Shown: positions 1-64,000 of the stretch, in pieces
Layout: each line of letters begins with the position of its first letter
How positions within the stretch are numbered: the first letter of the stretch is position 1
NCBI RefSeq assembly: GCF_030538695.1
Contig: NZ_JAUNTN010000001.1
Span: 145,745-209,744 of the forward strand
Reading direction: 5' to 3'
DNA from: Paracoccus sp. (in: a-proteobacteria)
Lineage (GTDB): Bacteria > Pseudomonadota > Alphaproteobacteria > Rhodobacterales > Rhodobacteraceae
DNA: 64,000 bases
The notes under the pieces: generated by a model
The model's database searches: none
What the model was told of the DNA's origin: nothing
What the model saw: only the letters and a program-made list of their open reading frames with translations
Made by a program: the position numbers and the translations under genes

Positions 1-1
1 C

Positions 2-628
2 ACCGCGATGCCGGTGGCGTGGCGCTTTTTCGGGTCGGGCGGCAACCGGCTGTATCGCGACGAACCCGTGGTGTCGCGCTTTACCGCTGCGGCAACGGAT
101 CAGTTCGTCAAAGGCCATGGCGTCAAGACGATCTATCGCCCCGAACCATTCATGAAACTGGCGATCCACCGCCCGCATCTGAAACCCAAGTTCCTGAAAA
201 CCGACGAAAAGCAACTGCGCTGGGTCAACGGCTCTGGCCAGATACTGGATGGCCGCAAGGTCGCGTGGAAATACAAGCAGGGCCAGGCGGGCTATGATCT
301 GGCGCAGGTCAATCATTACGGGGTGAAATCGGGCGAAGAATACCTGATGCGCCGCCTGCGCGGCGACGTGCTGAACAATCACAGCAAATATGACGCCGAA
401 TATTTCCGCACCTTCGACCGCAACGACATCACCGACACAGGCGCCGCCGATCTGGCCGACAAGGTTGCGAAATTCTGCACCCGCCTGCTGCGCGACAAGG
501 GCGTAAAGCAGGCGCAGGCGCTGATCCGCGAACGCTATGCCGCCAAACTGGCGCGGCTGCGCGCGTCAGACGGCTATGACGACCAACTGGCGGAACTGGG
601 CTTTGCCGGACCGGACGCCGGGGAATGA
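2..628 (+). CDS. Glycosyltransferase family 2 protein, C-terminal part (5' partial)
   Basis: The reading frame is open to the left edge of the window, so the N-terminus is missing; an ATG at 8 lies inside the domain and is unlikely to be the start. About 208 residues remain. The segment with WRFFGSGGNR followed by RFTAA, and the later NHYGVKSGEEYL, resemble the C-terminal half of the Glyco_tranf_2_4 type of family-2 glycosyltransferase common in Rhodobacteraceae surface-polysaccharide loci. The nucleotide-sugar binding half with its DxD motif would lie upstream and is not seen. The stop codon overlaps the ATG of the next gene (ATGA), so the two are translationally coupled. The substrate cannot be inferred. 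Confidence 0.72.
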   Translation, partial: TAMPVAWRFFGSGGNRLYRDEPVVSRFTAAATDQFVKGHGVKTIYRPEPFMKLAIHRPHLKPKFLKTDEKQLRWVNGSGQILDGRKVAWKYKQGQAGYDLAQVNHYGVKSGEEYLMRRLRGDVLNNHSKYDAEYFRTFDRNDITDTGAADLADKVAKFCTRLLRDKGVKQAQALIRERYAAKLARLRASDGYDDQLAELGFAGPDAGE

Positions 629-2433
629 GGGTCATCGTCCATCCGGGCCTGCATCAATGCGGCACGGCCTTTCTGCACGAGACGCTGCGCGCCATCCCCC
701 AGCCATTGCCGCAGGGCTGGATCAACGCCCGCAACGACGACCGGCTGCGCCCGGTGTTTCGCAGGCTGGCCGACGATCTGGCGAATTTTGCCACCACCGG
801 CAGACCGCGCAAACGCGCCGGGGCACAGGCGGCGCTGCGCGATCTGCTGCAACAGGCGGGCGATCTGGGGGCGCAGGTTCTGCTGCTGTCGGATGACGGC
901 TTTCTGGGCAGCCCGCCGGCGGGCCATCTGGCGGCGGGGCGGCCGCCGCTGCTCTATCCGCGCGCGGCCGAGGTCGCCGAACTGTTCGAGGCGGCGCTGT
1001 CTGGCCATGACCGCGACTATCTGTTCACCCTGCGCCCGCATCTCGACCTGCTGCGCCGTCAGTATCTGGACGCCATCGGGCATATCCGCTTTGACCTGTC
1101 GCTGCCCGATTATATCGACCGGCTGGCCGAACAGGGGCTGGCGGGCCATCGCTTTGACCGGGTGATCGGCGATTGGGCGCAGCACAGCGGCGCCCGGCGG
1201 ATCACCCTGCTGCATCACGACCTGCTGGACGACGATCCCGACCAATATCTGCGGGCGCTGGAACGGTTTCTGGCCCTGCCCGCGCGGCTGCTGCACCCCC
1301 CGGCAAACCGGGCCGAGCCGGAACTGACGCCGGGCCAGATCGCCCTTGCACGGTCGCTGTTCGATCCGGGTCAAAGCAATCAGGACATCCGCCACAAACG
1401 CGAACAACTCGCCGCGCATCAGCCCGGCCCCGGCGATCCGCCCGACGACCCCCCGACCGCCGCGCAGGCGCAACTGATCCGCGACAGCTTTGCCGCTGAT
1501 CTGGACAAGGACGCGTGGCCCTACCAGCAACTGACCCCACCCGACGACCTGCCCCCCGATCTTGGCGCGCTGAACGCTCATTTCGGCATCGGCGGGCTGG
1601 CGGATGCGCGGCCGGACGGGCGCAATGTCATCTATTTCTGGGATGCCGCGCTGAAAATGCCGCGTCCGTTTTACAGCAACGTCGCCCATTGCGCCGCGCA
1701 GCAACCCGGCTGGCAGGTGATGCTGTTGCACGATGCCGACGCCCCTGCCCTGCTGGACGGGCTGGACCCGGTGCTGGCGCAGACCTATCCGCAGATCCGC
1801 CCGCCCGCCGCGCGCAGCGATATTCTGCGGCTGGCGTTTCTGTTCAAACACGGCGGCTGGTATATCGACGCCGATTCATCGCCGGTGATGCCGCTGGATG
1901 ATTTCGACCTGTCCCGCCCGGTGATGTTCCACCGCGATGACATGTCGCGCGGCCTGCGATTTTGCGCCAATCATTGCCTGTATTTCGACGCGGGCCACCA
2001 GATCCCCGGCCTGTGCCTGCAACGGATTGCCGAAAACATCACCCGCAAAACCCATCTTTACGATGTCGAGGCGTTTTCCGGCCCGGCGCTGCTGACGCGG
2101 GTTCTGACGGAACTGGATTACCCGGCAGATGCGCTTTACCCCTATTCGCGCTATTTCGTGCAGAAAGACCCGCTGTATTTCCGGTCGCTGCGCCTGCCCG
2201 GCTCTACCTCCTGGTCGATGGAGCAGTTCTTTGGCGTGCTGGACAACCTGCCGCCCGATTTCAGCGGGTTGCCGCTGAAGCTGTCGCCGCGCACCTCGGG
2301 TCAGTTGATGGTCATGCTGAACCGCCACCCCGACCCGGCCATTCTGGCGCAGATCGCGCAGATCCGGCCACGCTTTCTGAAAGACGGGCCGTTCCGGCAG
2401 CGTTACGAAACCGCATTCGGCCCCATCGGCTGA
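625..2433 (+). CDS. Glycosyltransferase with DXD sugar-binding region and sulfotransferase-like N-terminus
   Basis: This 602-residue protein has two parts. Residues 1 to about 220 begin VHPGLHQCGTAFL, which aligns by eye with the PAPS-binding loop of bacterial sulfotransferases (usually HxGxxKTGTT), but the lysine and a threonine are replaced, so sulfotransferase activity is doubtful. Residues about 310-460 contain YFWDAALKMP, then RSDILRLAFLFKHGGWYIDAD. That arrangement is typical of the Gly_transf_sug/GT32 family (capsule or LPS sugar transferases), with DAD as the metal-binding DXD. It is coupled to the upstream glycosyltransferase by a 4-bp overlap. It is probably a cytoplasmic enzyme of surface glycan synthesis. 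The donor and acceptor are unknown. Confidence 0.75.
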   Translation: MRVIVHPGLHQCGTAFLHETLRAIPQPLPQGWINARNDDRLRPVFRRLADDLANFATTGRPRKRAGAQAALRDLLQQAGDLGAQVLLLSDDGFLGSPPAGHLAAGRPPLLYPRAAEVAELFEAALSGHDRDYLFTLRPHLDLLRRQYLDAIGHIRFDLSLPDYIDRLAEQGLAGHRFDRVIGDWAQHSGARRITLLHHDLLDDDPDQYLRALERFLALPARLLHPPANRAEPELTPGQIALARSLFDPGQSNQDIRHKREQLAAHQPGPGDPPDDPPTAAQAQLIRDSFAADLDKDAWPYQQLTPPDDLPPDLGALNAHFGIGGLADARPDGRNVIYFWDAALKMPRPFYSNVAHCAAQQPGWQVMLLHDADAPALLDGLDPVLAQTYPQIRPPAARSDILRLAFLFKHGGWYIDADSSPVMPLDDFDLSRPVMFHRDDMSRGLRFCANHCLYFDAGHQIPGLCLQRIAENITRKTHLYDVEAFSGPALLTRVLTELDYPADALYPYSRYFVQKDPLYFRSLRLPGSTSWSMEQFFGVLDNLPPDFSGLPLKLSPRTSGQLMVMLNRHPDPAILAQIAQIRPRFLKDGPFRQRYETAFGPIG

Positions 2434-2437
2434 TCGC

Positions 2438-2465
2438 TGCGGGACCGGCAGGCACCGGCCCCGCA
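2438..2465. terminator. Hairpin between convergent genes
   Basis: TGCGGG and CCCGCA enclose a second CCGG/CCGG stem with a 6-nt loop and one A-C mismatch. It lies in the 39-bp gap between the convergent glycosyltransferase and RTX genes. There is no clear T-tract, so its strength as an intrinsic terminator is uncertain. Confidence 0.4.
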
Positions 2466-2472
2466 ACATCGG

Positions 2473-5400
2473 TCAAAAGACGAAGAAGTCATCCCCGTCC
2501 AGATTCAGCCCGCGCGACAGCGTGGCGAAATGCACCCGCGCAGCCGAACCAGTGCCATCTTCGTCGTAATACAGCCGGCCCGAGCGTGAATCATAGATGA
2601 TCCGGTCCGCGCCGCTTTGCGCAACGCCGGTGGTGTTCGACCGAAAGCCCACATCCAGCGCACCGCCACGCAGCCCGGTAAAGATCGACTGAGCCAGCCA
2701 GATCGTATCCTCGTTCGGGGCAAAGTCGCGGATCGAATCGACGCTGCCATACGGCCGCGTATCTATGACAAAAACATCCGCGCCCGCGCCGCCGATCAGC
2801 ACATCGCTGCCCGCGCCGCCATACAGCGTGTCATTGCCGCCTCCGCCGCGCAGCGTATCGTTGCCAGACCCGCCCCAAAGCCGGTCGTCGCCCGCATCGC
2901 CGCTGAGCGCATCATTCCCGTTGCCGCCATGCAGCCAGTCGTTGCCCACGCCGCCGAACAGGGAATCATTGCCGTTACCGCCGTGCAACGTGTCATTCCC
3001 CAGCCCGCCCCAAAGACGGTCATCGCCATCATCGCCATACAGCAGATCGTTATCCGCATCGCCGAACAGCTGATCGTTGCCGATGCCGCCATACAGGGTG
3101 TCGTTCCCGCCACCGCCGCGCAGCGTATCATTGCCGTCATCGCCCCACAGCCGGTCATGGCCGGTGCCGCCGTTCAACACGTCATGGCCGGAACCGCCAT
3201 AGAGCCAGTCGTTGCCCGCGCCGCCGAACAGGGTATCGTTACCCGCATCGCCGCGCAGCGTATCGTGGCCATCCTCGCCCCACAGGCCGTCGTTACCGTC
3301 GCCGCCGCGCAGCAGATCGTTACCCTGATTGCCATGCAGCGTATCGTTGCCAGAACCACCATCCAGCGTATCGTTACCGCCGCCGCCATGCAGTTTATCG
3401 TCACCGGTATCGCCATACAGCCGGTCATTGCCCGCGCCGCCGTTCAGCAGATCGTTCCCGGCACCGCCATACAGCAGATCATCGCCGGATTCGCCATTCA
3501 GCATATCGTTGCCATTGTCGCCGCGCAGCGTGTCATTGCCCGCACCGCCGTAAAGGCGGTCGTTGCCGTCGTCACCATGCAGCAGGTCGTTGCCGGCGTG
3601 GCCATACAGCACATCATCGCCCAAACCGCCGTAAAGGCTGTCATTGCCGTCCCGGCCATAGAGGGTATCGTTGCCCTCATCGCCCCACAGCCGGTCGTGG
3701 CCGCCACCGCCGTCCAGCACATCATGGCCCGACCCGCCATACAGCCAGTCATGGTCGTTGTCGCCAAACAGGGTATCGTTGCCCGCACCGCCGCGCAGCG
3801 TGTCATTGCCATTGCCGCCGCGCAGGACGTTGTTGCCGGAATTGCCGGTCAGCACATTGGCGCGCGCATTGCCGGTGCCGTTGATATGGGCCGTGCCGGT
3901 CAGCGTCAGATCCTCGACAAAGCGAATGCCCTGATGCGTGTCCAGCGAATAGGTGACAGAGCTTTCCACCCGGTCATGCCCGCCCGCATCAACATGCCCG
4001 CCGCGCACCGTCGCCTCGTCCACGATGTCGGTGGTTTTGGTTACGGTATAAACATCGTCACCGGCCCCGCCCATCATGACCAGCGCGCCCTTGGCGTCGA
4101 TCCAGTGGATCATGTCGGTTTCAGGGGCCGTTCCGTCAAAAGAGCCATTGTTGCGCAGGCCATAGCGCGCGATTTCCCGTTCGGTCACGCTGAATTTGAC
4201 GATGTGATGAACCTCCAGCACCTCGCCGGTGGCGCGGTCAGCCACATAGTCCAGAAAGCGGATGACACGGGTGCCATCGGGCAGCGTCCAGAACCCGTCG
4301 CGCTGAATCAGCATCAGCATCGAGTTCTTGTCCACCAGCTCACGGTCATTGACCGACAGCCGTTCCTTGGTGCCGATGGAATCGGTCTTGATGCCCGCGC
4401 GGCTGAACGGCTGGCCCAGCTTGTAAACTTCCGGCCCGGTATAGGTCAGCGACAGCCGGCCGGGGGTCAGATCGGCGGAATCCATCGTGGTATGGAAACC
4501 GGGGCGAAAATTCACCAGCACGTTCTCCACATTGGTCGCATCAAGGTCGATCAGGATATGCGCCACATCCGAGGGCAGCACCTTCGGGTAATGTTCGGAA
4601 AACGATTCGTCCGCCTCGGTGAAGTAAACGCCGTTCTTGAACCCGTCCAGCTTCAGACCGTTGAACACCATGTCAAAGACGTTCAGGCTGAACCGGACAC
4701 CGTTCGACGCAGCGGCGACCCGTTCGGAGTTCGTCGTTCCGATCAGATCAAAGTCCAGCATCGTGTAATGCGACGTATAGCCGATCACAACGCCGGTCGA
4801 GGTTTCCCAGTTCAGGAAACCGTCAAAAACCGAACGAAGATCGTTGTTTTGTTCAGGGGTGGCCTTGATGACCATCAGCCCGATCTGGGTGCCGAAGGCC
4901 TCGTTGTCGCGGAACCCTTCGATCGGGGTGCGGTTAACGGCCACGGTGTCCTGCCCGTAAGCGATACCGGGATATTCCAGATTATCCGCCAGCGGATTTT
5001 CAGGTGCGACGCGATGGAACCATGTATAGCCGTGGGTGGTGTTGATCGCCACGTTTTCAACGGCATGAACCTGACGCCCGGCGAAAAAGAACCCGTCGCC
5101 GGTCTTGCCGATGTCATTGTCGGCGGGGTCGCCCACACGTTTCACCGACCAGTCGCCATAATCGACACCAGAGGATTTGATGGCCATGTTCTGGCCCCAG
5201 ACGCCGGTTTCGTTGCCGTCCTCGGCCACGAAGGCGGCGCCGAACACGTCAAAGGCCACGTTGCCGATGAAATCGGCGTGGCTGCCGTGATGAACAAAGC
5301 CCCAGCCCGGCGATCCGCTGACGGTATTGCCGATGGCGATGGCGGGGTTGTCCTGATCCTCGACCCCGTTCTTGTGGAAATGGAACGGATAACGCGCCTT

Positions 5401-6441
5401 GGCGTTGAAATCGGCCGTCAGCGTCCCCGCCTTCGAGGCGTCCATCGCCGCCTGCGATTTGTCGGTGCGGCCCAGATCGTCAAAGGCGGCATAGCGCACA
5501 TCGACATCGTTGGAATGCATGAACATCACATGACCGCGGTGATGCGTCTGCGTGGCATCTCCGTCGATACTGGAAAAGGTGATGTTGCGGGTCATGTTCG
5601 CGACATAGGCCGACAGATCGTCGCGCGGCGTGTCGTGGTCATAGGTCAGCGGGCGGTCCAGCGTAACGGTGTTACCCTCGATCCCGATGATCCGCACTTC
5701 TTCGTCCTGGCTTTCCTTGTGAACCACGGCGCGGACGCTGTTATCCCAGGTCCAGCCGGTCTTGTGCGTGCCGCTGAGAACCAGGTTGTCGCCGACCTGC
5801 CAGCCCTTGGGCACCTCGGCCAGTTTCAGCACCGTGTCGCCTGCCATGGCATCGGTAGCGACCTTGACGAAGGGGGTCTTTTCCGCCCCGTGAATCTCTG
5901 CCGCCCCGTGCGAGATGACGCCGCGCGACAGCAGCGCCGGGTCCCAGCCGATGTCGATATCGCCGTTATTGGCGATCTTGATTTCCGCCTGAACGCCGGC
6001 CTGCACCGGATTGTCGGCGGTGCCGATTTCCAGCCGCCCCTGCGGGCTGACCACCAGCGTATCCACCACCATCCGGGTGTCCGAGGCCGTGGCAAAGGAC
6101 AGTTCGCCATCGACACGCACGGTGAACAGCGAGGTATCGCTGACCTCGTTGTAATTCACCGAAATACCTTCGGGAATCAGCGCCTTGGCCCCTGCGGTGG
6201 GGATGCGCCCCTGATACCATGTGCCCGGATCGAACCAGTCGCCGTTCTTGATGGCGATATGGGTCGCCTCGGCCCGTGGCACCAGCGCCAGCAGCCGCGC
6301 ATGATCCGCGGCCATCCCCTCGTTCGACATGTCATGCGCATGTTCAGGCGCGTTCTTTACCGCCCGGACAAAAGCATCAGCATCGCCCGTGTTGACAGGG
6401 TAAGTCGGATGATCCGCAGAATGATCACCGTTCGTTGGCAT
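2473..6441 (-). CDS. Giant secreted RTX protein with N-terminal G8 domain
   Basis: This is a 1322-residue protein without a Sec signal. Residues about 60-210 ([18 protein letters not shown], then GISVNY) fit a G8 domain, as in CEMIP/TMEM2-type and bacterial surface proteins. Residues about 250-700 look like a parallel beta-helix with repeated GN and HFHKNG segments. Residues about 866-1225 are about 40 nonapeptides of the GGxGNDxLx type that form Ca2+-binding beta-rolls. The tail ends DDFFVF, a hydrophobic end like type I secretion signals. It is probably exported by a type I system (none in this window) and folds in external calcium. A glycan-binding or glycan-cleaving role is inference from the G8/beta-helix combination. 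The start is supported by AAAGGTG 8 nt upstream. Confidence 0.85.
2767..3846 (-). repeat. RTX nonapeptide repeat block (about 40 x 27 bp)
   Basis: I counted about 40 consecutive 27-bp units encoding G-G-x-G-(N/H/D)-D-x-L-x. The units show a second periodicity of five. Every fifth unit ends RLW or RLY (units 6, 11, 16, 26, 31 and 36; unit 21 has GLW), and it is usually followed by a unit ending TLR, TLY or TLH. This suggests expansion by 135-bp (45-residue) blocks. Confidence 0.85.
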
Positions 6442-6733
6442 GATGCACCTTTAAATTCAGAAGTCAGCGTCCTGCGATAGCCTGTGATCGCCGACGTCAT
6501 CAATACGGTCTTGCATGCAAAATGCGACGTAATTGTAATGCCCGCCAGAAGATCGGCATAAATCTGCCGCGAATCGGCGGAAACCTCTGAAATTAACTAA
6601 AAATTAACCTTTAATCGGTAGTTTTCCGCCGATTTTCAACGCAGGGTTGAGGGTTTTGCTCAATAGCCTAATTTGCACATGCTGCATAAACGTGCAGATG
6701 AGGGCGGGTAAACAAGCATATAGAATCAACGCA
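6442..6733 (-). promoter_or_regulatory. AT-rich leader of the RTX gene with a 12-bp inverted repeat
   Basis: This gene-free stretch is clearly more AT-rich than its surroundings. It contains a perfect 12-bp inverted repeat, AATCGGCGGAAA at 6572-6583 and TTTCCGCCGATT at 6623-6634, around a 39-bp AT-rich core with two ATTAAC motifs. It lies 131-193 bp upstream of the RTX start and is a plausible regulator-binding or looped promoter region. I could not assign convincing -35/-10 boxes. No flanking target-site duplication is visible, which argues against a small transposon. Confidence 0.4.
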
Positions 6734-7132
6734 GCACCCTGCGGCGCGGGCAATGCCGCGCCGCAGAAACCGTCTTGACCCTCAAGGGTGATGCTGCGCC
6801 CGGCCCCGGCGAAATCGCCGCGCTCATCGGTCCAGATCATGCGCAAGGTGCCGCTGTCGCGGGCGGCACAGGTGAAACCGATACAGGGTTCCGGGATACA
6901 GCCGGTTTCAGCGCACCCTGCGGCGCGGGCAATGCCGCACCGCAGAAACCGTCTTGACCCTCAAGGGTGATGCTGCGCCCGGCCCCGGCGAAATCGCCGC
7001 GTTCATCGGTCCAGATCATGCGCAGGGTGCCGCTGTCGCGGGCGGCGAAAGTGAGAACTCGATACAGGGTCGGGATACAGCCGGTTTCAGCGCACCCTGC
7101 GGCGCGGGCAATGCCGCGCCGCAGAAGCCATC
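6734..7132. repeat. 179-bp tandem repeats derived from the soxZ 3' end
   Basis: Units start at 6734, 6913 and 7092, exactly 179 bp apart; the third unit runs into the genuine soxZ end (to about 7236). Each unit holds about 60 bp of soxZ downstream sequence plus about 110-120 bp of soxZ coding sequence (minus strand, the MIWTDERGDF to SITLEG segment). In the two extra copies the soxZ stop TAA has become CAA, so they are not functional gene ends. Each unit also carries an 11-bp stem, CTGCGGCGCGG with CCGCGCCGCAG and a GCAATG loop, at 6739-6766, 6918-6945 (one mismatch) and 7097-7124. Confidence 0.9.
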
Positions 7133-7462
7133 TTAACCCTCAAGGGTGATGCTGCGCTCGGCCTCGGCGAAATCGCCGCGTTCATCGGTCCAGATCATGC
7201 GCAGGGTGCCGCTGTCGCGGGCGGCGAAGGTGAACTCGATATAAGGGTTCTGGGAGACAGTCGGCTCGGGCTGCCATTCCATCAGCACGGCATCATTCAG
7301 CAACGCGCGGAACCCGGTCAGGATATTGCGCGGCATAGGCGTGCCATCGGCCTGTTGGCGAAAGCCGGTTTCCATCGGATGCGCGATCTGGGCGCGGATG
7401 CGCACGATTTCATCCCTGGCGGGGGTTTCGGTGCTGATCCAGATGCGGGGGGGTCTGCTCAT
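7133..7462 (-). CDS. soxZ: SoxZ, sulfur-carrier complex subunit
   Basis: This 109-residue protein is of normal SoxZ length. It starts MSRPPRIWIS and contains IRAQIAHPMETGFR and NPYIEFTFAARDSGTLR, typical of the SoxZ beta-sandwich that binds SoxY and helps present its sulfur-carrying C-terminal arm in the periplasm. SoxZ has no signal of its own and is normally co-exported with SoxY through the Tat system. It is the last gene of the operon, 9 bp after soxY. Its 3' end has been duplicated twice immediately downstream. No soxXA, soxB or soxCD is present in the window. Confidence 0.9.
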   Translation of the reverse strand: MSRPPRIWISTETPARDEIVRIRAQIAHPMETGFRQQADGTPMPRNILTGFRALLNDAVLMEWQPEPTVSQNPYIEFTFAARDSGTLRMIWTDERGDFAEAERSITLEG

Positions 7463-7471
7463 GGTTGGTCC

Positions 7472-7966
7472 TCACATACCGCAGCCGCCGGCGGCGACGG
7501 TGGTTTCGGCGCTGGCTTGCAGGAAACGGCCATCGCTCATCCGGGCGACGGCGCGGACGCGCATGCTTTCGATCAGGCGCAGCCGCAGGGCCACATCCAC
7601 CGGACCCGTCGCCGGGCCAAAGCGGAACACGCTGGCCAGCGGCAGCGGGTTACGGTCGGCCAGCACGATCAGTTCCTCGCAATAGACATCCGCGCCGGGG
7701 TCGGCCGCGATCTGCACGCGGACGGGCACAGCGGCGGGGTTATCGGCCAGCGCGGGCAGGTCCAGCAGCAGGTCGGCTTGCTCTGCCGTGGCATCGCCCA
7801 GGAATTCGGCGATAATCCGGTCGGCCTCGGCATCGTCGGGCTGCGGAAAGGCGCTGGTCAGCATGTGCTCCTGTGCCATCGCCGCCTGCCCGGCCAGCGC
7901 GGCGGCGCCAAAGGCTGCCGCGCCGATCAGGATCTGCCGCCGGTCGGGTTCAGCGCAAAAAGTCAT
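7472..7966 (-). CDS. soxY: SoxY, sulfur-carrier protein with C-terminal cysteine
   Basis: The chosen start (ATG at 7966) gives 164 residues with a Tat-type signal: RRQILIG followed by a hydrophobic alanine-rich stretch ending AMA. The longer frame upstream lies inside the preceding flavoprotein gene. The protein ends GGCGM: the cysteine of the SoxY swinging arm, to which thiosulfate sulfur is conjugated, is present, but the usual terminal GGCGG is changed at the last residue. The start overlaps the flavoprotein gene by 17 bp, implying coupling. It forms the SoxYZ carrier with the next gene. With no SoxXA or SoxB nearby, the partner that loads it is unknown. Confidence 0.88.
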   Translation of the reverse strand: MTFCAEPDRRQILIGAAAFGAAALAGQAAMAQEHMLTSAFPQPDDAEADRIIAEFLGDATAEQADLLLDLPALADNPAAVPVRVQIAADPGADVYCEELIVLADRNPLPLASVFRFGPATGPVDVALRLRLIESMRVRAVARMSDGRFLQASAETTVAAGGCGM

Positions 7967-9278
7967 TGAACATCCCATCAATCCAAACAAAGTCTTCTTC
8001 CAGCAGATCGGGCGTGCGCACGTCAACGTCAATCTGCGTCTGCTGCACATTCCCGTCAGGGCCGATTTCGTAAAAGAACTCGACCGAGATGGCCTCGCGC
8101 GGGTCGCCGTTCACCAGCATATAGCACAGGTTGTCGGGCAGTTCCGCCACGACTTCTTCGCCGCGCACGCGCTGACCGATGTTCCGTGCCACGATCTTGG
8201 CGATATAGTTCGCGACATGCGCGCTTTTGGGGTAATGGCCGAACTGCGGGGAAATCGTGCCCATGCTGTCGCCGACGATATACACGCTGTCATCGCTGTT
8301 GGCGTGGAACAGGCGCGGGTGCATATCGGCCCAGCCGGTCGAGTTATCCTCGGCGTCGCGGCCGATCAGATCGGCATAGAACACCATTTCCGACGCCTGA
8401 TGCGGCGGCATGATGATGGCTTCGTCAAAGTCGAAATCACCCGCCTCGGTCATGATGCGCTTGTTATAGGGGTCCAGTTCGCGGACGCGCGCATTGGGCA
8501 CATGGGTGATGATGTCGGGATACAGTTCCTCGAACGCGGCGCGGTATCCGGCCCCGATGGGGGCGATCATCGGTTTCGGGTCAAGGATCAGGATCTTGGC
8601 CGGGATGTTGTTGACCTTGAAATGCCACGCCATCACGCAGGCCCGCTCATAGGGCGAGGGCGGGCAGCGATGCGGCGGCGGCGGCAGCGTCATCACGATG
8701 GTGCCGCCCTTGAAATCGTGGATCTTGTTCTTCAGCGCCACATGTTCCGCACTGGGGATATAGGCCGAAGGGAAATGCGTCCGGGTGTAATCCGCCGCCG
8801 CCGTGTCATCGCCGAACCACACGTCATAGGCATTGCGGATGCCGCCCGCGAGGATCAGGAAATCGTAATCAACGCTGCCTTTTGACGTGCGCACGATCTT
8901 GCGGTCGCGTTCGATGCCGGTGATCTCGCACTGGATCAGGCTGTAGCCGTATTTATTGGCCGGATGCAGCATGTCCTGGGTCAGGAATGCGGTATCCACC
9001 ACGTCGATCAGCCATTTGTTCGACATCGGGCAGGACCAGAAGAACGGGTTGCGTTCCAGCAGGATCACTTCGGCATCGGGGACCTCTTGCCGCAGATAGC
9101 GTGCGGCGGTCATCCCGCCCCATCCGCCGCCGCAGACGACGATGCGCGGACCGCGCCCCTCGCGCGGTTTCAGTATCGTGTCGGCGGTCAGCGCGGCGGG
9201 GGCGGCCAAAAGGCCAGTGGCGGACAGGCCAAGGGCCAGGGCGGGCGCCCCGGTCAGCAAGCTGCGGCGATGGATCAT
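7950..9278 (-). CDS. Flavocytochrome c sulfide dehydrogenase-type flavoprotein (second copy)
   Basis: The protein has 442 residues with a twin-arginine signal (HRRSLLTGAP plus hydrophobic stretch). A Rossmann motif, VVCGGGWGGMTAARYLR, binds FAD. FFWSCPMSN carries the cysteine equivalent to the covalent FAD attachment site of FccB. HRCPPSPYERA and NLCYML carry cysteines that could form the redox-active disulfide of sulfide dehydrogenases. YIVGDSMG is the second FAD-binding motif. It probably oxidises a reduced sulfur species in the periplasm, possibly one bound to SoxYZ, whose genes follow at once. It is the less FccB-like of the two flavoproteins here. One base separates it from the transporter stop upstream. 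Confidence 0.8.
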   Translation of the reverse strand: MIHRRSLLTGAPALALGLSATGLLAAPAALTADTILKPREGRGPRIVVCGGGWGGMTAARYLRQEVPDAEVILLERNPFFWSCPMSNKWLIDVVDTAFLTQDMLHPANKYGYSLIQCEITGIERDRKIVRTSKGSVDYDFLILAGGIRNAYDVWFGDDTAAADYTRTHFPSAYIPSAEHVALKNKIHDFKGGTIVMTLPPPPHRCPPSPYERACVMAWHFKVNNIPAKILILDPKPMIAPIGAGYRAAFEELYPDIITHVPNARVRELDPYNKRIMTEAGDFDFDEAIIMPPHQASEMVFYADLIGRDAEDNSTGWADMHPRLFHANSDDSVYIVGDSMGTISPQFGHYPKSAHVANYIAKIVARNIGQRVRGEEVVAELPDNLCYMLVNGDPREAISVEFFYEIGPDGNVQQTQIDVDVRTPDLLEEDFVWIDGMFNDFLR

Positions 9279-9279
9279 G

Positions 9280-10287
9280 TCAGATTCCGGTGTTTCGTGT
9301 GTGACGGGTTGCGATCAGAGCAACCGCAATCCCGGCCAGAATACCGGCAAACGCGACCAGACTGGCCAGCGACAGCGTAGAAACTCCGCTTAAACCTTGC
9401 CCGATCGAACACCCCAAGGCAAGCACTCCGCCAAAGCCCATCAGCACGCCGCCCGCGATAGCTTTGACGGTCTGGCGCGGGGTGGTAAAGCTTTCGATGC
9501 GCAGATCGCGCATCAGCACGGTCATGCCAAAGGCCCCCAGAAACGTGCCGCCCACAACCGCCACGCCAAAGACCAGCGCCCGCCCGGTGGACAGCATCAG
9601 CCACAGCAGGCCGTCGCCCACCGGCCCGACAAAGCTGACCGAGGTCAGGATCGGCGGATCGAACGGGTCAGCCGTCGCCGCCGTGATCCACCAGCCCGCC
9701 GCCACGGTTGCGCCCACGATCACGGCGGCGGCGGCCTGTGGCAGATGAGTGCGGCGGATCAGCGGCCATGCCAGTGCCAGCAGCGCCAGCACCGGCCCGC
9801 CGATGGCCAGTGGCGCGGGGATCACCTGCGCCAGCGACAGCGCCTGCGGCTGCGCGACGCCCCACGACTGCATCCACAGCCGCAGCGGGGCCAGCACGCC
9901 GGTCAGGCTGGCCTGCGCGGTCAGGCCAAGGCAGGCCAGCACCACGACCGAACGCAGGTTGCCCCCCGCCGCCAGCACCACCGACCGCGCCCCGCAGGCA
10001 TTGGCCAGCACCATGCCCACGCCAAAGATCGCACCCCCCGCCAGCATCGCCACCCAGGAAAAGCGGGGCCGCATCGGCAGGGATTCCGCCAGATCGGTCA
10101 GCCCCGCCATCTGCAAGCCCTGCGCGCCGATGATCGCCACCGCCAGCGCCAGCGCAAAGGCGCGCAGCGGCGACAGATCGCCGCCGCTCAGCAACCCCTT
10201 CATCCCGCGCAGCAGGCAGAACCGCCCGGCCCGCGCCGCCGCACCAAAGACCACGCCCAGCAGCAGACCGGCCAGAACCGGCGTCAC
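9280..10287 (-). CDS. YeeE/YedE family sulfur-compound transporter
   Basis: This 335-residue, very hydrophobic protein has about nine membrane segments. The YeeE/YedE (Sulf_transp, TsuA-like) family is recognised from the conserved cysteines in GRFCLLRG, ANACGARS and ALGCSIGQG. In TsuA such cysteines line the thiosulfate path. Family members import thiosulfate or related sulfur species, or supply sulfur for TusA- or Sox-type enzymes. The gene overlaps its neighbour upstream by 4 bp and is 1 bp from the downstream flavoprotein, so it is an integral part of this sulfur operon. The actual substrate and the direction of transport are inference. Confidence 0.82.
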   Translation of the reverse strand: MTPVLAGLLLGVVFGAAARAGRFCLLRGMKGLLSGGDLSPLRAFALALAVAIIGAQGLQMAGLTDLAESLPMRPRFSWVAMLAGGAIFGVGMVLANACGARSVVLAAGGNLRSVVVLACLGLTAQASLTGVLAPLRLWMQSWGVAQPQALSLAQVIPAPLAIGGPVLALLALAWPLIRRTHLPQAAAAVIVGATVAAGWWITAATADPFDPPILTSVSFVGPVGDGLLWLMLSTGRALVFGVAVVGGTFLGAFGMTVLMRDLRIESFTTPRQTVKAIAGGVLMGFGGVLALGCSIGQGLSGVSTLSLASLVAFAGILAGIAVALIATRHTRNTGI

Positions 10288-11555
10288 GCCGCGCCCCAGA
10301 TGTCGGTGGTGATGGCCTCATACCAGCCCGCGCCATAGACCGCCTCGGCCTTGCGGAATTCGGCGTCGGCCTCGATGGGGCTGACGCCGCCCGCGCCCTC
10401 GATCTCGACCACGGCATCGTCTTGCGCGGCATAGACCCCGGCGACCGAGATGCCCCAGTCCGGCCCGATCAGGCTGTAGCAGGTGTTGGCAAAGCTGGCG
10501 GTCGGGGGTTCCTGCCCGGCCAGTTCGGCGCTGATCGCCGCCGCCGCCACCTTGGCCTGCGCATTGGCGCAAAAGCCCGATTTCGGCATCGGCGCGGCGA
10601 TGGTCGCATCGCCCACCACATAAATGCCCGGCACCTGCGCCGATTCAAAGCGGCCCGCCCGCACCGGCACCCAGCCCGTCGCATCGGTGACGCCGGCACG
10701 ATCCGCGATCCAGCCGGCCTTTTGCGGCGGGACCACGTTCAGCACATCGGCCCGATGCACGGTGCCAAAGGCGGTTTCCACCTGCCGCGCCGCCGCATCG
10801 ACACGCAGCACCTGCCCGTCATCCGACAGCGGCACCCATTCGATCATGTCGCCATACAGCGCATCCCAGCCCTGCTGGAACAACCCCTGCTTGGAAAAGC
10901 TGTCCTTGCTGTCCAGCAGCAGGATTTTCGACGCCGGCTTGTTGGTTTTCAGGTAATGCGCCACCATCGAGGCGCGCTCATACGGGCCGGGCGGGCAGCG
11001 GAAAGCGCCGTCGGTGATCGACATGACGAATGTGCCGCCGTCCTCCATCGCCTCTAGCCGGGCTTTCAGCAATTGCGTCTGCGGCCCGGCCTTCCACGCA
11101 TGGGGGGCCAGTTCCGCCGCCGCCTCGTCATAGCCGTCCAGCGCGTTCCAGCGGATGTCGATGCCCGGCGACAGGATCAGCCGGTCGTAATCCAGCACCG
11201 CCCCATCGGCCAGCGTGACGCGCCGGGCGGCGCTGTCCACATCCTGCGCGGTGGTGTGGATCACCTCGACCCCCTGCGCGCGCAGATCGTCGAACCCGTG
11301 GCCGATGCTGTCCCATGTCCGCAGCCCGCCCAGATAGAGGTTGGAAAACGGGCAGGTCACGAACCGCTGCGCCGGTTCCACCAGCGTCACCCGCAGATCC
11401 GGGTTCAGCCGCCGCAGATAGCGCGCCGCCGTGGCCCCGCCAAAGCCGCCGCCGACCACCACCACATGCGCCGAGGCCGCCTGTGCCCGCACCAGCGCGG
11501 GGGCCATCAGGCTGGCCCCGATACCGCCCAGAACCGTTCGCCGTGTGAATGTCAT
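10284..11555 (-). CDS. FccB/SoxF-like flavocytochrome c sulfide dehydrogenase flavoprotein
   Basis: ATG at 11555 overlaps the cytochrome stop (ATGA) and has GGAG upstream. The product has 423 residues. A Tat signal (FTRRTVLGGIGASLM) is followed by the FAD motif VVVVGGGFGGATAARYL, the cysteine in FVTCPFSNLYLGG expected to hold FAD covalently, FRCPPGPYERAS, and the late cysteine in ANTCYSLIGPD that pairs with it in FccB. IYVVGDATIAAPMPKSG is the second FAD-contact motif. With the small cytochrome encoded just upstream it would form a periplasmic FccAB/SoxEF-type sulfide (or polysulfide) dehydrogenase. Cysteine assignments are by comparison with FccB, not computed. Confidence 0.88.
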   Translation of the reverse strand: MTFTRRTVLGGIGASLMAPALVRAQAASAHVVVVGGGFGGATAARYLRRLNPDLRVTLVEPAQRFVTCPFSNLYLGGLRTWDSIGHGFDDLRAQGVEVIHTTAQDVDSAARRVTLADGAVLDYDRLILSPGIDIRWNALDGYDEAAAELAPHAWKAGPQTQLLKARLEAMEDGGTFVMSITDGAFRCPPGPYERASMVAHYLKTNKPASKILLLDSKDSFSKQGLFQQGWDALYGDMIEWVPLSDDGQVLRVDAAARQVETAFGTVHRADVLNVVPPQKAGWIADRAGVTDATGWVPVRAGRFESAQVPGIYVVGDATIAAPMPKSGFCANAQAKVAAAAISAELAGQEPPTASFANTCYSLIGPDWGISVAGVYAAQDDAVVEIEGAGGVSPIEADAEFRKAEAVYGAGWYEAITTDIWGAA

Positions 11556-11860
11556 TGCCCGATCTCCGAAAACCATTGCGCCAGCGCGGCGATCTGCGCC
11601 TCGTCATAGCCGCGCATATGCCGCCCCATCACCGTCGAAGGCTCTGATCCGTCGCGAAAGGCCAGCATCCGCGCCTGCAAATCATCGCGCGGCAGCCCCG
11701 CGATCGAGGGAATCGCCCCCGGCGAATGCCCGTCGGGGCCGTGGCAACTGGCGCAAGGCCCGGCCAGCACCTGCACCGCCGTGCGGTCCGGTTCCTGCGC
11801 CGCCGCCATGCCCGGCAGCAGGACGCACAGCGCCAATATCCCCGTCAGTTTCAGGCGCAT
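11552..11860 (-). CDS. Small mono-haem cytochrome c, probable electron acceptor of the flavoprotein
   Basis: This 102-residue protein has a Sec signal ending AAAQ and one haem motif, CASCH, then GLPRDDL and a methionine in STVMGRHMRGYD that fits the sixth haem ligand. GGGGAAAG precedes the ATG at 11860. It is the first gene of the operon and overlaps the flavoprotein gene by 4 bp, so it is most likely the cytochrome subunit of an FccAB-like pair. FccA from phototrophs and SoxE have two haems, so a single-haem partner is a simplification, as in some smaller FCSD types. Confidence 0.82.
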   Translation of the reverse strand: MRLKLTGILALCVLLPGMAAAQEPDRTAVQVLAGPCASCHGPDGHSPGAIPSIAGLPRDDLQARMLAFRDGSEPSTVMGRHMRGYDEAQIAALAQWFSEIGQ

Positions 11861-12209
11861 CGCAGTCTTTCCCCTTGCAGCCAGATCTCGCCGCCATGGT
11901 GGCGCAGCGATCTGGCCAAGTAAAGCAATGGAAACAAAAAGGAAAGTTTGTTTCGCCACATTGCGACCAGCCGGAACGGCGTTCCCCGAAACGCCGGCGG
12001 GGCAGAACCTGCGCCCCGCGCCCGCGATACACCCCCGCCACGCCGGGCACAGGCCGCACAGCCGCCGCGCGACCCCGAAACCGCCCTTTCCCGCCAGAGC
12101 TGCGCCGCCGGGCCGCAAAACTGTTCAAAAGGTCACGACTGCCGCGATTGACACACCGTCGCCAAATCGAAACAGTGCGCGCGCATAAAACAAGAAAAGG
12201 AGGGGGGAC
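11861..12209. promoter_or_regulatory. Divergent control region, sulfur operon / TRAP operon
   Basis: This 349-bp stretch has no gene. On the sulfur-operon side is a 35-bp dyad (11881-11915: outer arms CCAGATC/GATCTGG, inner arms CGCCGCCA/TGGTGGCG) just upstream of the cytochrome ribosome site. Beyond it is a perfect 8-bp inverted repeat (11931-11954: GAAACAAA, 8-bp spacer, TTTGTTTC). On the TRAP side, TTGACA at 12148-12153 is a good -35 match, but the hexamer 17 bp on (AACAGT) is a poor -10. AAAGGAGGGGGG precedes the first TRAP gene. The middle part is GC-rich with nothing recognisable. Confidence 0.45.
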
Positions 12210-12725
12210 ATGATCTCGGTCATCGACTGGATCAATGAAACGGTCGGGCGCGTGCTGTCGCTGATCGCGGGCGTGTTTGCCGTTATCATCATCTATGACG
12301 TGTTCATGCGCTATGTGATGGTGCGGCCAACGCCCTGGGGCTTTGACATGACAAAGATGCTGTATGGCTTTTACTTTGTCATGCTGGGCGGCTATGCGCT
12401 GCGCCATCAGGCCCATGTCAAGGTCGATCTGCTGACCGCGACCATGCGCCCCGCGATGCGCCGCTGGACAGAGGTCGCCGGTTACATCATCTTTTTCCTG
12501 CCCTTCAGTCTGGTGTTCATGCTGTATAGCTGGCAGTTCGGCCTGCGTGCGCTGGCGCAGATGGAACGCACCTATGGCGCCGTGCAACTGCCGGTCTATC
12601 CGCTGAAACTGGCGATGGGCGTCGCCGCCACGCTGCTGTTCATTCAGGGCATTTCCGAATTGCTGAAGCTGGTCCTGCACCGCACCGACCATCTGGAACC
12701 GATGGAGCCGCTGGATGTTCACTGA
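12210..12725 (+). CDS. dctQ: TRAP transporter small membrane subunit (DctQ type)
   Basis: The 171-residue protein has four predicted membrane helices and the family pattern of a W-x-x-E/D-xx region near the N-terminus plus GGYALRHQAHVKVDLL, the conserved segment of DctQ proteins. It pairs with the large DctM subunit, whose gene overlaps its end by 11 bp. A strong AGGAGG-type site lies just upstream of ATG 12210. It is first of a Q-M-P operon that diverges from the sulfur-oxidation operon across 349 bp. The substrate cannot be told from this subunit. Confidence 0.88.
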   Translation: MISVIDWINETVGRVLSLIAGVFAVIIIYDVFMRYVMVRPTPWGFDMTKMLYGFYFVMLGGYALRHQAHVKVDLLTATMRPAMRRWTEVAGYIIFFLPFSLVFMLYSWQFGLRALAQMERTYGAVQLPVYPLKLAMGVAATLLFIQGISELLKLVLHRTDHLEPMEPLDVH

Positions 12726-14109
12726 TTTCATCAACAGCGCCATCCCGGTGCTGAACGGCGCGCTTGGCTGGATGGCCGTTCCCGGCATCAGCGGCGAAGG
12801 TATCGCGCTGGTCATGGCCGGTCTGCTGGTGATCGGCCTGTTCATGGGGCACCCGCTGGCCTTCGTGCTGGGCGGCACCGCCGTGCTGGGGGCCTTTATC
12901 GCCGGAAAACCGATGGTGCTGGGCATCACCATCAACCGCATCTTTGGCGATGTTCTGGATAATTACACGCTGATCGCCATTCCGCTGTTCGTGCTGATGG
13001 CGCGGTTCCTGTCGGACAGCGGCGTGACCGACAAGATGTTCGAGGCGCTGCGCCACCTGATGGCCAATGTGCGCGGCGGGCTGGGGCTGGCGGTGGTGTT
13101 CATCTCGATCCTGCTGGCGGCGACCACGGGCATCATCGGGGCCTCGATCACCGTCATGGGGCTGATGGCACTGAAACCGATGCTGCAATACCGCTATGAC
13201 AAGCGGCTGACCACCGGGCTGATCGGTGCCTCGGGCTGTCTGGGCATCCTGATCCCGCCCTCGATCATGCTGATCCTGATGGCATCCTATGCCCCCGGCC
13301 TGTCCGTGGGCGAGCTGTTCGCCGGCGCGCTGATCCCCGGCGTGGCACTGGGGCTGATGTATGGGGTCTATGTCTATATGGTGGCGCTGATCCGCCCCGA
13401 CATGGCCCCGCGCCTGTCGGAAAGTGAACAGATCAGCCGGTCTGCCATGTGGCGGATGCTGATCGTCGAGGCGGTGCCGCCGCTGATCCTGATCCTTGGC
13501 ATTCTGGGGTCGATGCTGATGGGCATCGCCACCGCGACCGAGGCATCGGCCATCGGCGCCGTGCTGGCGCTGCTGATCGTGATCGTTCGCGGGCGTTTCA
13601 CCTGGGCGAATTTCTACAGCGCCTTTCTGGAAACCGGCCGCACCTCGGCGATGATCCTGTTCATCGTTGTGGGCGCGACCGCCTTTACCGGCGTGTTCAA
13701 CATCACCGGCGGGCTAAGCGCGACGCAAAGCCTGATCCGCGGGCTGGCCGACGACCCGAACACGCTGCTGATCGTGATGCTGGTGTCGGTGTTCATCCTG
13801 GGCATGTTCCTTGACTGGACCGGCATCGTGCTGCTGTGCTTTCCGATCTTTCTGCCGATCGTGACGGAAATGGGCGTCAGCCCGCTGTGGTTCGTGGTGC
13901 TGATGGCTGTCGTGCTGCAAACCAGCTTTCTGTCGCCGCCCTTCGGCTATGCGCTGTTCTATATGCGGGCGATTTCGCCGCCCGACATTACCATGGTGGA
14001 CATCATCAAGGGCGTGATCCCCTTTATCATCATGGTGTTGCTGATGTGCGGCCTGATCGTGCTGTTCCCGCAGCTGGTCACATGGCTGCCCGAAACGCTG
14101 TATAAATAA
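12715..14109 (+). CDS. dctM: TRAP transporter large membrane subunit (DctM type)
   Basis: This 464-residue integral membrane protein fits DctM in length (425-470). It is hydrophobic throughout with about 12 segments. GASGCLGILIPPSIMLIL and the repeated counterpart VLQTSFLSPPFGYALFY are the inverted-repeat signature motifs of DctM that line the Na+ and substrate sites. It would catalyse sodium-driven uptake of a substrate delivered by the periplasmic binding protein encoded 17 bp downstream. The overlap with dctQ indicates coupled translation. Confidence 0.92.
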   Translation: MFTDFINSAIPVLNGALGWMAVPGISGEGIALVMAGLLVIGLFMGHPLAFVLGGTAVLGAFIAGKPMVLGITINRIFGDVLDNYTLIAIPLFVLMARFLSDSGVTDKMFEALRHLMANVRGGLGLAVVFISILLAATTGIIGASITVMGLMALKPMLQYRYDKRLTTGLIGASGCLGILIPPSIMLILMASYAPGLSVGELFAGALIPGVALGLMYGVYVYMVALIRPDMAPRLSESEQISRSAMWRMLIVEAVPPLILILGILGSMLMGIATATEASAIGAVLALLIVIVRGRFTWANFYSAFLETGRTSAMILFIVVGATAFTGVFNITGGLSATQSLIRGLADDPNTLLIVMLVSVFILGMFLDWTGIVLLCFPIFLPIVTEMGVSPLWFVVLMAVVLQTSFLSPPFGYALFYMRAISPPDITMVDIIKGVIPFIIMVLLMCGLIVLFPQLVTWLPETLYK

Positions 14110-14126
14110 CCAACGGAGGAGATAAG

Positions 14127-15215
14127 ATGAAAACCGCAATCCTGACCTGCGCCGCGCTGGCCGCACTGACGGCGGCCCCGGCCATGGCCAACAACTGGAC
14201 GATGACCAGCACCTGGCCATCCTCGCTGGAACTGATCGAGATTGACAAACACTTCGTCAAGCTGGCCAACGACCTGATCGACGATTCTGACCTGACCATC
14301 GAGTTCTTTGAGGGCGGCGCACTGGTCCCCGCAGGCGAGGTGTTCGGCGCGGTCGAATCGGGCACCATTCAGGCCGGGGCCGACTGGCCGGGTTACTGGG
14401 CCGGGCGCGACCCCGCCTTTTCGCCTCTGGCCACCACCGCCAGCCTGTTCAATGCTGTGGATTACGTCAACTGGATCAAGGCATGGGGCGGGGATGAAAT
14501 CTATAACGAGGTCTATGGCCGCTTTGGCATGGTCTATCTGCCCTATGGCGTGACCAACAATGAATCCGGTTTCCGCACCGTCAGCAAACCGATCCGCACC
14601 ACCGACGACCTGCAAGGTCTGCGCCTGCGCGTATCTGGTCTGGAACAGGGGCGGCTGCTGGAAAAGCTGGGCGGCAGTCAGGTCTCGATCGCGGGTGGCG
14701 AGATTTACCAGTCGCTGGAACGCGGGGTCATCGACGGGGCCGAATTTTCCACCCCGAACGTCGATCTGTCGGGCGGTTTCCAGCAGGTGACCAAATACTG
14801 GTCCACGCCGGGCTGGCACCAGTCGTCATCGGTGTTCGGTGTCATGATTAACAAAGCCGCATGGGACGCCCTGTCCCCCGAAACCCAGGAAAAGCTGAAA
14901 ATCGCCGCCGATGCCACGCTGCTGTGGTCGCTGGCCAATACCGAAAAGCGCGCGACCGAAGCCTATCAGGCATTCCAGGACGCGGGCACCGAGATTACCC
15001 GGTTGGACGATGCAACGCTGGAAAATATCCAGAACATGGCCAACGAAACCATCGTCGAGGTGGCCTGCGCCAACCCGACCTCGGCCAAGGTCTATGCCTC
15101 GATGCTGACCTATCTGGACGATTATGCGAAATGGCGCGATGCCTCGGCCCCGTTCAATCTGGGCCGCACGCCGCAAGGCCCCGATCTGGCCCGCATTCAG
15201 GAATGCGCGGGCTGA
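14127..15215 (+). CDS. dctP: TRAP transporter periplasmic binding protein (DctP type)
   Basis: This 362-residue protein has a Sec signal ending APAMA (about 22 residues), preceded by CGGAGGAG. The mature part carries the DctP pattern: a WPSSLELIEID N-terminus, GGALVPAGEVFGAVESG, LRLRVSGLEQGRLLEKLGG and GEIYQSLERGVIDGAEF. The segment AGADWPGYWAGRDPAF, rich in aromatics and with charged residues, resembles the TakP-like subgroup that binds 2-oxo acids or other organic anions. The ligand remains a guess. The head-to-head arrangement with the sulfur operon makes a sulfur-containing organic anion possible, but nothing in the sequence proves it. Confidence 0.9.
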   Translation: MKTAILTCAALAALTAAPAMANNWTMTSTWPSSLELIEIDKHFVKLANDLIDDSDLTIEFFEGGALVPAGEVFGAVESGTIQAGADWPGYWAGRDPAFSPLATTASLFNAVDYVNWIKAWGGDEIYNEVYGRFGMVYLPYGVTNNESGFRTVSKPIRTTDDLQGLRLRVSGLEQGRLLEKLGGSQVSIAGGEIYQSLERGVIDGAEFSTPNVDLSGGFQQVTKYWSTPGWHQSSSVFGVMINKAAWDALSPETQEKLKIAADATLLWSLANTEKRATEAYQAFQDAGTEITRLDDATLENIQNMANETIVEVACANPTSAKVYASMLTYLDDYAKWRDASAPFNLGRTPQGPDLARIQECAG

Positions 15216-15237
15216 CCTGACCCGCCGCCGCAACGAC

Positions 15238-15261
15238 AAGGCCCGCCACACGGCGGGCCTT
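15238..15261. terminator. Bidirectional intrinsic terminator
   Basis: AAGGCCCGCC, ACAC loop, GGCGGGCCTT: a perfect 10-bp stem between the convergent dctP and response-regulator genes. The arms carry A and T ends that serve both strands. Confidence 0.75.
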
Positions 15262-15267
15262 GATCGT

Positions 15268-15954
15268 TCAGGCCACCAGACGATAGCCGCCCGATTCCGT
15301 CACCAGCAGCCGGGCATTGCCGGGATCGGGTTCGATCTTTTGCCGCAGCCGATAGATATGGGTTTCCAGCGTGTGCGTGGTGACGCCCGCGTTATAGCCC
15401 CAGACCTCGTGCAGCAGCACATCGCGCGGCACCACCCCATCCTGTGCCCGATACAGGAATTTCAGGATATTGGTTTCCTTTTCCGTCAGCCGGATCTTGC
15501 GATCCTTGGCATCGACCAGAATCTTCATCGAGGGCTTGAACGTATAGGGGCCAAGCTGGAAAATCGCGTCCTCGGACTGTTCATGCGTGCGCAATTGCGC
15601 CCGCAGACGCGCCAGCAGAACCGGGAATTTGAACGGCTTGGTAATGTAATCATTCGCGCCTGCGTCCAGCCCCAGAATGGTGTCCGCATCGGTGTCATGG
15701 CCGGTCAGCATCACGATGGGGCATTTGACGTTCAGCTTGCGCAGCTTTTTGCACAGCTCGCGCCCGTCGGTATCGGGCAGGCCCACATCCAGCACCACCA
15801 GATCAAACAGGTTGCCCTTGACGGCCTCGACCGCCTCGGCACCGCTGCCGGCCTCGGTCACGTCGAAATCATCGGTCGCGACCAGTTGTTCGGCCAAAGC
15901 CTCGCGCAGATCGTCTTCGTCATCGACCAGCAGGATCTTTTTCAGTCCGGGCAT
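15268..15954 (-). CDS. OmpR/PhoB-family response regulator
   Basis: The start at 15954 is set by AAAGGAGG seven bases before the ATG and gives 228 residues. Residues 1-120 are a receiver: acidic pocket DDED, phospho-acceptor aspartate in VVLDVGLPD, the threonine of VMLTGHD and the lysine of ITKPF. Residues about 130-228 are a winged helix with LTEKETNILKFLYRA and VWGYNAGVTTHTLETHI, typical of the OmpR DNA-binding domain. No partner histidine kinase is adjacent. It starts back to back with ribA and converges on the TRAP operon. Its targets are unknown. Confidence 0.92.
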   Translation of the reverse strand: MPGLKKILLVDDEDDLREALAEQLVATDDFDVTEAGSGAEAVEAVKGNLFDLVVLDVGLPDTDGRELCKKLRKLNVKCPIVMLTGHDTDADTILGLDAGANDYITKPFKFPVLLARLRAQLRTHEQSEDAIFQLGPYTFKPSMKILVDAKDRKIRLTEKETNILKFLYRAQDGVVPRDVLLHEVWGYNAGVTTHTLETHIYRLRQKIEPDPGNARLLVTESGGYRLVA

Positions 15955-16076
15955 GGTTGCCTCCTTTGCCTGTTTGACCGATGGATGGGGGCGCGCGAGG
16001 CCTGCGTCCAGCAAGGTTGCAGAAATCTCACAGGCTCTTGTCCGCAGGCGCCCTTATGTTTCAGATTGTTACAGAA

Positions 16077-17144
16077 ATGACCCCGATGCCGCTGATCCCG
16101 ACCCTGCCCGAACGAATCGCCCGCGCCCGCGCCGATCTGCGCATGGGCCTGCCGGTGCAGATCGGCGGCTGGCTGACGGCGGCGCTGGAAACGCTGACCC
16201 CCGACCGGCTGGCGGCGCTGCGCGGCTTTGGCCCGCCGCTGGCCGTGCTGACCGAGCGCCGGGCCGCGACGCTGAAGGCGCGGATCTATGATGCCGGGCT
16301 GGCGCGGGTGCAGGTGCCCGATGATGCCGACCTGCGCTGGCTGCGCGCGCTGGCCGACCCCGCCGATGACCTGATGGTGCCGCTAAAGGGACCGCTGTTC
16401 ACGCTGCGCGGCGGCAATACCGCGCCCCATGCCGCCGCGCTGGCGCTGGTGAAATCGGCGCAACTGCTGCCCGCCGCGCTGATGGTCGTGGCCCCGCCGC
16501 TGCCCGATCTGACGGTGCTGGACCCCGCCCCCCTGCGGGCCGAGCTGACCCGCGCCGCCGCCATGGCCCCGGTGGCGAACGCGCGCCTGCCGCTGAGCAC
16601 GTCGGAAAACGCCCGGCTGCACATCTTTCGCCCCGACACCGGGGACGAGCCGCATTACGCCATCGAAATCGGCGACCCGCCCCGCGATGCCCCGGTGCTG
16701 ACGCGGCTGCACTCGGCCTGCTTTACCGGCGATGTGCTGGGCAGCCTGAAATGCGATTGCGGCCCGCAATTGCACGCGGCACTGGCCGCCATGGGCACGG
16801 CAGGGGCGGGGGTGCTGCTCTATCTGAATCAAGAAGGCCGCGGCATCGGGCTGGCCAACAAGATGCGCGCCTATAGCCTGCAAAATCAGGGCTTTGACAC
16901 AGTGCAGGCCAACCACCGCCTTGGCTTCGAAGATGACGAACGCGACTTCCGCACCGGCGCGGCGATCCTGCGGCGGCTGGGGTTCGACGCCGTGCGGCTG
17001 ATGACCAACAACCCGCGCAAGGTGGCGATGCTGGAATCCCAGGGCATCCGCGTCGCCGAACGGGTGCCGCTGCTAACCCCGCGCAACCGCCATAACAGCG
17101 GCTATCTGGATACCAAGGCCGAAAAATCAGGGCACCTGCTGTGA
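16077..17144 (+). CDS. ribA: GTP cyclohydrolase II (riboflavin synthesis)
   Basis: The C-terminal 200 residues are RibA. CFTGDVLGSLKCDC supplies the zinc cysteines, QEGRGIGL is the active-site loop and LMTNNP the GTP-binding end. The enzyme opens GTP to 2,5-diamino-6-ribosylamino-pyrimidinone phosphate, the first step to riboflavin. The N-terminal 140 residues (ARADLRMGLPV, then LTERRAATLKAR) are an extra domain seen in Rhodobacterales forms. The start is uncertain: ATGs at 16056, 16077 and 16086 are possible and none has a good ribosome site. I prefer 16077 because homologues begin just before the PERIARARADLRMG region. It overlaps the next gene by 4 bp. Confidence 0.85.
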   Translation: MTPMPLIPTLPERIARARADLRMGLPVQIGGWLTAALETLTPDRLAALRGFGPPLAVLTERRAATLKARIYDAGLARVQVPDDADLRWLRALADPADDLMVPLKGPLFTLRGGNTAPHAAALALVKSAQLLPAALMVVAPPLPDLTVLDPAPLRAELTRAAAMAPVANARLPLSTSENARLHIFRPDTGDEPHYAIEIGDPPRDAPVLTRLHSACFTGDVLGSLKCDCGPQLHAALAAMGTAGAGVLLYLNQEGRGIGLANKMRAYSLQNQGFDTVQANHRLGFEDDERDFRTGAAILRRLGFDAVRLMTNNPRKVAMLESQGIRVAERVPLLTPRNRHNSGYLDTKAEKSGHLL

Positions 17145-17662
17145 CGCTGCACCTGACCCCGCGCGGGCTGTCCGCCTTTGGCCGGATGATCCCCTGTTCC
17201 ATCGGGCGCGGCGGCATCCGCCCCGACAAGCGCGAAGGCGATGGCGCCACCCCCAGCGGCACGCACCGGATCGCGCAACTCTATTACCGGCCCGACCGCC
17301 TGCCCCCGCCCGCGCCCTGGGCCATCGCCATCGGCCCGCGCGACCTGTGGTGCGACGACCCGGCGCACCCGGCCTATAACCACGCCACCCGCGCCCCGCT
17401 GGCCGCCAGCCATGAAAAGCTGCGCCGCGCCGATCCGCTGTATGACGTGATCCTGACCACCGACTGGAACTGGCCCGACGCCACCCCCGGCAAGGGCAGC
17501 GCCATCTTTCTGCACCAATGGCGACGCCCCGGCTTCCCAACCGAGGGCTGCATCGCCATGGCGCGGCCCAACCTGATCTGGCTGGCCAAACACGCCGCGC
17601 CGGGAACGCGGCTGATGGTTTCCTGTTTGCCTAAATACGCAAATCCGGCCGCTCAACCATAA
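17141..17662 (+). CDS. YkuD-type L,D-transpeptidase family protein
   Basis: This 173-residue protein starts with GTG and overlaps the ribA stop (GTGA). GRGGIRPDKREGDGATPSG near the N-terminus and FLHQWRRPGFPTEGCIAM near residue 125 give the histidine and catalytic cysteine of the YkuD domain. Such enzymes form 3-3 or lipoprotein crosslinks in peptidoglycan. No signal peptide is visible, which is common in this short alphaproteobacterial subfamily, so its site of action is unclear. Its last 10 bp overlap the convergent yggS gene. Confidence 0.8.
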   Translation: MTLHLTPRGLSAFGRMIPCSIGRGGIRPDKREGDGATPSGTHRIAQLYYRPDRLPPPAPWAIAIGPRDLWCDDPAHPAYNHATRAPLAASHEKLRRADPLYDVILTTDWNWPDATPGKGSAIFLHQWRRPGFPTEGCIAMARPNLIWLAKHAAPGTRLMVSCLPKYANPAAQP

Positions 17663-18306
17663 TCGCGCGCGCCGAATATCGCGCTGCCGACCCGCACATG
17701 AGTCGCCCCTTCGGCGATGGCGGCCTGAAAATCGGCACTCATGCCCATCGACAGCAACGGCAGGCCCGCATCCGCCGCCAGCGAGCGCAGCAGGCGGAAA
17801 TGCGGCACCGGGTCCGCGCCTTCGGGCGGGATGCACATCAAGCCGCGCGGCGACAGGCCCAGTTCGGCGCAGGCCGACAGGAAACCGGGCAGTTCATCGA
17901 CCAGAACCCCCGCCTTTTGCGGCTCGTCCCCGGTGTTGACCTGCACGAACAGATCCGGCAGCACCGCCCCGTCCGCCGCCAGCCCGGCCAGCTTGCGCGC
18001 CAGCGACATGCGGTCCAGCGTGTGGATGGCGTCGAACAGCCCCACCGCCACCCGCGCCTTGTTCGATTGCAGCGGCCCGATCATATGCAGCGATACGCCC
18101 GGATAGCTGACACGCCAGCCGGGCCATTTGCCCTGCGCCTCTTGCACATAGTTTTCGCCGAACACACGCTGGCCCGCGTCCAGCACGGCCAGCACCCGGT
18201 CATCGGGCTGCACCTTGCTGACAGCGATCAGCGTCACCGTTTCCGGGTCGCGGCCCGCCTGTTCACATGCGGCCCGGATGCGGGCCTGAATATCCAAAAC
18301 ACCCAT
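17653..18306 (-). CDS. yggS: YggS/PLPBP family pyridoxal-phosphate homeostasis protein
   Basis: This 217-residue protein has the PLP lysine in AVSKVQP, plus FGENYVQEAQGKW and HMIGPLQSNKA, all hallmarks of the YggS/PROSC family, and ends MGMSADFQAAI and HVRVGSAIFG. Family members bind PLP without catalysis and balance vitamin B6 and amino-acid pools in the cytosol. I chose ATG 18306. The longer frame would begin inside the terminator hairpin of the porin gene. The start lies immediately beyond that terminator's T-rich tail, so its promoter must be very close or lie within the hairpin region. Confidence 0.9.
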   Translation of the reverse strand: MGVLDIQARIRAACEQAGRDPETVTLIAVSKVQPDDRVLAVLDAGQRVFGENYVQEAQGKWPGWRVSYPGVSLHMIGPLQSNKARVAVGLFDAIHTLDRMSLARKLAGLAADGAVLPDLFVQVNTGDEPQKAGVLVDELPGFLSACAELGLSPRGLMCIPPEGADPVPHFRLLRSLAADAGLPLLSMGMSADFQAAIAEGATHVRVGSAIFGARDYG

Positions 18307-18326
18307 GCCCTTACCAAACAAAAAGA

Positions 18327-18353
18327 AAAGAGCGGGCACAAGGCCCGCTCTTT
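18327..18353 (-). terminator. Strong intrinsic terminator of the porin gene
   Basis: On the minus strand AAAGAGCGGGC and GCCCGCTCTTT form a perfect 11-bp stem with a 5-nt loop. It is followed by TTTTCTTTTTGTTTG, a good T-tract. It sits 24 bp after the porin stop. Confidence 0.88.
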
Positions 18354-18376
18354 CCGAAAATCATCCGATCATCAGA

Positions 18377-19312
18377 TCAGAAGTTGAAACGCACGCCCAG
18401 ATCGCCGCGGGTTTCTTTTTCATAGCCACGCTCGACCGCGCCGGCCAGATAGGCACCGCCCAGATCGTATTTGAAGCCGATACCGAAGGCATTGTCGGTT
18501 TCTTTGGCAGCCCATTCACCATCGTTGTTGGCGATGTAAGCCGACAGGGTGGTCTGCGGAGCAACAACATAGTCACCATACAGAACAATGGTCTTGCCAG
18601 CATCGACAGTGCCGATTTCGCCGTTGTCGATGTAGTTCAGACCGATACCGTTATCGGTGCCCGGCATGGTGTAATAGGCACCAACGAAGTATTTGTCGTT
18701 GTCAGCAACACCAGCGCCGTCCTGAACGGCAGCGGCCGACAGTTGCACGTCGTTCCATTTGTAGTCAACCGAGACGGCCAGTTCTTCGGTGCTGCCCGAA
18801 GTGGTCTGGTTCGGGTCAATATAGGACAGGCGGGCGGTCAGATCGCCAACGCTATAGATCGCGGCCAGACCCTGACGCTGGTTTTCATCACCGTAGGATT
18901 TGGACGAATACGCGTAGAAGGTGTCTTCCGGGTTACCGAACGAACGGCTCAGCAGACCGACTTCCGATTCGTAGATCAGGCCAGCTTCGTCGAAGGCGGT
19001 GTAGACGTTACCGATCTGAACGGTCGCACCCTGATAGGTGGCGTAGATCTGCGCCGGGTTCACGCCGGTGCTGGAATCGCCCTGATCCCACTGGATGCGG
19101 AAGCGCGCACCGAAATCAACGCCGATGTCCGACGAGGTGGTGGCGTGGATGTTCAAACGAACACGCGACTGCATGTGGGTTTTCGAAACGGTGTCACCGG
19201 GATCGCTGTGATAGCTCAGCGCGGTGCGGCCATAGCCCGACAGGGTGATGTCAGCGGCAGCAACGCCAGCCGACAGAACCAGCGCGGTGGAGGCGAAAAG
19301 AGCCTTTTTCAT
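18377..19312 (-). CDS. Outer-membrane porin, Rhodobacter type
   Basis: The 311-residue precursor has a classic Sec signal (MKKALFASTALVLSAG, cleaved after VAAA). The mature part begins DITLSGYGRTALSY and continues as alternating beta-strands with acidic loops. It ends GDLGVRFNF, where the terminal phenylalanine is the BAM recognition signal. This fits 16-stranded general porins of Rhodobacteraceae. GAGGGAA precedes the ATG at 19312. Its lower GC and preferred codons relative to neighbours fit high expression. A strong terminator follows. Confidence 0.93.
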   Translation of the reverse strand: MKKALFASTALVLSAGVAAADITLSGYGRTALSYHSDPGDTVSKTHMQSRVRLNIHATTSSDIGVDFGARFRIQWDQGDSSTGVNPAQIYATYQGATVQIGNVYTAFDEAGLIYESEVGLLSRSFGNPEDTFYAYSSKSYGDENQRQGLAAIYSVGDLTARLSYIDPNQTTSGSTEELAVSVDYKWNDVQLSAAAVQDGAGVADNDKYFVGAYYTMPGTDNGIGLNYIDNGEIGTVDAGKTIVLYGDYVVAPQTTLSAYIANNDGEWAAKETDNAFGIGFKYDLGGAYLAGAVERGYEKETRGDLGVRFNF

Positions 19313-19645
19313 GGTGATGTTCCCTCTTGTCTCTCTGTTGCCCAAGCTCGGCCTTGACCGGTCCGGGGATGAGAACGGTTTGAGCCTTTCCGAGCGTTGA
19401 TGCAACGGAATCACCCCGGTCGATAATTCTTTAGTCAAATCTGTGATGCACAAGCGCCACACCCTGTTGCAACAGCCCCGAAAACGCCATCGCAACCTTA
19501 AATTGCAGGGCCGCGGGCCGGATGACGCGGCAGCCGCAGCCGAATGCGCCGGAATGCCCAAGGCGCTTGTCGCGGCAGGTGGTTCCGCGCTATGGCTGGG
19601 CATCCGCGACCAGCGGGCCGTCTGACTGCTTTACGGGAATATGCC
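19313..19645. promoter_or_regulatory. Gene-free divergent region between porin and DUF3576 lipoprotein
   Basis: These 333 bp hold no credible gene. On the porin strand TTGACT at 19438-19433 is a good -35 match in a locally AT-rich patch, but no clear -10 box follows at the usual distance. About 120 bp of long 5' leader would then precede the porin start. Nothing recognisable is seen on the lipoprotein side apart from ordinary GC-rich sequence. Confidence 0.3.
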
Positions 19646-20119
19646 ATGTCCGCCCAAGCCCTGCGACTGACCCTTGCCCTTGGCCTCTGCGCCGGTCTTG
19701 CTGCCTGTGGCGGCTTGCGGCTGGGCGGCGGCGGGTCCGACACCGGGGCCGCGCCGCGCCCCGAACAGCGCGAAACCACCATATGGGAGGCGTTTCGCGG
19801 CCGCGATAACCCCAACAATACGGTGGGCGTGAACAAATATCTGTGGAACGCCAGCCTTGAGGTGCTGAATTTTCTGCCGGTGCAATCGGTTGATCCGTTC
19901 ACCGGCGTGATCGTCACCGGCTATGGCACGCCGCCGGGCGGCGGGCGCAGCTATCGCGCGACGATCAAGATCAGCGATCCGGCGCTGGACGCGCGCAGCC
20001 TGAAACTGTCGCTGCAAGGGGCGGGCGGGTCTGCCGTGGCCCCCGATACCGTGCGCGCGGTCGAAGATGCGATCCTGACCCGCGCCCGGCAGCTGCGCAT
20101 TCAGGACGGGCGGCTGTAA
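19646..20119 (+). CDS. DUF3576 lipoprotein
   Basis: The 157-residue precursor has a lipoprotein signal: MSAQALRLTLALGLCAG followed by the lipobox LAAC, with cysteine 25 or so as the lipidated residue. IWEAFRGRDNPNNTVGVNKYLW and the glycine-rich GYGTPPGGGRSYRA are characteristic of the alphaproteobacterial DUF3576 family. It is probably anchored to the outer membrane on the periplasmic side. The function is unknown, but the family commonly sits directly upstream of leuS and lptE as here, so an envelope role is likely. Confidence 0.88.
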   Translation: MSAQALRLTLALGLCAGLAACGGLRLGGGGSDTGAAPRPEQRETTIWEAFRGRDNPNNTVGVNKYLWNASLEVLNFLPVQSVDPFTGVIVTGYGTPPGGGRSYRATIKISDPALDARSLKLSLQGAGGSAVAPDTVRAVEDAILTRARQLRIQDGRL

Positions 20120-20200
20120 TCCACTAGGCGTAAGGCGTCACTGGACCCGAGCGGCGTCTGGGGCTAAACCCGGCGGGCGAAATATGCCCGAGGAAGCCCC

Positions 20201-22732
20201 ATGCCCTATACCCCGTCGAACAGCGAAGCGCACTGGCAACAGGCATGGGCCGAGGCGGGCAGCTTTACCGCGACCCGCGACGACCGGCCGAAATATTATG
20301 TGCTGGAAATGTTCCCCTATCCCTCGGGGCGCATCCACATGGGCCATGTGCGCAACTATACCATGGGCGACGTGGTGGCGCGATATAAGCGCGCGCAGGG
20401 CTTTTCCGTGCTGCATCCGATGGGCTGGGACGCCTTCGGGATGCCCGCCGAAAACGCCGCGATGGAACAGGGCGGCCACCCGCGCGACTGGACCTATGGC
20501 AATATCGCCACCATGCGCGATCAGTTGCGCCCGCTTGGCCTGTCCATCGACTGGTCGCGCGAATTCGCCACCTGCGACGATGCCTATGTGCATCAGCAGC
20601 AGGCGATGTTCCTTGATATGCTGGAAGCCGGGCTGATTACCCGCAAGTCGGCTCAGGTCAACTGGGACCCGGTCGATATGACCGTGCTGGCGAATGAACA
20701 GGTGATCGACGGCAAGGGCTGGCGATCCGGCGCGCAGGTCGAACGGCGCGAGCTGACACAGTGGTTCTTCCGCATCTCCGACTATTCCGACGAATTGCTG
20801 TCGGCGCTGGACGGGCTGACCGGCTGGCCGGAAAAGGTCCGCACCATGCAGGCCAACTGGATCGGCAAATCGCGCGGGCTGCAATTCCGGTTCGACACGG
20901 TGGACCTGCCCGATTTCCCGCAGATCGAGGTTTACACCACCCGCCCCGACACGTTGATGGGCGCGTCCTTCGTGGCGCTGTCGCCCGATCACCCGCTGGT
21001 CAAATCGCTGATGGACCGCCCCGACATCGCCGCCTTTGTCGAGGAATGCCGCAAGATCGGCACGACAGAAGAGGCGATCGAAACCGCGCCCAAGCTGGGT
21101 TTCGACACCGGGCTGCGCGTGCGCCATCCGCTGGACCCGGCATGGGAATTGCCGATCTGGATCGCCAATTTCGTGCTGATGGATTACGGCACCGGCGCGA
21201 TCTTCGGGTCGCCCGCGCATGACGAACGCGACCACGAATTTGCAACGAAATACGCCCTGCCGATCCGCGCCACCTTTGGTCAGCCGGGCATGTCGCAGGA
21301 ACAGGCCGATGAGCTGGTCACAGCCGCGCCCTATGTGCCGCTGAAATCCGAAACCGTGACCTATGTGCGCGGCTTTGCCGGGGCAACGGATCAAACCGGC
21401 GACGATGCCGTGACCGCCGCCATCACCGTGGCCGAACAGGGCGGCTGGGGCGAGAGCGTGACCAAATTCCGCCTGCGCGACTGGGGCATCTCGCGGCAAC
21501 GCTATTGGGGCTGCCCGATCCCGGTCGTGCATTGCGAGACCTGCGGCACCGTGCCGGAATCCAAGGAAAACCTGCCGGTGCTGTTACCGCTGGACGTCAG
21601 CTTTGACACGCCCGGCAACCCGCTGGACCGCCACCCGACCTGGCGGCAGACCACCTGCCCCAAATGCGGCGGCGCGGCGCGTCGGGAAACCGATACGATG
21701 GACACATTCGTTGATTCGTCGTGGTATTATGCGCGGTTCACCTCGCCGGGGGCGGCCACGCCCACCGACCGCGCTGACGCCGATTACTGGATGAACGTCG
21801 ATCAGTATATCGGCGGCATCGAACATGCGATTCTGCACCTGCTGTATTCGCGATTCTTCGCCCGCGCGATGGTGAAAACCGGGCATCTGCCCGATGCGGC
21901 GTGCGAACCGTTCAACGCGCTGTTCACGCAGGGCATGGTCACGCATGAGATCTATCAGACCACCGACGCGCAGTCCCGCCCGGTCTATCACCTGCCCGAG
22001 GATGTAAGCGACGGCAAACTGGCCGACGGCACGCCGGTGACGGTGATTCCCTCGGCCAAGATGTCGAAATCGAAAAAGAACGTGGTGGACCCGGTGAATA
22101 TCGTGTCCAGCTTTGGCGCCGATACCGCGCGCTGGTTCATGCTGTCCGACAGCCCGCCCGAACGCGACGTGGAATGGACCGCATCCGGGGCCGAGGCGGC
22201 GCATAAATTCCTGGCCCGCGTCTGGCGTCTGGCCGAGGATGTGCAGGATGGCCCCGCCGACCCCGATCTGGCCCGCGCGGCGCATCGCGCCATTGCCGAG
22301 GTGACGAAATCCATTGAAACCTTTGCCTTTAACAAGGCGGTGGCGGCGCTTTACACGCTGGCGGGTGCCATCGGCAAATCGCCTGCGGGCGGCGAATCGC
22401 GCCGCGATGCGCTGCGGATCATGGCGCAGCTGATGGCACCGATGGTGCCGCATCTGGCCGAAGACCTGTGGCAGATGTCCGGCGGCACCGGCATGGTGGT
22501 GGATGCGGCATGGCCGCAGGCCGACCCTGCGCTGTTGCAGGACGACAGCGTGACCCTGCCGATCCAGATCAACGGCAAGCGCCGCACCGAGATCACCGTG
22601 CCCAAGGACATGCCCAAGGATCAGATCGAGGCCTTGGTGCTGGCCGATGACACCGTGCAACGCTTTCTGGACGGGGCCGCGATCAAAAAGCTGATCGTCG
22701 TGCCCGGCCGCATCGTCAACGTGGTGGCGTGA
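20201..22732 (+). CDS. leuS: Leucyl-tRNA synthetase
   Basis: This 843-residue class I synthetase is of normal bacterial LeuS length. The HIGH motif appears as [15 protein letters not shown], the KMSKS motif as [12 protein letters not shown]. The CP1 editing domain lies between them ([22 protein letters not shown]). A zinc-type cluster is visible in [10 protein letters not shown] and [27 protein letters not shown] precedes the ATG. It overlaps the lptE start (TGATG), and the leuS-lptE-holA order is the standard alphaproteobacterial arrangement. Confidence 0.98.
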
Positions 22733-23256
22733 TGGCGATGCGCAGCACCGGGCCGCTTGCTCAGCTCGCCCCCCGCCGGGGCACGCCGCGCCGCACCGTG
22801 CTGGCCGCGCTGGCGCTGCTGGCACTGACGGGCTGCGGCATGACCCCGGTCTATGGGCCGGGCAGCCCGGCCAAGGCGCTGTTCGGGCAGGTGCGCCCGA
22901 AAGACGCCTCGACCTTCGACGAATTCACCTTTAACCGCCGCATCAGCGAACGGCTGGGACCAGAGGGGGCGGATTACGCCCTGTCCTATACGCTGCGGTT
23001 CGGCGCGGTGCCGCAGGGCATCACCCCGGACGAGGTGACGACCCGCTATTCCCTGAACGGCACCGCCGATTTCACCCTGACCGATGCGGCGGGCCATGTG
23101 GTCACGCGCGGGCGGGTCAGCAATTTCACGTCCTTCTCCACCACCGGCACCACGGTTGCCTCGCTGATGGCGGATGTGGACGCGCGGGAGCGGCTGGCGC
23201 GGATGCTGGCCGATCAGGTGGTGACGCGGCTGATCGCCGCCGTCGCGGCACAGTGA
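22732..23256 (+). CDS. lptE: LPS-assembly lipoprotein LptE
   Basis: The 174-residue precursor has a long positively charged N-terminus, then LAALALLALTGCGM, whose LTGC is the lipobox. The mature segment PVYGPGSPAKALFGQV and the alternating strands ending VVTRLIAA fit LptE, the plug of the LptD outer-membrane channel. The ATG at 22732 overlaps the leuS stop and the 3' end overlaps holA by 4 bp, so the three genes are coupled. Sequence conservation of LptE is low, and synteny carries much of the weight. Confidence 0.88.
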   Translation: MAMRSTGPLAQLAPRRGTPRRTVLAALALLALTGCGMTPVYGPGSPAKALFGQVRPKDASTFDEFTFNRRISERLGPEGADYALSYTLRFGAVPQGITPDEVTTRYSLNGTADFTLTDAAGHVVTRGRVSNFTSFSTTGTTVASLMADVDARERLARMLADQVVTRLIAAVAAQ

Positions 23257-24281
23257 ACCTGAAGGGCGGCGAGATCGCGCGCTATCTGGCGCGGCCCGAC
23301 CCGGCCCGGCCTGCGCTGCTGATCTATGGCAATGACGCCATGCGCGTGGCGCTGAAACGGGCCGAGGCGGTGAAATCGCTGACCGGTCCCAATGCCGACG
23401 AAGAAATGCGCCTGACCCGCATGGCGGGCGGCGATCTGCGCAAAGACCCGGCGGCGCTGATGGATGCGATCAAAGAGGTCGGCTTCTTTCCCGGCCCGCG
23501 CGTGGTGCTGGTCGAAGATACGCCCGATGCCGTGGCCGATACCGTCGCCGCCGCGCTGGCCGAATGGCGCGCGGGCGATGCGGTGATGGTGGTCACGGCG
23601 GGCAATCTGTCGAAATCCTCGGCGCTGCGCAAACTGTTCGAACCTCACGCGCAGGCCGTGGCCGCCGCCATCTATGACGAACCGCCCGGCGAGGACGAGA
23701 TCACCCGCTGGCTGGCCGATGCCGGTCTGCATCAGGTGCCGCGCGATGCCATGCGCGACCTGCTGACGCTGGCCCGCGCGCTGGACCCCGGCGATCTGCG
23801 GCAGGTGATCGAAAAGATCGGGCTGTATAAATACGACGACCCCAGCCCTCTGACCCCCGAAGATGTCGCGCTGATGGCCCCCGCCACGATCGAGGCCGAT
23901 CTGGACGCCGCCATCCATGCCGCAGCCGAGGGCAAGACCGCCGATCTGGGCCTGATGATGCGCCGGATCGAGGCGCAGGGTGTCAGCCCGGTGACGCTGT
24001 GCATCGCGGCGCAGCGGCATTTTCGCGCGCTGCATGCGGCGGCGACCGATCCGGGCGGGCCGGTGGCCGGGCTGATGCGGCAGCGCCCGCCGGTCTTTGG
24101 CCCGCGCCGCGACCGCATGGCCCGGCAGGCGCAAAGCTGGGGCGCGATGAAGCTGGAAGACGCGCTGCATCACCTGATCGAAACCGATCTGACGCTGCGC
24201 TCATCCTCGCGCGCGCCGCAGATGGCGCTGGTCGAACGGGCGCTGATCCGGCTGTCGCATCTGTCCGGCGGGCGGCGATGA
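23253..24281 (+). CDS. holA: DNA polymerase III delta subunit
   Basis: The 342-residue protein starts with GTG overlapping the lptE stop. ALLIYGNDAMRV is the N-terminal degenerate AAA+ loop of the clamp-loader delta subunit, followed by VVLVEDTPD and the three-domain layout of HolA. ITRWLADAGL and LGLMMRRIEAQGVSPVT lie in the C-terminal helical collar. It opens the beta clamp during loading. It overlaps the downstream flavoprotein by 4 bp. Confidence 0.92.
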   Translation: MNLKGGEIARYLARPDPARPALLIYGNDAMRVALKRAEAVKSLTGPNADEEMRLTRMAGGDLRKDPAALMDAIKEVGFFPGPRVVLVEDTPDAVADTVAAALAEWRAGDAVMVVTAGNLSKSSALRKLFEPHAQAVAAAIYDEPPGEDEITRWLADAGLHQVPRDAMRDLLTLARALDPGDLRQVIEKIGLYKYDDPSPLTPEDVALMAPATIEADLDAAIHAAAEGKTADLGLMMRRIEAQGVSPVTLCIAAQRHFRALHAAATDPGGPVAGLMRQRPPVFGPRRDRMARQAQSWGAMKLEDALHHLIETDLTLRSSSRAPQMALVERALIRLSHLSGGRR

Positions 24282-25486
24282 GCCAGCAGGCGCTGGTCAT
24301 CGGCGCAGGCCCGGCGGGGCTGATGGCGGCCGGGGTGCTGGCGGCGGGCGGGGCGCAGGTCATCCTGGCCGAGGCCATGCCAACCCCCGCGCGCAAGTTT
24401 CTGATGGCGGGCAAATCGGGGCTGAACCTGACGCGGCATCAGCCTTTGGCCGAATTTGCGGCGCAGGTTTCCATGGGCGCGACGGATGCGCAACTGCGCA
24501 GGCAGCAGGCGATTCTGGCGGATTTCGGCCCGGATCAGGTTCAGGATTGGGCGCGCGGGCTGGGTGTGGACCTGTTCACCGGCTCGACCGGGCGGGTCTT
24601 TCCGGTCGGGATGAAGGCGTCGCCCCTGCTGCGGGCATGGCTGGCACGGCTGCGCGGCGCGGGGGTGGACCTGCGCACCCGCTGGCGATGGCGCGGGTTT
24701 GCCGGCGACGGTTTCGCCTTTGACACGCCCGCCGGGCCGCAGGTGATCCGGCCCGGTGCCTGCGTGCTGGCGCTTGGCGGGGCAAGCTGGCCGCGGCTGG
24801 GGTCTGATGCGGCATGGGTGCCGTGGCTGGCGGCGCGCGGCGTGCCGGTGGTGCCGTTCCAGCCCGCGAATATGGGGTTTTTCGTCGATTGGTCGGCCCC
24901 GATGGCGCGGCACTTTGGCGCGGCGGTCAAGGGCGTGGCGATCCGCGCGGGCGGGCAGCTCAGCCGGGGCGAATGGGTCATCACCCGCGACGGGATCGAG
25001 GGCGGCGGCGTCTATACCGTGGCGGCGGCCCTGCGCGAGGGGGCGGCAGCCACGGTCGATCTGGCCCCCGATCTGGATGCGGCGGCCTTGGCGGGCCGGT
25101 TCGCGCGGCCACGGGGCAAGCTGTCGGTCGGCAACTGGCTGCGCCGGGTTCTGGGCGATCCGGTGCGGGCCGCGCTGTTGCTGGAATGGGGCCAGCCCCT
25201 GCCCGGTAATCCCTTGGCACTGGCCATTGCGGCCAAGGCATTGCCATTGCGTCATCGCCGACCGATGGGACTGGCGCGGGCGATTTCCAGCGCCGGAGGC
25301 ATCGGCTGGGACGGGCTGGACGATGATCTGCAACTGCGCGCCATTCCCGGCTGTTTCGCCGCAGGCGAGATGCTGGACTGGGAGGCCCCGACCGGCGGCT
25401 ATCTGCTGACCTTTTCCATGGCCAGCGGCCGGCTGGCCGCGCGCGGGGCACTGGCACGGCTGCGCACCCGGCAGATGTCGCCCTAA
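24278..25486 (+). CDS. HI0933/BaiN-like flavoprotein (TIGR03862 type)
   Basis: ATG at 24278 overlaps the holA stop; earlier in-frame codons lie inside holA. The 402 residues begin with a Rossmann FAD motif, VIGAGPAGLMAAGVLA, and contain AGKSGLNLTRHQPL, where the family's GKSGRGGCN-like loop sits, and GSTGRVFPVGMKASPLLRAW. The end has CFAAGEMLDWEAPTGGYLL, the second FAD contact. This is the subgroup with TIGR03862 features, a cytosolic NAD(P)/FAD oxidoreductase of unknown substrate. The gene converges on a GST gene with a 4-bp overlap. Confidence 0.87.
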   Translation: MSQQALVIGAGPAGLMAAGVLAAGGAQVILAEAMPTPARKFLMAGKSGLNLTRHQPLAEFAAQVSMGATDAQLRRQQAILADFGPDQVQDWARGLGVDLFTGSTGRVFPVGMKASPLLRAWLARLRGAGVDLRTRWRWRGFAGDGFAFDTPAGPQVIRPGACVLALGGASWPRLGSDAAWVPWLAARGVPVVPFQPANMGFFVDWSAPMARHFGAAVKGVAIRAGGQLSRGEWVITRDGIEGGGVYTVAAALREGAAATVDLAPDLDAAALAGRFARPRGKLSVGNWLRRVLGDPVRAALLLEWGQPLPGNPLALAIAAKALPLRHRRPMGLARAISSAGGIGWDGLDDDLQLRAIPGCFAAGEMLDWEAPTGGYLLTFSMASGRLAARGALARLRTRQMSP

Positions 25487-26070
25487 CGCGCCGCCGCCCG
25501 CTTGAACGCAGGCCGGGCGCGCATCTGATCCAGATAATCCGACAGCCGGTGTTCGATGATCGGGAATTTCGCCGTCAGCGCCCAGATCAGGCAATGGGTC
25601 AGGATGATGTCGGGCACGGTCATCGCCTCGCCCATCAGGAAGGGGCCGTCGGCCATGCGGTGGGCCAGCACCTTTTGGCTGCGCTGAAATTCCCACCGCA
25701 GAGTGTTCTTGATCCCGGCCATACGCATTTCCTGAGGCAGCACAAAACTGTGCCGCGCGGCCAGCCACAGCGCCGCATCGAATTCATCCAGCAGAAACTG
25801 GGTCAGGCTGTCCTGTCTCGCACGATCCAGCGAGCCGGCGGGATGGGTCAACTGGCCGTGGCGATCCGCCAGATAGGTCAGGATCGCGGTGGAATCGGTG
25901 ATCGGCGTGCCATCGTCGATCAGCACCGGCACCTTGCCCGCCGGGTTAAAGGGCGCCACCCCGTCGCTTTGCGGCAGGGCGGGGACGTGGGTGTAGGGCA
26001 GGCCCAACTCTTCCAGCGCCCACAGAACCCGCAGGGTGCGCGATTGCGATGTGCCGATGACCGTCAGCAT
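25483..26070 (-). CDS. Glutathione S-transferase family protein
   Basis: The 195-residue protein has a thioredoxin-like N-terminal half: SQSRTLRVLWALEELGL, NPAGKVPVLIDDG with the cis-proline, and DSTAILTYLADRHG, the glutathione-binding D-S pair. An alpha-helical C-terminal half includes MGEAMTVPDIILTHCLIWA. Serine in SQSR is the likely catalytic residue. It is cytosolic, with unknown substrate. The thioesterase gene lies 4 bp upstream, so the two form an operon. Confidence 0.9.
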   Translation of the reverse strand: MLTVIGTSQSRTLRVLWALEELGLPYTHVPALPQSDGVAPFNPAGKVPVLIDDGTPITDSTAILTYLADRHGQLTHPAGSLDRARQDSLTQFLLDEFDAALWLAARHSFVLPQEMRMAGIKNTLRWEFQRSQKVLAHRMADGPFLMGEAMTVPDIILTHCLIWALTAKFPIIEHRLSDYLDQMRARPAFKRAAAR

Positions 26071-26074
26071 TCCC

Positions 26075-26491
26075 TTAACCCTTCCAGTCCAGAACCATCT
26101 GCGTCTGGGTGACGATGGCCGCCACCTGCCCGTCGGGGCGCGTCACCGTGGTCTGCCAGACCTGAATCGAGCGGCCCCGGTGCAGCGGCTGGCAGGTGGC
26201 ACGGGCGGTTTCGCCGATGCGGATCGGGCGCAGAAAGTTGGTCTTGCTTTCAATGGTGGTGGTGGACTGACCCTCGGGGATGTTCAGAAAGGTGGCAGTG
26301 CCGCCCGCGTTATCGGCCAGCCCCATGATCGCCCCGCCATGCAGCACGCCGTTGCGGTTGGCCATCTGCGGCGTCACCTGCATTTCCATCACCACCTGAT
26401 CGGGCTGCGCCGAAACGACCCGGATGCCCAGCAGTTCGGCAAATTCCGGCTGTGCCCCGGCAATGCGCTCAAGGCGCGAATCCTGATCCAT
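26075..26491 (-). CDS. PaaI-type hot-dog thioesterase
   Basis: The 138-residue protein follows a strong GGGGGG-type ribosome site before ATG 26491. NRNGVLHGGAIMGLADNAGG is the hot-dog PaaI/YigI signature (HGG loop and catalytic acid), followed by SKTNFLRPIRIGE. It would hydrolyse an acyl- or aryl-CoA thioester in the cytosol. It is cotranscribed with the GST and diverges from the sensor kinase remnant across 115 bp. Confidence 0.9.
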   Translation of the reverse strand: MDQDSRLERIAGAQPEFAELLGIRVVSAQPDQVVMEMQVTPQMANRNGVLHGGAIMGLADNAGGTATFLNIPEGQSTTTIESKTNFLRPIRIGETARATCQPLHRGRSIQVWQTTVTRPDGQVAAIVTQTQMVLDWKG

Positions 26492-26605
26492 GATCCCCCC
26501 TTTTCTTTTCACCATAGGGCCGCAGCGCGCGGCAAAGCGCAAGCGGCTGCCGGATGGACGGCGCGCAAAATCTGCCGCAATCTGCGTGGTATGAGCGGGT
26601 GAAGA

Positions 26606-27415
26606 TTGCAAACGCGGATCGTGCTGCTGATCGTGGCGGTGCAGATCGCCGCGCGGCTGGCCTATCTGACGCGCGGCGATCTGTCGGCGCGCATCGGGCC
26701 GGTGGCGGTGCCGGACCTGGCCACCCTGGCGGCACAGGCCGACCGGCTGGGCGATACGCTGCAACAGGCACAGGCCGACCGCGCCCGGCTGTCGCGGCAG
26801 GTGGTCACGCGCGGAGACGAGGAACGCAAGGCCATCGCCCGTGATCTGCACGATGAATTCGGCCCCTGCCTGTTCGCCCTGCGGGTCGAGGCGGACGCGC
26901 TGCGGCAGGGCTTTGACAATCCGGCCATCCGCACCCATGCCGAGACGCTGGCCGCCATCGCCGATCAGATCGGGCGGGTGAACCGCACGCTGCTGGACGG
27001 GTTGCGGCCGATGGCGGTGGGGCAATTGCCGCTGGCCACGGTGCTGGCCGATTACATCGCCGACCTGACGCGGCGGTTCCCCGACATGCGCTTTGATCTG
27101 GACCTGCCCCCCGGCCTGCCCGAACCGGACGAGGCCACCGCCCTGACCCTGTTCCGCATCCTGCAAGAGGGCACCCCCAACGCGCTGCGCCATTCCGGGG
27201 CCAGCCGGGTTTCCGTCACGCTGCGGCGCGATCCGGCGGATTGGCGGATCACCATTGCCGATGACGGGCGCAGCATCCCCGACACCGCCCGCCCCGGCAC
27301 CGGCCTGTCGGGAATGCGCGAAAGGGTGCTGCTTCTGGGTGGCGCGCTGCATATCGGTCGCGCTAAGGTAGGCACCGAAATCCGGGCCAGTCTGCCCGTG
27401 CAGGGAACCGCATGA
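26606..27415 (+). CDS. NarL-system sensor histidine kinase, N-terminally truncated
   Basis: The frame is closed by TGA at 26600, so no longer form is possible; the first usable start is TTG at 26606. The 269 residues begin with one hydrophobic segment and a HAMP-like linker (residues about 20-60). They continue with ERKAIARDLHDEFGPCLFAL, whose histidine is the HisKA_3 phosphorylation site, then FRILQEGTPNALRHSG (N box) and GTGLSGMRERVLLLGG (G box) of the ATPase domain. The usual first membrane helix and periplasmic sensor are absent, since only 115 bp separate it from the divergent thioesterase. It may be a decaying gene or a constitutive kinase. It is coupled to a truncated regulator by ATGA. 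Confidence 0.72.
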   Translation: MQTRIVLLIVAVQIAARLAYLTRGDLSARIGPVAVPDLATLAAQADRLGDTLQQAQADRARLSRQVVTRGDEERKAIARDLHDEFGPCLFALRVEADALRQGFDNPAIRTHAETLAAIADQIGRVNRTLLDGLRPMAVGQLPLATVLADYIADLTRRFPDMRFDLDLPPGLPEPDEATALTLFRILQEGTPNALRHSGASRVSVTLRRDPADWRITIADDGRSIPDTARPGTGLSGMRERVLLLGGALHIGRAKVGTEIRASLPVQGTA

Positions 27416-27624
27416 AAACCGCGCTTGTCGTCGATGACCACCCGATCACGCATCTGGGCGCCGCGCGCCTGCTGCGCGATCTGGGCTACGAGGCGATCTT
27501 GCAGGCGATGGACGGCGAACAGGCACTGGCGCAGGCCGCGCAGGGGCCGGATGTGATCGTGCTGGACATCGGCCTGCCGGGGGCCGACGGGCTGATGAAG
27601 ATCGCGCTGGAAGGAAAGGTATGA
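27412..27624 (+). pseudogene. Response regulator fragment (receiver N-terminal part only)
   Basis: This 70-codon frame starts like a NarL-type receiver: VVDDHPITHLGAARLL, then DVIVLDIGLPGADGL with the phospho-acceptor aspartate. It breaks off after about 60 residues and ends MKIALEGKV. The second half of the receiver and the LuxR-type DNA-binding domain are missing. The ATGA overlaps with the kinase before it and DUF2478 after it are intact. This suggests an internal deletion that joined the regulator to the tail of a lost gene. It is unlikely to regulate transcription. Confidence 0.75.
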
Positions 27625-28133
27625 CCATGCGGCTGGGCTTCTTTTGCGATGCGCCGGGCGATCCCTATGACCGGCTGGCCGATCTGGCCGAAACGCTGAC
27701 CCACGAGGGCGCGCGGCTGGCCGGGGCGGTGCAGCGCAATTCCGGCGGCAGCGCCGATTGCGCCTGCGATGTCGATCTGGTCGTGCTGGGGGATACGGGC
27801 GCGCCGGTGCGCATCTCGCAATCGCTGGGGGCCGGGTCCAGAGGCTGCCGTCTGGATGCCGGCGCGCTAGAGGCTGCGGTGGCGCGGGTTGCCGCCCGCA
27901 TCGAGAGGGCCGATCTGGTGATCCTGTCGAAATTCGGCAAGCAAGAGGCCGCAGGCCGTGGCTTTGCCCCGCTGATCGGGCAGGCATTGCAGGCCGGGCG
28001 GCCGGTGGTGCTGTATGTGGCCCCCGATTACCGCGCCGCATTCGACGCATTTTCCGGGGGGCTGGCGCAGGAACTGCCCGCCGATGCCATCGCCGCATGG
28101 TGCCGCGACGGCATCCGGGCGCAGGCCGCATGA
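27621..28133 (+). CDS. DUF2478 protein
   Basis: The 170-residue protein contains the family signature: GAVQRNSGG early, then RISQSLGAGSRGCRLDAGAL and VILSKFGKQEAAGRGFAPLI. The fold is thought to be P-loop-NTPase-like, but here the N-terminal loop DAPGDPYDRL lacks GK(S/T), so nucleotide hydrolysis is doubtful. Related genes are often found near molybdate or redox-cofactor genes. Here the direct partner is a TusA-like sulfurtransferase, overlapping by 4 bp. A second ATG at 27627 is an alternative start. Function is unknown. Confidence 0.82.
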   Translation: MTMRLGFFCDAPGDPYDRLADLAETLTHEGARLAGAVQRNSGGSADCACDVDLVVLGDTGAPVRISQSLGAGSRGCRLDAGALEAAVARVAARIERADLVILSKFGKQEAAGRGFAPLIGQALQAGRPVVLYVAPDYRAAFDAFSGGLAQELPADAIAAWCRDGIRAQAA

Positions 28134-28423
28134 CCCCCTCTGCCGAGGTCGATGCCCGCAACCTGCTGTGCCCGCTGCCGGTGCTGCGGCTGCGCAAGGT
28201 CTTGCTGGGGCTGGCACCGGGCGGCACGGTGCGGCTGATCGCGACCGATCCGGCAGCGCAGATCGACGTGCCGCATTTCTGCGAAACCGGCGGGCACCGG
28301 CTGCTGTCGCAGGCGGCGCTGCCTGACGGGGCGCGGGAATATCTGGTGATGCGCGGCCCTGACGGCGAGCAGAGCGAACAGCCGAGCCTGACTGCGCCCG
28401 CAGCGCCCCAAGGGGATATTTGA
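28130..28423 (+). CDS. TusA-family sulfurtransferase
   Basis: The 97-residue protein has the TusA/SirA/YeeD signature VDARNLLCPLPVLRLRKVL, whose CP motif gives the persulfide-carrying cysteine. GGTVRLIATDPAAQIDVPHF and a second cysteine in FCETGGHRLL follow. It would relay sulfane sulfur in the cytosol. The 20-residue C-terminal tail is longer than in TusA and looks unstructured. ATG 28130 overlaps the DUF2478 stop. Pairing with DUF2478 suggests a sulfur-delivery function, possibly to a cofactor, but no acceptor gene is adjacent. Confidence 0.88.
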   Translation: MTPSAEVDARNLLCPLPVLRLRKVLLGLAPGGTVRLIATDPAAQIDVPHFCETGGHRLLSQAALPDGAREYLVMRGPDGEQSEQPSLTAPAAPQGDI

Positions 28424-28526
28424 AAACGAAAGACGGGGCGGGTTGCGCCCGGCGGGGACAGATGGTTTTCTGGTCCGGTCACGGAGGGACACAGATGCAG
28501 CACAGACAACCGGCGACGACTGGCTG

Positions 28527-29456
28527 ATGCTGGCGATCTTTCTGAAAACCCTGCCTTTCTTTGCGCTGATCGGCCTTGGCTGGCTGGCGGGCCGGACGCG
28601 GTTCTTCCCGCCCGAGGCCACGGCATGGCTGACCAAATTCGTGTTCTATTTCGCCCTGTCGGCGATGCTGTTCCGCTTTGCCTCGGGCTTGGATCTGGGG
28701 GCGCTGTGGGACGGGCGCTTTGTGATGGCCTATCTGACCGGATCGCTGCTGGTCTGGGCCATCGGCTTTGCCGCCGCACGCTGGCGCGGGCTGCCCCTGC
28801 CCGATGCCGCGATGGAGGCGCATTGCGCCATGACCGGCAACACCGGCTTTCTGGGGGTGCCGATGCTGGTGGTGCTGCTGGGACCGGCGGCGATCGGGCC
28901 GGTGCTGATGGTGCTGACCATCGACATGGTGGTGTTCTCGACCCTGATTACACTGCTGATCCATGCCGCCCGGCATGGCCGCGTGACCGCCGCCATGGTG
29001 CTGCCGATGCTGCGCGGGCTGGCGGGCAATCCGATGATCGTGTCGATGCTGGCGGGCCTTGGCTGGGCGGTGCTGGACCTGCCGATGCCCGGCCCGCTGG
29101 ACGAATTTCTGGCCCTGCTGGGCGGCGCGGCCACACCCGGCGCGCTGTTCGCCATTGGCGCGGGGCTGGCCGGGCGTGCGGCGCAGCGGCTTGGCCCGGC
29201 GCTGTGGCTGGCCGGGGCCAAGCTGGTCCTGCATCCGCTGGCCGTGGCCATCGCCGCATTCGCCATCTTTCGCGTCGAACCCGTTTCTGCCGGGATCATG
29301 GTCGCCGCCGCCGCGCTGCCGGTGGCGGGGAACGTCTATATTCTGGCGCAACATTTCAACGTAGCGGTGCAGCGGGTGTCGGCGGCGATCCTGATCTCAA
29401 CCGCGGCCAGCATCGCCACGGTTCCGCTTGTCATCCACTGGATCACGAAAGGCTGA
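28527..29456 (+). CDS. AEC-family (auxin efflux carrier) transporter
   Basis: The 309-residue protein has about ten membrane segments arranged as two halves. TGNTGFLGVPMLVVLLGP is the discontinuous-helix motif of the AEC/PIN-like family, with the matching second-half motif AAAALPVAGNVYILAQHF. The start ATG 28527 precedes MLAIFLKTLPFFALIGLGW; the longer frame upstream is not membrane-like. Members export or import organic acids such as malate or malonate. No substrate is evident here. The crotonase gene follows 6 bp on. Confidence 0.87.
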   Translation: MLAIFLKTLPFFALIGLGWLAGRTRFFPPEATAWLTKFVFYFALSAMLFRFASGLDLGALWDGRFVMAYLTGSLLVWAIGFAAARWRGLPLPDAAMEAHCAMTGNTGFLGVPMLVVLLGPAAIGPVLMVLTIDMVVFSTLITLLIHAARHGRVTAAMVLPMLRGLAGNPMIVSMLAGLGWAVLDLPMPGPLDEFLALLGGAATPGALFAIGAGLAGRAAQRLGPALWLAGAKLVLHPLAVAIAAFAIFRVEPVSAGIMVAAAALPVAGNVYILAQHFNVAVQRVSAAILISTAASIATVPLVIHWITKG

Positions 29457-29462
29457 CCCCTC

Positions 29463-30263
29463 ATGCGACAGATTTCCGAACTGCGGCTGGAAAACACTCT
29501 GCTGGAGGTGGATGATGACGGCATCGCCACCCTGACCCTGAACCGCCCGGCCAAGCGCAACGCGCTGGACGCCGCCACCATCGACGAGCTGATCGAGATC
29601 TTTTCCACCCTGCCCCGCGCGGGCGTGCGCGCCTGCATCCTGCGCGCCAATGGCGACCATTTCAGCGCCGGGCTGGATCTGGTGGAACACCACCGCGAAA
29701 ACCGCTCGGCCAGCGACTTCATGCATGTCTGCCTGCGCTGGCACGAGGCGTTCAACAAGATGGAATACGGCGGCGTGCCGGTGATCGCCGTGCTGAAGGG
29801 CGCGGTCGTCGGCGGCGGGCTGGAACTGGCCTCGGCCGCGCATATCCGGGTGGCCGGGCCGGATACCTATTTCGGCCTGCCCGAAGGTCAGCGCGGCCTG
29901 TTCACCGGCGGCGGGGCCACGATCCGGGTCGCCGACCTGATCGGCAAGGCGCGGATGATCGACATGATGCTGTCGGGCCGCCTGTATCGCGGAACCGAGG
30001 CGGTGGACGTCGGCCTGTGCCAGTATCTGGTCGATGACCCCGAGACAAAGGCGCGCGACATCGCCGCCAATGCCGCCAAAAACCCGCCGCTGTCGAATTT
30101 CGCCATTTGCAGCGCGATCAGCCATATGCAGAACATGTCGGCGCTGGATGCCGCCTATGCCGAAGCGGTGGTGGCGGGCGTCGTCAACACACAGGATGCG
30201 GCGCGCGAACGGCTGGCCGCCTTTGCCCAGGGCACGGCGAACAAGATCAAGCCGGGGGCCTGA
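29463..30263 (+). CDS. Enoyl-CoA hydratase/isomerase (crotonase) family protein
   Basis: The 266-residue protein has the crotonase CoA-binding start [20 protein letters not shown]. The oxyanion-hole segments are [13 protein letters not shown] and [33 protein letters not shown] occupies the place of the catalytic glutamate region: glutamate is present in LPEGQ. It is cytosolic and acts on an acyl-CoA, but which one is unknown. It is probably cotranscribed with the AEC transporter. Confidence 0.9.
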
Positions 30264-30278
30264 CGGGGCGCGGCCCGG

Positions 30279-30614
30279 TCAGTCGATGGCGCGGATCAGC
30301 TTTTTGTCGAACACCCGCACCACCGCCCGCAGATCATGGCCGCGCTTCAGAATGCGGCCATCCATGCCGATAACGGCATAGGCCCCTTGGGCATTGCGCA
30401 GCCGGGGGCGCTTTTCGATGCGATAGATCGGGGTTTCGGCAGCACGGCGAAAGATGCTGAACACCGCCACGTCGCGCAGGAAAGACATGGCGTAATCACG
30501 CCATTCCCCGGCGGCCACCATGCGGCCATAAACCGACAGAATCACCCCCAGCTCGGCCCGGTCAAAGGCAACCCGGTCGGGATCATATGTCGGGGGCGGC
30601 GTGGCGTTCAGCAT
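30279..30614 (-). CDS. DUF2794 protein
   Basis: The 111-residue protein with FDRAELGVILSVYGRMVAAG, EWRDYAMSFLRD and AVFSIFRRAAETPIYRI matches the alphaproteobacterial DUF2794 family, a small cytosolic protein of unknown function. It ends convergently 15 bp after the crotonase stop. No motif gives an activity. Confidence 0.87.
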   Translation of the reverse strand: MLNATPPPTYDPDRVAFDRAELGVILSVYGRMVAAGEWRDYAMSFLRDVAVFSIFRRAAETPIYRIEKRPRLRNAQGAYAVIGMDGRILKRGHDLRAVVRVFDKKLIRAID

Positions 30615-30680
30615 CGGGCCATGGTGGCACCGCCGCCCGCGCCGCGCAATGACGAATCACCGCGCGGGTGGTGGCGCAGA

Positions 30681-30965
30681 TCAATAGCAGGACACCTTTT
30701 CGATCAGCCCGCCGCTGCCATATTCGATATTCAGCCGCTGGGGCCGATAATCGCTGGTGATGGCATCGCTGGGACCAATGGTGCGGGTGCCCAAGGGAAA
30801 GCGCATCGAATCCAGCACCGTGCGCGGCTGGCCGATCAGGCCGCGATAGCCGGTTGCGCCGCATTGGTCGGCATCGGGCGCAGGTTCAGCCGGCGCAGGC
30901 GGCAGCGGCTGACAGGCCGACAGCGCCAGCAGGGCAAATGCGGGGATCAGAACCAGCCCGCGCAT
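30681..30965 (-). CDS. I78-type peptidase-inhibitor-like lipoprotein (first of two)
   Basis: The 94-residue precursor, ATG 30965 overlapping the stop of the upstream paralogue (TGATG), has a lipobox signal with LSAC. The mature part DQCGATGYRGLIGQPRTVLD and YRPQRLNIEYGSGGLIEKVSCY fits the Inhibitor_I78 family. The two cysteines, near its start and at its end, would form the family disulfide. It is probably a periplasm-facing lipoprotein; inhibition of serine proteases is known for family members but unproven here. Confidence 0.82.
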   Translation of the reverse strand: MRGLVLIPAFALLALSACQPLPPAPAEPAPDADQCGATGYRGLIGQPRTVLDSMRFPLGTRTIGPSDAITSDYRPQRLNIEYGSGGLIEKVSCY

Positions 30966-31345
30966 CAGCCGCAATCCACGTTCTGGATGTTCCCCGACGA
31001 ATCCAGCCGGAACACGATCCGGTTGGGGTCATAGTTCTGCGGCTCGATCCCGCGGAACTCGACCACGCGATAGGGCTTGGTGATACCCAGGCCCGGCACC
31101 AGACTGCCCGGCTGGCCGACATAGCTGGCATAGTTACTGGCCCCGCACAGGTCGGGCTGGCGTTCCTGCAAACCCGAACCGCCCGCCACCGGCACCGGTG
31201 CCAGCCCGCCGTCGATCGGCGGGTTATAGGGCACATTCGCCTCGACCGGCGGGGTCATGGGCGCATAGGCGGGCGGCTGCATGACGCAGGCTGAAATCAG
31301 GCCCGCCGCGACGGCAAGGCCCAGAAAGGGAACGGGTTTCATCAT
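30965..31345 (-). CDS. I78-type peptidase-inhibitor-like lipoprotein (second of two)
   Basis: The 126-residue precursor starts MMKPVPFLGL (ATG 31345 or 31342) with lipobox ISAC. It has a proline-rich linker of about 45 residues and then an I78 domain: DLCGASNYASYVGQPGSLV, RVVEFRGIEPQNYDPNRIVF and final NVDCG. It is paralogous to the downstream gene and overlaps it by one base. The longer linker suggests the domain reaches further from the membrane. Confidence 0.85.
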   Translation of the reverse strand: MMKPVPFLGLAVAAGLISACVMQPPAYAPMTPPVEANVPYNPPIDGGLAPVPVAGGSGLQERQPDLCGASNYASYVGQPGSLVPGLGITKPYRVVEFRGIEPQNYDPNRIVFRLDSSGNIQNVDCG

Positions 31346-31401
31346 CGGTCTTCCGTGGTCTGTGCCTGCTGCCCGGCCCAATACCGGACTGTCTGCCTGT
31401 T

Positions 31402-31438
31402 ATAAAACTGCCGCCGCCGGTTGCCCAGCAGCGGCGGC
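31402..31438 (-). terminator. Intrinsic terminator of the TetR gene
   Basis: On the minus strand GCCGCCGC and GCGGCGGC form an 8-bp stem with a 13-nt loop, followed by AGTTTTATAA. It lies 21 bp after the TetR stop and upstream of the I78 pair. Confidence 0.7.
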
Positions 31439-31458
31439 CTTCACAAAGCGGTCAACCG

Positions 31459-32139
31459 TTATTCTGCGGCAGTGCTGTGGCGCACAGGACGCGCTTCCTG
31501 CGACCGCACCTGATCGCGCACTGCCTTGGACCCGTAGGTCAGCAGGAACATGCGCACGGTTCCGGCGCAGCACTGCTTGATTTCCTCGTCCGTCACCGAG
31601 GCCGGGCCAAGGAACATGGCCTTGTCGAACACCCGCACGGCACAAAGCTGCAACAACTGATCGGCGGCCAGCGCCAGATCGTCGATTTCCAGCTCGCCCC
31701 GGCTGATGCAATATTCAAAATATTCCGACAGCTTGAACTGCACATCGCGCGGGCCAGAGTTGTAATATTCCGCCGCCAGCGCCGGGAACCGTTCCGCCTC
31801 GGATGCGGACAGCCGCCAGACACGGATGCCGAATTCCGACACCAGATGCCCGGTCAGCATCTGCACCACAAAGGGCAGAACCTGATGCACCGGCAGGTCG
31901 ATGTTAATCAACGCCTTGGAATCATGGGTTTCGCGGGACAGTTCGGCCCGGAAAACCTCGATGAACATCAGGCGCTTGTCGGGGAAATAGCTGTAAAGTG
32001 TCGCTTTGGAGACGCCAGCCTCACGCGCAATGTCATCGACACTGGCCCCCTCGAACCCATCACGCAGAAAGATCTTCCGCGCGCCATCCAGAACCTGCGC
32101 GAACTTTCGTCCGCGGGTGATTGGCGGTGTTTTCTGCAT
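31459..32139 (-). CDS. TetR-family transcriptional regulator
   Basis: The 226-residue protein has an N-terminal TetR helix-turn-helix: ARKIFLRDGFEGASVDDIA then EAGVSKATLYSYFPDKRLMF. The C-terminal ligand domain (GHLVSEFGIRVWRLSASEAERFPALAAEYY) resembles the AcrR/TetR_C_7 group found in Rhodobacteraceae. It diverges from the dehydrogenase gene across 370 bp and may regulate itself and possibly that gene. The ligand is unknown. Confidence 0.9.
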   Translation of the reverse strand: MQKTPPITRGRKFAQVLDGARKIFLRDGFEGASVDDIAREAGVSKATLYSYFPDKRLMFIEVFRAELSRETHDSKALINIDLPVHQVLPFVVQMLTGHLVSEFGIRVWRLSASEAERFPALAAEYYNSGPRDVQFKLSEYFEYCISRGELEIDDLALAADQLLQLCAVRVFDKAMFLGPASVTDEEIKQCCAGTVRMFLLTYGSKAVRDQVRSQEARPVRHSTAAE

Positions 32140-32509
32140 TATGTCCGCTCCATCATCTCGTCTTACCCACTATCGCACACCGGGGTTAAGAAAGATCAAA
32201 CGCTGAATACCCGGCCCACATGCGCCAGACACAGGTCAACAGACCGTTCAGCCAGATTTTCTTTCCCCACACACCCAAAGGTTTTCGCGTAACACCGCAC
32301 ATTCAGACTGGCCTTTTCGACCCATCCATGATCGGCTTGACGCAGGCACCCCCGGATCACACCATGCAGTTTCGAAAGATCCGGCGGGAAATGGTGCAGG
32401 AAACCGGCCGATCTAAGACTAAAGTCGTATAAAAATCTTCAAGTCGGCACTACACAAGGTTAGGTTTCGCCTATTCCTGCCTTTCAGACGACACAACAGG
32501 AGGTTGAAA
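32140..32509. promoter_or_regulatory. Divergent control region, TetR gene / glutamate-type dehydrogenase
   Basis: This gene-free 370 bp holds an imperfect inverted repeat TCTTACCC (32161-32168) and GGGGTTAAGA (32182-32191), 22 bp upstream of the TetR start, which could be its operator. TATAAA at about 32427 in an AT-rich patch is a candidate -10 for the dehydrogenase, but I see no good -35. AGGAGG lies 7 bp before the dehydrogenase ATG. Confidence 0.3.
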
Positions 32510-33937
32510 ATGGCCGCTCCCCACGCTTCTTTCCGCGATTCAGTCGACCGCATGTTCACGCAAGCCGCACGTTTCATGGATCTGCCCGGCGGACTCGAGG
32601 AAAAAATCCGGGTCTGCAATTCGACCTATACGGTTCGGTTCGGCGTGCGACTCAGGGGGCAAATTCAGACATTTACCGGCTATCGTTCGGTCCATTCCGA
32701 ACATATGGAGCCGGTAAAAGGGGGGATTCGCTATTCTCTGGACGTCAATCAGGACGAGGTCGAGGCCCTGGCAGCCCTGATGACCTATAAATGTGCGCTG
32801 GTCGAGGTGCCCTTTGGCGGGTCCAAGGGCGGGCTGTGCATCGACCCGCGGCAATGGGACGAAGACGAACTGGAACGCATCACCCGGCGGTTCACCTACG
32901 AACTGTCGCGCCGCAGCCTGATCTCGCCCAGCCAGAACGTGCCCGCACCGGATATGGGCACCGGCGAACGGGAAATGGCGTGGATGGCCGATGCCTATAA
33001 ACGCCTGCACCCCGACGACATCAACGCCAAAGCCTGCGTCACCGGCAAACCATTGGCGGCGGGCGGCATTCAGGGCCGGGTCGAGGCAACAGGCCGCGGC
33101 GTCCAATACGCCCTGCGCGAATTCTTCCGCCACCCCGACGCCATGCAGCGCGCGGGGCTGACCGGCACGCTGGCGGGCAAGCGAATCATCGTGCAGGGGC
33201 TGGGGAACGTCGGCTATCACGCCGCCGTCTTTCTTTCGACACAGGATGACGCGCTGATAACCACCGTCATCGAACGCGACGGCGCCATCACCAACCCCGC
33301 CGGGCTGAACATCGACGCCCTGCGCGGCCATATCCAGTCCACCGGCGGCGTCCGGGGCTTTGCGGGCGGCGAATTCCGCGAGAACGGCATGGCCGCGCTA
33401 GAGGATGAATGCGACATCCTGCTGCCCGCCGCCGTCGAAAGCGTCATCCACGCAGAAAACGCCCCCCGCATCCGCTGCAAACTGATTATCGAGGCCGCGA
33501 ACGGCCCCGTCACCGCCGACGCCGACCAGATCCTGCGCGACCGGGGCGTGGTCATCATCCCCGACATGTATGCCAATGCCGGCGGCGTCACCGTGTCCTA
33601 TTTCGAATGGGTCAAGAACCTGTCGCAGATCAGCCTCGGCCGCCTGGAACGCCGCCACGAAGAGGCCCGCGCCCGCCTGATCGTGGACGAGCTGGAACGC
33701 CTCTCCGCCGACACCGGCCTGAACTGGACGCTCTCCAAAGGCTTCAAGGATGCCTATATGACAGGCGCGAACGAACTCGATCTGGTCCGCTCGGGCCTTG
33801 ACGACACCATGCGCGTCACCTTCGGCAAGATGAAAGACGTCTGGATGAGCAACCCCAACGTTACCGACCTGCGCACCGCCTCTTATATGGTGGCGATCCG
33901 CCGCATCGCGAATGTGTATCGCTCGCTGGGGCTGTGA
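32510..33937 (+). CDS. Glu/Leu/Phe/Val-type amino-acid dehydrogenase, probably glutamate dehydrogenase
   Basis: ATG 32510 follows a consensus AGGAGG and gives 475 residues. The N-terminal domain has VKGGIRYSLDVNQDEVEALA and VPFGGSKGGLCIDPR, with the catalytic lysine in GGSKGG, and PAPDMGTGEREMAW. The Rossmann domain has IVQGLGNVGYHAAVF. This interconverts glutamate and 2-oxoglutarate with NAD(P). The 475-residue length and the long linker before the Rossmann fold fit the hexameric alphaproteobacterial form; leucine or phenylalanine specificity cannot be excluded. A terminator separates it from bioA. Confidence 0.9.
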   Translation: MAAPHASFRDSVDRMFTQAARFMDLPGGLEEKIRVCNSTYTVRFGVRLRGQIQTFTGYRSVHSEHMEPVKGGIRYSLDVNQDEVEALAALMTYKCALVEVPFGGSKGGLCIDPRQWDEDELERITRRFTYELSRRSLISPSQNVPAPDMGTGEREMAWMADAYKRLHPDDINAKACVTGKPLAAGGIQGRVEATGRGVQYALREFFRHPDAMQRAGLTGTLAGKRIIVQGLGNVGYHAAVFLSTQDDALITTVIERDGAITNPAGLNIDALRGHIQSTGGVRGFAGGEFRENGMAALEDECDILLPAAVESVIHAENAPRIRCKLIIEAANGPVTADADQILRDRGVVIIPDMYANAGGVTVSYFEWVKNLSQISLGRLERRHEEARARLIVDELERLSADTGLNWTLSKGFKDAYMTGANELDLVRSGLDDTMRVTFGKMKDVWMSNPNVTDLRTASYMVAIRRIANVYRSLGL

Positions 33938-33993
33938 CAGGGCATCTTTGGTCTGAAAATATCCTCAGGGGGTGAATTGGCCGTCAGGCCAAG

Positions 33994-34013
33994 AGGGGGC
34001 GCGAGCGCCCCCT
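33994..34013. terminator. Bidirectional hairpin after dehydrogenase / bioA
   Basis: AGGGGGCGC and GCGCCCCCT form a tight stem around GA (effectively a CGAG tetraloop) between the convergent dehydrogenase and bioA genes. The T-tract is short. Confidence 0.65.
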
Positions 34014-34015
34014 TG

Positions 34016-35251
34016 TCACCCGCGCCAATCCAGAACCGCGCCCCAGACCCGATCCAGTTGATCGCCACTGATACAATAGGGCGGCATCACATAAACCGTA
34101 TTGCCCAAAGGCCGCAGCAAGACGCCGCGTTCCAGACAATGCGCGCGCAGACGCGGCCCGGCATCGGCCAGATAACCGGCATCGGCCACCTTCAGATCGA
34201 CCGCAGCAATGGTGCCGCACTGGCGGGGGTTTTCGAACCGGGGATCGGCGGCCACATGCGCCAGCCGCTCGGCCTGCATGGCGGCCAGCGCATCCAGCCG
34301 CGCCTGCATCGGCGACGCGCGCCATAACCGCACCTGAGCCAGCGCGGCGGCGCAGGCAATCGGGTTCGCGGTATAGCTGCTGGAATGATAAAACGTCCGG
34401 GCGCGGTCGGTCGAATAATGCGCCTGAAACACCGCCTCGCTGGCCAGTGTCACGGCCAGCGGGATGGCCCCGCCCGTCAACCCCTTGGAGCTGCACAGAA
34501 TATCCAGCGCGATCCCGGCATGATCGCAGGCCCACAAACGCCCGGTGCGGCCCCACCCCGTCATCACCTCATCCGCGATCAGCAGAACGCCGTGCCGGTC
34601 GCAAAGCGCCCGCAGCCCGGCCAGCACCTGCGGATCATACATGCGCATCCCGCCCGCACCCAGAACCAGCGGCTCCAGGATCAGCGCCGCCATATCACCC
34701 TGCGCCGCCAGCCCCTCGAACGCGGCCAGTGTCGCCGCACCGTCGCCCTGCGGAAAGGGCAGCGTATCGACCGCAAACAGCAGCGGATCATAGGCGGCAT
34801 TGAAAACACCGCGCTCGCCCACGCTCATGGTGCCGATGGTGTCGCCGTGATAGCTGCCCTCGATCACCGCAATCCGGTGGCGCGGCTGGCCAGCATGGCG
34901 CCAATAGCCAAGCGCCATCTTCAGCGCCACCTCGACCGAGGTCGAGCCGCTGTCGGAATAGAACACCCGCGACAGCCCGGCAGGGGCCATGGCGATCAGC
35001 GCTTCGGCCAGTTCCTCGGCCGGGGCGTGGGTCAGACCGGCAAAGATCACCTGATCCATCCGCGCCGCCGTCTCGGCAATCGCATCCATGATTTCGGGCG
35101 TGCGATGGCCGTGGGTGATGACCCACCAACTGGAAATCGCGTCGATCAGCGGCCCGCGATCGGTGTCGATCACCGCGCCATGGGTCGCGGTCACGCGCGG
35201 CGGGGCGGGTTCCAGCGCGTGCTGGGTAAAGGGATGCCAGACGGCGCTCAT
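34016..35251 (-). CDS. bioA: Adenosylmethionine-8-amino-7-oxononanoate aminotransferase
   Basis: The 411-residue PLP enzyme starts with WHPFTQHALEPAPPRV, the BioA N-terminus. It contains DAISSWWVITHGH, GSTSVEVALKMALGYW, and SSKGLTGGAIPLAVTL with the PLP lysine. It transfers the amino group from S-adenosylmethionine to KAPA, giving DAPA in biotin synthesis. It is last of a bioB-bioF-bioD-bioA operon and overlaps bioD by 4 bp. Confidence 0.95.
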   Translation of the reverse strand: MSAVWHPFTQHALEPAPPRVTATHGAVIDTDRGPLIDAISSWWVITHGHRTPEIMDAIAETAARMDQVIFAGLTHAPAEELAEALIAMAPAGLSRVFYSDSGSTSVEVALKMALGYWRHAGQPRHRIAVIEGSYHGDTIGTMSVGERGVFNAAYDPLLFAVDTLPFPQGDGAATLAAFEGLAAQGDMAALILEPLVLGAGGMRMYDPQVLAGLRALCDRHGVLLIADEVMTGWGRTGRLWACDHAGIALDILCSSKGLTGGAIPLAVTLASEAVFQAHYSTDRARTFYHSSSYTANPIACAAALAQVRLWRASPMQARLDALAAMQAERLAHVAADPRFENPRQCGTIAAVDLKVADAGYLADAGPRLRAHCLERGVLLRPLGNTVYVMPPYCISGDQLDRVWGAVLDWRG

Positions 35252-35859
35252 GCGAAATCCTGCGGGTTGAAGTGGCGGGCCATGGCGGCGCTCAGTCCGG
35301 CACGGTCCAGCGGGTCCAGCCGAGGCAGACGCCCCAGCACCCGCACCGCACCCATCTGGCCGATGGTGGCGATATTATCCGGGTTGTCATCGCCGACAAA
35401 GGCCACCCCATGCAACGGCACGCCCCGCGCGCGCAGCGATTCCAGCGCGGTCAGCGTGTGGCTGATGGTGCCCAGCCCGGTTGTGGCCACCACAACCACC
35501 GGAATGCCCCAATCGGCAAACAGATCGGCAAACAGCATCTGCCGCGTCACCGGAACCAGCGCGCCGCCGGCCCCCTCGATCACCAGCGACGGCGCATCAG
35601 GCGGGGTCAGCGCCGCCGCGTCAATGGTGACGCCATCCAGTTCCGCCGCACGATGCGGCGACAGGGGCTGGCGCAGGCGATAGGCCTCGGGCCAGATGCG
35701 CGCACCCGACAGACCGGCGACGCAATCGGCATCCAGCCCGTCGGCCAGCCCGGATTGCAGCGGCTTCCAGTAATCGGCACCGATCAGCCCGCACAATCCG
35801 GCGGCAAAGACCGTCTTGCCGATGCCGGTGCCGGTGCCGGTGATTACGAACCGGGCCAT
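35248..35859 (-). CDS. bioD: Dethiobiotin synthetase
   Basis: The 203-residue protein starts ARFVITGTGTGIGKTVFAAG, the BioD P-loop, then YWKPLQSGL and PSLVIEGAGGALVPVTRQML, which contains the family EGAGG motif. It closes DAPA to dethiobiotin with CO2 and ATP. It overlaps bioF by 16 bp and bioA by 4 bp. Confidence 0.95.
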   Translation of the reverse strand: MARFVITGTGTGIGKTVFAAGLCGLIGADYWKPLQSGLADGLDADCVAGLSGARIWPEAYRLRQPLSPHRAAELDGVTIDAAALTPPDAPSLVIEGAGGALVPVTRQMLFADLFADWGIPVVVVATTGLGTISHTLTALESLRARGVPLHGVAFVGDDNPDNIATIGQMGAVRVLGRLPRLDPLDRAGLSAAMARHFNPQDFA

Positions 35860-36971
35860 AGCTCCTCCAGCGTGTCGGCAAGGCGGATCACGTCATCCTC
35901 GCTGGCATTCAGCGTCAGCGAGACACGCAGCCGCGCCGTGCCCAAAGGCACGGTGGGCGGGCGGATGCCGCGCACATCAAAACCACGCGCCTGCACCTGT
36001 TCGGCCAAGGCCATCGCGGGCGCGTTGCCGCCGACGATCACCGGCACGATCTGACTGCCGCTGGCGCTTAGCCCCATCCGCGCCAGCCGCGCGGAAAACA
36101 GCGCCACCCGCGCCGCCAGCGCATCGCGCCGCCAGCCCTCGTCTCGCAGGATTGCCAGCGCCGCCCGCCCCGCCGCCGCCATCAAAGGCGAGGGCGCGGT
36201 GCCAAAGATGAACGGGCGGCAGCGGTTCACCATGAAATCGGTCAGCAGCCGCGGCCCGCAGACCAGTGCGCCCGACCCGCCCAAAGCCTTGCCCAGCGTG
36301 TGCAGCGTCAGCACATTGCCGCGCCCTTCCAGATCATGGGCCAGCCCGCGCCCGTCAGGGCCGTAAACGCCGGTGGCATGGGCCTCGTCCACGATCAGAA
36401 AGCCGTGGTCATCGGCCAGGGCCGCCAGATCGGCCAGAGGCGCACGGTCGCCGTCCATGCTGTAAAGGCTTTCCACCGCGATCCACACCGCGCCGCGCCC
36501 GCCCGCCGCGCGCCAGTTGCGGATGCGATCCGCCGCGTCGCCCGCATCGTTGTGGCGAAAACCGAGAACCTCGGCCCGGCCAGCCCGCGCGCCTTCATGC
36601 GTGCTGGCGTGGGACAGATCATCCATCAGCAACAGGTCGCCGCGCTGCGGCAGAGTGGTCAGAATGGCGAAATTCGCCACATAGCCGCCACCGAACCCCA
36701 GCGCCGATTCCGCGCCGAAAAAGGCGGCGGCCTCGGATTCGAACTGCTCTTGTTCGTCGCAATTGCCGCGCAGCAACCGCGACCCGGCAGCCCCCACCGG
36801 AACGCCGCGATCCAGCGCATCGCGCACGGCATCGGCCAGCCGCCCCGACCCGGCCAGCCCCAGATAATCGTTCGAGGAAAAATCCACGCCCGCGCGCGGG
36901 ATCAGCCGCCGCAGCCGCGCATCCGCCGCAAGCCCGGCCAGTTGTTCGCGATATACCGCCAGCCGGTCCAC
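35844..36971 (-). CDS. bioF: 8-amino-7-oxononanoate synthase
   Basis: The 375-residue protein starts with GTG at 36971. FSSNDYLGLAGSGRLADAV, GVPVGAAGSRLLRGNC, VDEAHATGVYGPDGRG and HTLGKALGGSGALVCGP (PLP lysine) are BioF signatures. It condenses pimeloyl-ACP or CoA with alanine. The gene lies 54 bp after bioB. Confidence 0.95.
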   Translation of the reverse strand: MDRLAVYREQLAGLAADARLRRLIPRAGVDFSSNDYLGLAGSGRLADAVRDALDRGVPVGAAGSRLLRGNCDEQEQFESEAAAFFGAESALGFGGGYVANFAILTTLPQRGDLLLMDDLSHASTHEGARAGRAEVLGFRHNDAGDAADRIRNWRAAGGRGAVWIAVESLYSMDGDRAPLADLAALADDHGFLIVDEAHATGVYGPDGRGLAHDLEGRGNVLTLHTLGKALGGSGALVCGPRLLTDFMVNRCRPFIFGTAPSPLMAAAGRAALAILRDEGWRRDALAARVALFSARLARMGLSASGSQIVPVIVGGNAPAMALAEQVQARGFDVRGIRPPTVPLGTARLRVSLTLNASEDDVIRLADTLEELWPGS

Positions 36972-37025
36972 GCCGCCCCCTTGTCTAGCCTTGTCGTGCC
37001 GCCGGTCCGGGCAGTGGCCGCAGAA

Positions 37026-38093
37026 TTATCGCAGCACCGGAATCGCCGGATCGGCCTGCCGGGCGGCCTGACGCCGCGCCTCGGCCTGCAACTCCTCCGG
37101 GTCGGGCAGGTGTTCATGCACCGCCATCGGCTTCAGCCCCAGCCGGGCGAACAGGCGCGCGTCCTGATCTTCGCCGGGGTTGTCCTTGGTCAGCAGCGTA
37201 TCGCCCACGAAAATCGAGTTCGCCCCGGCAAAGAAACACATCGCCTGCATTTCATCCGACATTTCGGTGCGCCCGGCCGACAGGCGGACATGGGCCTGCG
37301 GCATCATGATCCGCGCCACGGCGATGGTGCGCACGAAATCAATCGGATCGACGGGGGCGGCATCGGCCAGCGGCGTGCCCTCGACCGGGATCAGCATGTT
37401 GATCGGCACGGAATCGGGCGGCTCAGGCAGGTTAGCCAGCGTCACCAGCATATCCACCCGGTCCTGATTGCCCTCGCCCAGACCCAGAATGCCGCCGGAA
37501 CAAACCTTGATGCCAGATTTGCGCACGTTTTCCAGCGTTTCCAGCCGGTCCGCAAAGCTGCGAGTGGTGATAACCTTGCCGTAATGCGATTCCGAGGTGT
37601 CGATGTTGTGGTTATAGTAATCCAGCCCGGCCTGTTTCAGCCGCTGCGCCTGACCGGCATCCAGCATCCCCAGCGTCATGCAGGTTTCCATGCCCAGCGC
37701 CTTGACGCCTTCCACCATGGCGACGATCTGCGCCATGTCGCGTTCCTTGGGGCTGCGCCAGGCGGCGCCCATGCAATAGCGGGTGGCCCCGGCATCGCGC
37801 GCGCGACGCGCCTCGGCGATGACGCGCTGCACCTGCATCAGTTTCGACGCCGACAGGCCGGAATCATAGCGCGCCGACTGGCTGCAATAGGTGCAATCCT
37901 CGGGGCAGCCGCCGGTCTTGATCGACAAAAGCCGGCTCATCTGCACGCGGTTGGGGTCGAAATTCTGGCGATGCACGGTCTGCGCCTGAAACAGCAGATC
38001 CATGAACGGCAGATCGAACAGCGCCCGCGCCTCGTCCCCGGACCAGACCTTGCGACCCGAAGTGTCAGAGGAGGAAAGATCGGTGTGCAGCAT
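37026..38093 (-). CDS. bioB: Biotin synthase
   Basis: The 355-residue radical-SAM enzyme has the cluster motif [17 protein letters not shown] (CxxxCxxC), then [15 protein letters not shown] and [19 protein letters not shown], all BioB-specific. It inserts sulfur into dethiobiotin. It is first of the bio operon; 72 bp upstream ends the flagellar operon on the same strand. I see no BioR-type palindrome in that gap. Confidence 0.96.
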
Positions 38094-38165
38094 GGCGCGT
38101 ATCCGTGACTGTGAATCTGCCGAAATCTGTAACAGCTTGCCGCGGCGCTGTCCAATGGCGGCGGA

Positions 38166-38531
38166 TCACGACCCCGGCTTGGGCCGCATCGCGGCGGCGG
38201 CCAGGTTATACAGCGCCTCGGCCCGCCCAAACTCGCGCGAGGCGGTGGCGCGCGCCTGTTCGAACCGGGGCATCATGCGATCCAGATCGGCATTGGCCTT
38301 GCGAATTTCCCGCGCGGCCCGGCCCGCCTGCGCATTCGCCATCCGCGCCTCGGCCACGCCCAGCGGCGCGGTGGCCCGATAGGACTGCTGCAAGGCCGCT
38401 TCGAGGCTGGTGATATTCTGCCGCGCAGCCGTGACATGAGCGTTAAAGGCCGCGAACTTGCGCAGCTCCAGATCGGCCTTGATCCGGGCGACCTGTTCCA
38501 GTTGCTGCAACTGCTTGATCTTTTTCACCAT
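38166..38531 (-). CDS. Small coiled-coil flagellar-operon protein, possibly FliJ-like
   Basis: The 121-residue, entirely helical protein starts MVKKIKQLQQLEQVARIKAD and has heptad-like spacing with no membrane segment. It overlaps the flhB end by 7 bp, so it belongs to the export-apparatus operon. Size and coiled-coil nature resemble FliJ, the export-ATPase central stalk, but no motif proves this. It could also be another export chaperone. Confidence 0.6.
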   Translation of the reverse strand: MVKKIKQLQQLEQVARIKADLELRKFAAFNAHVTAARQNITSLEAALQQSYRATAPLGVAEARMANAQAGRAAREIRKANADLDRMMPRFEQARATASREFGRAEALYNLAAAAMRPKPGS

Positions 38532-39592
38532 CCCGCACGGCTCCTGGCGCGCATCTTTTCGGCAAAGCGAATGGCCGCCGCGACCGGGCCAAAGTGATCG
38601 CGGCGGATTTCCTCGCCCACCTTGACGGTGGCGTGAATGGCGCGGGCGCAGGGCGGATCGGACCAGATCGGCACGTTGTTTTCCTTTGCTTTTTCACGGA
38701 TTCTGGCGGCGATTTCATCGACACCTTTGGCCACGCAGACGGGGGCCAGCCCGCTGCCGCGTTTCCATTCCAGCGCGACGGCGTAATGCGTGGGGTTGAC
38801 GATCACCACATCGGCCTTGGCCACATCGGCGATCATCTGCGACATGACAATATCGACAGCCTTTTGCCGCCGTGCACCCTTCATATGCGGATCGCCCTCG
38901 GAATCCTTGTGTTCGTCCTGCATTTCCTTGCGGCTCATCCGCAGCTTTTGCAAATGTTCGTGGCGTTTCCACAGGTAATCGATAATGGCAAACACCGCCG
39001 AAATCGCCAGCGCCATCAGCAGCACGCGCCCGATCAGCATCCCCAGCCCGGCCACCCAGCGCCCTTCACCCATGAAGGGCGTGTTCAGCACCAAATTAAT
39101 CAGAGAGGTAAAAAGATACCATCCGCCCACGCACACCACCCCCACCTTGGCCAATGAGATTGCGAATTGCACCAGACCGGATTTGCCGAATTTCTGCTTG
39201 GCATTGGCGAAGGGGTTGATCTTTTTGATGTCGGGCATGACCTTTTTGCCCGCAAACACGATGCCACGCTGCGCCGCCAGACCGGCGATGATCGTGACAC
39301 CCGGCACCAGCACCAGCGCCAGCACCGCTATGGCCGCGAACTGCCACAGGCTGTCAGCCGTCGCATAGACCGACCCCTGCGGCCAGCCATCCGCGCCCAT
39401 CGCGCGGGCGCCCATGGCCAGCCACGTCCTGACCGCATATCCGGCCATCAGCGCAAAGGCGACCCAGGCGCCCAGATACATCAGCGCCGCATTCACCTCG
39501 GTCGAGCGGACAATATCGCCCTTTTCCCGCGCCTTGCGGATTTTCTGTTCCGAGGCGTCGAACTGCTTGTCGTCCTTGTCTTCCTCGCTCAT
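38525..39592 (-). CDS. flhB: Flagellar export switch protein FlhB
   Basis: ATG 39592 overlaps fliR (ATGA) and gives 355 residues. DKQFDASEQKIRKAREKGD is the FlhB N-terminus. Four membrane segments follow, then the cytosolic domain with the autocleavage site NPTHYAVALEW. It controls the rod/hook to filament substrate switch. The length is normal for the family. Confidence 0.95.
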   Translation of the reverse strand: MSEEDKDDKQFDASEQKIRKAREKGDIVRSTEVNAALMYLGAWVAFALMAGYAVRTWLAMGARAMGADGWPQGSVYATADSLWQFAAIAVLALVLVPGVTIIAGLAAQRGIVFAGKKVMPDIKKINPFANAKQKFGKSGLVQFAISLAKVGVVCVGGWYLFTSLINLVLNTPFMGEGRWVAGLGMLIGRVLLMALAISAVFAIIDYLWKRHEHLQKLRMSRKEMQDEHKDSEGDPHMKGARRQKAVDIVMSQMIADVAKADVVIVNPTHYAVALEWKRGSGLAPVCVAKGVDEIAARIREKAKENNVPIWSDPPCARAIHATVKVGEEIRRDHFGPVAAAIRFAEKMRARSRAGW

Positions 39593-40344
39593 GGCACCCC
39601 CGGCAGCGATATGGACAGCACCGCATCGGCCCAGACAGCCACCAGCAACGGCGCGATCACCACCAGCGCCACCAGCGCCAGTAGGATCGAGCCGGGCGCG
39701 CCGATGAACAGCACCGGCAGTTGCGGCATCACCTTGTTGATGACCCCCGACAGCGCCTGATACAGAAATCCGCCCAGAATGAACGGCGCGGCCAGCGTCA
39801 TCGCCAGCCCAAAGCTGCGCGCGACATAAGACACGATCTCGGGCAGGATCGCGGCAATGTCGGGCACGGCACCCAGCGGCCACAGCACAAAGCTGTCGGC
39901 CAGCAACTGCACCATCATCACCGGCAGACCCAGCGTGAACAGAATCGCAATCCCGCCCAGATGCAGCATGTTGCCGACGGGATGCGGCGACGCCTCGTTC
40001 GCGCCGCCCACGATCTGCGCCAGCGAGGTGCTGGCGGCAATGGCGCTGGTGCCGATGTCGATGGCAAAGGCCATGATCCGCACCAGCGTCCCCGCCGCCA
40101 GCCCGACCGCTATTTCCGTAAGCGCCGGCAACAGCAGCCCGGCGGCGTCCGCCGTGTCAGGGCCGGGGCCGCTGATGCCCGACAGCAGGGGTGCCAGCGA
40201 CATGGCGATGGCCACCTTGACCCGCCCCGGCACCATGCGTTCGCCGATGCCGGGCAGCATCAGCAAAAACGCCTGCAACCGCAGATAGGTCAGCACCAGC
40301 CCCATATCCAGGCCCGGAACAGCGGCGGCCAGCCCGTTCAGCAT
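39589..40344 (-). CDS. fliR: Flagellar export membrane protein FliR
   Basis: The 251-residue protein has about six membrane helices, including FLLMLPGIGERMVPGRVKVA, the FliR region near the first helices, and FILGGFLYQALSGVINKVMPQL near the end. It forms the export gate with FliP and FliQ. It overlaps flhA by one base and flhB by four. FliQ is not encoded in the window. Confidence 0.9.
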   Translation of the reverse strand: MLNGLAAAVPGLDMGLVLTYLRLQAFLLMLPGIGERMVPGRVKVAIAMSLAPLLSGISGPGPDTADAAGLLLPALTEIAVGLAAGTLVRIMAFAIDIGTSAIAASTSLAQIVGGANEASPHPVGNMLHLGGIAILFTLGLPVMMVQLLADSFVLWPLGAVPDIAAILPEIVSYVARSFGLAMTLAAPFILGGFLYQALSGVINKVMPQLPVLFIGAPGSILLALVALVVIAPLLVAVWADAVLSISLPGVP

Positions 40345-42410
40345 CAGGCGGCCTCGATCGTGCCGACCAGCCGCAATTCGGCGGCCGGGTCGATTTCTTC
40401 CAGCCCGATGACCGGCACCGCCAGCCCGTTCGAGGCCAGCAGCGATTTCACCATCCGCCGCCGATGATCCGGCGCTGCGATCACCGGCGCGCTGGCCGGT
40501 TCCGACACCGCCATCGCCTTGCGCGTCTGATCCAGCAGCTTGCGCGACAGCGCAGGCGTGATCGCCCCGGCACCGCTGCGACCCGTTTCATTGTCGGATC
40601 GCACGAACTCGGCCTCCCACGCGGGGTGAAGCTGGATGACGCTGATCCGGCCCTCGGGGTCGGCCAGTTGCTGGGTGATCTGCCCGCGAAGGCGTTTGCG
40701 CACCAGTTCGTAAACCGTTTCCACCGAATCGATGCCCCGGAATTCGGAAATCGCATCGACGATCAGCGGCAGGTTGCGGATCGAGACCCTTTCCTCCAGC
40801 AGGCCGCGCAGCACCGCCAGCAGCATTTCGGGCGTGACCTTTTCGGGGATCATGCTGTCGAAATACTTACGATAGCGTTCGGCGCGGGTCGGGTCGGACA
40901 GGTTTTTCAGCTCGTCCAACTGCCGCTGCATGGCGGATTGCGTCAGCAGGGCGGGCAGATGCGCCTTGACCACCTCCATCAGATGGGTGGACAGGATCTC
41001 CATCGGGGTGACGACGGTCGCACCCAGCATCACGGCTTCGTCCTGCGCATCGCGCCCGATCCAGCGGGCCGGGCTGCCATAGACAGGCTCTTTGACCGCG
41101 ACACCACCCAGCGCCTTGACCGCATCTTCGGGGCCAAGCGCCAGAACCTCGGTCGGGCGCAGCGCACCGCGGCCGCGGACCACGCCCTGAATGCGGATCT
41201 GATATTCGGCGGGCGGCAGATCGTCGGTGTCGGTGATGCGCACATCAGGCAGGATCAGGCCAAAGCCGCGCGCGATATGCACCCGCAGGTTATTGATCCG
41301 CGTGCCCAGCCCCCGCGCCTGATCCAGCGCGATGACGACCAGATCGGTGCCGATCTCGACGCTGATTTCGTCGGTATCCAGCACATCGCCGATACGGCTG
41401 GCCGGGGCCGGTTCGGGCGTGTCGTCGATTTCGGGCAGATCGGCCTCGGGCTTGCGCCGGGATACGCGCCAGGCAACCATGCCCATGACGGCGGCAATGC
41501 CCAGAAACAGCAGCGTCGGCATCCCCGGCACCATGGACATCACCACCATCGTGCCCGCAACCACCGCCGGTCCCTGCCAGCCTTGCAGCAACTGATTCGA
41601 CAAAAGCTGGCTGGTGGTATCGGTGGCCCCGCCGCGCGACAGCAACAGCGCCGCCGCCATCGAGGTAATCAGCGCCGGCACCTGTGTCACCAGACCATCG
41701 CCGATGGTCAGCCGCGAATAAGAGGCCACGGCATCGCCCACCGCCATGCCATGCACCAGAATGCCGACCGTCAGCCCGATCAGCAGGTTTATCATCGTGA
41801 TGATAAGCCCCGCCACGGCATCGCCCTTGACGAATTTCGACGCCCCGTCGAGCGAGCCGAAAAAGCTGATCTCGCGCTGTTCCCGTTCGCGGCGGCGCTT
41901 GGCCTCGGCATGGTCGATGGCGCCCGAGGACAGGTCGCCGTCGATGGCCAACTGCTTGCCCGGCAAGGAATCCAGCGCGAAACGGGCCGATACCTCGGCC
42001 ATGCGGCCCGAACCCTTGGTGATGACCATAAAGTTCACCACCGTAATCACTCCGAACACCGTGATCCCGACCAGAATCGAGCCACCCGCCACGAATTGCG
42101 CGAACCCGGCGATCACCTGTCCGGCGGCCTGTTCGCCCGTATGCCCCTGGGTCAGGATCAGCCGGGTCGAGGACACGTTCAGCGACAGCCGGATAACCAG
42201 CGTCACCAGCAGCATCACCGGAAACGCCTGAAAATCCGTCGGCTTATCCACCAGCGAGGCCATCACCAGCAGCAGCGTGGCCGTGGCGATGGAAATCGCG
42301 ATGCCGAAATCCAGCACCCCCGCCGGCAGCGGAATCACCAGCGAGATCACGATCAGCACCAGACCGCCCGTGACCAGCAGACCGTTATTACCCTTGAGCG
42401 CGGCGTTCAT
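40344..42410 (-). CDS. flhA: Flagellar export protein FlhA
   Basis: The 688-residue protein has eight membrane segments in the first 330 residues. The FHIPEP signature region appears as VSARFALDSLPGKQLAIDGD. The cytosolic domain has PPAEYQIRIQGVVRGRG and YGSPARWIG. It forms the nonameric ring that docks export cargo and uses the proton-motive force. The start overlaps the unknown 92-residue gene by 4 bp. Confidence 0.96.
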   Translation of the reverse strand: MNAALKGNNGLLVTGGLVLIVISLVIPLPAGVLDFGIAISIATATLLLVMASLVDKPTDFQAFPVMLLVTLVIRLSLNVSSTRLILTQGHTGEQAAGQVIAGFAQFVAGGSILVGITVFGVITVVNFMVITKGSGRMAEVSARFALDSLPGKQLAIDGDLSSGAIDHAEAKRRREREQREISFFGSLDGASKFVKGDAVAGLIITMINLLIGLTVGILVHGMAVGDAVASYSRLTIGDGLVTQVPALITSMAAALLLSRGGATDTTSQLLSNQLLQGWQGPAVVAGTMVVMSMVPGMPTLLFLGIAAVMGMVAWRVSRRKPEADLPEIDDTPEPAPASRIGDVLDTDEISVEIGTDLVVIALDQARGLGTRINNLRVHIARGFGLILPDVRITDTDDLPPAEYQIRIQGVVRGRGALRPTEVLALGPEDAVKALGGVAVKEPVYGSPARWIGRDAQDEAVMLGATVVTPMEILSTHLMEVVKAHLPALLTQSAMQRQLDELKNLSDPTRAERYRKYFDSMIPEKVTPEMLLAVLRGLLEERVSIRNLPLIVDAISEFRGIDSVETVYELVRKRLRGQITQQLADPEGRISVIQLHPAWEAEFVRSDNETGRSGAGAITPALSRKLLDQTRKAMAVSEPASAPVIAAPDHRRRMVKSLLASNGLAVPVIGLEEIDPAAELRLVGTIEAA

Positions 42411-42685
42411 TCCCCGGCCACCTCGCTGCTTAGCGCCGGGCGCAGCAGATCCTGCACAGGCCAGACCGCGCCGGTCATCAGACCAGCCCGGCGCAGAAAG
42501 ATGATCGCCTGCAACCGATCCTCGGGCCGCATCCGCAGCAGGCGCAGCCGCGTGTCAGACGGCAGCGGCTTTGCCTGCAAAAGCCAGGTTTCGGCATCCG
42601 CGATGAACAGACCCAGCGGCGTATCGGGCGCGGCAGCCGGAGACTGGGCCAGACCCGCCGCCATCACAAGGGTATGGATCAGCAT
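42407..42685 (-). CDS. Small exported protein of the flagellar operon, unknown
   Basis: The 92-residue protein starts MLIHTLVMAAGLAQSPAAA, a likely signal peptide. The short mature part is leucine- and arginine-rich with DTRLRLLRMRPEDRLQAI. It is embedded between motA and flhA with 1- and 4-bp overlaps, so it is translated with them. I do not recognise a family. A role in the motor or basal body at the periplasmic side is inferred from position only. Confidence 0.6.
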   Translation of the reverse strand: MLIHTLVMAAGLAQSPAAAPDTPLGLFIADAETWLLQAKPLPSDTRLRLLRMRPEDRLQAIIFLRRAGLMTGAVWPVQDLLRPALSSEVAGE

Positions 42686-43551
42686 CAGGCGGCCTTTTTC
42701 AGTTCGCGCAGCGCGTCTTCCAGCGTGTTAAAGCTGGGGCGGACATGTTCGGGCACCGCCTGACGGCCCACCTCGACGCACAGATTGGTGGCATGCTGGT
42801 GCAGCCCGGCAATCAGCACCGACTTGATGACATCATAAAAGGTCTGGTCCTGCTTGGTCACGGCGGCCAGCCGCTGCGCCAGCGGGGCGACAAAGCCATA
42901 GGCCAGAAACACGCCCAGGAACGTCCCGACCAAGGCACCGCCGATCATCTTGCCCAGCACGGCAGGCGGCTGGTCGATGGCGCCCATGGTCTTGATAACG
43001 CCCAGCACCGCCGCGACGATCCCCAGCGCAGGCAGCGCATCCGCCGTGCTTTGCAGCGCATGCGAGACATGCAGTTCTTCCTCGCACAGGCTGCCGATGC
43101 GGCGCGACAGCATTTCCTCGACCTGATAGGGGTCGTCATAGTTCAGACTGATCGAGCGCAGCGTATCGGTAATCAGCCCAATGACATGATGATCGGCCAG
43201 CAGGCGCGGATAGGCGGTAAAGATCGACGAGGATTCCGGGTTCTCGATATGCTCTTCCAGCGCGACGGGGTTTTCGCGGGCGATGCGCAGCAGCTGATAC
43301 AGCAGGCACAGCACATCCTGATTGTCCTGTTCGGTCCATTTCGGGCCTTTGAAGGCCTTCACGATCCCGCCCACCGTATGTTTCAGCACCGAAGTGTCGT
43401 TCGACAGGATATAGGCGCCAACCGCGGCACCGCCGATCATCATCATTTCGAAGGGCAGCGAATACAGGATCACACCCATATGGCCACCGGCCAGCAGATA
43501 GCCGCCAAAGACCATGGCAAAGGTCAGAACGATGCCGATGATACCAAACAT
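42685..43551 (-). CDS. motA: Flagellar motor stator protein MotA
   Basis: The chosen ATG 43551 starts MFGIIGIVLTFAMVFGGYLL. The 288 residues have four membrane helices, the long cytosolic loop (RRIGSLCEEELHVSHALQ, with charged residues for rotor contact), and PALGIVAAVLGVIKTMGAID, the MotA signature. It forms the proton- or sodium-driven stator with MotB, which is not in the window. Confidence 0.95.
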   Translation of the reverse strand: MFGIIGIVLTFAMVFGGYLLAGGHMGVILYSLPFEMMMIGGAAVGAYILSNDTSVLKHTVGGIVKAFKGPKWTEQDNQDVLCLLYQLLRIARENPVALEEHIENPESSSIFTAYPRLLADHHVIGLITDTLRSISLNYDDPYQVEEMLSRRIGSLCEEELHVSHALQSTADALPALGIVAAVLGVIKTMGAIDQPPAVLGKMIGGALVGTFLGVFLAYGFVAPLAQRLAAVTKQDQTFYDVIKSVLIAGLHQHATNLCVEVGRQAVPEHVRPSFNTLEDALRELKKAA

Positions 43552-43561
43552 ATGCGGTTCC

Positions 43562-44107
43562 TTATGGTTTGCGGGCGCTGCGGGCACCCATATGAGTGGT
43601 CAGGATCGCCGCCTGCCCCGGCTCGACCGCGGCAATGATGCGGGCGCCGTTTTCAGGGGTCAGGCGCATCAGGATCTCGGCGGCGAAATCGGGGGGCAGG
43701 CTGGTCATGACCTGCGCGGCATCGGCCGGTTTCATCACGTCATAGACAGCAACCAGACGGTTGATGTCGTCCTGAACCGCCGCCGAAGCCTGACTGCGCC
43801 GGGTCTGGCCGCTGGTCTGGACGGCCCGCAATTCGGACAGGCGTGCGCGCAAGGTCTGTTCGGCCTGCGCCAGTTCCGCCTTTTTCGCCTCGAGCGCCTC
43901 GGTATAGGTCTGAATGCGCAGCGCGCGGTCGCGCAGTTCCCCGGCCATCGCAACGGCCTCGGGCACGTCGAAACAGCCCTCCATCAAGGTCGAGGGGGCG
44001 GCGGCAAAGGCAAACAGGCTGCGCGGCAGATCGACATGACGCGCGGCAACAACCGCCACCGGCAGCACCAGGATCAGGCCCAGAACAGGCAGGATACGCT
44101 TATGCAT
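43562..44107 (-). CDS. MotE-like periplasmic motility chaperone
   Basis: The 181-residue protein has a signal or anchor segment (RILPVLGLILVLPVAVVAA), a coiled coil with repeated A/E/L heptads around residues 70-110, and a C-terminal MgtE-N-like domain (YDVMKPADAAQVMTSLPPDF then RLTPENGARIIAAV). This layout matches MotE of rhizobia, a chaperone for motility protein MotC, and is usually found beside motA. It overlaps the next gene by 8 bp. Confidence 0.72.
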   Translation of the reverse strand: MHKRILPVLGLILVLPVAVVAARHVDLPRSLFAFAAAPSTLMEGCFDVPEAVAMAGELRDRALRIQTYTEALEAKKAELAQAEQTLRARLSELRAVQTSGQTRRSQASAAVQDDINRLVAVYDVMKPADAAQVMTSLPPDFAAEILMRLTPENGARIIAAVEPGQAAILTTHMGARSARKP

Positions 44108-44453
44108 CGGCATGCTCCGCACGTTTGCGCAGGCGGCGGGCACCGGCGTGGGCGGGGGCGGCAGGTGCTGCGGCATCCACGATCTTGCGGCGCAGATCCC
44201 AATGCGCGCGTTCATTGCGCGACCGGGCCACTTCGGCGGCCAGGGCTTCACTGGCGGATTTGGCCTCGTCGCGGGCGGCGATGATGGCCTTTTCCAGCCG
44301 GTCCACCTCGGCTGCCATAACCGCGATGGCGCCGCCCAGCCCGGTTTCCAGATCGTTCAGACGCCGCAGACGCCGTGCCAGAACGACACAAAACACCGCC
44401 AGCCCGACCGAGGCCACGGCCAGCGTGACCTGAAGAATGGTTTCGATCATCAT
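44100..44453 (-). CDS. Membrane-anchored coiled-coil protein of the flagellar operon, unknown
   Basis: The 117-residue protein has one N-terminal membrane helix (ILQVTLAVASVGLAVFCVVL), a basic RRLRRLND stop-transfer, and a coiled coil of about 60 residues. The N-terminus overlaps fliL. Genes of this shape commonly lie between fliL and motE in Rhodobacterales flagellar loci, but I cannot name a function. ATG 44453 or 44450 is possible. Confidence 0.6.
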   Translation of the reverse strand: MMIETILQVTLAVASVGLAVFCVVLARRLRRLNDLETGLGGAIAVMAAEVDRLEKAIIAARDEAKSASEALAAEVARSRNERAHWDLRRKIVDAAAPAAPAHAGARRLRKRAEHADA

Positions 44454-44932
44454 TGTAGCATGAACTCCGTAATCAGCAGGTCCTTGACCACCTCATCGCC
44501 CAGCACATAGCGGGCGCGCGTCACCAGCTCGGCGCGGACGATTTCCAGAACGCCGCGCTTGCCAAACGCCTTGGGGTCGATGTCAGCCAGAAAGCTGTTG
44601 AAGGCATCCGACACGCGCGGCATCAGATGTTCCACCTGCGCGCGATCCGCGGTGCCTGTTTCGATCTTTGCGTCCAACAGCAGCGTGCGGGGCTGATCGC
44701 TGGCGATCGACAGCCGGATGCGCGGCACGTCGATGAAATCGACCTGAGGCGCGGTTTCAGCCCTGGTGGCGGGCTTGTATTCGCCCGGTGCCAGCAGGGC
44801 CGAAGGCGACCACACCCCCAGAAACGTCGAGGCAAAGCCGCCCCCGCCCAGCACGGCCACCAACAGGATTGGCAGCAGCATTCCCTTTTTCTTTGCCGGC
44901 GTTTCAGACGCTTCGGCGGTTGCGTCGGTCAT
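44450..44932 (-). CDS. fliL: Flagellar basal-body protein FliL
   Basis: The 160-residue protein has a cytosolic N-terminus, one membrane helix (residues about 18-40), and a periplasmic stomatin-like domain that ends VVKDLLITEFMLQ, as FliL does. It supports stator assembly around the rotor. It is first of the leftward flagellar operon, with 70 bp to the divergent fliF. Confidence 0.9.
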   Translation of the reverse strand: MTDATAEASETPAKKKGMLLPILLVAVLGGGGFASTFLGVWSPSALLAPGEYKPATRAETAPQVDFIDVPRIRLSIASDQPRTLLLDAKIETGTADRAQVEHLMPRVSDAFNSFLADIDPKAFGKRGVLEIVRAELVTRARYVLGDEVVKDLLITEFMLQ

Positions 44933-45002
44933 GGTGATTCTCCGTCCGTTCCAGATGGATTTATCACCCCGGCACTAACCAATTCTTAACGCCAGCCGTG
45001 CC

Positions 45003-46661
45003 ATGAAGATCTGGTCAAATTTATCGCCGATTCGAAAGGACCGGGTTTTGCAAAAATTGCAGGACTATTGGAGCGACAGAAGCTCGCAACAGAAAATCAC
45101 GCTGGTGGCCGCATTCGTGGGCACGTTTCTGGCCATTGCCGCCTTTGCCGTAATGGCAAACCGGCCCAGCATGGCGCTGCTTTATGCCGGGCTTGATCCG
45201 CAGCAGGCGGGCGAGGTGGTGGCCGGCGTCGAACGATCCGGCGTCCCCTACGAGGTGCGCGGCGATTCGATCTATGTCGATTCGCGCCAGCGCGACAAAT
45301 TGCGCATGGATCTGGCCGGACAGGGCCTGCCTGCCGCAGGCGGTGCGGGCTATGAAATTCTGGACGGCATGTCGGGTTTCGGCACCACCTCGCAGATGTT
45401 CGACGCCGCCTATTGGCGCGCGAAAGAGGGCGAGCTGGCCCGCACCATTCTGGCGCTGCCCAATATCAAGACCGCGCGCGTGCATCTGGCCGTCGCCAAC
45501 CAGCGCGGGCTGCGGCGCGAATCGGCGGCCTCGGCCTCGGTCACGCTGACCACCAGTGGCGCGGCGGTGACGCGGCAGCAGGCTGCGGCGCTGAAATATC
45601 TGGTTTCCTCGGGTGTGCCGGGGATGGACCCGGAAAAGGTCGCCGTGATCGACAGCGAACGCGGCATGGTCGCCACGGCCGAGGATATGGCGGGCGCAGA
45701 TCGCGCCGCCGACATGAAGCGCAACGTCGAACGGATTCTGGAACCGCATGTCGGCTTTGGCAACGCCATCGTCGAACTGAATCTGGATCTGGTCACAGAG
45801 CGCGAACAGATGACCGAACAGCGCTTCGACCCGACCCAGCGGGCGATGATTTCGCAAGTGACCGAGGAAACCTCGGATCAAAGCAACTCGCAGGGGGCGG
45901 GCGCGGTCACGGCGGCCTCGAACCTGCCCGAAGGTCAGCAGGGCGCGGGTGATTCGACGCAATCGAACCGTTCGGAAAACCGTCAGCAGGCCAATTTCGA
46001 GGTCAGCAGCATCACCCGCGAAGTGCTGCGTCAGCCCGGATCGGTGCGCCGCATGACCGTCGCCGTGCTGGTCAACGGCGTGGCGCAGGACAGCGGCCAG
46101 ATCGTGCCGCGCCCCGAAGCCGAACTGGAAGCGATCCGCGAACTGGTGGCCTCGGCAGTTGGCTTTGATGCGGAACGCGGCGATCAGATCACGGTGAAAT
46201 CGCTGCCCTTTGCCGCGCTTGGTCAGGATGGCACGCTGGCCTCGCCCGCGGGGCTGATGGACCGGCTGGACCCGAATGGCCTAGCACGGCTGGCCATCAT
46301 CGGGCTGTTCGCGCTGGCGGTTGCCTTTGTGGTGCTGCGGCCCATGCTGCGCGGGCGCAATGGCGCGGGTGCGGCGGCGAACACGACCGGCACCGCTTTG
46401 CTGGACGACAGCCGGCCCGCAGCAGGCGGCGCGCTGCCCGCAGCAGCATCCCCGCAGGCAGCCCCCGGCATCATTGAACCGCCGCAATCGCTGGCCGGGC
46501 TTGATGCCGCCCTGATCGGGCAGACCCCGGCCCCGGCGCAGCAATTGTCGCTGCCGCCCGCCGATCCCGTCGCCCGGCTGCGCAACATGATGAAAGACCG
46601 GCAGGATGAAAGCATGAAGATCCTGTCCAACTGGATCGACAAGAAAGAAGGCGCCGCATGA
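45003..46661 (+). CDS. fliF: Flagellar MS-ring protein FliF
   Basis: The 552-residue protein has a membrane helix around residues 30-50, then the ring-building motif domain with ALLYAGLDPQQAGEVV and YEVRGDSIYV, and KTARVHLAVANQRGL. A second helix is near residue 425, and the C-terminal tail ends LRNMMKDRQDESMKILSNWI, which binds FliG. It anchors the basal body in the inner membrane. It is first of the rightward operon. Confidence 0.95.
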   Translation: MKIWSNLSPIRKDRVLQKLQDYWSDRSSQQKITLVAAFVGTFLAIAAFAVMANRPSMALLYAGLDPQQAGEVVAGVERSGVPYEVRGDSIYVDSRQRDKLRMDLAGQGLPAAGGAGYEILDGMSGFGTTSQMFDAAYWRAKEGELARTILALPNIKTARVHLAVANQRGLRRESAASASVTLTTSGAAVTRQQAAALKYLVSSGVPGMDPEKVAVIDSERGMVATAEDMAGADRAADMKRNVERILEPHVGFGNAIVELNLDLVTEREQMTEQRFDPTQRAMISQVTEETSDQSNSQGAGAVTAASNLPEGQQGAGDSTQSNRSENRQQANFEVSSITREVLRQPGSVRRMTVAVLVNGVAQDSGQIVPRPEAELEAIRELVASAVGFDAERGDQITVKSLPFAALGQDGTLASPAGLMDRLDPNGLARLAIIGLFALAVAFVVLRPMLRGRNGAGAAANTTGTALLDDSRPAAGGALPAAASPQAAPGIIEPPQSLAGLDAALIGQTPAPAQQLSLPPADPVARLRNMMKDRQDESMKILSNWIDKKEGAA

Positions 46662-47218
46662 GCCTGCCCGTCCTGAAACTGGAATCCTTCACATCGGCGG
46701 GCAGCATGTCGCGCGTGGCCGCAGCCGCTGCCCGTGCCGCGCTGGACGAGGCCTATCAGCGCGGCGTCGCCGACGGGCGCAGCGCACAGCACAACAGCGA
46801 AACGGCTGCGCTGACCGCCGCCTTGCAGGAAATGGCGCAGCAGATCGCCGCCGACGAAACCCGCCGCACGGAATTGCGGCGCGAGGCGGTGGCCGCGCTG
46901 GCCCCCATCCTTGGTGCCATGCTGGATGCAGTCGCCCCCATGGGCACCGCCCGCCGGCTGGAACAGGATCTGGTCAGCGAACTGACCCGTCTGGCGCGGC
47001 AGACGCCGCCTGTCGCCTGTCAGATCGCCTGTTCGGCCGAGATGCGGGCCATGGTCGAACGCTGCGCCGCCGATGCCGGGATGACCGCAATCGACATCAT
47101 CGAACAGCCGCTGGGGCAGAGCCTGCATCTTGGCCTGTCCGGCGGGCATATCGAATTTTCCCAGGATCAGGTCGTGCAATCCGTGCGCCGCCTGATCGCC
47201 GAAATCCAGGAGGATTGA
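46658..47218 (+). CDS. FliH-like flagellar assembly protein
   Basis: The 186-residue protein overlaps fliF by 4 bp. It is largely helical, with ALDEAYQRGVADGRSAQHNS corresponding to the FliH region that binds FliI, and a C-terminal globular part. FliH is expected at this locus, and no other gene occupies the slot. Sequence similarity is weak, so identity relies on position and shape. Confidence 0.65.
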   Translation: MSLPVLKLESFTSAGSMSRVAAAAARAALDEAYQRGVADGRSAQHNSETAALTAALQEMAQQIAADETRRTELRREAVAALAPILGAMLDAVAPMGTARRLEQDLVSELTRLARQTPPVACQIACSAEMRAMVERCAADAGMTAIDIIEQPLGQSLHLGLSGGHIEFSQDQVVQSVRRLIAEIQED

Positions 47219-47221
47219 CCT

Positions 47222-47479
47222 ATGGACGACCTGCACCGCCTTATCCAGACCGACGATATTCAGGTTGAAGTCACCATCCGTCTGGGCCGCACACGCCAGA
47301 CGGTGGCGCAACTGTCCTCGCTGCGCCCCGATGATGTGCTGACGCTGGATCAGGCCATTTCCGACGGGGTGGAAATCTGCGTCGGCGACAAGGTGATCGC
47401 GCGCGGCGAACTGACCGGCGACGGCTCGCCCGAGGATCGGCTCTGCGTCCGCATCATCGGCGCGGCGGAAACGGCGTGA
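47222..47479 (+). CDS. fliN: Flagellar switch C-ring protein FliN (short form)
   Basis: The 85-residue protein is just the SpoA (surface presentation of antigens) domain: VEVTIRLGRTRQTVAQLSSL, then GVEICVGDKVIARGEL. This is the C-ring part of FliN, without the longer N-terminal region of enterobacterial FliN. It lies 3 bp after the FliH-like gene, and its stop overlaps fliP. Confidence 0.92.
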   Translation: MDDLHRLIQTDDIQVEVTIRLGRTRQTVAQLSSLRPDDVLTLDQAISDGVEICVGDKVIARGELTGDGSPEDRLCVRIIGAAETA

Positions 47480-48201
47480 TGCCCCGCCGCTTGTTCGGGG
47501 CGGCGGCGGGCGGGCTGATCGCCACCCTGCCCGCGGCCGCACTGGCGCAGGATTTCGCCCTGCCCGGCGCGATGGCCGACGGGCTTGGCCAGAACGCAGT
47601 TCTGATCGTGCTGGCGATGACGATGTTGTCGCTGGCACCGGGCATCGCCATCATGGTGACGTGTTTTCCGTTTATCGTCACCGTGCTGTCGATCCTGCGT
47701 CAATCGATCGGCCTGCAACAATCGCCGCCCAACATGCTGATCGTCAGCCTGTCGATCTTTCTGACATGGTTCGTCATGGACCCGGTTCTGCGCGAGGCAT
47801 GGCAAGTGGCAGGCGCGCCGTTACGCGATGGCACGATCACATTGGGCCAGGCATTCGAACGGGGGATCGTGCCGTTTTCTGGCTTTATGCAGGCCCGCAC
47901 CAACCCTGATACGATGGCCGCACTGGCCGAAATCGCCCCCGCAGGCCCCGGCGGCGACGACCGTCTGGCGGTGCTGATCCCGTCCTTCATGCTGTCAGAA
48001 ATCCAGCGCGCCTTTGAAATCGGCTTTCTGATCGCCCTGCCGTTTCTGATTATCGACCTTGTGGTGTCGGCGGTGCTGATGTCGATGGGGATGATGATGG
48101 TGCCGCCGGTCGTCGTATCACTGCCCTTCAAACTGGCATTTTTCGTGGTGGTGGACGGCTGGACCCTGATCGCGCAGGCATTGGTGCGCAGCTATTCCTA
48201 G
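47479..48201 (+). CDS. fliP: Flagellar export gate protein FliP
   Basis: The 240-residue precursor has a cleavable signal (ATLPAAALAQ) and four membrane segments. The family signatures are FPFIVTVLSILRQSIGLQQSP, then VLIPSFMLSEIQRAFEIGF and MGMMMVPPVVVSLPFKLAFF. FliP forms the export pore with FliQ and FliR. ATG 47479 overlaps the fliN stop (TGATG). It is last of the rightward flagellar operon. Confidence 0.95.
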   Translation: MPRRLFGAAAGGLIATLPAAALAQDFALPGAMADGLGQNAVLIVLAMTMLSLAPGIAIMVTCFPFIVTVLSILRQSIGLQQSPPNMLIVSLSIFLTWFVMDPVLREAWQVAGAPLRDGTITLGQAFERGIVPFSGFMQARTNPDTMAALAEIAPAGPGGDDRLAVLIPSFMLSEIQRAFEIGFLIALPFLIIDLVVSAVLMSMGMMMVPPVVVSLPFKLAFFVVVDGWTLIAQALVRSYS

Positions 48202-48218
48202 CGGGGCGGGGCAAATGC

Positions 48219-48249
48219 TTGAAGCCCCCCTGACCGTCTGTGCTAGACT
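48219..48249 (+). promoter_or_regulatory. Candidate promoter of qhpR
   Basis: TTGAAG at 48219-48224 and the extended -10 TGCTAGACT at 48241-48249 lie 19 bp apart, rather wide. A hairpin GGGGCG / CGCCCC follows in the 5' leader. It could end the fliP message or shape qhpR translation. Confidence 0.35.
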
Positions 48250-48303
48250 GCCCGGAAAAACCAACGGGGCGGGTGAAATCGCCCCCCTGACGGGAGACCG
48301 GGG

Positions 48304-49272
48304 ATGCAGACAAGCTGGATACGCAGCGCGATTGCGGTGCCGATTTTGGGCTTGCCGCTGGAAGCGGCGGGCACCACCCACATGCCCCTGTCCAGCTTTA
48401 CCCAACTAATGGAAAACGAGCGCCGCCACCGGCCCACCGCCGATGCCTGGCGCAGCGGAGAGGCGATGCAACTGGAATCGCTGTCGCAACTGGGCCAAGC
48501 CATCGGCAACAGCCGCAATCTGGGCGAGGCGCTGAAAACCTTTGCGCATGGCTTTCCGCTGCTGCAATCGAACACCAGCGTCGAATTGAGCATCATGGAT
48601 CACGAAGCCCATGTTTCCTATCGCGTGCTGGACCCGCATATCTGGCCGCGCCGGGCCGATGCGGAACTGTCGCTGGGGCTGATCCGGGGCATCTGCGCCC
48701 GCTTTGGCATCAGCCGCGATGCTGTTCTTGGCGTCAGCTTTGAACACGAACCGGATGGCGCAACCCGCGATCTGGTCCAGCATCTTGGCGTCGCGCCAGC
48801 CTTTGGCCGCGATGAAAACCGCCTGCGGCTGGCGGTCTCGGCCCTGTCGAACCGGCCCGTCGTGGCGCGGCATGACGATTACACCGCAAGCTGGCGGCAG
48901 CTTGAACAGGCCCTGCGGCGGCAGCGCAGCGACACCGATTTGTCGGCGCGGGTTTACAGCCACATCCTGCAACGCATCGGCCACGGCCCCGCCTCGCAGG
49001 CCGATACCGCCGACGCCCTTGGCATATCTGAACGCAGCCTGCGGCGCGGTCTGGCCGCACAGGGCAGCAGCTTCAGCGAGATCATGGAAAACTGCCGCCG
49101 GATGCAGGGTTATGCGCTGCTGACCCGTTCGGACCGGCCCTTGTCGGAAATCGCGCTGTTGCTGGGCTATTCCGACCAGACCGCCTTTTCGCGGGCATTC
49201 GCCCGCTGGTATGGGGTGCCCCCGCGGGAATTGCGCCGCTCGGGCGCGCTGGAGGAAAGCGTGATCCGCTGA
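48304..49272 (+). CDS. qhpR: AraC-family activator QhpR
   Basis: The 322-residue protein has an N-terminal arabinose-binding-type domain (LGQAIGNSRNLGEALKTFAH) and a C-terminal AraC helix-turn-helix pair: ADALGISERSLRRGLAAQGS and LSEIALLLGYSDQTAFSRAF. It is at the far end of the qhp gene set, facing qhpF, the position of QhpR in Paracoccus denitrificans, where it activates the qhp operon in response to primary amines. Its last 106 bp overlap the antiparallel qhpF end. Confidence 0.83.
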   Translation: MQTSWIRSAIAVPILGLPLEAAGTTHMPLSSFTQLMENERRHRPTADAWRSGEAMQLESLSQLGQAIGNSRNLGEALKTFAHGFPLLQSNTSVELSIMDHEAHVSYRVLDPHIWPRRADAELSLGLIRGICARFGISRDAVLGVSFEHEPDGATRDLVQHLGVAPAFGRDENRLRLAVSALSNRPVVARHDDYTASWRQLEQALRRQRSDTDLSARVYSHILQRIGHGPASQADTADALGISERSLRRGLAAQGSSFSEIMENCRRMQGYALLTRSDRPLSEIALLLGYSDQTAFSRAFARWYGVPPRELRRSGALEESVIR

Positions 49273-50894
49273 TCGAACCGCCCTTCGCGGACGGGGCCGG
49301 CATGGGCGATGAAGATGCGCACGCGATCCGCCAGTGCGGCGTCAAGGGCGGCCAGAATGCGGCGGCAGCTTGATTGGTCAAGCTCGGAAAAACTTTCGTC
49401 AAAGATCATGATGCGAGCCGGGCGCAGCACTGCGCGGGCCAACGCAATCTTTTGCCGCATCCCGCCCGACAGATTGGCCCCGGTTTCGGCCACCGCCGCG
49501 CTCAGCCCCCCGGCCGCCTGCGCCCAATCGGCCAGATCAGCCACCCGCAGCGCGCGCCACAGCCTGTCGTCATCGGCATCGGGTGCCGCAAGGCGCAGGT
49601 TGTCGCCGATGCTGCCGCGCAGCACGGCGGGCCGCTGATCCAGATGGGTGATGTGATCTGCCAGCGCATCGGGGCGCAGGGTCGTGACATCGACCCCGCC
49701 CAGCGTGACGGCCCCCTGTTCCAGCGGCGCGGCGCGGCTGGCCAGCGCCAGCAGCCGCGATTTGCCGATCCCCGATGGCCCGTCGATCAGCACGCGGCTG
49801 CCCGGCAGGATCGTGGCCGTCACCGGCGCGTGCAAAGCCCCCACCGCCCGCGCGCCGCAAAACACCAGAGCGCCCGGCAGCGGGTCATCGCCATGACCGG
49901 GACGCGCGGCAGAGACAACGCCATCCAGCCGCCCCATCGCCACCCGCGCCATCGCCTGCGCGTGATACAGCCCCAGCAGATTGCGCAGCGGGCCGGACAG
50001 CATCCCGGCATAGGCCAGAAAGGCGACCAGCGTGCCGATCTGCCACTCGCCCCGGATGACCAGCCAGCCCCCGATCAGCAGCACCGCCGCGCGGGTCAGC
50101 GCCGCAAGGATCTGGCTGACCGCGCCGACGGTTTCGCCCCACAGCCGCTGCCGCAGCAGCTGGCCGATCTGCAACCGCTGCACCTGCGCCAGATCGGCCT
50201 GCCGCGCGCCCACCGCCCCCATCGCGCGCAGCATGGGTGCCGCGGACAGGTTTTCCGCCAGCAGCGACGACAGATCGCCGCGCAGGCCTCGGCTCTGCTC
50301 GGCCAGCGCCTGCGTGCGCCGCCGGGCGCGCGACAGAAAGGCCAGTTCCAGCGGCGCAAAAACCGCAGGCAGCAGCGCCAGCCGCCAATCCAGCGCCAGC
50401 ATCAGGCCAAGCCCTCCGACCAGCCGGAACAGCGCCCCCACCGCCACCAGCACACTGTCAAAGGCAAAGCTCTGGATCGTGGCGCAATCGCCGTCCAGCC
50501 GGGTCATCGCCTCGCCCAGCGGCAGGTCTGGCTGGGCCGGATCGCGCGCCATCGCCGCATCGGTGACGGTCAGCCGCAGATCAGCCAGCATCCGCGCCGA
50601 GGCCCGCAAATGCAGCAGCGAATTGACCATCCCCAGCGCGACGCTCAGCAGCCCCAGCACAAAGGCAAGCGCCGACCACCGCAGCAGCGCGGGCATGTCG
50701 CGGGCCATGATCCCCTGATCTATGACCTGCTTGGTCAGCAACGGCAGCATCAGCCCCACACCCGCCGCGATCAGCGAACTGGCCAGCACCACCGCCGCAG
50801 CCGGCAGCGTGCGCGCGACGACCGGCGGCATCCAGCCGCCCGCCACGCCCTGAAACAGCCCGCGCGTCAGCCAGCGGGACAGCCGCGCCCGCAT
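49167..50894 (-). CDS. qhpF: ABC exporter QhpF for the crosslinked QhpC subunit
   Basis: The 575-residue half-transporter has about six membrane helices in residues 20-300 and a nucleotide-binding domain with Walker A DGPSGIGKSRLLAL, signature LSGGMRQKIALARAVL, Walker B RIMIFDESFSELD and a histidine in IFIAHAGPV. In P. denitrificans QhpF exports the thioether-crosslinked gamma subunit to the periplasm. No peptidase domain is fused, in line with the separate protease QhpE just upstream. The final 35 residues or so extend into DNA antisense to the qhpR helix-turn-helix and look low in family similarity. Confidence 0.87.
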   Translation of the reverse strand: MRARLSRWLTRGLFQGVAGGWMPPVVARTLPAAAVVLASSLIAAGVGLMLPLLTKQVIDQGIMARDMPALLRWSALAFVLGLLSVALGMVNSLLHLRASARMLADLRLTVTDAAMARDPAQPDLPLGEAMTRLDGDCATIQSFAFDSVLVAVGALFRLVGGLGLMLALDWRLALLPAVFAPLELAFLSRARRRTQALAEQSRGLRGDLSSLLAENLSAAPMLRAMGAVGARQADLAQVQRLQIGQLLRQRLWGETVGAVSQILAALTRAAVLLIGGWLVIRGEWQIGTLVAFLAYAGMLSGPLRNLLGLYHAQAMARVAMGRLDGVVSAARPGHGDDPLPGALVFCGARAVGALHAPVTATILPGSRVLIDGPSGIGKSRLLALASRAAPLEQGAVTLGGVDVTTLRPDALADHITHLDQRPAVLRGSIGDNLRLAAPDADDDRLWRALRVADLADWAQAAGGLSAAVAETGANLSGGMRQKIALARAVLRPARIMIFDESFSELDQSSCRRILAALDAALADRVRIFIAHAGPVREGRFDQRITLSSSAPERRNSRGGTPYQRANAREKAVWSE

Positions 50895-51550
50895 CAGCCG
50901 CGCCTTTCCGCACCGTGAAAGCTGGCTCGCCGGGTCAGCAGCCCGGTGGCGGCGGCAACATCGTCAACCATCTCGCCCGCCGCCAGCATCGCGGCCAGAT
51001 GCCCGGCCAGCCGCGCCGCGCCCAGACTGGCACCGCCAATGCCGCCGGGGCGGTGTTCGGGGGAATCGCACCATGCGCCAAACAGCGCCGGTCCAAGCGC
51101 GGAAATCTGATCCCACCCACAGCGCGCATCCCCGGTCGCGGCGATGACGCCGGGATAGGCCGCCGGAAAACAAGGCGCGCCCTGTGCCGGATGAGCGGCC
51201 ACCAGCAGCAGGCCGGGGCGCAGGATCGACTGAACGGCGGTGCGCAGGGCGGCACGATCTTCGCGCAGGCCAAGGCTCAGACAGATCAGCCGGGGCGGAT
51301 CGGGCAGCCCCGCCAGCCAGCGCAGCGCCGCCGCCACCCGCACGGCACTGGTCAGCGGGCGGTCGTGAAACACCTGCGCGTGAATGATATGGGCCGCAGG
51401 GCAGGCGCGGGAAATGATCCCCGCGACCGCCGTGCCATGCCCCAGGGCATCGGGCGTCTGGGGCGAAGTGGACCCGTCAGCCAGAAAGGCGCGGCCCTCG
51501 CCGATTGCCTGCTCTGGCCCGCCGCTGTCAACGACGCCGACTCGGATCAT
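50894..51550 (-). CDS. qhpE: Subtilisin-like leader protease QhpE
   Basis: The 218-residue protein has the serine-protease triad in family order: aspartate in VGVVDSGG, histidine in ALGHGTAVAGI, serine in GIGGASLGAARLAGH. It is short for a subtilase, with no signal peptide, so it acts in the cytosol. QhpE of P. denitrificans removes the 28-residue leader of QhpC after QhpD crosslinking. It overlaps qhpB by 4 bp and qhpF by 1 bp. Confidence 0.88.
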   Translation of the reverse strand: MIRVGVVDSGGPEQAIGEGRAFLADGSTSPQTPDALGHGTAVAGIISRACPAAHIIHAQVFHDRPLTSAVRVAAALRWLAGLPDPPRLICLSLGLREDRAALRTAVQSILRPGLLLVAAHPAQGAPCFPAAYPGVIAATGDARCGWDQISALGPALFGAWCDSPEHRPGGIGGASLGAARLAGHLAAMLAAGEMVDDVAAATGLLTRRASFHGAERRG

Positions 51551-52623
51551 CCGTCATCCCGCTGAAACATCCGCACGCTGGACAACGACATCGAGACCCC
51601 GCCGGGCAAATCGACCTGCCCCTTTTTTTCCAGCGTTTCGGCGTCATAGGCCGCCAGATCCGACAGCGCCCCGCCCAGCCAGACGGTGCTGCCATCATGC
51701 GAGACGTTCACCGAATAATAGCTGTGCGGCAGCGAGACCCGCCGGATCGGCTCGCCCTTGATGGCATCAAAGGATTCCAGCACGTTATAGGCGCCGTAAA
51801 TCCGCGTCCGGTCGGGGTTCGATGCGGTCGAGAAATAGAACACGTCCATCGCCCGCACATCGCGCATATCCAGCTGGCCGCTGTCCAGATCCAGCGTCAG
51901 CAGGCCGGTGCGAAAGGTTTCGGGATCATCGGCGGCACCATCCTTGCGCGCCATATAAAAGGGCGTCACCAGCCGGTTGCTGGTTTCATACTGGCTCCAG
52001 ACGGCCAGTACGTCGGGCAGGGTGTAATCATCGGCCCTCCAGCTATGAACCGGTTGCGCCTCAAGCTGTTCGCCGCTGGCCGGGTCAAAGCTGTAAAGGT
52101 CGCGCCCCAGCCCAAAGATGCGGCTGCCATCGGTGGACCATGCCATCAGGGTGATCTGACGCGGCGCGGGAAAGGTGCTGCGCAGCGTCATCGTGGCGGT
52201 GTCATACAGGGCGATCCGCGTCGGCTGGACCTGAAATTCCGAAGCCAGCATCCGCACCGGCGATTGATAGACCGCCAGCGTCGCGCCATCGGGCGACAGC
52301 GCCACGCCGAACAGGCTTTTGACCCGCTCATCATCGGTGGACATATCGACACGAGCCAGCGTTTCGCCGGTCATCAGATCGACTTTCAGCAGGCTTTCGG
52401 TGCGGTTCACGTTGACATAGGCGGTGCGGCCATCGGGCGAGACTACCGGCACCGCCGCCATCGGACCTGATCCGGCGGGCAGTTCGATCACCTTGTCCAC
52501 GGCCATCTTGCCGGCATCGACCACGACCAGCTTGTCAGGCCGGATCGGGGCCAGCAGATATTCGCCCGACATGGCCGGACCGGCCAGCGCCATGCCCGCG
52601 ATCAGGGGAAACAGCATACGCAT
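51547..52623 (-). CDS. qhpB: Quinohemoprotein amine dehydrogenase beta subunit QhpB
   Basis: The start at ATG 52623 gives MRMLFPLIAGMALAGPAMS, a Sec signal, and 358 residues. The mature part is a beta-propeller of repeating units such as VVSPDGRTAYVNVNR, VALSPDGATLAVY and NVSHDGSTVWLGG. This is the seven-bladed subunit that closes the active site of the amine dehydrogenase and carries no cofactor. It lies 4 bp after qhpC. Confidence 0.92.
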   Translation of the reverse strand: MRMLFPLIAGMALAGPAMSGEYLLAPIRPDKLVVVDAGKMAVDKVIELPAGSGPMAAVPVVSPDGRTAYVNVNRTESLLKVDLMTGETLARVDMSTDDERVKSLFGVALSPDGATLAVYQSPVRMLASEFQVQPTRIALYDTATMTLRSTFPAPRQITLMAWSTDGSRIFGLGRDLYSFDPASGEQLEAQPVHSWRADDYTLPDVLAVWSQYETSNRLVTPFYMARKDGAADDPETFRTGLLTLDLDSGQLDMRDVRAMDVFYFSTASNPDRTRIYGAYNVLESFDAIKGEPIRRVSLPHSYYSVNVSHDGSTVWLGGALSDLAAYDAETLEKKGQVDLPGGVSMSLSSVRMFQRDDG

Positions 52624-52627
52624 CGGA

Positions 52628-52951
52628 TCAGCCTTTCTGCGGGAAAACGGATTGCAGGTTGCGCCAGTTGGTGACGGGATCGGCGGCATCTGCGCCCCAG
52701 TCGGGATAGGTGTTCAGCGTGTCGGCCACCTGTGCGGGCCACCAGCAGGGATCGGCGCAGCCATACAGGTCGGCCTCCATCGGCTGGCACAGGTTGGACA
52801 GGGCGCCAAAGGCGTCCACCTCCCACCCCGGATCAAAGGATGTGGTGCAGCCGACAAGGCTGTTCATCGCCACGACCTCATCGGCGCGGCCTTCGGCCTC
52901 GGCCTCGGCCAGTGCTTTGGCTTTGGCATTGGCGGGGGTCAGGTGCTTCAT
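52628..52951 (-). CDS. qhpC: Quinohemoprotein amine dehydrogenase gamma subunit QhpC (CTQ carrier)
   Basis: The 107-residue precursor starts at ATG 52951 after GGAGG and overlaps qhpD by 4 bp. Residues 1-28 (ending ADEVVA) are the leader; residue 29 would be mature position 1. With that numbering all crosslink residues fall where they are in P. denitrificans: Cys7-Glu16, Cys27-Asp33, Cys41-Asp49 (thioethers) and Cys37-Trp43 (the CTQ quinone). The core [13 protein letters not shown] holds Cys37, Cys41 and Trp43. It is the catalytic subunit, which oxidises primary amines to aldehydes in the periplasm. Confidence 0.96.
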
Positions 52952-54393
52952 TGGATAACCTCCTGTGCGGGGCGGGTGCGCGGCGCAAGCTGGGTGCGAA
53001 AGAAGGACGGGTTGGCCTGCATGATGCGGACATAGGATTCGATGCCGAAATCCACCCAGTCGCGCATCAGATCGCAGTAGTGATAGACCGGCGCGAAAGG
53101 GTCGCCCTGCCGCGCATAGGATTCGTGGTAACAGCCGCCCGCGCAGATCGCGCGGATGCGGCAGGTGGTGCAGCCCATGCCGCTGCGGTCCTGCGCCTTT
53201 TCGACAAAGGCCGCCAGTTTCGGCACGTCGATCCCGTCCGCGACATTGCCATAGGTCGGCTGACCCGAGCCGACAAAGCGGTGACACAGGTGCAGATCGC
53301 CCACGCGGTCCACCGCCAGCATCCCCAGACCGGCCCCGCAGGGCACGGCCTTTTTGGTGCCCTGCGCAATATCGGTCAGCAACTGGTGCATGTTGGAAAA
53401 GCCGATATTCTCGCCGCGGCAGGCGGCCTCGACATAGCGGCGGCCAAGGGTTTTCATATCCTCGAACGCCTGTTTCAGCGCCGCGCTGTCCAGATTGAAC
53501 ACCGAAATCGGGCCAGATGTGGCCGGGCCAAAGCCGACCTCGGCAAAGCCCAGATCGTCTTTCAGGTGGTCGTGAATGGCGATCACATCGGTAACGCCGC
53601 GCGTCAGCGTGACCCGCGCCCCCACCGGACGCGCGCGATAGCGCGACAGCAGCATCCGCACATTGCGCGCCACCAGATCATAGGTGCCCTTGCCGCCCAC
53701 CGTCTTGCGGTTGGTATCGTGCAGCGCCTTTGGCCCGTCCATACTGACTGTCAGGGCAAAGCGATGCGCGTCGAACCAATCGGCCAGTTCCGGCGTCAGC
53801 AGCGTGGCATTGGTGGTCAGCGAGAAATCCGCCACCTTGCCCAGTTCCGCCGCGCGCGGCCCGGCCCATTCGACCACCTGCCGGATCAGCGGCATGTTCG
53901 ACAAAGGCTCGCCGCCAAAGAATACGATGTTCACCCGGTCGCGCCCGGCGGCCTGTTTCAGCAACAATTCAACGCTGGCGCGGGCGGTGTCGAAGGACAT
54001 CTTTTCGCCCTTGGACGGGACCGCCAGATCCTCTTTATAGCAATAGGTGCAGGCCAGATTGCAGCCGGTGTTCACGTTCAGAATGATCGTGGACAGCGGA
54101 ATATCCTCGACCTGCACGATGGCGCGCGGTGTGCCTGCATCTGCGGCATCGCGCAGAATATCCAGCGCCATGAACGACTTGACACAATCGGCCAGCGCAT
54201 CCGGCCCGTGGTGGCCCAGTGCCGCGCGCAGGCTGTCGGCGTCGAACGCCTCGACCCCGCGCGACAGGTCGTAAAGATCGCGCGCCACCGGATCGAGTTC
54301 GAACAGCGAGGTCGAGGGAACATGCATCAGCATGGCGTGGCCGTCCACATCCACCCGATGCGCATTTTCCCGGATCAGTTTCAGCATTCCCAT
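52948..54393 (-). CDS. qhpD: Radical-SAM thioether-forming enzyme QhpD
   Basis: The 481-residue protein has the radical-SAM cluster motif CNLACTYC at residues 111-118, FFGGEPLSN, and a C-terminal SPASM domain with the cysteine pattern [15 protein letters not shown] and [17 protein letters not shown] for two auxiliary iron-sulfur clusters. It installs three Cys-to-Asp/Glu thioether bonds in QhpC in the cytosol before export. The N-terminal 90 residues likely recognise the QhpC leader. It starts 9 bp after qhpA. Confidence 0.96.
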
Positions 54394-54402
54394 GGCGGCA
54401 CC

Positions 54403-55941
54403 TCAGCGGATCGGGGCATCGACGAACCGCTGCACCGTCGCATAAAGATGCGCTTCGGCGGTCAGCGGCGGGTCTTGTTCGACGGTGGCGATCACCCGCA
54501 GATCGCCGACGTTATTGGTCATCATCGGCCGTTCCGGGTTTGGCCCGGCATCGGCGGGGGTGAACAGCCCGGTCTGGTCGATCACGCCGGCGTATTTGTC
54601 ATCCTGCATCCTGGCCGCTTCCCCGGACCAGGGGGCGATGGACCACGCGGCGGGGACAATCCCCACGGCCACGTCATCATCGGTTCCGGGCTGACCATCT
54701 GGCCCGTTCAGCCAGCCCATGGCCTGAAACTGCGCCGGAGTTTTCGGAATCGCCCCGCCCCCGCCGCCGATGCGCGACATGGCCACATCCGGGATGATCG
54801 AGATGCGGTCCAGCCGCTCATAAGCAACCAGAGCGACCGGCTGGCCCGCGATGTCCAGCGTGATCGGGCCGGGTTCCGCCGCCGCCAGCGTCAGCGTGAC
54901 GCCGCCCGCATCCTGCGTCACCGAATCGACGGTCACGCCTTCGGGCGCCGTGACCTGATCCGACAGGCCGGTGCCGCTGATGCGGATTTCGGCAGGCTGC
55001 CCGATGCGCAGCATGGCGGGCTGCGCGGCCAGCACGACCGGCGGGTGATCGGCCCGCACCGCGCTGATCCGGCCTCCGGTCACATCCTGCGCCGCCAGAA
55101 ACCAGCGCCCGTCCAGCCGCCCATCGGGACCAACCGCCAGAACCTGATGAATATCGCCATCCGCCCCGCCCAGGGTGCCGCGCCATTCCCCGGCCCCAAG
55201 GATATGCGCGCGGCCCGTATATTCGGCCTGCGCGCCATCGGCATAGGTCAGCGCCATCGTGACCTCCATCCCCTCGCGCGGGCCGGTGACGGTCATGGTG
55301 CCGCGATAATCGCCGCGCCCCGGCTGATGACCAGCGACGATATAATCGCCCGCCGGATCGCCCGCATAGGGCGCGGGTGCCTGACCCAGCGGGTAATGTT
55401 CGGCCAGCCACGGAATGATCTCGGATTGCGCCAGCCCCCACCAGTCGCGATCCCGCGCCAGAGCCTGATATTCCAGCGTCGGGAACTGACCCAGGTGGAA
55501 ATGCACCAGCTTGGCCCAATCCTCGGGCGTGCGGCGCTGCAATTCGACGCGGGCATAGGAATGGCAGCGGCCACAGGTCTGGGTCATCTGTTCGGTCGGG
55601 CCTTGGTCGCTGGCCACCGGCTCGCGCTCAAGAATATAGCGGCGGCCCTGCGTCTCTGCGACGCTCAGCCCCTGCGTATCGGACAGATAGGCGACGACGG
55701 CGGCAATCTCGTCATCTGACACGCCACCGATATGGAAATTGTGGATCATGCGCCGCACCGTCATGTCCCAGCCCTCGGGCGTCTTGCGCACGCTGTCGAT
55801 CCGGTCCCAGCCGGTTGCCGTCTGTTCATGGCAGGCACCACACAGGGTGCTGACGATTTCTTCGCCGCTGGCGGCATGGGCCACAGATGTCAGGGCAGAG
55901 CAGGCAGCGACCACGGCAAGGGTCGTCAAACGGGTGTGCAT
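54403..55941 (-). CDS. qhpA: Quinohemoprotein amine dehydrogenase alpha subunit QhpA (di-haem)
   Basis: The 512-residue precursor has a Sec signal ending VAHA, then two haem c sites, CGACH (residues 34-38) and CGRCH (about 123-127). Three Ig-like beta domains follow (GSGISDQVTA-like segments; LRIGQPAEIRISGTGLS). It takes electrons from CTQ in QhpC and passes them to a soluble cytochrome or cupredoxin. It is first of the leftward qhp operon, with AAGGGAAGG before the ATG. Confidence 0.94.
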   Translation of the reverse strand: MHTRLTTLAVVAACSALTSVAHAASGEEIVSTLCGACHEQTATGWDRIDSVRKTPEGWDMTVRRMIHNFHIGGVSDDEIAAVVAYLSDTQGLSVAETQGRRYILEREPVASDQGPTEQMTQTCGRCHSYARVELQRRTPEDWAKLVHFHLGQFPTLEYQALARDRDWWGLAQSEIIPWLAEHYPLGQAPAPYAGDPAGDYIVAGHQPGRGDYRGTMTVTGPREGMEVTMALTYADGAQAEYTGRAHILGAGEWRGTLGGADGDIHQVLAVGPDGRLDGRWFLAAQDVTGGRISAVRADHPPVVLAAQPAMLRIGQPAEIRISGTGLSDQVTAPEGVTVDSVTQDAGGVTLTLAAAEPGPITLDIAGQPVALVAYERLDRISIIPDVAMSRIGGGGGAIPKTPAQFQAMGWLNGPDGQPGTDDDVAVGIVPAAWSIAPWSGEAARMQDDKYAGVIDQTGLFTPADAGPNPERPMMTNNVGDLRVIATVEQDPPLTAEAHLYATVQRFVDAPIR

Positions 55942-56150
55942 AGCGGGCCTTCCCTTGGCTGGCTGTGCCCGGCGTCGGAAACCGGGTCATGTCAGCCCAA
56001 GGCAAGCGGAAGAAACCGTTACATTCTTGTCATTTCCGGCCAAAGTTGCGACCTTCTGTCGCAGACGCCGATGCTGGCCGAAAATGCCAAGCCGTTGCTG
56101 CGATGCGGCAGGCAGGCTGCCAAAATCCGCGCCATCCTGCGAAAGGCGAC
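55942..56150. promoter_or_regulatory. Divergent control region qhpA / qhpG
   Basis: The 209 bp between the start of the qhpA operon and qhpG should carry the QhpR-responsive promoters. I see no convincing -35/-10 pair and no clean dyad. GGCCAAAG (near 56039) and GGCCGAAAATGCC (near 56075) are two similar GGCC-A-rich words about 35 bp apart that could be half-sites, but the match is weak. Confidence 0.3.
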
Positions 56151-57386
56151 ATGACCCTGCGGCAAGACATGGTGATTATCGGCGGTGGTCCGGCGGGCGC
56201 GGTATCGGCTTGGCTGGCGGCGCGTGACGGGCTGTCGGTCGCGCTGATCGACCCCGACCGCACGCCCGCCCGGATCGAGGGGCTAAGCCCGCGCCTGCAC
56301 CGCTGGCTGTCCGGGCAAGGGCTGTTGGCGGGTTTTCACGGCGTGACCGGCCCCCTGCCCCGGCAGGTGGACTGGGGCGGGATCGCCGGGGGCAATGCGG
56401 AATATGTCGTCGAACGCGCCGCGCTGGACCGGCATCTGCGGGCCATGGCCGAACAGGCAGGGGCGCGGCTGATCCGGGCGGCGGCGCGTGCCGATGGCGG
56501 CGACGTGACGCTGGACGATGGCCGGGTGCTGACCTGCGACTGGCTGCTGGATGCGCGTGGTCGCGCCGGGGCACCACGCGCCGCCGCTGGCCGCGCGCCT
56601 GCGACCGTGGCTCTGGCGGGCTGGCTGCTGGCGGCGGCCGATGCACCCGGCGTGCAGGTCAGCGCCCGGCCCGATGGCTGGCTGTGGCGCGCGGCCTTGC
56701 CCGATGGCCGGGTCTGGGCGCAGTTCGTCACCGATGCCGCCGGTCACGGCACCCCCGTCGCACGGCTGAGCGCCGCCGCCGGGCCGCTGTCATCCGCCCC
56801 CATCCTGCGCGAGGCCGCGCCCCGCCTTGCGACTGCGCAACAGGATCTGCGCCACCTGCGCATCGGGGATGCCGCCGCCGCAATGGACCCGCTGTCCGGG
56901 CACGGGCAGTTCTGGGCGGTGTCCTCGGCACTGGCGGCGGCAGCCGTGCGCCGCACCCTGAGCGACGATCCGCAGGCCACGGCGATCTGTCACCGTTTTC
57001 TGTCCGCCCGCGCGCAGGACACCGCCACCCGGCAGGCCCGCATCGGGCGCGACTTCATCCGCGCGGAAACCCGCTTTGCCGATGCGCCGTTCTGGGCCGC
57101 GCGCCGTGATTTTCCCGATGATCTGCCGGTTCACCACAGCCGCCGCGATTTCGCCGTCAGCACCGGCCCGGCCATCGTCAAGGGCCGCATTACCGAAACC
57201 GAGCTGCTGCTGACCCCAAGATCACCGGACGGTGTGGCATGGTTCGGCACGATCAGCGCGCCCGAGGTCTGGCGCAGCTTTCAGGCGGGCGGAGACGGGG
57301 CAGTCGCGCAGCGATGGGGCGGCATGGCCCCGGCCCTGACCGCCGCACTGTCCGCCGAAGCAACCGTCCGGCATCAGCAGGGCTGA
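56151..57386 (+). CDS. qhpG: FAD-dependent monooxygenase QhpG (CTQ formation)
   Basis: ATG 56151 starts MTLRQDMVIIGGGPAGAVS with the FAD Rossmann motif; the earlier frame lies in the promoter region. The 411 residues include a second FAD contact in RIGDAAAAMDPLSGHGQF, the DG/GD motif of class A flavin monooxygenases. In P. denitrificans QhpG dihydroxylates the QhpC tryptophan before it is joined to cysteine as CTQ. It diverges from qhpA, as in the known cluster. Confidence 0.88.
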   Translation: MTLRQDMVIIGGGPAGAVSAWLAARDGLSVALIDPDRTPARIEGLSPRLHRWLSGQGLLAGFHGVTGPLPRQVDWGGIAGGNAEYVVERAALDRHLRAMAEQAGARLIRAAARADGGDVTLDDGRVLTCDWLLDARGRAGAPRAAAGRAPATVALAGWLLAAADAPGVQVSARPDGWLWRAALPDGRVWAQFVTDAAGHGTPVARLSAAAGPLSSAPILREAAPRLATAQQDLRHLRIGDAAAAMDPLSGHGQFWAVSSALAAAAVRRTLSDDPQATAICHRFLSARAQDTATRQARIGRDFIRAETRFADAPFWAARRDFPDDLPVHHSRRDFAVSTGPAIVKGRITETELLLTPRSPDGVAWFGTISAPEVWRSFQAGGDGAVAQRWGGMAPALTAALSAEATVRHQQG

Positions 57387-57412
57387 CCCCGGCGACCTGA
57401 CCTTGCCGCCCG

Positions 57413-58363
57413 TCACCCGGCCCGCGGGGCGCGTGGTGATCGTGACGCGGCTTCCATGAACCGGCGCGGCGTCTGGCCGTATTCAGACCGGAACGCCCGG
57501 TTGAAATTGGAAATATCCCGAAACCCCGAGGCCAGCGCGATGTCGGTGATCTGCGGTCTTTGGCCGCGCCGGCTGGCGATCCGCGCCAGTTCGGCAAACA
57601 GTTTCAGCCGCTGGCGGCGCAGCGCGCGCACAAAGCTGGTGTCATGGGCGCTGAAGTCACGCTCCAGTTGACGCGGCGATATGCCAAGGCGCGCGGCCAG
57701 CCAGGGCAGCGACAGATCCGGGTGGGTCACATGGGTTTCAATGGCGCGCATGGCCAGCGCAAAGCGGGTGGCGCCGCGCAGACCCGTCACAGGCTGGCCA
57801 GCACCGCCGGGGTGAAACGCCAGCCGGACCAGATCGAACATCTGATCCGGGTCGCCCGCCCCCGCACGTGCCGCCGCCGCCGCAGCCACCTTGCCACCGA
57901 TCAGCCCGGTGATCTGCCGCTGCAACAGCCGCGCCGCCGGGCTGCCGGCGTCAATCGCGGTGCCCACGCGCAGCGCCGGAACGGCCCCCGCCAGCACCGC
58001 CGCGCGCGGCAGATGCACCGACAGCGCATGAGACACGCCCCCGTCATAGGCGATGGTCAAAGGCCGGGTGGAATCCAGCAGATACAGCATCCCCGGCTCG
58101 ACCACGCTGCGGGTTTCGCCGGTTTCGATCAGGCTGCGTCCCTCGACCTGCACCAGCAGGAACAGATGTTCGTGGTCATCAGACCGGATGTCGCGCAGGC
58201 TGCGCCGGATCTGGCGGATGTCGCATCTGAAATCGGCCACATCCAGCGCGTTCAGCCGATGCGTGACAAAATGGCCGTTCACCGCCTTCTGCCGCGTGGC
58301 AGGAACCGGGTCGAAATACCCACAGGTCGCCCTCAGCGCGTCGCCCCACGCGTCAAACTGCAT
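57413..58363 (-). CDS. AraC-family regulator, FeaR-like
   Basis: The start ATG 58363 gives 316 residues. An N-terminal AraC_binding_2-type domain (CDIRQIRRSLRDIRSDDHEH, then EGRSLIETGETRSVVEPGML) resembles FeaR, the activator of amine oxidase and aldehyde dehydrogenase in enterobacteria. The C-terminal HTH has LAARLGISPRQLERDFSAHD and ITDIALASGFRDISNFNRAF. It faces the aldehyde dehydrogenase across 184 bp that hold a 24-bp near-perfect palindrome, its likely operator. Its role in amine or alcohol use is inferred from these neighbours. An upstream ATG at 58399 is less likely. Confidence 0.82.
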   Translation of the reverse strand: MQFDAWGDALRATCGYFDPVPATRQKAVNGHFVTHRLNALDVADFRCDIRQIRRSLRDIRSDDHEHLFLLVQVEGRSLIETGETRSVVEPGMLYLLDSTRPLTIAYDGGVSHALSVHLPRAAVLAGAVPALRVGTAIDAGSPAARLLQRQITGLIGGKVAAAAAARAGAGDPDQMFDLVRLAFHPGGAGQPVTGLRGATRFALAMRAIETHVTHPDLSLPWLAARLGISPRQLERDFSAHDTSFVRALRRQRLKLFAELARIASRRGQRPQITDIALASGFRDISNFNRAFRSEYGQTPRRFMEAASRSPRAPRAG

Positions 58364-58437
58364 GTCCGCCCCCTGCGCTCCTTCCTCTGCGGGCCACAAG
58401 GGAAGACGGCACCGCGCCGGATCAGACTATCGCAACC

Positions 58438-58477
58438 CCGCCAAAAGAGAAGCCCGCCCAAATGGCCATTTTGGCGG
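58438..58477. promoter_or_regulatory. Candidate operator: 24-bp near-palindrome with extra half-site
   Basis: CCGCCCAAATGG at 58454-58465 and CCATTTTGGCGG at 58466-58477 match as inverted halves at 11 of 12 positions. A third copy of the half-site, CCGCCAAAA, lies at 58438-58446 in direct orientation 16 bp away from the first. This lies in the intergenic region between the FeaR-like gene and the aldehyde dehydrogenase, 71 bp upstream of the latter's start. Confidence 0.6.
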
Positions 58478-58547
58478 AAAAGTCCAAGTTTGCGGCGGCA
58501 AATCCCCCTAGCCTGCCCCGATGCCATGCAGCTAAAGGGAGGAATGC

Positions 58548-59948
58548 ATGACGACCTACAGCCTTTTGATCGACGGCAAGCTGGTTCCCGGCGACGCGAC
58601 GATGGACGTTATCAACCCCGCCACCGAAGAGATTCTGGCCACCTGCCCGCGCGGATCGGCGGCGCAGATGGATCAGGCAGTCGCGGCGGCCAAGGCGGCC
58701 TATCCGGCATGGGCCGCGCGCCCGATCACGGAACGGCGCGACATGCTGATGAAGCTGGCCGATGCGCTGGAATCGCGGCAGGATGAATTCGCCCGCCTGC
58801 TGACGCAGGAACAGGGCAAACCGCTGGCCGAGGCCACGGCGGAAATCATCTATTCCACCGTCTTCATCCGGCAACTGGCCGCGCAGGATCTGCCCGTCAA
58901 GGTGATCGAGGACAGCGCCACCACGCGCATCGAACAGCACCGGATGCCGTTGGGCGTGGTCGGCGCGATCATCCCGTGGAACTTTCCGGTGCTGATTATC
59001 TGCTTCAAGATCCCCTGCGCCCTGCTGGCCGGCAATACCGTGGTCATCAAACCGGCCCCCACCACCCCGCTGACCGCGCTGAAGCTGGGCGAACTGGCCG
59101 CCGACATCTTTCCCGCCGGCGTGGTGAACATCGTCACCGATCTGAACGATCTGGGCGGGCAACTGACCACCCATCCCGATGTGGCCAAGGTATCGTTCAC
59201 CGGCTCGACCGAGACGGGGCGCAAGGTGATGGCCTCGGCGGCGGATACGCTGAAACGGCTGACGCTGGAACTGGGTGGCAATGACGCCGCCATCGTGCTG
59301 CCGGGGGCAGACCCGGCCACGGTCGCGCCGGGTATCTTTGGCGGGGCGTTCATGAATGCCGGGCAGGTCTGTCTGGCGATCAAGCGCGCCTATGTCCACG
59401 ATTCCATCTATGATGATGTGGTCGCCCGGCTGGCGAAACTGGCCAATGACGCCGTGGTCGGCGACGGTTTGCAGCAAGGCACCACCATCGGCCCGCTGCA
59501 AAACAAGATGCAGTATGAAAAGGTCAAGGGCTTCCTTGATGACGCCCGCAAGGATGGCCGCATCGTCGCGGGCGGGCAGCCGGTGGATGGCGCGGGTTAT
59601 TTCATCGCGCCGACCATCGTGGCCGACATCGACGACAGCTCGCGTCTGGTGGCCGAGGAACAGTTCGGCCCGATCCTGCCCGTCGTGCGCTATACCGACC
59701 CCGAGGATGCGCTGACGCGCGCCAATGCCTCGCCCTGGGGGCTTGGCGGCTCGGTCTGGGGTGATCGCGACACCGCGCGCGGCATTGCGCTGCGCATGGA
59801 AAGCGGCACGGCATGGGTGAACAAGCATCTCGACTTTGGCCCCCATGCGCCCTTCGGCGGGGCCAAGCAATCCGGCATCGGCGTCGAATTCGCCGAAGAG
59901 GGCCTGCACGAATTCACCCAGATCCATGTGGTGAACGAAGCCGTCTGA
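58548..59948 (+). CDS. NAD(P)-dependent aldehyde dehydrogenase
   Basis: The 466-residue protein follows AAAGGGAGG. It has the ALDH catalytic glutamate in LTLELGGNDAAIVLPG, cysteine in FMNAGQVCLAIKR, cofactor loop FTGSTETGRKVM, and the late APFGGAKQSGIGVEF. It oxidises aldehydes to carboxylic acids in the cytosol. Its place between amine and alcohol dehydrogenase genes suggests it handles their products. The exact substrate is unknown. A terminator-like hairpin follows. Confidence 0.94.
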   Translation: MTTYSLLIDGKLVPGDATMDVINPATEEILATCPRGSAAQMDQAVAAAKAAYPAWAARPITERRDMLMKLADALESRQDEFARLLTQEQGKPLAEATAEIIYSTVFIRQLAAQDLPVKVIEDSATTRIEQHRMPLGVVGAIIPWNFPVLIICFKIPCALLAGNTVVIKPAPTTPLTALKLGELAADIFPAGVVNIVTDLNDLGGQLTTHPDVAKVSFTGSTETGRKVMASAADTLKRLTLELGGNDAAIVLPGADPATVAPGIFGGAFMNAGQVCLAIKRAYVHDSIYDDVVARLAKLANDAVVGDGLQQGTTIGPLQNKMQYEKVKGFLDDARKDGRIVAGGQPVDGAGYFIAPTIVADIDDSSRLVAEEQFGPILPVVRYTDPEDALTRANASPWGLGGSVWGDRDTARGIALRMESGTAWVNKHLDFGPHAPFGGAKQSGIGVEFAEEGLHEFTQIHVVNEAV

Positions 59949-59962
59949 TCCGCCGCATATCC

Positions 59963-59986
59963 GGGCCGCGCCGACCCGCGCGGCCC
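59963..59986 (+). terminator. Terminator or attenuator between aldehyde and alcohol dehydrogenase genes
   Basis: GGGCCGCGC, a 6-nt loop and GCGCGGCCC form a perfect 9-bp stem, followed by TTTGTGTTTT at 59992-60001. The Shine-Dalgarno site of the downstream gene (GGGAGGAG) starts at once after it, so it would reduce read-through into the alcohol dehydrogenase. Confidence 0.65.
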
Positions 59987-60012
59987 ATCCGTTTGTGTTT
60001 TGGGAGGAGCAC

Positions 60013-62100
60013 ATGACCAAACATTCCCTGACCCTTGCCGCCTGCATCGCAGCCATGGCGGCGGGCGGCGCATCCGCGCAGGATGCCCGCAACCCCGTGG
60101 CCGGTCTGGACGGGGCCGCCATCATCGCCAATGCCGCCGATACGAAAAACTGGCCCAGCCATGGGCTGGATTATCAGGAAACCCGCTTTTCCAAGCTGGA
60201 TCAGATCAATGCCGGCAATGTGGCCGATCTGGGGCTGGCGTGGTCGCTAAGCCTCGATTCCCGTCGCGGGGTCGAGGCCACGCCCCTGATCGTGGACGGC
60301 GTGATGTATGTGTCATCGTCATGGAGCATCGTTCACGCCATCGACGCCGTAACCGGGCGCGAATTGTGGCGCTATGACCCCAAGGTGCCGCATGAATACG
60401 CGTCCAAGGGCTGTTGCGACGTGGTGAACCGGGGTGTCGCCGTTTACGATGGCACGGTCTATGTCGGCGCCTTCGACGGCTGGCTGCACGCCATCGACGC
60501 CGCCACCGGCCAGCAGTTGTGGAAGGTGGACACCATCGAGGACCGCGACAAAAGCTATACCATCACCGGCGCGCCCCGGGTTTACAAAGGCAAGGTGATG
60601 ATCGGCAATGGCGGCGCGGAAATGGGGGTGCGCGGCTATATCACCGCCTATGACGCGGCCAGCGGCGATCAGGTCTGGCGCTTTTACACCGTGCCCGGCG
60701 ACCCCGCGCAGCCCTTTGAAAGCAAGGCGATGGAGGACGCCGCCGCAACATGGGACCCGGCCGGAAAATGGTGGGAGGTCGGCGGCGGCGGCACCGTCTG
60801 GGATTCGATGGCCTATGATCCCGACCTTGACCTGATGTATATCGGCGTCGGCAATGGCAGCCCGTGGAACGCCGCGCTGCGCAGCCCGGCGGGCGGGGAT
60901 AACCTTTACCTTGGTTCCGTCGTGGCGCTGCGGCCCGATACCGGGGAATATGTCTGCCACTATCAGGAAACCCCGGCGGAAAACTGGGATTACACCTCGA
61001 CGCAGCACATCATCCTGTCCGACATCGAATGGCAGGGCGAGACGCGCAAAGTCTTTATGCACGCCCCCAAGAACGGCTTTTTCTTTGTGGTGGACCGCAC
61101 GAATTGCCAGTTCCTGTCCGCCGAACCCTTTGTCAAGGTGACATGGGCCAGTGGCTATGACGAAACCGGCCGCCCGATCGAAGACCCGATGGCACGCTCG
61201 CCCGGCGGCGAGGTGTGGGAAACCATCCCCTCGGCCTTTGGTGCACATAACTGGCACCCCATGTCCTATAACCCGCAGACCGGGCTGGTCTATATCCCCG
61301 CCCAAGGCGTGCCGGGCGTGCAGCAACCCGACCCCGACTGGCAGCACGACCAGCTGACGCCGGAATCGCCGATGTCGGCAAATGGCTGGAACCTTGGCAA
61401 ACTGCTGTCCACCGGCGCGCCCAAGGCCACGCCCTATGGGCAGTTGCTGGCATGGGACCCGGTGAAACAGGCCCCGGCCTGGCGGGTGGATTATGTCTCG
61501 CCCTGGAATGGCGGCACCCTGACCACGGCGGGCAATCTGGTGTTTCAGGGCACCGCGGATGGCCGTTTCGTTGCCTATGACGCCACAACCGGCGATATGC
61601 TGTGGCAATCCCCGGTCGGCACCGGAGTCGTCGCGGCCCCGGCGACATGGGAAAAGGACGGGGTGCAATATGTGTCCATCGCCGTCGGCTGGGGCGGAAT
61701 CTACGGGTTGATGAACCGCGCCACCGAAGTCGCCGGGCCGGGCCGTGTCTACACCTTCCGCCTTGGCGGCGATGCCTCGATGCCGGAACTGGCCATGCGC
61801 CCCGCCGCGCATATCGTCGAGGGCGTCGCCTATGACCCGGCCGACGTCGAGGAAGGGGCCAGGCTCTATGTCGCCTCATGCCTGTTCTGCCATGGCGTGC
61901 CCGCCGTCGATAACGGCGGTGCCCTGCCCAACCTCGGCTATTCCGCACATGACACGATTGCCGCACTGCCCGAACTGGTGCTGAGCGACACATTCGTGCC
62001 CATGGGAATGCCCAGCTTCCGCGACAAACTGACAGAAGCCGACCTGCACAAAATCATCGCCTTCATCCAGAATACAGCCGAGGCGGTGAAGAATAACTGA
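60013..62100 (+). CDS. PQQ-dependent quinohemoprotein alcohol dehydrogenase
   Basis: The 695-residue precursor has a Sec signal ending ASAQ. The start is ATG 60013, 3 bp after GGGAGGAG; a GTG at 59995 is upstream of that site. The PQQ eight-bladed propeller has the vicinal disulfide pair CC at residues 134-135 (SKGCCDVVNRG) and W-motif repeats such as DAATGQQLWKVD. The catalytic region ENWDYTS has threonine where lanthanide-dependent enzymes have a second aspartate, so Ca2+ is the likely metal. A fused C-terminal cytochrome domain has CLFCH (about 623-627) and a Met ligand in MGMPSF. It oxidises primary alcohols in the periplasm. PQQ synthesis genes are not in the window. Confidence 0.93.
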   Translation: MTKHSLTLAACIAAMAAGGASAQDARNPVAGLDGAAIIANAADTKNWPSHGLDYQETRFSKLDQINAGNVADLGLAWSLSLDSRRGVEATPLIVDGVMYVSSSWSIVHAIDAVTGRELWRYDPKVPHEYASKGCCDVVNRGVAVYDGTVYVGAFDGWLHAIDAATGQQLWKVDTIEDRDKSYTITGAPRVYKGKVMIGNGGAEMGVRGYITAYDAASGDQVWRFYTVPGDPAQPFESKAMEDAAATWDPAGKWWEVGGGGTVWDSMAYDPDLDLMYIGVGNGSPWNAALRSPAGGDNLYLGSVVALRPDTGEYVCHYQETPAENWDYTSTQHIILSDIEWQGETRKVFMHAPKNGFFFVVDRTNCQFLSAEPFVKVTWASGYDETGRPIEDPMARSPGGEVWETIPSAFGAHNWHPMSYNPQTGLVYIPAQGVPGVQQPDPDWQHDQLTPESPMSANGWNLGKLLSTGAPKATPYGQLLAWDPVKQAPAWRVDYVSPWNGGTLTTAGNLVFQGTADGRFVAYDATTGDMLWQSPVGTGVVAAPATWEKDGVQYVSIAVGWGGIYGLMNRATEVAGPGRVYTFRLGGDASMPELAMRPAAHIVEGVAYDPADVEEGARLYVASCLFCHGVPAVDNGGALPNLGYSAHDTIAALPELVLSDTFVPMGMPSFRDKLTEADLHKIIAFIQNTAEAVKNN

Positions 62101-62311
62101 GCCTGTCGGGGTCAGGTCTCAAAGGGCGGCATCGGGGTTTTCGGATGTTGTTGATGGGCGCGCGTTCCGTTGATGGCAGAGAAATTCCGATGCCGTTTCT
62201 GGTTATGCCATGATTTGGATGGCATCTGATAGCTGCAACATATCACTATCCTGACGGTGCAGATCCTCCCCGTGATCAAACCAACCACGCACCCGGACAG
62301 CACATCGCGTT
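62101..62311. other. Gene-free trailer region of the CRISPR array
   Basis: This 211-bp stretch separates the alcohol dehydrogenase stop from the last CRISPR repeat. It is less GC-rich than its surroundings. I see no gene, terminator or leader-like AT-rich promoter here. A 63-codon minus-strand frame at 62112-62303 has no recognised family. Confidence 0.5.
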
Positions 62312-64000
62312 GGTTTATCCCTGTGTGGGGAGCAGCCGTGGAGTTCCGAGGGGCGACTTTGGTTCATCCCCGCGTGTGCGGGGAACAGTCGCCTACGCCC
62401 CCAAGCACCGCGTCATGGCCCGGTTCATCCCCGCGTGTGCGGGGAACAGCGCTTCATCAATAGCATGGTTCGCCATTCGCGCGGTTCATCCCCGCGTGTG
62501 CGGGGAACAGTTGCTGGGTTACGGCGTGGCGCTGGACGTGGGCGGTTCATCCCCGCGTGTGCGGGGAACAGCCACAGCCCGTCAGGGCCGCGATAGGCCA
62601 GCCCGGTTCATCCCCGCGCATGCGGGGAACAGTGATAATCCCGGCGTCGATCTGGTGTTTATCCCGGTTCATCCCCGCGCATGCGGGGAACAGGATAGAG
62701 CGCTTCCACGCATGGTTCAGAGGCGCGGTTCATCCCCGCGCATGCGGGGAACAGAAATCCGTATTGCTCCGCCGCCTCACGAGCACCGGTTCATCCCCGC
62801 GCATGCGGGGAACAGGCCCAATCCACCGCCACGACCATAGGCGCAGGCGGTTCATCCCCGCGCATGCGGGGAACAGGTCGGGGCTGTCGAAATGGATGAA
62901 CTCATCGAGGGTTCATCCCCGCGCATGCGGGGAACAGAAGGTTGCCGAGCATGTGCAGAACGGCCCATTCGGTTCATCCCCGCGCATGCGGGGAACAGGT
63001 GCCGTCGAAGGATTTCAGGCTGATGCCGCCCGGTTCATCCCCGCGCATGCGGGGAACAGGTCGAAAACGATTGCACCGCCCGTGCCAAATTCGGTTCATC
63101 CCCGCGCATGCGGGGAACAGACCCAGAAACAGATTGGTTTTCTGACCTGTCTCGGTTCATCCCCGCGCATGCGGGGAACAGTTAATATCCGCACCGTCCT
63201 TCCAATGAACGCCCGGTTCATCCCCGCGCATGCGGGGAACAGGTGGTTTTCCACCCCCCGGCAAATCTATGCCGCGGTTCATCCCCGCGCATGCGGGGAA
63301 CAGAGAAGGAGAGGGAGAAGGAGAGGGAACACCCACGGTTCATCCCCGCGCATGCGGGGAACAAGCCATTTCAGCGAAAATCTGCGGAATACCACCCGGT
63401 TCATCCCCGCGCATGCGGGGAACAGCCAGCGACAATATAACGGACAGAATAGCCCGCCGGTTCATCCCCGCGCATGCGGGGAACAGATCTGAAACACGCC
63501 GGGGCTATTCGACAAGTCCGGTTCATCCCCGCGCATGCGGGGAACAGTCGGGGGCCTCTGGCAGGTGGCCAATGTGGCGCGGTTCATCCCCGCGCATGCG
63601 GGGAACAGCCGAGCGCCCCCAGAAACGGGGGCAGGATCACCGGTTCATCCCCGCGCATGCGGGGAACAGGCGCGCATGTAAAGCATCCATTACGCCCCGC
63701 ACGGTTCATCCCCGCGCATGCGGGGAACAGAATCACCGCCCAATCGGGTAAAATCCCTGTTCCGGTTCATCCCCGCGCATGCGGGGAACAGTCCGCGCCA
63801 GTCAGCGGCGGCAAATTGTCGGCCGGTTCATCCCCGCGCATGCGGGGAACAGCCGAGCGTTTGGCGCGAGCGAGGCGTGGAGATCGGTTCATCCCCGCGC
63901 ATGCGGGGAACAGCCTGCGGCAAAAAATATTGGGACTAATGTCCCCGGTTCATCCCCGCGCATGCGGGGAACAGTCACCGCCCAAGCGGGTGAAATCGCG
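62312..64000 (-). CRISPR. Type I-E-like CRISPR array, continues beyond the window
   Basis: 27 intact 28-nt repeats start every 61 bp from 62361 to 63947, plus a decayed 24-nt terminal repeat at 62312-62335. Repeats begin GGTTCATCCCCGCG and end GCGGGGAACAG. In 25 of 27 the base before the core is C, giving the usual 29-nt repeat and 32-nt spacers. The reverse complement ends GATGAACCG, like the 5' handle of type I-E crRNA, so transcription is from the minus strand. The leader and cas genes would lie right of 64000. The four leftmost intact repeats have TG in the loop region, and all later ones have CA. The repeat at 63337 ends in A instead of G. The last spacer is cut at 26 nt. Confidence 0.97.

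Follow-up and report, generated by a model that had tools for sequence, protein, structure and literature searches.

A recurrent SoxYZ–flavoprotein–YeeE operon of Paracoccus and other genera as a candidate sulfur- or selenium-handling module

Paracoccus and several other genera carry a compact operon in which the carrier protein SoxYZ is encoded together with a mono-haem cytochrome, two flavoproteins and a YeeE/YedE-type membrane transporter. Our favoured reading, which we regard as an even call, is that the six genes encode a module complete in itself, in which a substrate is oxidised in the periplasm, held on a specialised SoxYZ and imported with no need for SoxXA or SoxB. The main substrate is probably sulfide, given that all the parts come from sulfur families; the substrate, the direction of the pathway and each of its reactions are inferred from sequence.

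The window, that is the whole 64,000-nucleotide stretch of Paracoccus sp. DNA that was analysed, carries all six genes on the minus strand. In order they encode a mono-haem c-type cytochrome of 102 aa with a CASCH motif (11552..11860; Pfam Cytochrom_C 8e-5), the FccB/SoxF-type flavoprotein FCSD1 (10284..11555), the YeeE/YedE-type transporter (9280..10287), the divergent flavoprotein FCSD2 (7950..9278), a member of a SoxY subfamily (7472..7966) and SoxZ (7133..7462). The cytochrome/FCSD1 and FCSD1/YeeE junctions are stop/start overlaps, a single base separates YeeE from FCSD2, FCSD2 and SoxY overlap by 17 bases, and 9 bases lie between SoxY and SoxZ. The original prediction of one six-gene unit is borne out in its coordinates, its overlaps and near-contacts and its gene identities, and since the same order recurs in other genera it is not a product of chance. 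The source genome holds a second, diverged copy of the operon that the prediction did not include, and the two copies contain the only two SoxYs of this genome. A twin-arginine pair can be read near the start of the window FCSD1, FCSD2 and SoxY, giving both flavoproteins a Tat-like start, and over all loci such a pair lies within the first 35 residues of 74/76 FCSD2, 62/65 FCSD1 and 63/71 SoxY sequences. A 179-bp unit composed of the soxZ 3' end and the sequence just downstream is repeated three times in tandem (6734..7264, minus strand; TRF), and tblastn matched SoxZ residues 73-109 and 74-109 at two further places.

Besides Paracoccus, the operon occurs in Pseudogemmobacter, Comamonas, Alcaligenes, Oligella and others, with the full six-gene order in 46 of 78 loci. 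FCSD2 is the most constant partner of SoxYZ: the two stay together in 7 loci with a changed order of the remaining genes and in loci whose flanks did not show those genes, and they stand alone in 4 loci, while YeeE was not found in 6 loci that hold the other five genes. Plasmid carriage was seen in one record at E 1e-60, and two peptide patterns retrieved no relative from viral_contigs. No neighbouring gene that would name a substrate is widely shared across genera among the 45 largest neighbour clusters and the same-strand adjoining genes. The frequent neighbours reflect a Comamonas-type context, and a NifS-like cysteine desulfurase follows soxZ after 109 bp in locus L087 only. Anaerobic FNR-type boxes are not enriched upstream of the operons (5/76 regions with up to two mismatches versus 5.0% of shuffles).

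The operon is independent of SoxA and SoxB. A full sox operon elsewhere in the genome had been named in advance as evidence that would count against the original prediction; in the source genome the best SoxB match reaches 131.8 bits (cut-off 550) and the best SoxA match 48.9 bits (cut-off 110), so that, for these two proteins, the absence noted in the operon extends to the whole genome at these cut-offs. SoxB exceeds its cut-off in 16 of 50 genomes, with one further split gene, and SoxA in 19 of 51. Both SoxA and SoxB are missing from 30 of the 46 operon genomes tested, which therefore seem to lack the means for the known Sox cycle, and in 20 of these 30, such as Comamonas denitrificans, the operon carries the only SoxY; P. 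alkenifer has the operon together with SoxA and SoxB. These results bear on the alternative that we have here an accessory SoxYZ–SoxEF-type copy, working for a canonical Sox system or restoring SoxYZ to activity in the manner of the SoxF of Paracoccus pantotrophus. The placement of FCSD1 in the FccB/SoxF family would fit such a role, as would the presence of SoxB in 13/46 operon genomes; within the genus, however, SoxB accompanies the operon no more often than expected (6/17 operon genomes, one of them split, versus 32/108 others, p = 0.78), and the operon SoxY is non-canonical. An accessory copy of canonical Sox is rejected for the source genome and as a general rule, and because 20 genomes have the operon SoxY as their only SoxY, this reading is largely refuted and in our view very improbable.

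Like canonical Sox (SoxXA-SoxYZ-SoxB with or without SoxCD), the operon has a SoxYZ with a C-terminal carrier cysteine, but its SoxY is distinct. The window protein matches PF13501 (3e-27) and scores 95.7 bits against the true-SoxY model TIGR04488, below the cut-off of 125; its tail reads GGCGM instead of the canonical GGCGG, and a CG(M/L/I) ending is found in 70 of 71 operon SoxYs. An extra cysteine, Cys96, is present in 71/71 operon SoxYs versus 0/36 other SoxYs. Phylogeny, the other result that could have counted against the prediction, does not cluster them with the sampled canonical SoxYs; in this tree they form a group of their own (support 85/95, or 99/99 without L087). A single-sequence structure prediction of SoxY (pLDDT 54.5) was set aside. 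SoxZ is closer to type, matching PF08770 (4e-23) and passing the true-SoxZ model TIGR04490 (79.6 bits, cut-off 76).

A single solved flavocytochrome c (FCC), the Thioalkalivibrio paradoxus enzyme 5n1t, supplies the matches to both the cytochrome and FCSD1, one to each of its two subunits, and is the best match among FccAB/SoxEF systems. The cytochrome, which has one CxxCH motif, is probably the haem subunit on the evidence of its best solved-structure match (5n1t_B, 1.3e-19), and both haem cysteines are kept in 61/61 aligned sequences. FCSD1 matches 5n1t_A at 5.9e-145 and combines FCSD_central (PF21706, 2e-48) with FCSD-flav_bind (PF09242, 8e-28) beside the gene for a c-type haem subunit, as is characteristic of flavocytochrome c; among FccB-like proteins it forms its own group (support 100/99). 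The window FCSD1 has both cysteines of the redox pair, as do 12 of the 14 sequences from Alphaproteobacteria. The second is replaced in 50/50 non-alphaproteobacterial sequences, with one more truncated, and the solved 5n1t chain likewise has Ala there.

The operon differs from FccAB/SoxEF in having two flavoproteins per cytochrome. The original prediction that both are FccB-type held for FCSD1, whereas FCSD2 proved only distantly FccB-like. It matches FCSD_central (2e-23) with no PF09242 at E 1e-3, and its AF2 model (pLDDT 85.9) has the FCC fold, with TMq of 0.81, 0.80 and 0.79 to 3vrd (3vrd_B), 5n1t and 1fcd, respectively. One active-site cysteine is kept (Cys205, alignment numbering), the second redox-active cysteine of FCC is absent from 75/75 aligned sequences, and a cysteine at the covalent-FAD position occurs in only 14/75 (counted by eye). 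FCSD2 forms a separate clade (support 100/100), whose closest relatives are homologues with Tat-like starts in fdhGHI-fdhE-selA-FCSD2 operons, 50-55% identical to the window protein in the full alignment (52-58% by tblastn). This side group lies beside selA in 4/4 loci, and SoxYZ, YeeE or cytochromes of the operon kind were not found beside it. The best NCBIfam match of both FCSD1 and FCSD2 is the type III SQR selenoprotein subtype NF049943, at 85-101 bits versus a cut-off of 525, and both differ from it in carrying Cys instead of Sec where the active-site residue is kept. A selenoprotein within the operon was also considered and, for the two in-frame stops inspected, rejected: these stops, seen by tblastn in the FCSD1 of L056 and the FCSD2 of L105, do not fall at a catalytic cysteine, and we take them for sequence or assembly faults.

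YeeE matches Sulf_transp (PF04143, 6e-55) and the TsuA structure 6leo (9e-9). With SoxT/TsuA proteins it shares this domain, a gene position near soxYZ and the three conserved cysteines, which are kept in 58/58 aligned sequences; the equivalent residues are essential in SoxT1B (PMC11582611). It nevertheless lies far under the cut-off of the curated TsuA model NF052577 (81.6 versus 400 bits).

In the module that we favour, the cytochrome and FCSD1 would act as a flavocytochrome c, oxidising a sulfide-level substrate and passing electrons to the respiratory chain, and the resulting sulfane-level atom would be placed on the C-terminal cysteine of SoxY. FCSD2 may then act on the SoxY carrier as loader, reductant or oxidant by means of its single active-site cysteine and FAD, and YeeE would move the atom across the inner membrane. 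The missing second cysteine of FCSD2 and the co-occurrence with SelA complicate a plain sulfur-oxidation reading, and plain sulfide oxidation leaves the SelA link unexplained except as a matter of shared habitat. The replacement of the second FCSD1 cysteine outside Alphaproteobacteria, the 6 loci in which YeeE was not found and the 4 loci with FCSD2 and SoxYZ alone also weigh against the favoured module.

SelA exceeds its cut-off in 50 of the 51 genomes searched, and the operon co-occurs with it beyond background in tests that are not phylogeny-corrected. It is present in 31/32 betaproteobacterial operon genomes versus 77/299 genomes of one of their families (Fisher 7e-16, not phylogeny-corrected), this background being the family of Comamonas testosteroni (genome G280, locus L067) and itself including some operon genomes. 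Counted by genus name, the betaproteobacterial comparison gives 16/17 versus 44/141 genera (5e-7), and within the genus 17/17 operon genomes have SelA versus 83/108 others (p = 0.017), kinship being ignored in both. SelA is accompanied by fdhGHI, fdhE and selB in 17 of 19 SelA regions read, and the source genome encodes a tRNA-Sec and an FdnG whose reading frame contains a TGA where Sec is expected. One possible role, which we think improbable, is that FCSD2, with SoxYZ where present, maintains the exported Sec-formate dehydrogenase by delivering or protecting sulfur at its Mo=S/Sec site in the periplasm or by removing inhibitory sulfide; the SelA association, the FdnG and tRNA-Sec of the source genome and the FCSD2 homologues in fdh operons devoid of SoxYZ agree with it, but YeeE and the cytochrome are poorly explained.

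A stronger and serious alternative, though less likely than the sulfur reading, is selenium handling, the same chemistry acting on selenide or other reduced selenium, with SoxY as carrier and YeeE as importer supplying SelD/SelA and ultimately Sec formate dehydrogenase. Its more specific form, to which we assign a slightly lower likelihood, is a dedicated selenium-acquisition route in which the flavocytochrome c and FCSD2 would fix reduced selenium as a perselenide on SoxY for import by YeeE and use in formate dehydrogenase-N. Beyond the SelA enrichment and the position of the FCSD2 side group beside selA, the operon lies next to fdhGHI-fdhE-selA-selB in one Paracoccus MAG, the two being arranged divergently, and shares a plasmid with fdh-sel genes, about 140 kb away, in P. 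alcaliphilus; YedE-type relatives have been linked to selenium transport (PMC5322559 and PMC11582611). The window YeeE, however, scores only 20.7 bits against the selenium-YedE model TIGR04112 (cut-off 200), operon and fdh-sel genes are mostly unlinked, 83 of 100 SelA genomes in the genus are without the operon, one Azohydromonas genome has the operon without SelA, and a shared anaerobic habitat could yield the same association.

We found no earlier description of the operon in the literature searched, which left most subscription journals and preprints out of reach, and within that compass it is an unreported arrangement of known parts; public annotation of the P. alcaliphilus plasmid labels its SoxY and SoxZ as thiosulfate oxidation carrier proteins. 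If flavoproteins alone can load SoxYZ, finding soxYZ would say little about whether an organism oxidises thiosulfate, and an ability to use sulfur or selenium would have gone unrecognised in such heterotrophs as Comamonas, Alcaligenes and Oligella. The co-occurrence with selenocysteine synthesis offers a direct test of sulfur against selenium. Were the selenium reading true, SoxYZ would be used for selenium and the operon would be a candidate for the missing high-affinity selenium uptake system, which had not been identified according to a 2022 review (PMC9312934). That nearly all the operon genomes examined also encode selenocysteine synthesis is a hint of some way of handling sulfur or selenium that has so far gone undescribed.

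The original prediction placed six closely packed genes at 7133–11860, and gene calls together with Pfam and NCBIfam matches bear this out: they lie on the minus strand and encode a cytochrome c, an FccB/SoxF-type flavoprotein (FCSD1), a YeeE transporter, a divergent second flavoprotein (FCSD2), SoxY and SoxZ, and the junctions read from the gene coordinates are overlaps or gaps of ≤9 bases. In one solved flavocytochrome c (5n1t), the haem subunit is matched by the cytochrome (1.3e-19) and the flavin subunit by FCSD1 (5.9e-145), and YeeE is a PF04143 member that matches TsuA structures. FCSD2 is predicted to share the fold of the flavocytochrome c flavoprotein (AlphaFold2 model, mean pLDDT 85.9; TMq 0.81, 0.80 and 0.79 against 3vrd, 5n1t and 1fcd); a Pfam search found no C-terminal FCSD-flav_bind domain in it. 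The 3′ end of soxZ and the sequence downstream are triplicated in tandem (6734–7264; 179-bp unit, 92% matches). Downstream of the operon, on the minus strand (2473–6441), lies a gene whose 1322-aa product has long repeats rich in glycine and aspartate and looks RTX-like by eye, and a TRAP transporter (DctQ, DctM, DctP; Pfam) starts divergently from the operon (12210–15215).

Scanning with FCSD2 of the window and of a second operon copy in the same genome (locus L003) retrieved 76 loci in other genomes, 78 with these two. The order cytochrome–FCSD1–YeeE–FCSD2–SoxY–SoxZ occurs in 46/78 (42 plain; L048, L089 and L113 with one gene match in pieces each; the window, reversed) and FCSD2–SoxY–SoxZ–cytochrome–FCSD1–YeeE in 7/78 (FCSD2 in pieces in L105). 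A YeeE match is absent in six loci; FCSD2–SoxYZ–FCSD1, FCSD2–SoxYZ alone and FCSD2 alone account for four each, and the other seven hold a partial set, five of these ended by contig ends. SoxY is present with FCSD2 in 71/78 loci, and every complete locus pairs FCSD2 with SoxYZ, bar four within selenocysteine-formate-dehydrogenase operons; we take FCSD2–SoxYZ as the core and cytochrome–FCSD1–YeeE as a second module. In a Bradyrhizobiaceae genome a NifS-like cysteine desulfurase (L087:10253–11371) follows YeeE–FCSD2–SoxY–SoxZ by ~109 bp. The operon is rare among genomes: 2/398 sampled Pseudomonadota genomes are positive at E 1e-100 and 17/125 same-genus genomes at E 1e-80, and in a family sample of 149 genomes only its own has a match of >36% identity. 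One copy resides on a 403-kb Paracoccus alcaliphilus plasmid.

In the host genome (3.24 Mb, 62 contigs, 99.97% complete, 2.13% contamination), contig C22 holds all six genes again (L003, about 11.2–15.9 kb). Next after this second copy comes a regulator of the Rrf2 type that has several cysteines (L003:16169–16633); none was seen adjoining the window copy. The two FCSD2 proteins are 76% identical. The partner of the window copy in all three trees (SoxY, FCSD1, FCSD2) is L100, from another genome, rather than L003; L003 adjoins this pair in the SoxY tree (96/85) and falls elsewhere, with weak support, in the other two, so the copies are not recent duplicates. The only two SoxY matches in the genome are those of the operon copies. 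The original prediction had noted the missing Sox enzymes, and a genome search indicates that SoxA and SoxB are not supplied elsewhere, the best matches (48.9 bits against 110 and 131.8 against 550, respectively) falling below the cut-offs. A weak SoxA-like match below cut-off, within a 359-aa frame (C56:34972–35229), may belong to a dihaem thiosulfate dehydrogenase (TsdA).

SoxB and SoxA were searched for in 50 of the 76 genomes, of which nine are labelled MAG and 41 are not; the other 26 were left out. SoxB is over cut-off in 16 of the 50, with one further gene split into two pieces (G151), and SoxA in 19/51, the host genome being counted among the 51 and not among the 19. Excluding four FCSD2-alone genomes leaves 46 operon genomes: 13 have SoxA and SoxB, one SoxA and the split SoxB, two SoxA without SoxB, and 30 neither over cut-off. 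Twenty of the latter (18 isolates, 2 MAGs) have exactly one SoxY. The operon and SoxB are not associated in the genus (6/17 operon genomes, five over cut-off and one split, vs 32/108 others; p = 0.78).

Nor do the operon SoxYs group with the sampled other SoxYs, as they might in an accessory copy. For comparison, 40 of the remaining SoxY places were fetched and 38 gave a SoxY ORF; L136 and L153 turned out to be operon SoxYs and were dropped, and the broken ORF L150 was kept out of the tree. In this tree a branch (85/95, and 99/99 once L087 from Bradyrhizobiaceae is removed) separates the 30 operon SoxYs selected for it from the 35 others. Cysteine at position 96 is found in 71/71 operon SoxYs vs 0/36 others; the operon C-terminus is CG(M/L/I) in 70/71 and CNG in one, the commonest among the others being GCGG (15/36). 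By sequence, the operon SoxYs are a distinct group.

FCSD2 and FCSD1 each form one group among FccB-like proteins (100/100 and 100/99), and FCSD2 is a distinct flavoprotein. In the 75 of 78 loci complete enough to align, its Cys205, Cys214 and Cys385 are invariant and the second redox cysteine position is Val or Ile throughout. FCSD1 keeps the covalent-FAD cysteine and one active-site cysteine in 65/65; the second is present in 12/14 alphaproteobacterial sequences (absent in L041 and L104) and is Ala, Ser or Val in 50 others, one more being truncated. The positions in both proteins are named after those of flavocytochrome c, whose disulfide pair is described in PMC12010331.

An FCSD2 side group (L099, L101, L103, L106; 98/81) adjoins selA within operons of the type fdhGHI-fdhE-selA, and three of these four loci also show selB; the homologues (at about 7.9–9.3 kb of each locus) have Tat-like starts and are without SoxYZ. 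Because of this adjacency we searched for SelA, a selenocysteine synthesis marker, and found it over cut-off in 50/51 genomes (46 operon genomes, the four side-group genomes and the host), the exception being Azohydromonas. SelA occurs in 31/32 betaproteobacterial operon genomes vs 77/299 in the family of G280, by coordinates the Comamonas testosteroni genome of L067 (Fisher 7e-16), and in 16/17 operon genera, assigned by name, vs 44/141 (5e-7), where the background itself contains some operon genomes and certain operon genera (e.g. Zoogloea) probably lie outside that family; within the host genus, where 99/125 genomes are over cut-off (100 at E 1e-30), the figures are 17/17 vs 83/108 at E 1e-30 (p = 0.017; 82 of the 108 are over cut-off), all of these tests ignoring phylogeny and leaving anaerobic habitat uncontrolled. 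Of 20 regions fetched, 19 have a SelA match (one, L192, from an FCSD2-alone genome), while the twentieth, L183, holds the operon in G182; fdhG, fdhH, fdhI, fdhE, selA and selB are all matched in 17/19, L178 and L187 being partial. The host FdnG has an in-frame TGA at the expected selenocysteine site, and the genome also encodes tRNA-Sec. In G693 (L038) the operon and fdhGHI-fdhE-selA-selB are immediate neighbours in divergent orientation; P. alcaliphilus has the two on a single plasmid, separated by about 140 kb, and in the remaining genomes of the 17 they are on different contigs or far apart.

Every operon part belongs to a known family. In Sulfitobacter, a YeeE gene flanked by soxF and soxH is described as belonging to the sox clusters (PMC11034169). 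YedE is named in papers on selenium; the word 'flavoprotein' has a count of 0 in PMC5322559 and PMC9312934, as has 'SoxY' in PMC9312934 and PMC13188914. PMC13188914 lists selenoprotein forms of the YeeE/YedE transporter and of type III sulfide quinone reductase, and relatives of two operon parts can therefore carry selenocysteine. In the literature searched, whose coverage leaves out most subscription journals, we found no description of the SoxXAB-independent unit, its SoxY subfamily or the selenocysteine link.

In Paracoccus, SoxF activates SoxYZ. In a Cupriavidus soxCD mutant on thiosulfate, yeeE and yedE transcripts are up (PMC9959259). We propose that cytochrome–FCSD1, as a flavocytochrome c, would make sulfane-level sulfur (or selenium), that the C-terminal cysteine of SoxY would carry this atom, that FCSD2 would act on the SoxY carrier and that YeeE would import the atom.
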